Part shown: positions 1 through 6,468 of the stretch, one piece after another
Numbering within the stretch: position 1 is the stretch's first letter
Layout of the letters: each line of letters opens with the position of its first letter
Origin: a bacterium
Lineage (GTDB): Bacteria > JAJVIF01 > JAGGVT01
DNA length: 6,468 nt
Reading direction: 5' to 3'
Assembly (NCBI GenBank): GCA_021157815.1
Contig: JAGGVT010000206.1
Span: 1-6,468 of the forward strand
Program-made: the position numbers and the translations under genes
Notes under the pieces: model-generated
Told to the model about the DNA's origin: nothing
The model's input: only the letters and a program-made list of their open reading frames with translations
Databases searched by the model: none

Positions 1-102
1 CCCGCGAGCGGGGAGGGAGAATGTTGCCCCTTCCCTTCGCAAGTATATAGACAGAATATATTGTTCAACAATGCGAAAAACATTTCCCCCCGCTTGCGGG
101 GG
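1..102. repeat. Two GC-rich palindromes related to each other
   Basis: The window opens with CCCGC-ga-GCGGG (1-12), and a second palindrome, CCCCCG-CTTG-CGGGGG, lies at 87-102. The reverse complement of the first (bases 1-13) matches the second at 12 of 13 positions, so the two form a pair of near-identical palindromes about 75 bp apart, as in REP-type or BIME intergenic repeats. The stretch between them shows no credible reading frame. The left palindrome touches the window edge, so the element may extend further. Neither hairpin is followed by a T-run, so they are not convincing terminators. Confidence 0.5.
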
Positions 103-154
103 TGTACAAACCGGGGACATGAGATATAAAGAAGCCTTCAAATATAAACACCCC

Positions 155-185
155 TTGACAAACCTGTCAGATTAGTGTAAATAAT
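155..185 (+). promoter_or_regulatory. Probable sigma70-type promoter of the peroxiredoxin gene
   Basis: A perfect -35 hexamer TTGACA lies at 155-160. Possible -10 elements are TAAATA at 178-183 (17-bp spacer, preceded by TG) or AATAAT at 180-185 (19-bp spacer, 5 of 6 matches to TATAAT). The peroxiredoxin start codon is about 50 bp downstream. The -10 region overlaps a Fur/PerR-type box, which suggests repression by blocking polymerase. The exact -10 is uncertain. Confidence 0.6.
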
Positions 186-201
186 AATAGGAATCATTAC
201 T
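183..201 (+). promoter_or_regulatory. Fur/PerR-type operator overlapping the -10 region
   Basis: The 19-mer AATAATAGGAATCATTACT matches the classical Fur consensus GATAATGATAATCATTATC at 13 of 19 positions. It reads as two degenerate direct hexamers followed by an inverted one. It sits on the presumed -10 of a peroxidase gene whose neighbour encodes a PerR-like regulator. PerR and Fur boxes are closely similar, so the site alone does not say which protein binds; the neighbouring regulator makes PerR the better guess. Confidence 0.6.
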
Positions 202-222
202 AATTAATATTTCTCGCACTGC

Positions 223-230
223 AAAGGAGA
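223..230 (+). promoter_or_regulatory. Strong Shine-Dalgarno of the peroxiredoxin gene
   Basis: AAAGGAGA lies directly upstream of the ATG at 235, with the AGGAG core 6 bases before the start. This fixes the start codon and predicts high translation. Confidence 0.85.
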
Positions 231-234
231 AGAA

Positions 235-828
235 ATGTCAGAACTGGTTACAAAAGAAGCTCCTGATTTCGTGGCTCAGGCGGTCATGCCTGACAACACG
301 ATTCAGGAATTGAAGTTGTCAGACTACAGGGGCAGGCACGTTGTCTTGTTTTTCTACCCATTGGATTTCACATTCGTATGCCCATCTGAAATTATCGCTT
401 TCGACAAGGCGCTTTCGAAATTCAAGGAACGAAACTGCGAGGTGATAGGCGTGTCGGTCGATTCGGAATACTCACACTTCGCGTGGAAAAACACATCGCA
501 CAACGAGGGCGGAATCGGGAATATTCAATTCCCGCTAGTTGCTGACCTGACCAAAAAGATTTCAGAATCATACGGCATATTGCTCAATGATTCGGTGGCT
601 CTAAGGGGATTGTTTCTTATCGACAGGGAGGGAATTGTTCGTCACGCTGTGATAAATGATATTCCACTCGGAAGGAACGTAGAGGAGACTCTGAGAATGG
701 TGGATGCTCTTCAATTTTTCGAGGAGCACGGAGAGGTATGTCCGGCGAACTGGAAACCCGGCGAGGATGCCATGAAACCTACCGCTGACGGTGTAGCCGA
801 ATACCTCGAAAAACATGCGGATAATTAA
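235..828 (+). CDS. ahpC: Typical 2-Cys peroxiredoxin (Prx1/AhpC family)
   Basis: This is a thiol peroxidase of 197 residues, the usual family length. It reduces H2O2, organic hydroperoxides and peroxynitrite in the cytoplasm. The peroxidatic motif FTFVCPSEI puts the peroxidatic Cys at 49 with catalytic Thr46; Arg124 in the SVALRGLFLID segment is the conserved active-site Arg. The resolving Cys is 169 in HGEVCPANWKPG, so the enzyme should work as a dimer with intersubunit disulfides. It carries GGIG (92-95) in place of the GGLG motif of overoxidation-sensitive peroxiredoxins, and a C-terminal EYLEK where sensitive enzymes have a YF motif, so sensitivity is probably partial. No AhpF-like flavoprotein lies in the window, so the reductant is probably thioredoxin or a distant partner. 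The start is set by a strong Shine-Dalgarno, and a promoter with a Fur/PerR-type box precedes it. The symbol ahpC is used in the broad family sense. Confidence 0.97.
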   Translation: MSELVTKEAPDFVAQAVMPDNTIQELKLSDYRGRHVVLFFYPLDFTFVCPSEIIAFDKALSKFKERNCEVIGVSVDSEYSHFAWKNTSHNEGGIGNIQFPLVADLTKKISESYGILLNDSVALRGLFLIDREGIVRHAVINDIPLGRNVEETLRMVDALQFFEEHGEVCPANWKPGEDAMKPTADGVAEYLEKHADN

Positions 829-847
829 ATGAAACTCCTATAGCAGA

Positions 848-895
848 CAGAGTGGGCAGACAACATGCAATGGTCCTGGGGGGCTGTCCACTCTG
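848..895 (+). terminator. Hairpin downstream of the peroxiredoxin gene, possible terminator
   Basis: The arms CAGAGTGGGCAG (848-859) and CTGTCCACTCTG (884-895) pair over 12 bp with one G-U, around a 24-nt loop. The hairpin lies 19 bp after the stop codon and is followed by ATATTCTTTAG, a poor T-tract. It is a good stable 3' end for the peroxiredoxin mRNA, but only a weak match to an intrinsic terminator. Some read-through into the downstream regulator gene is possible. Confidence 0.5.
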
Positions 896-917
896 ATATT
901 CTTTAGATAAAGCTGGA

Positions 918-945
918 TTTTCTATAGGATATCTGTTATAGAAAA
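918..945. promoter_or_regulatory. Perfect inverted repeat upstream of perR, possible operator
   Basis: The arms TTTTCTATA (918-926) and TATAGAAAA (937-945) are exact reverse complements separated by 10 bp, one helical turn between symmetric halves. The site lies 64 bp upstream of the regulator's start codon. A second small inverted repeat, GGATA-aatag-TATCC, is at 958-972. Neither matches the 7-1-7 PerR/Fur consensus well, so they may bind another dimeric regulator or reflect a promoter I cannot delimit. Confidence 0.4.
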
Positions 946-1009
946 GTGGAGATATTGGGATAAATAGTATCCATTTGGTAAAAACAATTAACTAAAGATT
1001 CCGTTCACA

Positions 1010-1417
1010 ATGCCAAAAGGGAAAAAACAGAGAATTACACGCCAAAGGAAAGTAATTCTTGAGGAACTCAGGAAGGTAACATCGCATCCCACCGCTGATG
1101 AAATCTACCAGATGGTGAAAAAACGCCTTCCAAAAATCAGCCTTGGTACGGTGTATCGCAATCTTGAGGTTCTTTCAAAGTCGGGGGAAATTCAGAAAAT
1201 CGATGTGGATGAAAACCGCCTTCGATATGACGGCAACCCCAAAGAGCATTATCACATAAAGTGCATTATATGCGGCCGTGTTGATGATCTTCACGATTTA
1301 CCCGATTTTAAAATGGAAAAGAAAACAAGTACGATCACAGATTGGGAAATTACCGGACACAGGCTGGACTTTTTTGGTATCTGCCCAGCCTGCTTAAAAG
1401 CCGGAAGGAAACGCTGA
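1010..1417 (+). CDS. perR: PerR-like peroxide-sensing repressor (Fur family)
   Basis: This is a dimeric DNA-binding regulator of 135 residues. The N-terminal winged helix (about 5-70) includes HPTADEIY (26-33) and the recognition helix segment SLGTVYRNLEVL (44-55). The structural zinc site is C85-x2-C88 and C125-x2-C128. The regulatory metal ligands of Bacillus subtilis PerR (H37, D85, H91, H93, D104) correspond without gaps to H26, D74, H80, H82 and D93 here, a constant offset of 11. The zinc cysteines (96, 99, 136, 139) show the same offset. Asp at 93, where Fur-type sensors usually have Glu, favours PerR. In known PerR, bound Fe(II) reacts with H2O2 and oxidises a ligand His, releasing DNA. 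The likely target is the peroxiredoxin promoter box at 183-201. No clear Shine-Dalgarno precedes the ATG, so expression may be low. The downstream permease starts 16 bp after the stop and is probably co-transcribed. Confidence 0.92.
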   Translation: MPKGKKQRITRQRKVILEELRKVTSHPTADEIYQMVKKRLPKISLGTVYRNLEVLSKSGEIQKIDVDENRLRYDGNPKEHYHIKCIICGRVDDLHDLPDFKMEKKTSTITDWEITGHRLDFFGICPACLKAGRKR

Positions 1418-1433
1418 GCGTTTAACGCCAACT

Positions 1434-2714
1434 GTGATTAACAAACTGCTTGAAATAGCAATTGCATTTTGGGATGTTCTCGGCGAGATGTCGCCGTACC
1501 TGCTTCTGGGATTTATTTTCGCCGGTTTTTTGTATGTCTATATTCCAACGAGTTTCGTGGAAAAGCATCTTGGGGGGAGAGGAATATTATCCACGATTAA
1601 GGCATCCGCGTTTGGCGTGCCTCTACCACTGTGTTCATGCGGCGTGATTCCCGTTGCCGCATCGCTGCGGCGAAGCGGCGCAAGCCGCGGCGCGACAACC
1701 GCGTTTCTCATTTCGACTCCACAGACAGGCGTTGACAGCATCCTTGTTACTTTCAGCCTGCTGGGAATCGTATTCGCAATTTTCAGGCCTGTCATGGCAC
1801 TTCTCAACGGTATTCTGGGAGGTTGGATTATTGAGATTGCGGCTGGATATTCAGATTTAACCAGCGAGGATATTGTATCAAACGCTGATTCGAACTGTGG
1901 ATGCGACCATTCACGCGATACTGAACATGAACATGGACACGAACATAAAACCGAAAGCAAATTGGTAAGCGCGATTAAATATGGATTCATAGAACTACCA
2001 GCCGATATCGGAAAAGCTTTGTTAATCGGGCTTTTCATATCGGGGATTATATCCGCCATGGTGCCGGGGAATTATTTCGCCGATATGCTCGGTGCGGGCA
2101 TTGGCTCGATGCTTGTCATGATGATTATTGGAATTCCGGTTTATGTCTGCGCGACAGCATCGGTGCCTGTTGCCGCGGCGCTTATTGCAGCGGGAATCTC
2201 ACCCGGAGCCGCGCTGGTCTTTCTTATGACCGGGCCCGCGACCAACGCGGCTACAATCGCTGTAACATGGCGAACGATGGGAAAAAGAACAGCGGTGATT
2301 TATCTTGCGGTTGTTGCTATTACAGCTATTGCCTCCGGATTGCTTCTTGATTATATTTTCACTCGCAGCGGCGCAACAGCATCCGCCGCGATGCCGTGGA
2401 TGTTCCCTTTCTGGTTTAAATCGCTCTGCTCTGTCATTATGCTTGGGATTCTATTGTATTCTTTTATTTTTAAATCACATGTAGAGGATATTCCCGCAAT
2501 GGATGAAGGAAAAGAAAGAGCAACGATTCAAATATCCGGCATGACCTGTTCTCATTGCGTTAGGAATGTAACGCATGCGATTGGTGGAATAAAAGGAGTT
2601 GAGGATGTTGTTGTTGATTTGAAATCAGGCAGCGCTGTTTTAACAGGTTTGGAATTAAATATCAGCGCAATAAAGCAGGCTGTTGAGGAACTCGGGTATA
2701 GGGTGGATGTTTAA
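1434..2714 (+). CDS. SO_0444/UPF0718-family metal permease with C-terminal HMA domain
   Basis: This is an inner-membrane permease (DUF318/ArsP-related superfamily) of 426 residues. The SO_0444 branch of the family is annotated as Cu/Zn efflux. Roughly eight hydrophobic segments fall in two halves. The first half carries CSCGVIPVA (67-75) and STPQTG (94-99); the second has the parallel CATASVPVA (239-247) and TGPATN (266-271), so the halves look like an ancient duplication. Between them a soluble loop (about 150-175) is rich in metal ligands: C155, C157, H159 and H165, H167, H169, H171. The C-terminus (about 362-426) is a heavy-metal-associated domain with GMTCSHC (369-375), the soft-metal pair being C372 and C375. 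It starts with GTG; GGAAGGAA lies 24 bp upstream, too far for a normal Shine-Dalgarno, so translation may be coupled to perR. The substrate (Cu(I), Zn(II) or an arsenical) cannot be settled from sequence; the HMA motif favours a soft metal such as copper. Confidence 0.88.
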   Translation: MINKLLEIAIAFWDVLGEMSPYLLLGFIFAGFLYVYIPTSFVEKHLGGRGILSTIKASAFGVPLPLCSCGVIPVAASLRRSGASRGATTAFLISTPQTGVDSILVTFSLLGIVFAIFRPVMALLNGILGGWIIEIAAGYSDLTSEDIVSNADSNCGCDHSRDTEHEHGHEHKTESKLVSAIKYGFIELPADIGKALLIGLFISGIISAMVPGNYFADMLGAGIGSMLVMMIIGIPVYVCATASVPVAAALIAAGISPGAALVFLMTGPATNAATIAVTWRTMGKRTAVIYLAVVAITAIASGLLLDYIFTRSGATASAAMPWMFPFWFKSLCSVIMLGILLYSFIFKSHVEDIPAMDEGKERATIQISGMTCSHCVRNVTHAIGGIKGVEDVVVDLKSGSAVLTGLELNISAIKQAVEELGYRVDV

Positions 2715-2820
2715 TGTAAAATTGCCAGTGTCCGGTTAATGAGCAACCAAGATGAAATCACTTAATAACCGAGCCCCGAACGTAAGAGCCTGTCGGGAAA
2801 GCATGTTTATTTATAAACTT

Positions 2821-3026
2821 GAGACCGTTGCATAAAAGATATTTCTGTTGGAATCCGCAAAAAAGGGGACAGTCCACAAGGGCTTCAAGCGTGATGATTT
2901 CAACAGACATTGTTCTAAATCCTAGTGTTTATCGCATTTACAAATCTGGTTGGGACAATCCCCTTTTTTGCTCAGTATTGTGGATTTAACCTAATATCAT
3001 TCAATCTGTTGTTTTGCAACGGTCTC
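2821..3026. mobile_element. MITE-like 206-bp element with 5-bp target duplication
   Basis: Perfect terminal inverted repeats GAGACCGTTGCA (2821-2832) and TGCAACGGTCTC (3015-3026) bound a non-coding segment. AACTT lies immediately outside both ends (2816-2820 and 3027-3031), as expected of a target-site duplication. A second, subterminal inverted repeat is nested inside: GCAAAAAAGGGGACAGTCC at 2857-2875 matches the reverse complement of 2953-2971 at 17 of 19 positions. No transposase frame exists inside, so movement would need an enzyme supplied in trans. Ends beginning GAGACC recall some IS5-group elements from memory, but the family was not verified. The TT/AA bases beside the ends also pair, so the exact boundary could shift by two bases. 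Confidence 0.75.
2857..2971. repeat. Nested subterminal inverted repeat inside the MITE-like element
   Basis: The arms at 2857-2875 and 2953-2971 share a 13-bp perfect core (GCAAAAAAGGGGA and its complement), then two mismatches, then four further matches. Each arm also contains a small local palindrome (GGAC-a-GTCC on the left, GGGA-caa-TCCC on the right). This may be a second transposase-binding site, or the ends of an older element nested in the outer one. Confidence 0.6.
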
Positions 3027-3051
3027 AACTTACAATTCTCCTGACAACTTT

Positions 3052-3155
3052 CGGGTGCCGCCCACACATCACGTCTTTTTGTGATTTGTGGGTGAAATGC
3101 GTAACTTCGTAACATGTCACCCATAAAGCCGAGACGGCTGTATGGGCGGCACCCG
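3052..3155. repeat. Cloverleaf-forming palindromic element, 104 bp
   Basis: The outer arms CGGGTGCCGCCCA (3052-3064) and TGGGCGGCACCCG (3143-3155) are a perfect 13-bp inverted repeat. Inside are three further hairpins. Arm 1 pairs 3061-3072 with 3081-3092 (12 positions, one mismatch, 8-nt loop). Arm 2 pairs 3090-3099 with 3113-3122 (10 positions, one mismatch). Arm 3 pairs 3120-3131 with 3135-3146 (12 positions, one mismatch, 3-nt loop aga). Neighbouring arms share GGG or CCC triplets at 3061-3063, 3090-3092, 3120-3122 and 3144-3146. The whole is therefore a four-way junction able to slide by 3 bp. No coding frame or T-run explains it. It could be a mobile palindromic repeat, a structured RNA or a protein-bound DNA cruciform; I do not recognise the family. 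Confidence 0.7.
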
Positions 3156-3192
3156 GGTTTTATATAGGGAATTTAAATAGCAAGTTATGTAG

Positions 3193-3217
3193 CCCGGCAT
3201 CCCCTTGCCGGGGTTTT
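3193..3217 (+). terminator. Intrinsic terminator, + strand
   Basis: The stem CCCGGCA (3193-3199) and TGCCGGG (3206-3212) encloses a 6-nt loop and is followed by GTTTTCCTTTT. It is a good Rho-independent terminator for + strand transcription coming from the permease gene, although it lies nearly 480 bp after that stop codon, beyond the two repeat elements. Confidence 0.65.
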
Positions 3218-3231
3218 CCTTTTCAAAACAA

Positions 3232-3256
3232 TAAAAAGCCCGGGACTATGTCCCGG
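3232..3256 (-). terminator. Intrinsic terminator of the sigma/anti-sigma operon, - strand
   Basis: On the - strand the perfect stem CCGGGAC-ata-GTCCCGG (3256-3240) is followed by GC and then TTTTTATTGTTTT, a textbook Rho-independent terminator. It lies 114 bp after the anti-sigma stop codon and stands back to back with the + strand terminator, insulating the two convergent units. Confidence 0.8.
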
Positions 3257-3370
3257 ACCTAACCCTGAGGAGTTATGCGGATTTCTCAAACCAGTAAGTA
3301 AAAGCCTTTATCAGAAGGTTGGATGACTTACCGGTGGTTATCCGTTTATGCAAGGCAATGTATCCTAAAT

Positions 3371-5449
3371 CTAATGCAAATTAATCTTCACTTCGCCTTC
3401 TTCAATCCTGATTTCAAGCGATTTATCATTTTCAGTTCTTTTCATAATAATGCTGAACTCGTTGCTCCACTTGTCGCCGTATTTATCATCCAGCCTTGAT
3501 GATAATTTCTTTTCAGCAACCCAGACTGGTATTTTGCCGCGCATGATGTCATCGATTTCCTGTTCAGTTATTATGCCATCACGTATTAGATTGAATTTGT
3601 TTGATGAGCTGACGCTTTGTTCATCCGGGTGTGTAACAACAACCGAGCCTGAACCGATATTTGTTGACGATTGGTTATCCATATTAATTAAAACATTCTC
3701 GCCAATAATTTTAATGGAAATGATTTTTCCATTTCGAATTAAGGCTATATTTCGATTGCCGGTTGGATCATTCTGCTTATTGATACGCTTCCGAATTATC
3801 TTCTCAAGTTCAGATGGTTTGAGCACACCGTCTGCAAGAGCCTTAATTTCAGCCTCTGTAACAAATTCGTGCAGAAGACAATCTTCCTGTTGCTGGAAAA
3901 CAGGCGCGGGAAAAATATTGGAATTTTCATCCTCGGATGTCGAATCGAAATGTCTAAGTACTATTTCCCTTTCAGATTGAAGTTGCTCTTTCCATTTCAA
4001 CATATCCTTGTAGTCATCGTTATCCTCCAATTCACGGTTGCGCGGTGTTTTAATTCGTATATTATTAATGGGCGGCGATGTCAAATCGACATTAACATCG
4101 TTGTCTTTTATTGTTATTTCCGCCCTCTTCTTTCCCCTGTAAACCTCAATAACAAAAGTTTCTTTATTATTCTCCCTGAGTCTGCCGCTAATAATCGATT
4201 CAAGCTCATCAGGTTCTATTGCCCCACTCAGAAGGTCATCAATCTCAGCCGATTTAATCACATCATCAGCTCCGTTAAGGTTTACATTTTTACCGGACCC
4301 GTGAATGATGGAGATTTTACGTCCGCCAATGGAATGTGGCTCAAACAGATTATCCGAATTGCCAATTATTATTCTCGTTGTTCCGTTATCGAAATCGAAC
4401 TTAACAAGATCATCGAGATTAAGTTCCTCAACATTAATTCCCCCATTAACAAGAATTTCCTTGATGCCGTTACGGAATTCAGCAAACGGATTTTTTAAAA
4501 CACTTAAATCCTCCAGCTGCCCTCCGCCCTCCTGCATCAATATTGTTGTTAAATCCATAGTTGCATTAGCTGACGAAGTAATTTCGTTGATATTGTTGAT
4601 AAGTTCGCGAATACGAGAAAGGTTAGCGTCGATTATATTCTGAATTTTCTCGCTTTCCTCTTCAACCCTTTTCAAACTATTTCCAACCTGAGTGATGCTT
4701 TTGGGGAGAATATCTGACACAATCCTGCGGATTTCATCATCTTCAATAGTATCCGGCTTGCGCGCGACAATCATTTTAAAAGCGTTTTGCTGAAGTTCTT
4801 CTTTAAGTGGGCATATCGAGACTTCTCCACGCGCGAACGATGGATAATGCTTAAGCAGGGAATCGTAGATATCCGCGATATCAATCGCTTCATCCGTTTT
4901 TATGTCAATAGAGAGACTTTCCAGCGCATCGGATTCCATCTGGATTGCCCAGGATATTTTTCTTTGACTGTCGGGATCAGATAGAGTTTGTGTAAGGGTA
5001 TCATTGAGTTTCGAATAAAATTCATTGATATTCATTGACTGGGATTTTTCCAGAGGAGGATTGAAGTCAATTCTAAGGTTGGCGCCGTTTGTGTGGGAGT
5101 AAGAGAAATTCAGGTTCGAAAGTCCGACTATAATAACCAGCAGCAGCATTGTTACCCACGCGGCTCGCATCGGCTTAACATGGAAATTCTCCAGCCATCT
5201 CGATTTGGGCGACCTGTATGACCGAACGGCGACCGCAAGACGTCCAAATGCATTGATGCTTTCCTCACGATACTTGTTGTAATCAAGTGACTTCAAATCG
5301 TCCGTTATCGCTTTTTCCCGCTTATAAAATTCCTTGCAATCCGGACATGATTCAATATGCTGTCCGAGCAGGTTCTCATCCGAAGGTGAAATGCCTCCGG
5401 CGAATTTATCTCTTATCAGTTTAAGCGCTTTGTCACAGTTCATATTCAC
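3371..5449 (-). CDS. Membrane-anchored zinc-finger anti-sigma factor with large repeat-containing outer domain
   Basis: This is the presumed anti-sigma factor of the adjacent ECF sigma factor. Residues 5-38 form a zf-HC2 (ZAS) module with C5 and H31-x3-C35-x2-C38, which in this family holds the sigma factor. A single membrane segment (about 96-113, WVTMLLLVIIVGLSNL) follows a basic stretch (Arg76, Arg79, Lys82, Arg84, Lys92, Arg95), placing the N-terminus in the cytoplasm and residues 116-692 outside. About 250-292 looks like a coiled coil. Three divergent copies of an unrecognised domain lie at about 397-456, 529-590 and 627-691. Each has a helical EI..L..G.I.P.ELE..I..R half and a strand half ending V.I.L; a fourth degenerate copy may precede them (about 337-393). 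Most such anti-sigma factors are 150-300 residues, so this one is two to four times larger and probably senses an envelope signal. The frame opens with GTG; the ATG two codons later (5443) gives the commoner MNC start and may be the true one. Confidence 0.85.
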   Translation of the reverse strand: MNMNCDKALKLIRDKFAGGISPSDENLLGQHIESCPDCKEFYKREKAITDDLKSLDYNKYREESINAFGRLAVAVRSYRSPKSRWLENFHVKPMRAAWVTMLLLVIIVGLSNLNFSYSHTNGANLRIDFNPPLEKSQSMNINEFYSKLNDTLTQTLSDPDSQRKISWAIQMESDALESLSIDIKTDEAIDIADIYDSLLKHYPSFARGEVSICPLKEELQQNAFKMIVARKPDTIEDDEIRRIVSDILPKSITQVGNSLKRVEEESEKIQNIIDANLSRIRELINNINEITSSANATMDLTTILMQEGGGQLEDLSVLKNPFAEFRNGIKEILVNGGINVEELNLDDLVKFDFDNGTTRIIIGNSDNLFEPHSIGGRKISIIHGSGKNVNLNGADDVIKSAEIDDLLSGAIEPDELESIISGRLRENNKETFVIEVYRGKKRAEITIKDNDVNVDLTSPPINNIRIKTPRNRELEDNDDYKDMLKWKEQLQSEREIVLRHFDSTSEDENSNIFPAPVFQQQEDCLLHEFVTEAEIKALADGVLKPSELEKIIRKRINKQNDPTGNRNIALIRNGKIISIKIIGENVLINMDNQSSTNIGSGSVVVTHPDEQSVSSSNKFNLIRDGIITEQEIDDIMRGKIPVWVAEKKLSSRLDDKYGDKWSNEFSIIMKRTENDKSLEIRIEEGEVKINLH

Positions 5450-5464
5450 ACCATTTTGTTCGTT

Positions 5465-5489
5465 GCGGAAAAGTGATGTTCTTTTCCGC
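5465..5489 (-). promoter_or_regulatory. Hairpin between the sigma and anti-sigma genes
   Basis: GCGGAAAAG and CTTTTCCGC form a perfect 9-bp stem with a 7-nt loop, ending 15-21 bases upstream of the anti-sigma start codon on the - strand. No T-run follows, so it is not an intrinsic terminator. In the operon mRNA it could protect an end made by cleavage or tune the level of anti-sigma relative to sigma. Confidence 0.5.
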
Positions 5490-5545
5490 GTTTATTAAAA
5501 ACTGTTTCAAGTAATAAACATTTCGAAAACCTAACCAATCAAATC

Positions 5546-6142
5546 CTATTGTTTATCCACAGCAATCTTCTTGTTTTTATTATTCGCGATTCTATCAGGC
5601 ATTTTGCCCCCAAAGTAATGAATTTTCAACTGGTCTCGAGCTGTGCGAAGCCTATGTTTTATCGCTGATTCGGACCTTTTCATCATTGTCGATATCTCCG
5701 CGATACTGAATCCCTCTCTTTCGAATAATAAAAGCGTTTCTCGTAATTGCGGAGGGAGTTTCATAAGCGCTGCGTCAAGATCAATATTGTCCAGAATCTT
5801 CTTTGAAATATCCCCCGTACCGCCCCCTTTGTTAATATATCCCTGAAGAACATCATCCTCGACATGGATTGTTTTCCTGTATTCCTGCCGCCGATTCTGG
5901 TTTCGAAAAGTGTTATGAATGATACGATAGAACCACGATTTAAATTTCGAATCCTCTTTAAGCTGATGCAGATATTTCAACCCATTTAACGACGCGCTTT
6001 GTATAAGGTCCTCGGCACCCTCAAGAGTGCCTGTCATGTACCTGGCATACGCAAAAAAACCTTGGTAATGCGTTCCCAGGAGCTCCAGGAATTTCTCGTT
6101 ACGTTCTTGCTCAGACATCGTGCCTGCCATCACAAACTCCAT
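5546..6142 (-). CDS. ECF-family RNA polymerase sigma factor
   Basis: This sigma70 factor of the extracytoplasmic-function group has 198 residues in the longest frame. Region 2 (about 20-85) binds core polymerase and the -10 element; it contains the FFAYARYMTGTLEGAEDLIQ segment and SKFKSWFYRIIHNTFRNQNRR. Region 4 (about 122-175) reads the -35 element, with LPPQLRETLLLF then the helix-turn-helix FSIAEISTMMKRSESAIKHR. Regions 1.1 and 3 are absent, as usual for ECF factors. A basic tail of about 20 residues (GGKMPDRIANNKNKK) follows. After DLIQ the usual acidic and aromatic residues (QETF or QEVF in most relatives) are replaced by SAS. The upstream ATG has no Shine-Dalgarno, while the ATG at 6130 (codon 5) has GGAG six bases before it and is the likelier start. 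The zinc-finger membrane protein encoded next is its probable antagonist. Confidence 0.93.
   Translation of the reverse strand: MEFVMAGTMSEQERNEKFLELLGTHYQGFFAYARYMTGTLEGAEDLIQSASLNGLKYLHQLKEDSKFKSWFYRIIHNTFRNQNRRQEYRKTIHVEDDVLQGYINKGGGTGDISKKILDNIDLDAALMKLPPQLRETLLLFEREGFSIAEISTMMKRSESAIKHRLRTARDQLKIHYFGGKMPDRIANNKNKKIAVDKQ
6137..6140 (-). promoter_or_regulatory. Shine-Dalgarno favouring the internal sigma start
   Basis: GGAG at 6140-6137 on the - strand is followed by six bases and then the ATG at 6130. No comparable motif precedes the ATG at 6142. This supports a protein of 194 residues starting MAGTMSEQ. Confidence 0.5.
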
Positions 6143-6194
6143 CAGGGCGACCCGTCAACCGGATACACCAATATGACATCGTGAATATCCCAAG

Positions 6195-6200
6195 AGTATA
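6195..6200 (-). promoter_or_regulatory. Possible -10 element for the sigma/anti-sigma operon
   Basis: On the - strand TATACT lies about 53 bp upstream of the first sigma ATG. No good -35 hexamer is found at 16-18 bp, and I see no GGAAC-type ECF -35, so the promoter class and any autoregulation remain open. Confidence 0.25.
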
Positions 6201-6251
6201 GAGAAAATTTGGCATTGAAATCATCAAAATCGAAAATTTTTGCTCTGATTA

Positions 6252-6260
6252 TGTTATATT
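6252..6260 (+). promoter_or_regulatory. Possible extended -10 promoter for tRNA-Ser
   Basis: TGT followed by TATATT (6255-6260) resembles an extended -10 element. It lies about 124 bp upstream of the mature tRNA 5' end. The -35 region is poor. If it is used, the palindrome and composite repeat that follow would lie in the pre-tRNA leader. Confidence 0.25.
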
Positions 6261-6264
6261 TTGG

Positions 6265-6287
6265 CTAACATCACGAAGTGATGTTAG
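6265..6287. repeat. Perfect 10-bp-arm palindrome between sigma and tRNA-Ser genes
   Basis: CTAACATCAC and GTGATGTTAG are exact reverse complements around GAA. No T-run follows on either strand, so it is not a typical terminator. It could be an operator for a dimeric regulator of the divergent sigma gene, or a small dispersed palindromic repeat. Confidence 0.6.
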
Positions 6288-6371
6288 TGTCCTGAGTCCT
6301 TCGACAGGTTTAGGGGCTGCGACAGAGTTTTGGATTTAAAGCCCTTCGACTCGCTGCGCTCGCTCAGGACA
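6288..6371. repeat. Composite repeat with inverted ends TGTCCTGAG/CTCAGGACA
   Basis: TGTCCTGAG (6288-6296) is the exact reverse complement of CTCAGGACA (6363-6371), and CCTTCGAC occurs twice in direct orientation (6298-6305, 6343-6350). The right part, CCCTTCGACTCGCTGCGCTC and onward, resembles a short palindromic sequence that recurs between genes in many bacterial genomes (recalled, not searched). A small hairpin, ATCCC-tgc-GGGAT (6371-6383), abuts the tRNA. Confidence 0.6.
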
Positions 6372-6383
6372 TCCCTGCGGGAT

Positions 6384-6468
6384 GGAGAGGTGACCGAGTG
6401 GCTGAAGGTGCACGCCTGGAAAGCGTGTGTGCGGCAACGTACCGTGGGTTCGAATCCCACCCTCTCCG
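6384..6468 (+). tRNA. tRNA-Ser, anticodon GGA
   Basis: This is a complete class II tRNA of 85 nt, decoding UCC and UCU. The acceptor stem is GGAGAGG (6384-6390) with CCTCTCC (6461-6467), and the discriminator is G6468. The anticodon arm is CACGC-CTGGAAA-GCGTG (6411-6427) with anticodon GGA at 6418-6420. A long variable arm, GTGCG-gcaa-CGTAC (6429-6442), is the hallmark of tRNA-Ser. The T arm is GTGGG-TTCGAAT-CCCAC (6444-6460). Whether CCA is encoded cannot be seen, because the window ends at the discriminator. Confidence 0.97.

Follow-up and report, generated by a model that had tools for sequence, protein, structure and literature searches.

The stretch of DNA analysed here, referred to as the window, is 6,468 nucleotides long and constitutes contig C108 of a draft genome of 3.2 Mb. 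Between two convergent genes, which end at 2714 and 3371, lies a 104-bp element that folds as a cloverleaf (Table 1). It is preceded by the left part of a larger repeat, the T element, whose right part is not recognisable at this copy. The left part is itself interrupted by a 206-bp element whose terminal inverted repeats are imperfect and 15 bp long. That element has 41 matches in the genome. Most are partial and cover its centre alone (about 39-149), possibly a separate repeat nested within it. Two further repeats lie near the ends of the window. Positions 1-150 begin within a GC-rich module (cccgcgagcggggagggagaatgttg...ccccccgcttgcgggggtg) that also occupies the interior of other T elements; it is located just upstream of a peroxiredoxin-like ORF at 235. 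Positions 6284-6380 contain copies of palindromic sequences of the CCTTCGACTCGCTGCGCTCGCTCAGGAC kind, beside the tRNA-Ser gene at 6383.

Table 1. Positions of the repeat features in the window and of the putative partner transposase gene on contig C84.
Feature	Position	Strand	Remarks
T element, left part	2784..2820	+	Terminal motif AAGAGCCTGTCGGGAAAG at 2784-2801; larger repeat that carries the REPIN in many copies; left context in 30/57 REPINs
206-bp inverted-repeat element (GAGACCGTTGCATAA...TTTTGCAACGGTCTC)	2821..3026	.	Inserted in the left part of the T element; AACTT repeated at 2816-2820 and 3027-3031
T element, left part continued	3032..3051	+	Abuts the REPIN directly (ACAATTCTCCTGACAACTTT)
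Probable REPIN, an inverted REP heterodimer; cloverleaf of outer arm and three hairpins	3052..3155	+	104 bp; basis: fold, copy number
Unit A (REP)	3053..3094	+	Tag GGGTGC, then hairpin CGCCCACA-C/T-ATCAC...GTGAT-TGTGGGTG; G.T wobble at second pair; also on both sides of the RAYT gene
CCC triplet	3061..3063	+	Pairs with 3144-3146 (outer arm) or 3090-3092 (unit A stem)
Middle arm/spacer GGGTG-AAATGCGTAACTTCGTAACATGT-CACCC	3090..3122	+	Foot alone well conserved; 81% of cells paired
Unit B (second REP, inverted), GGGTGCCGCCCATACAGCCGTCTCGGCTTTATGGGTG	3118..3154	-	Tag and stem base as in unit A, stem and loop different; compensatory GC to AT stem changes
GGG triplet	3144..3146	+	Pairs with 3061-3063 (outer arm) or 3120-3122 (unit B stem)
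RAYT/TnpA-REP ORF	C84:16586-17131		182 aa; basis: family profiles, fold, flanking unit A copies

Geometry and fold of the element

The outer arm is a 13-bp inverted repeat without mismatch (CGGGTGCCGCCCA/TGGGCGGCACCCG), formed by positions 3052-3064 and 3143-3155. Inside it are three hairpins, each of which has a single mismatch following six base pairs. Beyond the mismatch, arm 1 (CCCACA-C/T-ATCAC) continues for 5 bp and arm 3 (CCCATA-A/G-AGCC) for 4 bp; arm 2 (GGGTGA-A/G-ATG) continues for 3 bp and is weak at its top. GGG/CCC triplets are located at 3061-3063, 3090-3092, 3120-3122 and 3144-3146. Both the geometry and the positions of the triplets are as given in the preliminary description of this DNA. 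The 104 bp fold far better than shuffled sequences with RNA parameters (z -7.6) as well as DNA parameters (z -6.2), and none of 200 shuffles was equally good. When the junction is moved so that the outer arm shortens from 13 to 9 bp, all positions lie within about 2 kcal/mol of one another (-27.7 to -29.6, DNA parameters), indicating that the junction can slide. An Rfam scan of the window gave no match to the element; the sole match was tRNA-Ser at 6384.

Two related units in inverted orientation

The element consists of two units, A and B, that are related but not identical. They are inverted relative to each other, with the 5' tags outermost and a hairpin spacer in between, and have in common the tag, the stem base and a mismatch at the equivalent position of the stem. 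The full sequence of unit A is GGGTGCCGCCCACACATCACGTCTTTTTGTGATTTGTGGGTG. The hairpin starts directly after GGGTGC, counting the C-G and G.T pairs at the foot. This layout was first thought to be unlike that of any known repeat family; it is in fact that of an inverted REP dimer.

The spacer occurs in either orientation and is reversed in about ten copies (for example L066, L087, L090, L092 and L094). The reversed form, ATTACTGCGAAGTCATGCAATTT, resembles the reverse complement of the usual spacer; the middle arm may have been inverted, or units may have been exchanged. Unit A occurs alone in 12 copies among the places read, and no solo unit B was found among the places listed. The raw count of unpaired ends, 31 for A and 5 for B, overstates this asymmetry because imperfect partners are not listed, and it was replaced by the counts obtained from reading the loci. 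At L128, unit A was lost and the spacer and unit B were kept. Both there and at L048, the loss of one unit is exact and bounded by short direct repeats (CACCC...CACCC, GGGTG...GGGTG), as would fit slippage or excision of a single unit. The spacing is constant: the collected dimers measure 102-105 bp, except for three with an insert of 27-28 bp. A palindromic sequence of this length, TCCCTCGATAAACTCGGGATCTTCGAG, is present within the outer stem of four copies (L030, L043, L044 and L097), indicating that a second small repeat inserts into the element.

Covariation

Pairing was analyzed across 52 different dimers. In arm A (arm 1) 99.7% of the cells are paired, and in arm B (arm 3) 97.5%. Compensatory changes are found in both: in arm B, G-C is replaced by A-U in four copies and C-G by U-A in one; in arm A, C-G is replaced by U-A once and A-U by G-C once. 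Over the entire structure there are 11 double-changed cells compared with 3.6 in shuffles, and none of 500 shuffles reached as high a number. As a control, sliding the pairing partners reduces pairing to below 50%. The outer arm is nearly invariant among the 52 dimers and gives no compensatory evidence except at its terminal pair, and pairing in the middle arm is weak beyond the foot. Compensatory changes had been proposed as a test in all four arms. They are present in arms 1 and 3, and the outer and middle arms are supported by conservation and not by covariation.

A RAYT transposase bracketed by unit A

On contig C84 of the same genome, an ORF lies between two copies of unit A (L040/L100). 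Its start is 22 bp downstream of the second GGGTG in one copy, and the other copy, which is inverted, follows directly after the stop codon. The encoded protein matches the NCBIfam family of REP-associated tyrosine transposases with 92.8 bits (cut-off 80) and scores above the cut-off for Pfam Y1_Tnp. Classification as the TnpA of an IS200/IS605 insertion sequence was rejected, as the score for NF033573 is 32.3 bits and the cut-off is 55. The AlphaFold model has a pLDDT of 87.9, and its best PDB match is 4er8, a RAYT bound to a REP hairpin (E 2.9e-9). Seven relatives all have both HUH histidines (HVH) and the candidate catalytic tyrosine, Y139. The genome encodes nine Y1 transposases. The RAYT is present in one copy, and no unit A was found beside the other Y1 genes of the genome. 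From this gene arrangement, the C84 RAYT is probably the partner transposase of the 104-bp element.

We propose that positions 3052-3155 are very probably a REPIN (bacterial interspersed mosaic element), in which units A and B form a non-autonomous inverted pair, with the GGGTGC tags at the outside and a hairpin spacer in the middle, that is mobilised by the C84 RAYT acting in trans. The copy number, the unit structure, the compensation in arms A and B, the RAYT with its flanks and the conservation of the tag across RAYTs are observed, all by comparative analysis. Recognition, cutting and movement of the REPIN by the RAYT would follow the precedent of E. coli TnpA-REP and IS200/IS605. The C84 RAYT, bracketed by two inverted unit A copies, would constitute a REPtron. 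Unit A would fold when the DNA is single-stranded, as in the lagging-strand template. The HUH/Y1 enzyme would recognise the 5' tag together with the hairpin and the mismatch in the middle of its stem, cut near the hairpin foot and rejoin the single strands, and A-spacer-B could thereby be excised, copied and inserted without target duplication. The cloverleaf itself results from the common tag and stem base, which may pair within the units, making arms 1 and 3 long, or between the units, making the outer arm and arm 2 long.

Genomic copies and their contexts

In a first genome search, the 104 bp gave at least 40 copies with an identity of 90% or higher. At least 57 copies, all distinct dimers, were collected in the source genome, where dimers with the exact tag number 47. 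The unit-end pattern GGGTGCCGCCCAYAYA, with up to two mismatches, was found at 158 places compared with 4 for the reversed control. The element is thus not single-copy, and its recurrence agrees with the earlier view that such order is unlikely to arise by chance. The proposal that it is a mobile palindromic element is likewise upheld by the many dispersed copies, the compensatory changes in arms 1 and 3, and the RAYT gene flanked by one of the units; the situation named earlier as speaking against the idea, a single copy without compensatory variation, is not what the genome shows. No match to the 104 bp was found in 58 other genomes; the sequence is lineage-specific, and the relatives described below were found through the RAYT and the tag.

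The flanks of the 57 copies fall into several classes. Thirty have the left flank of the T element, 26 have its right flank, and 22 have both. Five lie in a second repeated context, and 11 are in unique sequence on both sides. Among these 11 there is no excess of flanking repeats and thus no sign of the target duplication of a classical MITE. An open frame of 110 codons or more crosses six of 31 copies (frames as predicted, coding status aside). More than half of the copies are inside the larger repeat, and much of the copy number may be due to that element and not to the RAYT. It could even be that the 104-bp core is immobile by itself and forms the structured centre of a larger MITE-like element, which has terminal repeats AAGAGCCTGTCGGGAAAG and would be moved by a putative transposase of that larger element. 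The common flanks would fit this explanation, as would the presence of the terminal motif about 148 times in the genome. We nevertheless consider it improbable, because the copies in unique sequence and in the second context lie outside the common flanks, and the larger element is also found with quite different interiors and no core. In addition, solo unit A occurs outside the larger element, and unit A brackets the RAYT gene.

The larger repeats show further variation. The motif AAGAGCCTGTCGGGAAAG (window 2784-2801; L051-L061) bounds elements of about 200 bp whose interiors are very different, being either the REPIN or a CCCTCCCCGCGAGCGGGGAGGG/CCCCCCGCTCGCGGGGGG module; L067 is a hybrid of the two. 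The elements bounded by this motif are a family with common ends and exchangeable cores. At L052-L057, the ends indicate that the elements seem to be inserted in the loops of other palindromic repeats (TAGCAGAGGGTTT/AAACCCTCTGCTA, CCGGCTTTCG/TTTCGCAGG, ATGCTAAAG/TAAAGCATGG), as if hairpin loops were their insertion target. The REPIN at L126 combines the T-element flank on its left with the flank of the second context on its right, which would fit recombination between two carriers by way of the REPIN.

The genomic contexts also bear on the possibility that the core is a fixed regulatory RNA structure, such as a terminator, mRNA stabiliser or attenuator, under selection for a host function. Its RNA fold is good, the window copy lies between convergent genes, and only three of the 27 copies with both neighbours are between divergent frames. 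REPs in other bacteria can act like terminators, stabilisers or attenuators as a side effect. As an account of the element, however, this is very unlikely: there is no Rfam match, a long T run after the outer arm is absent, the copies occur in many unrelated contexts including the inside of other repeats, and their dispersal is explained by the association with a transposase. The suggestion of a structured RNA 3' end found no support for the same reasons of context and Rfam result.

Related RAYTs and the GGGTGSC tag

Six RAYTs (46-60% identity) are encoded in two other genomes of the same small phylum. Each is bracketed by inverted repeats whose first bases are GGGTGCC, GGGTGGC or something close to these (GGTGTCG in one case), and a different hairpin comes next. 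One of the genomes searched, G001, contains about four full-length dimers with the same arrangement and quite different arms. A single-sequence scan of GTDB genomes with the C84 RAYT gave no relative. A profile built from the seven RAYTs gave 80 further loci, a few of them the same-phylum loci already found; most are from Planctomycetota, and others are from Zixiibacteriota and Hydrogenedentota MAGs.

GGGTG(C/G)C (GGGTGSC) is present on both sides in the right orientation at 45 of the 69 RAYT loci with both flanks, a set that includes the C84 locus itself and relatives selected for their similarity, some of which closely resemble each other. The reversed motif was found at 2/69 loci, the wrong orientation at 9/69, and the motif in distal windows at 0/45. 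The hairpins behind the tag are unrelated in sequence. Inverted dimers bounded by GGGTGGCA number 51, 12 and 7 in three of ten other RAYT genomes, with 0 in the control, and several dimers of other genomes (L217, L218, L221 and L223) form an outer arm and three hairpins when folded. In the enzymes, the segment WQxGGGYDRN is nearly constant, although it doubled as a search pattern and its constancy is not independent.

We considered whether GGGTGCC is a wholly new tag and rejected this idea: with the hairpin foot at CG/TG, the tetranucleotide is GTGC in the window element and GTGG in most relatives, close to GT[AG]G. GTGG is found in 68 of 105 tags near related RAYTs and fits GT[AG]G. The foot of the window element, GTGC within GGGTGC, thus departs from the canonical form. 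None of the papers compared below describes the tag GGGTGSC, although subclass 2.6 or some other group may already include it. Among the matches listed by a literature search for this string, all were unrelated.

Basis of the sliding junction

Both units of a dimer begin alike, with the tag and the stem base, and as a consequence a few bases belong to the outer arm as well as to the unit stems. These common bases can pair inside each unit or across units, so sliding is expected of such dimers. Consistent with this, the overlap is 3-8 nt in most of the examined dimers of other genomes and phyla, which are unrelated in sequence. The 3-bp branch migration noted at the outset is real, but inverted units with a common tag and stem base explain it, and it therefore does not indicate that a sliding junction has been selected. 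Any inverted dimer with a common stem base is expected to have a four-way junction that can migrate, and such a junction should not be read as a sign that the element is of a new kind.

Another reading is that of a cruciform to which a dedicated junction protein binds and in which the branch migration is what is selected. It would suit the near-equal energies of the junction positions but is extremely unlikely, as sliding follows from the common stem bases and also occurs in unrelated dimers of other sequence and length, the copies occur in many sequence contexts, and the linked gene encodes a single-strand HUH transposase and no junction-binding protein. Neither this reading nor that of an RNA 3' end is needed for the 104-bp element.

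With the REPIN interpretation, a broader classification may be put forward tentatively, although we think it is more probably wrong than right. GGGTGSC-tagged REPs might form a superfamily of their own (compare GTAG and CGTC) in Planctomycetota and several candidate phyla. They would be served by a RAYT clade with WQxGGGYDRN where E. coli TnpA-REP reads GTAG, and would move as heterodimers whose sliding cloverleaf switches unit A between enzyme-readable and unreadable forms. Pairing the tag with the WQxGGGYDRN segment offers a test of how RAYTs read their tags.

Comparison with known systems

The window element works like a REPIN/BIME and belongs there by anatomy, with a variant tag. In REPINs of Pseudomonas fluorescens (Bertels and Rainey, 2011, PMC3116915), the doublet is described as one long hairpin of like units with 71 bp between conserved 16-mers. 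Those elements resemble the present one in being dispersed, RAYT-linked, inverted REP doublets with a folding spacer and compensatory changes, and the doublet is likewise taken as the mobile unit. The window element differs in its tag and in being made of two different units with long stems of their own, which gives the cloverleaf. E. coli BIME/REP sequences and TnpA-REP (PMC8266576; PDB 4er8) have in common with it an HUH/Y1 enzyme, units with a 5' tag and a mid-stem mismatch, and REP/inverse-REP pairs, but the E. coli tag is GTAG instead of GGGTGC and the unit sequences are unrelated.

The GTAG and CGTC superfamilies and the TIRtrons (Di Nocera, 2013, PMC3733652) include heterodimers with structured spacers, and RAYT-like genes lying between inverted repeats of which further copies exist in the genome. 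The window element has neither the GTAG nor the CGTC tag nor the motif GGGGWSAS of those systems, and GGGTG is not mentioned in the main text of that paper. Atypical REPs of TnpA-Y1 subclasses 2.6 and 3 (Quentin, 2018, PMC6006769) are similar in that RAYT genes are flanked by non-canonical hairpins copied elsewhere in the genome. Subclass 2.6 is mainly from Bacteroidetes; class 3 is largely from Planctomycetes and has the foot CnGA, unlike the GTGC foot of the window element. The published REP foot is mostly, not always, GT[AG]G (PMC6006769, PMC3733652). Usual REPs have a conserved tetranucleotide, whereas the window element and its relatives have the longer conserved GGGTGSC. The present system extends REP/REPIN-RAYT systems to a small candidate phylum, and the 5' tag GGGTG(C/G)C is common to RAYTs of Planctomycetota and allied lineages even though the hairpins behind it differ widely.
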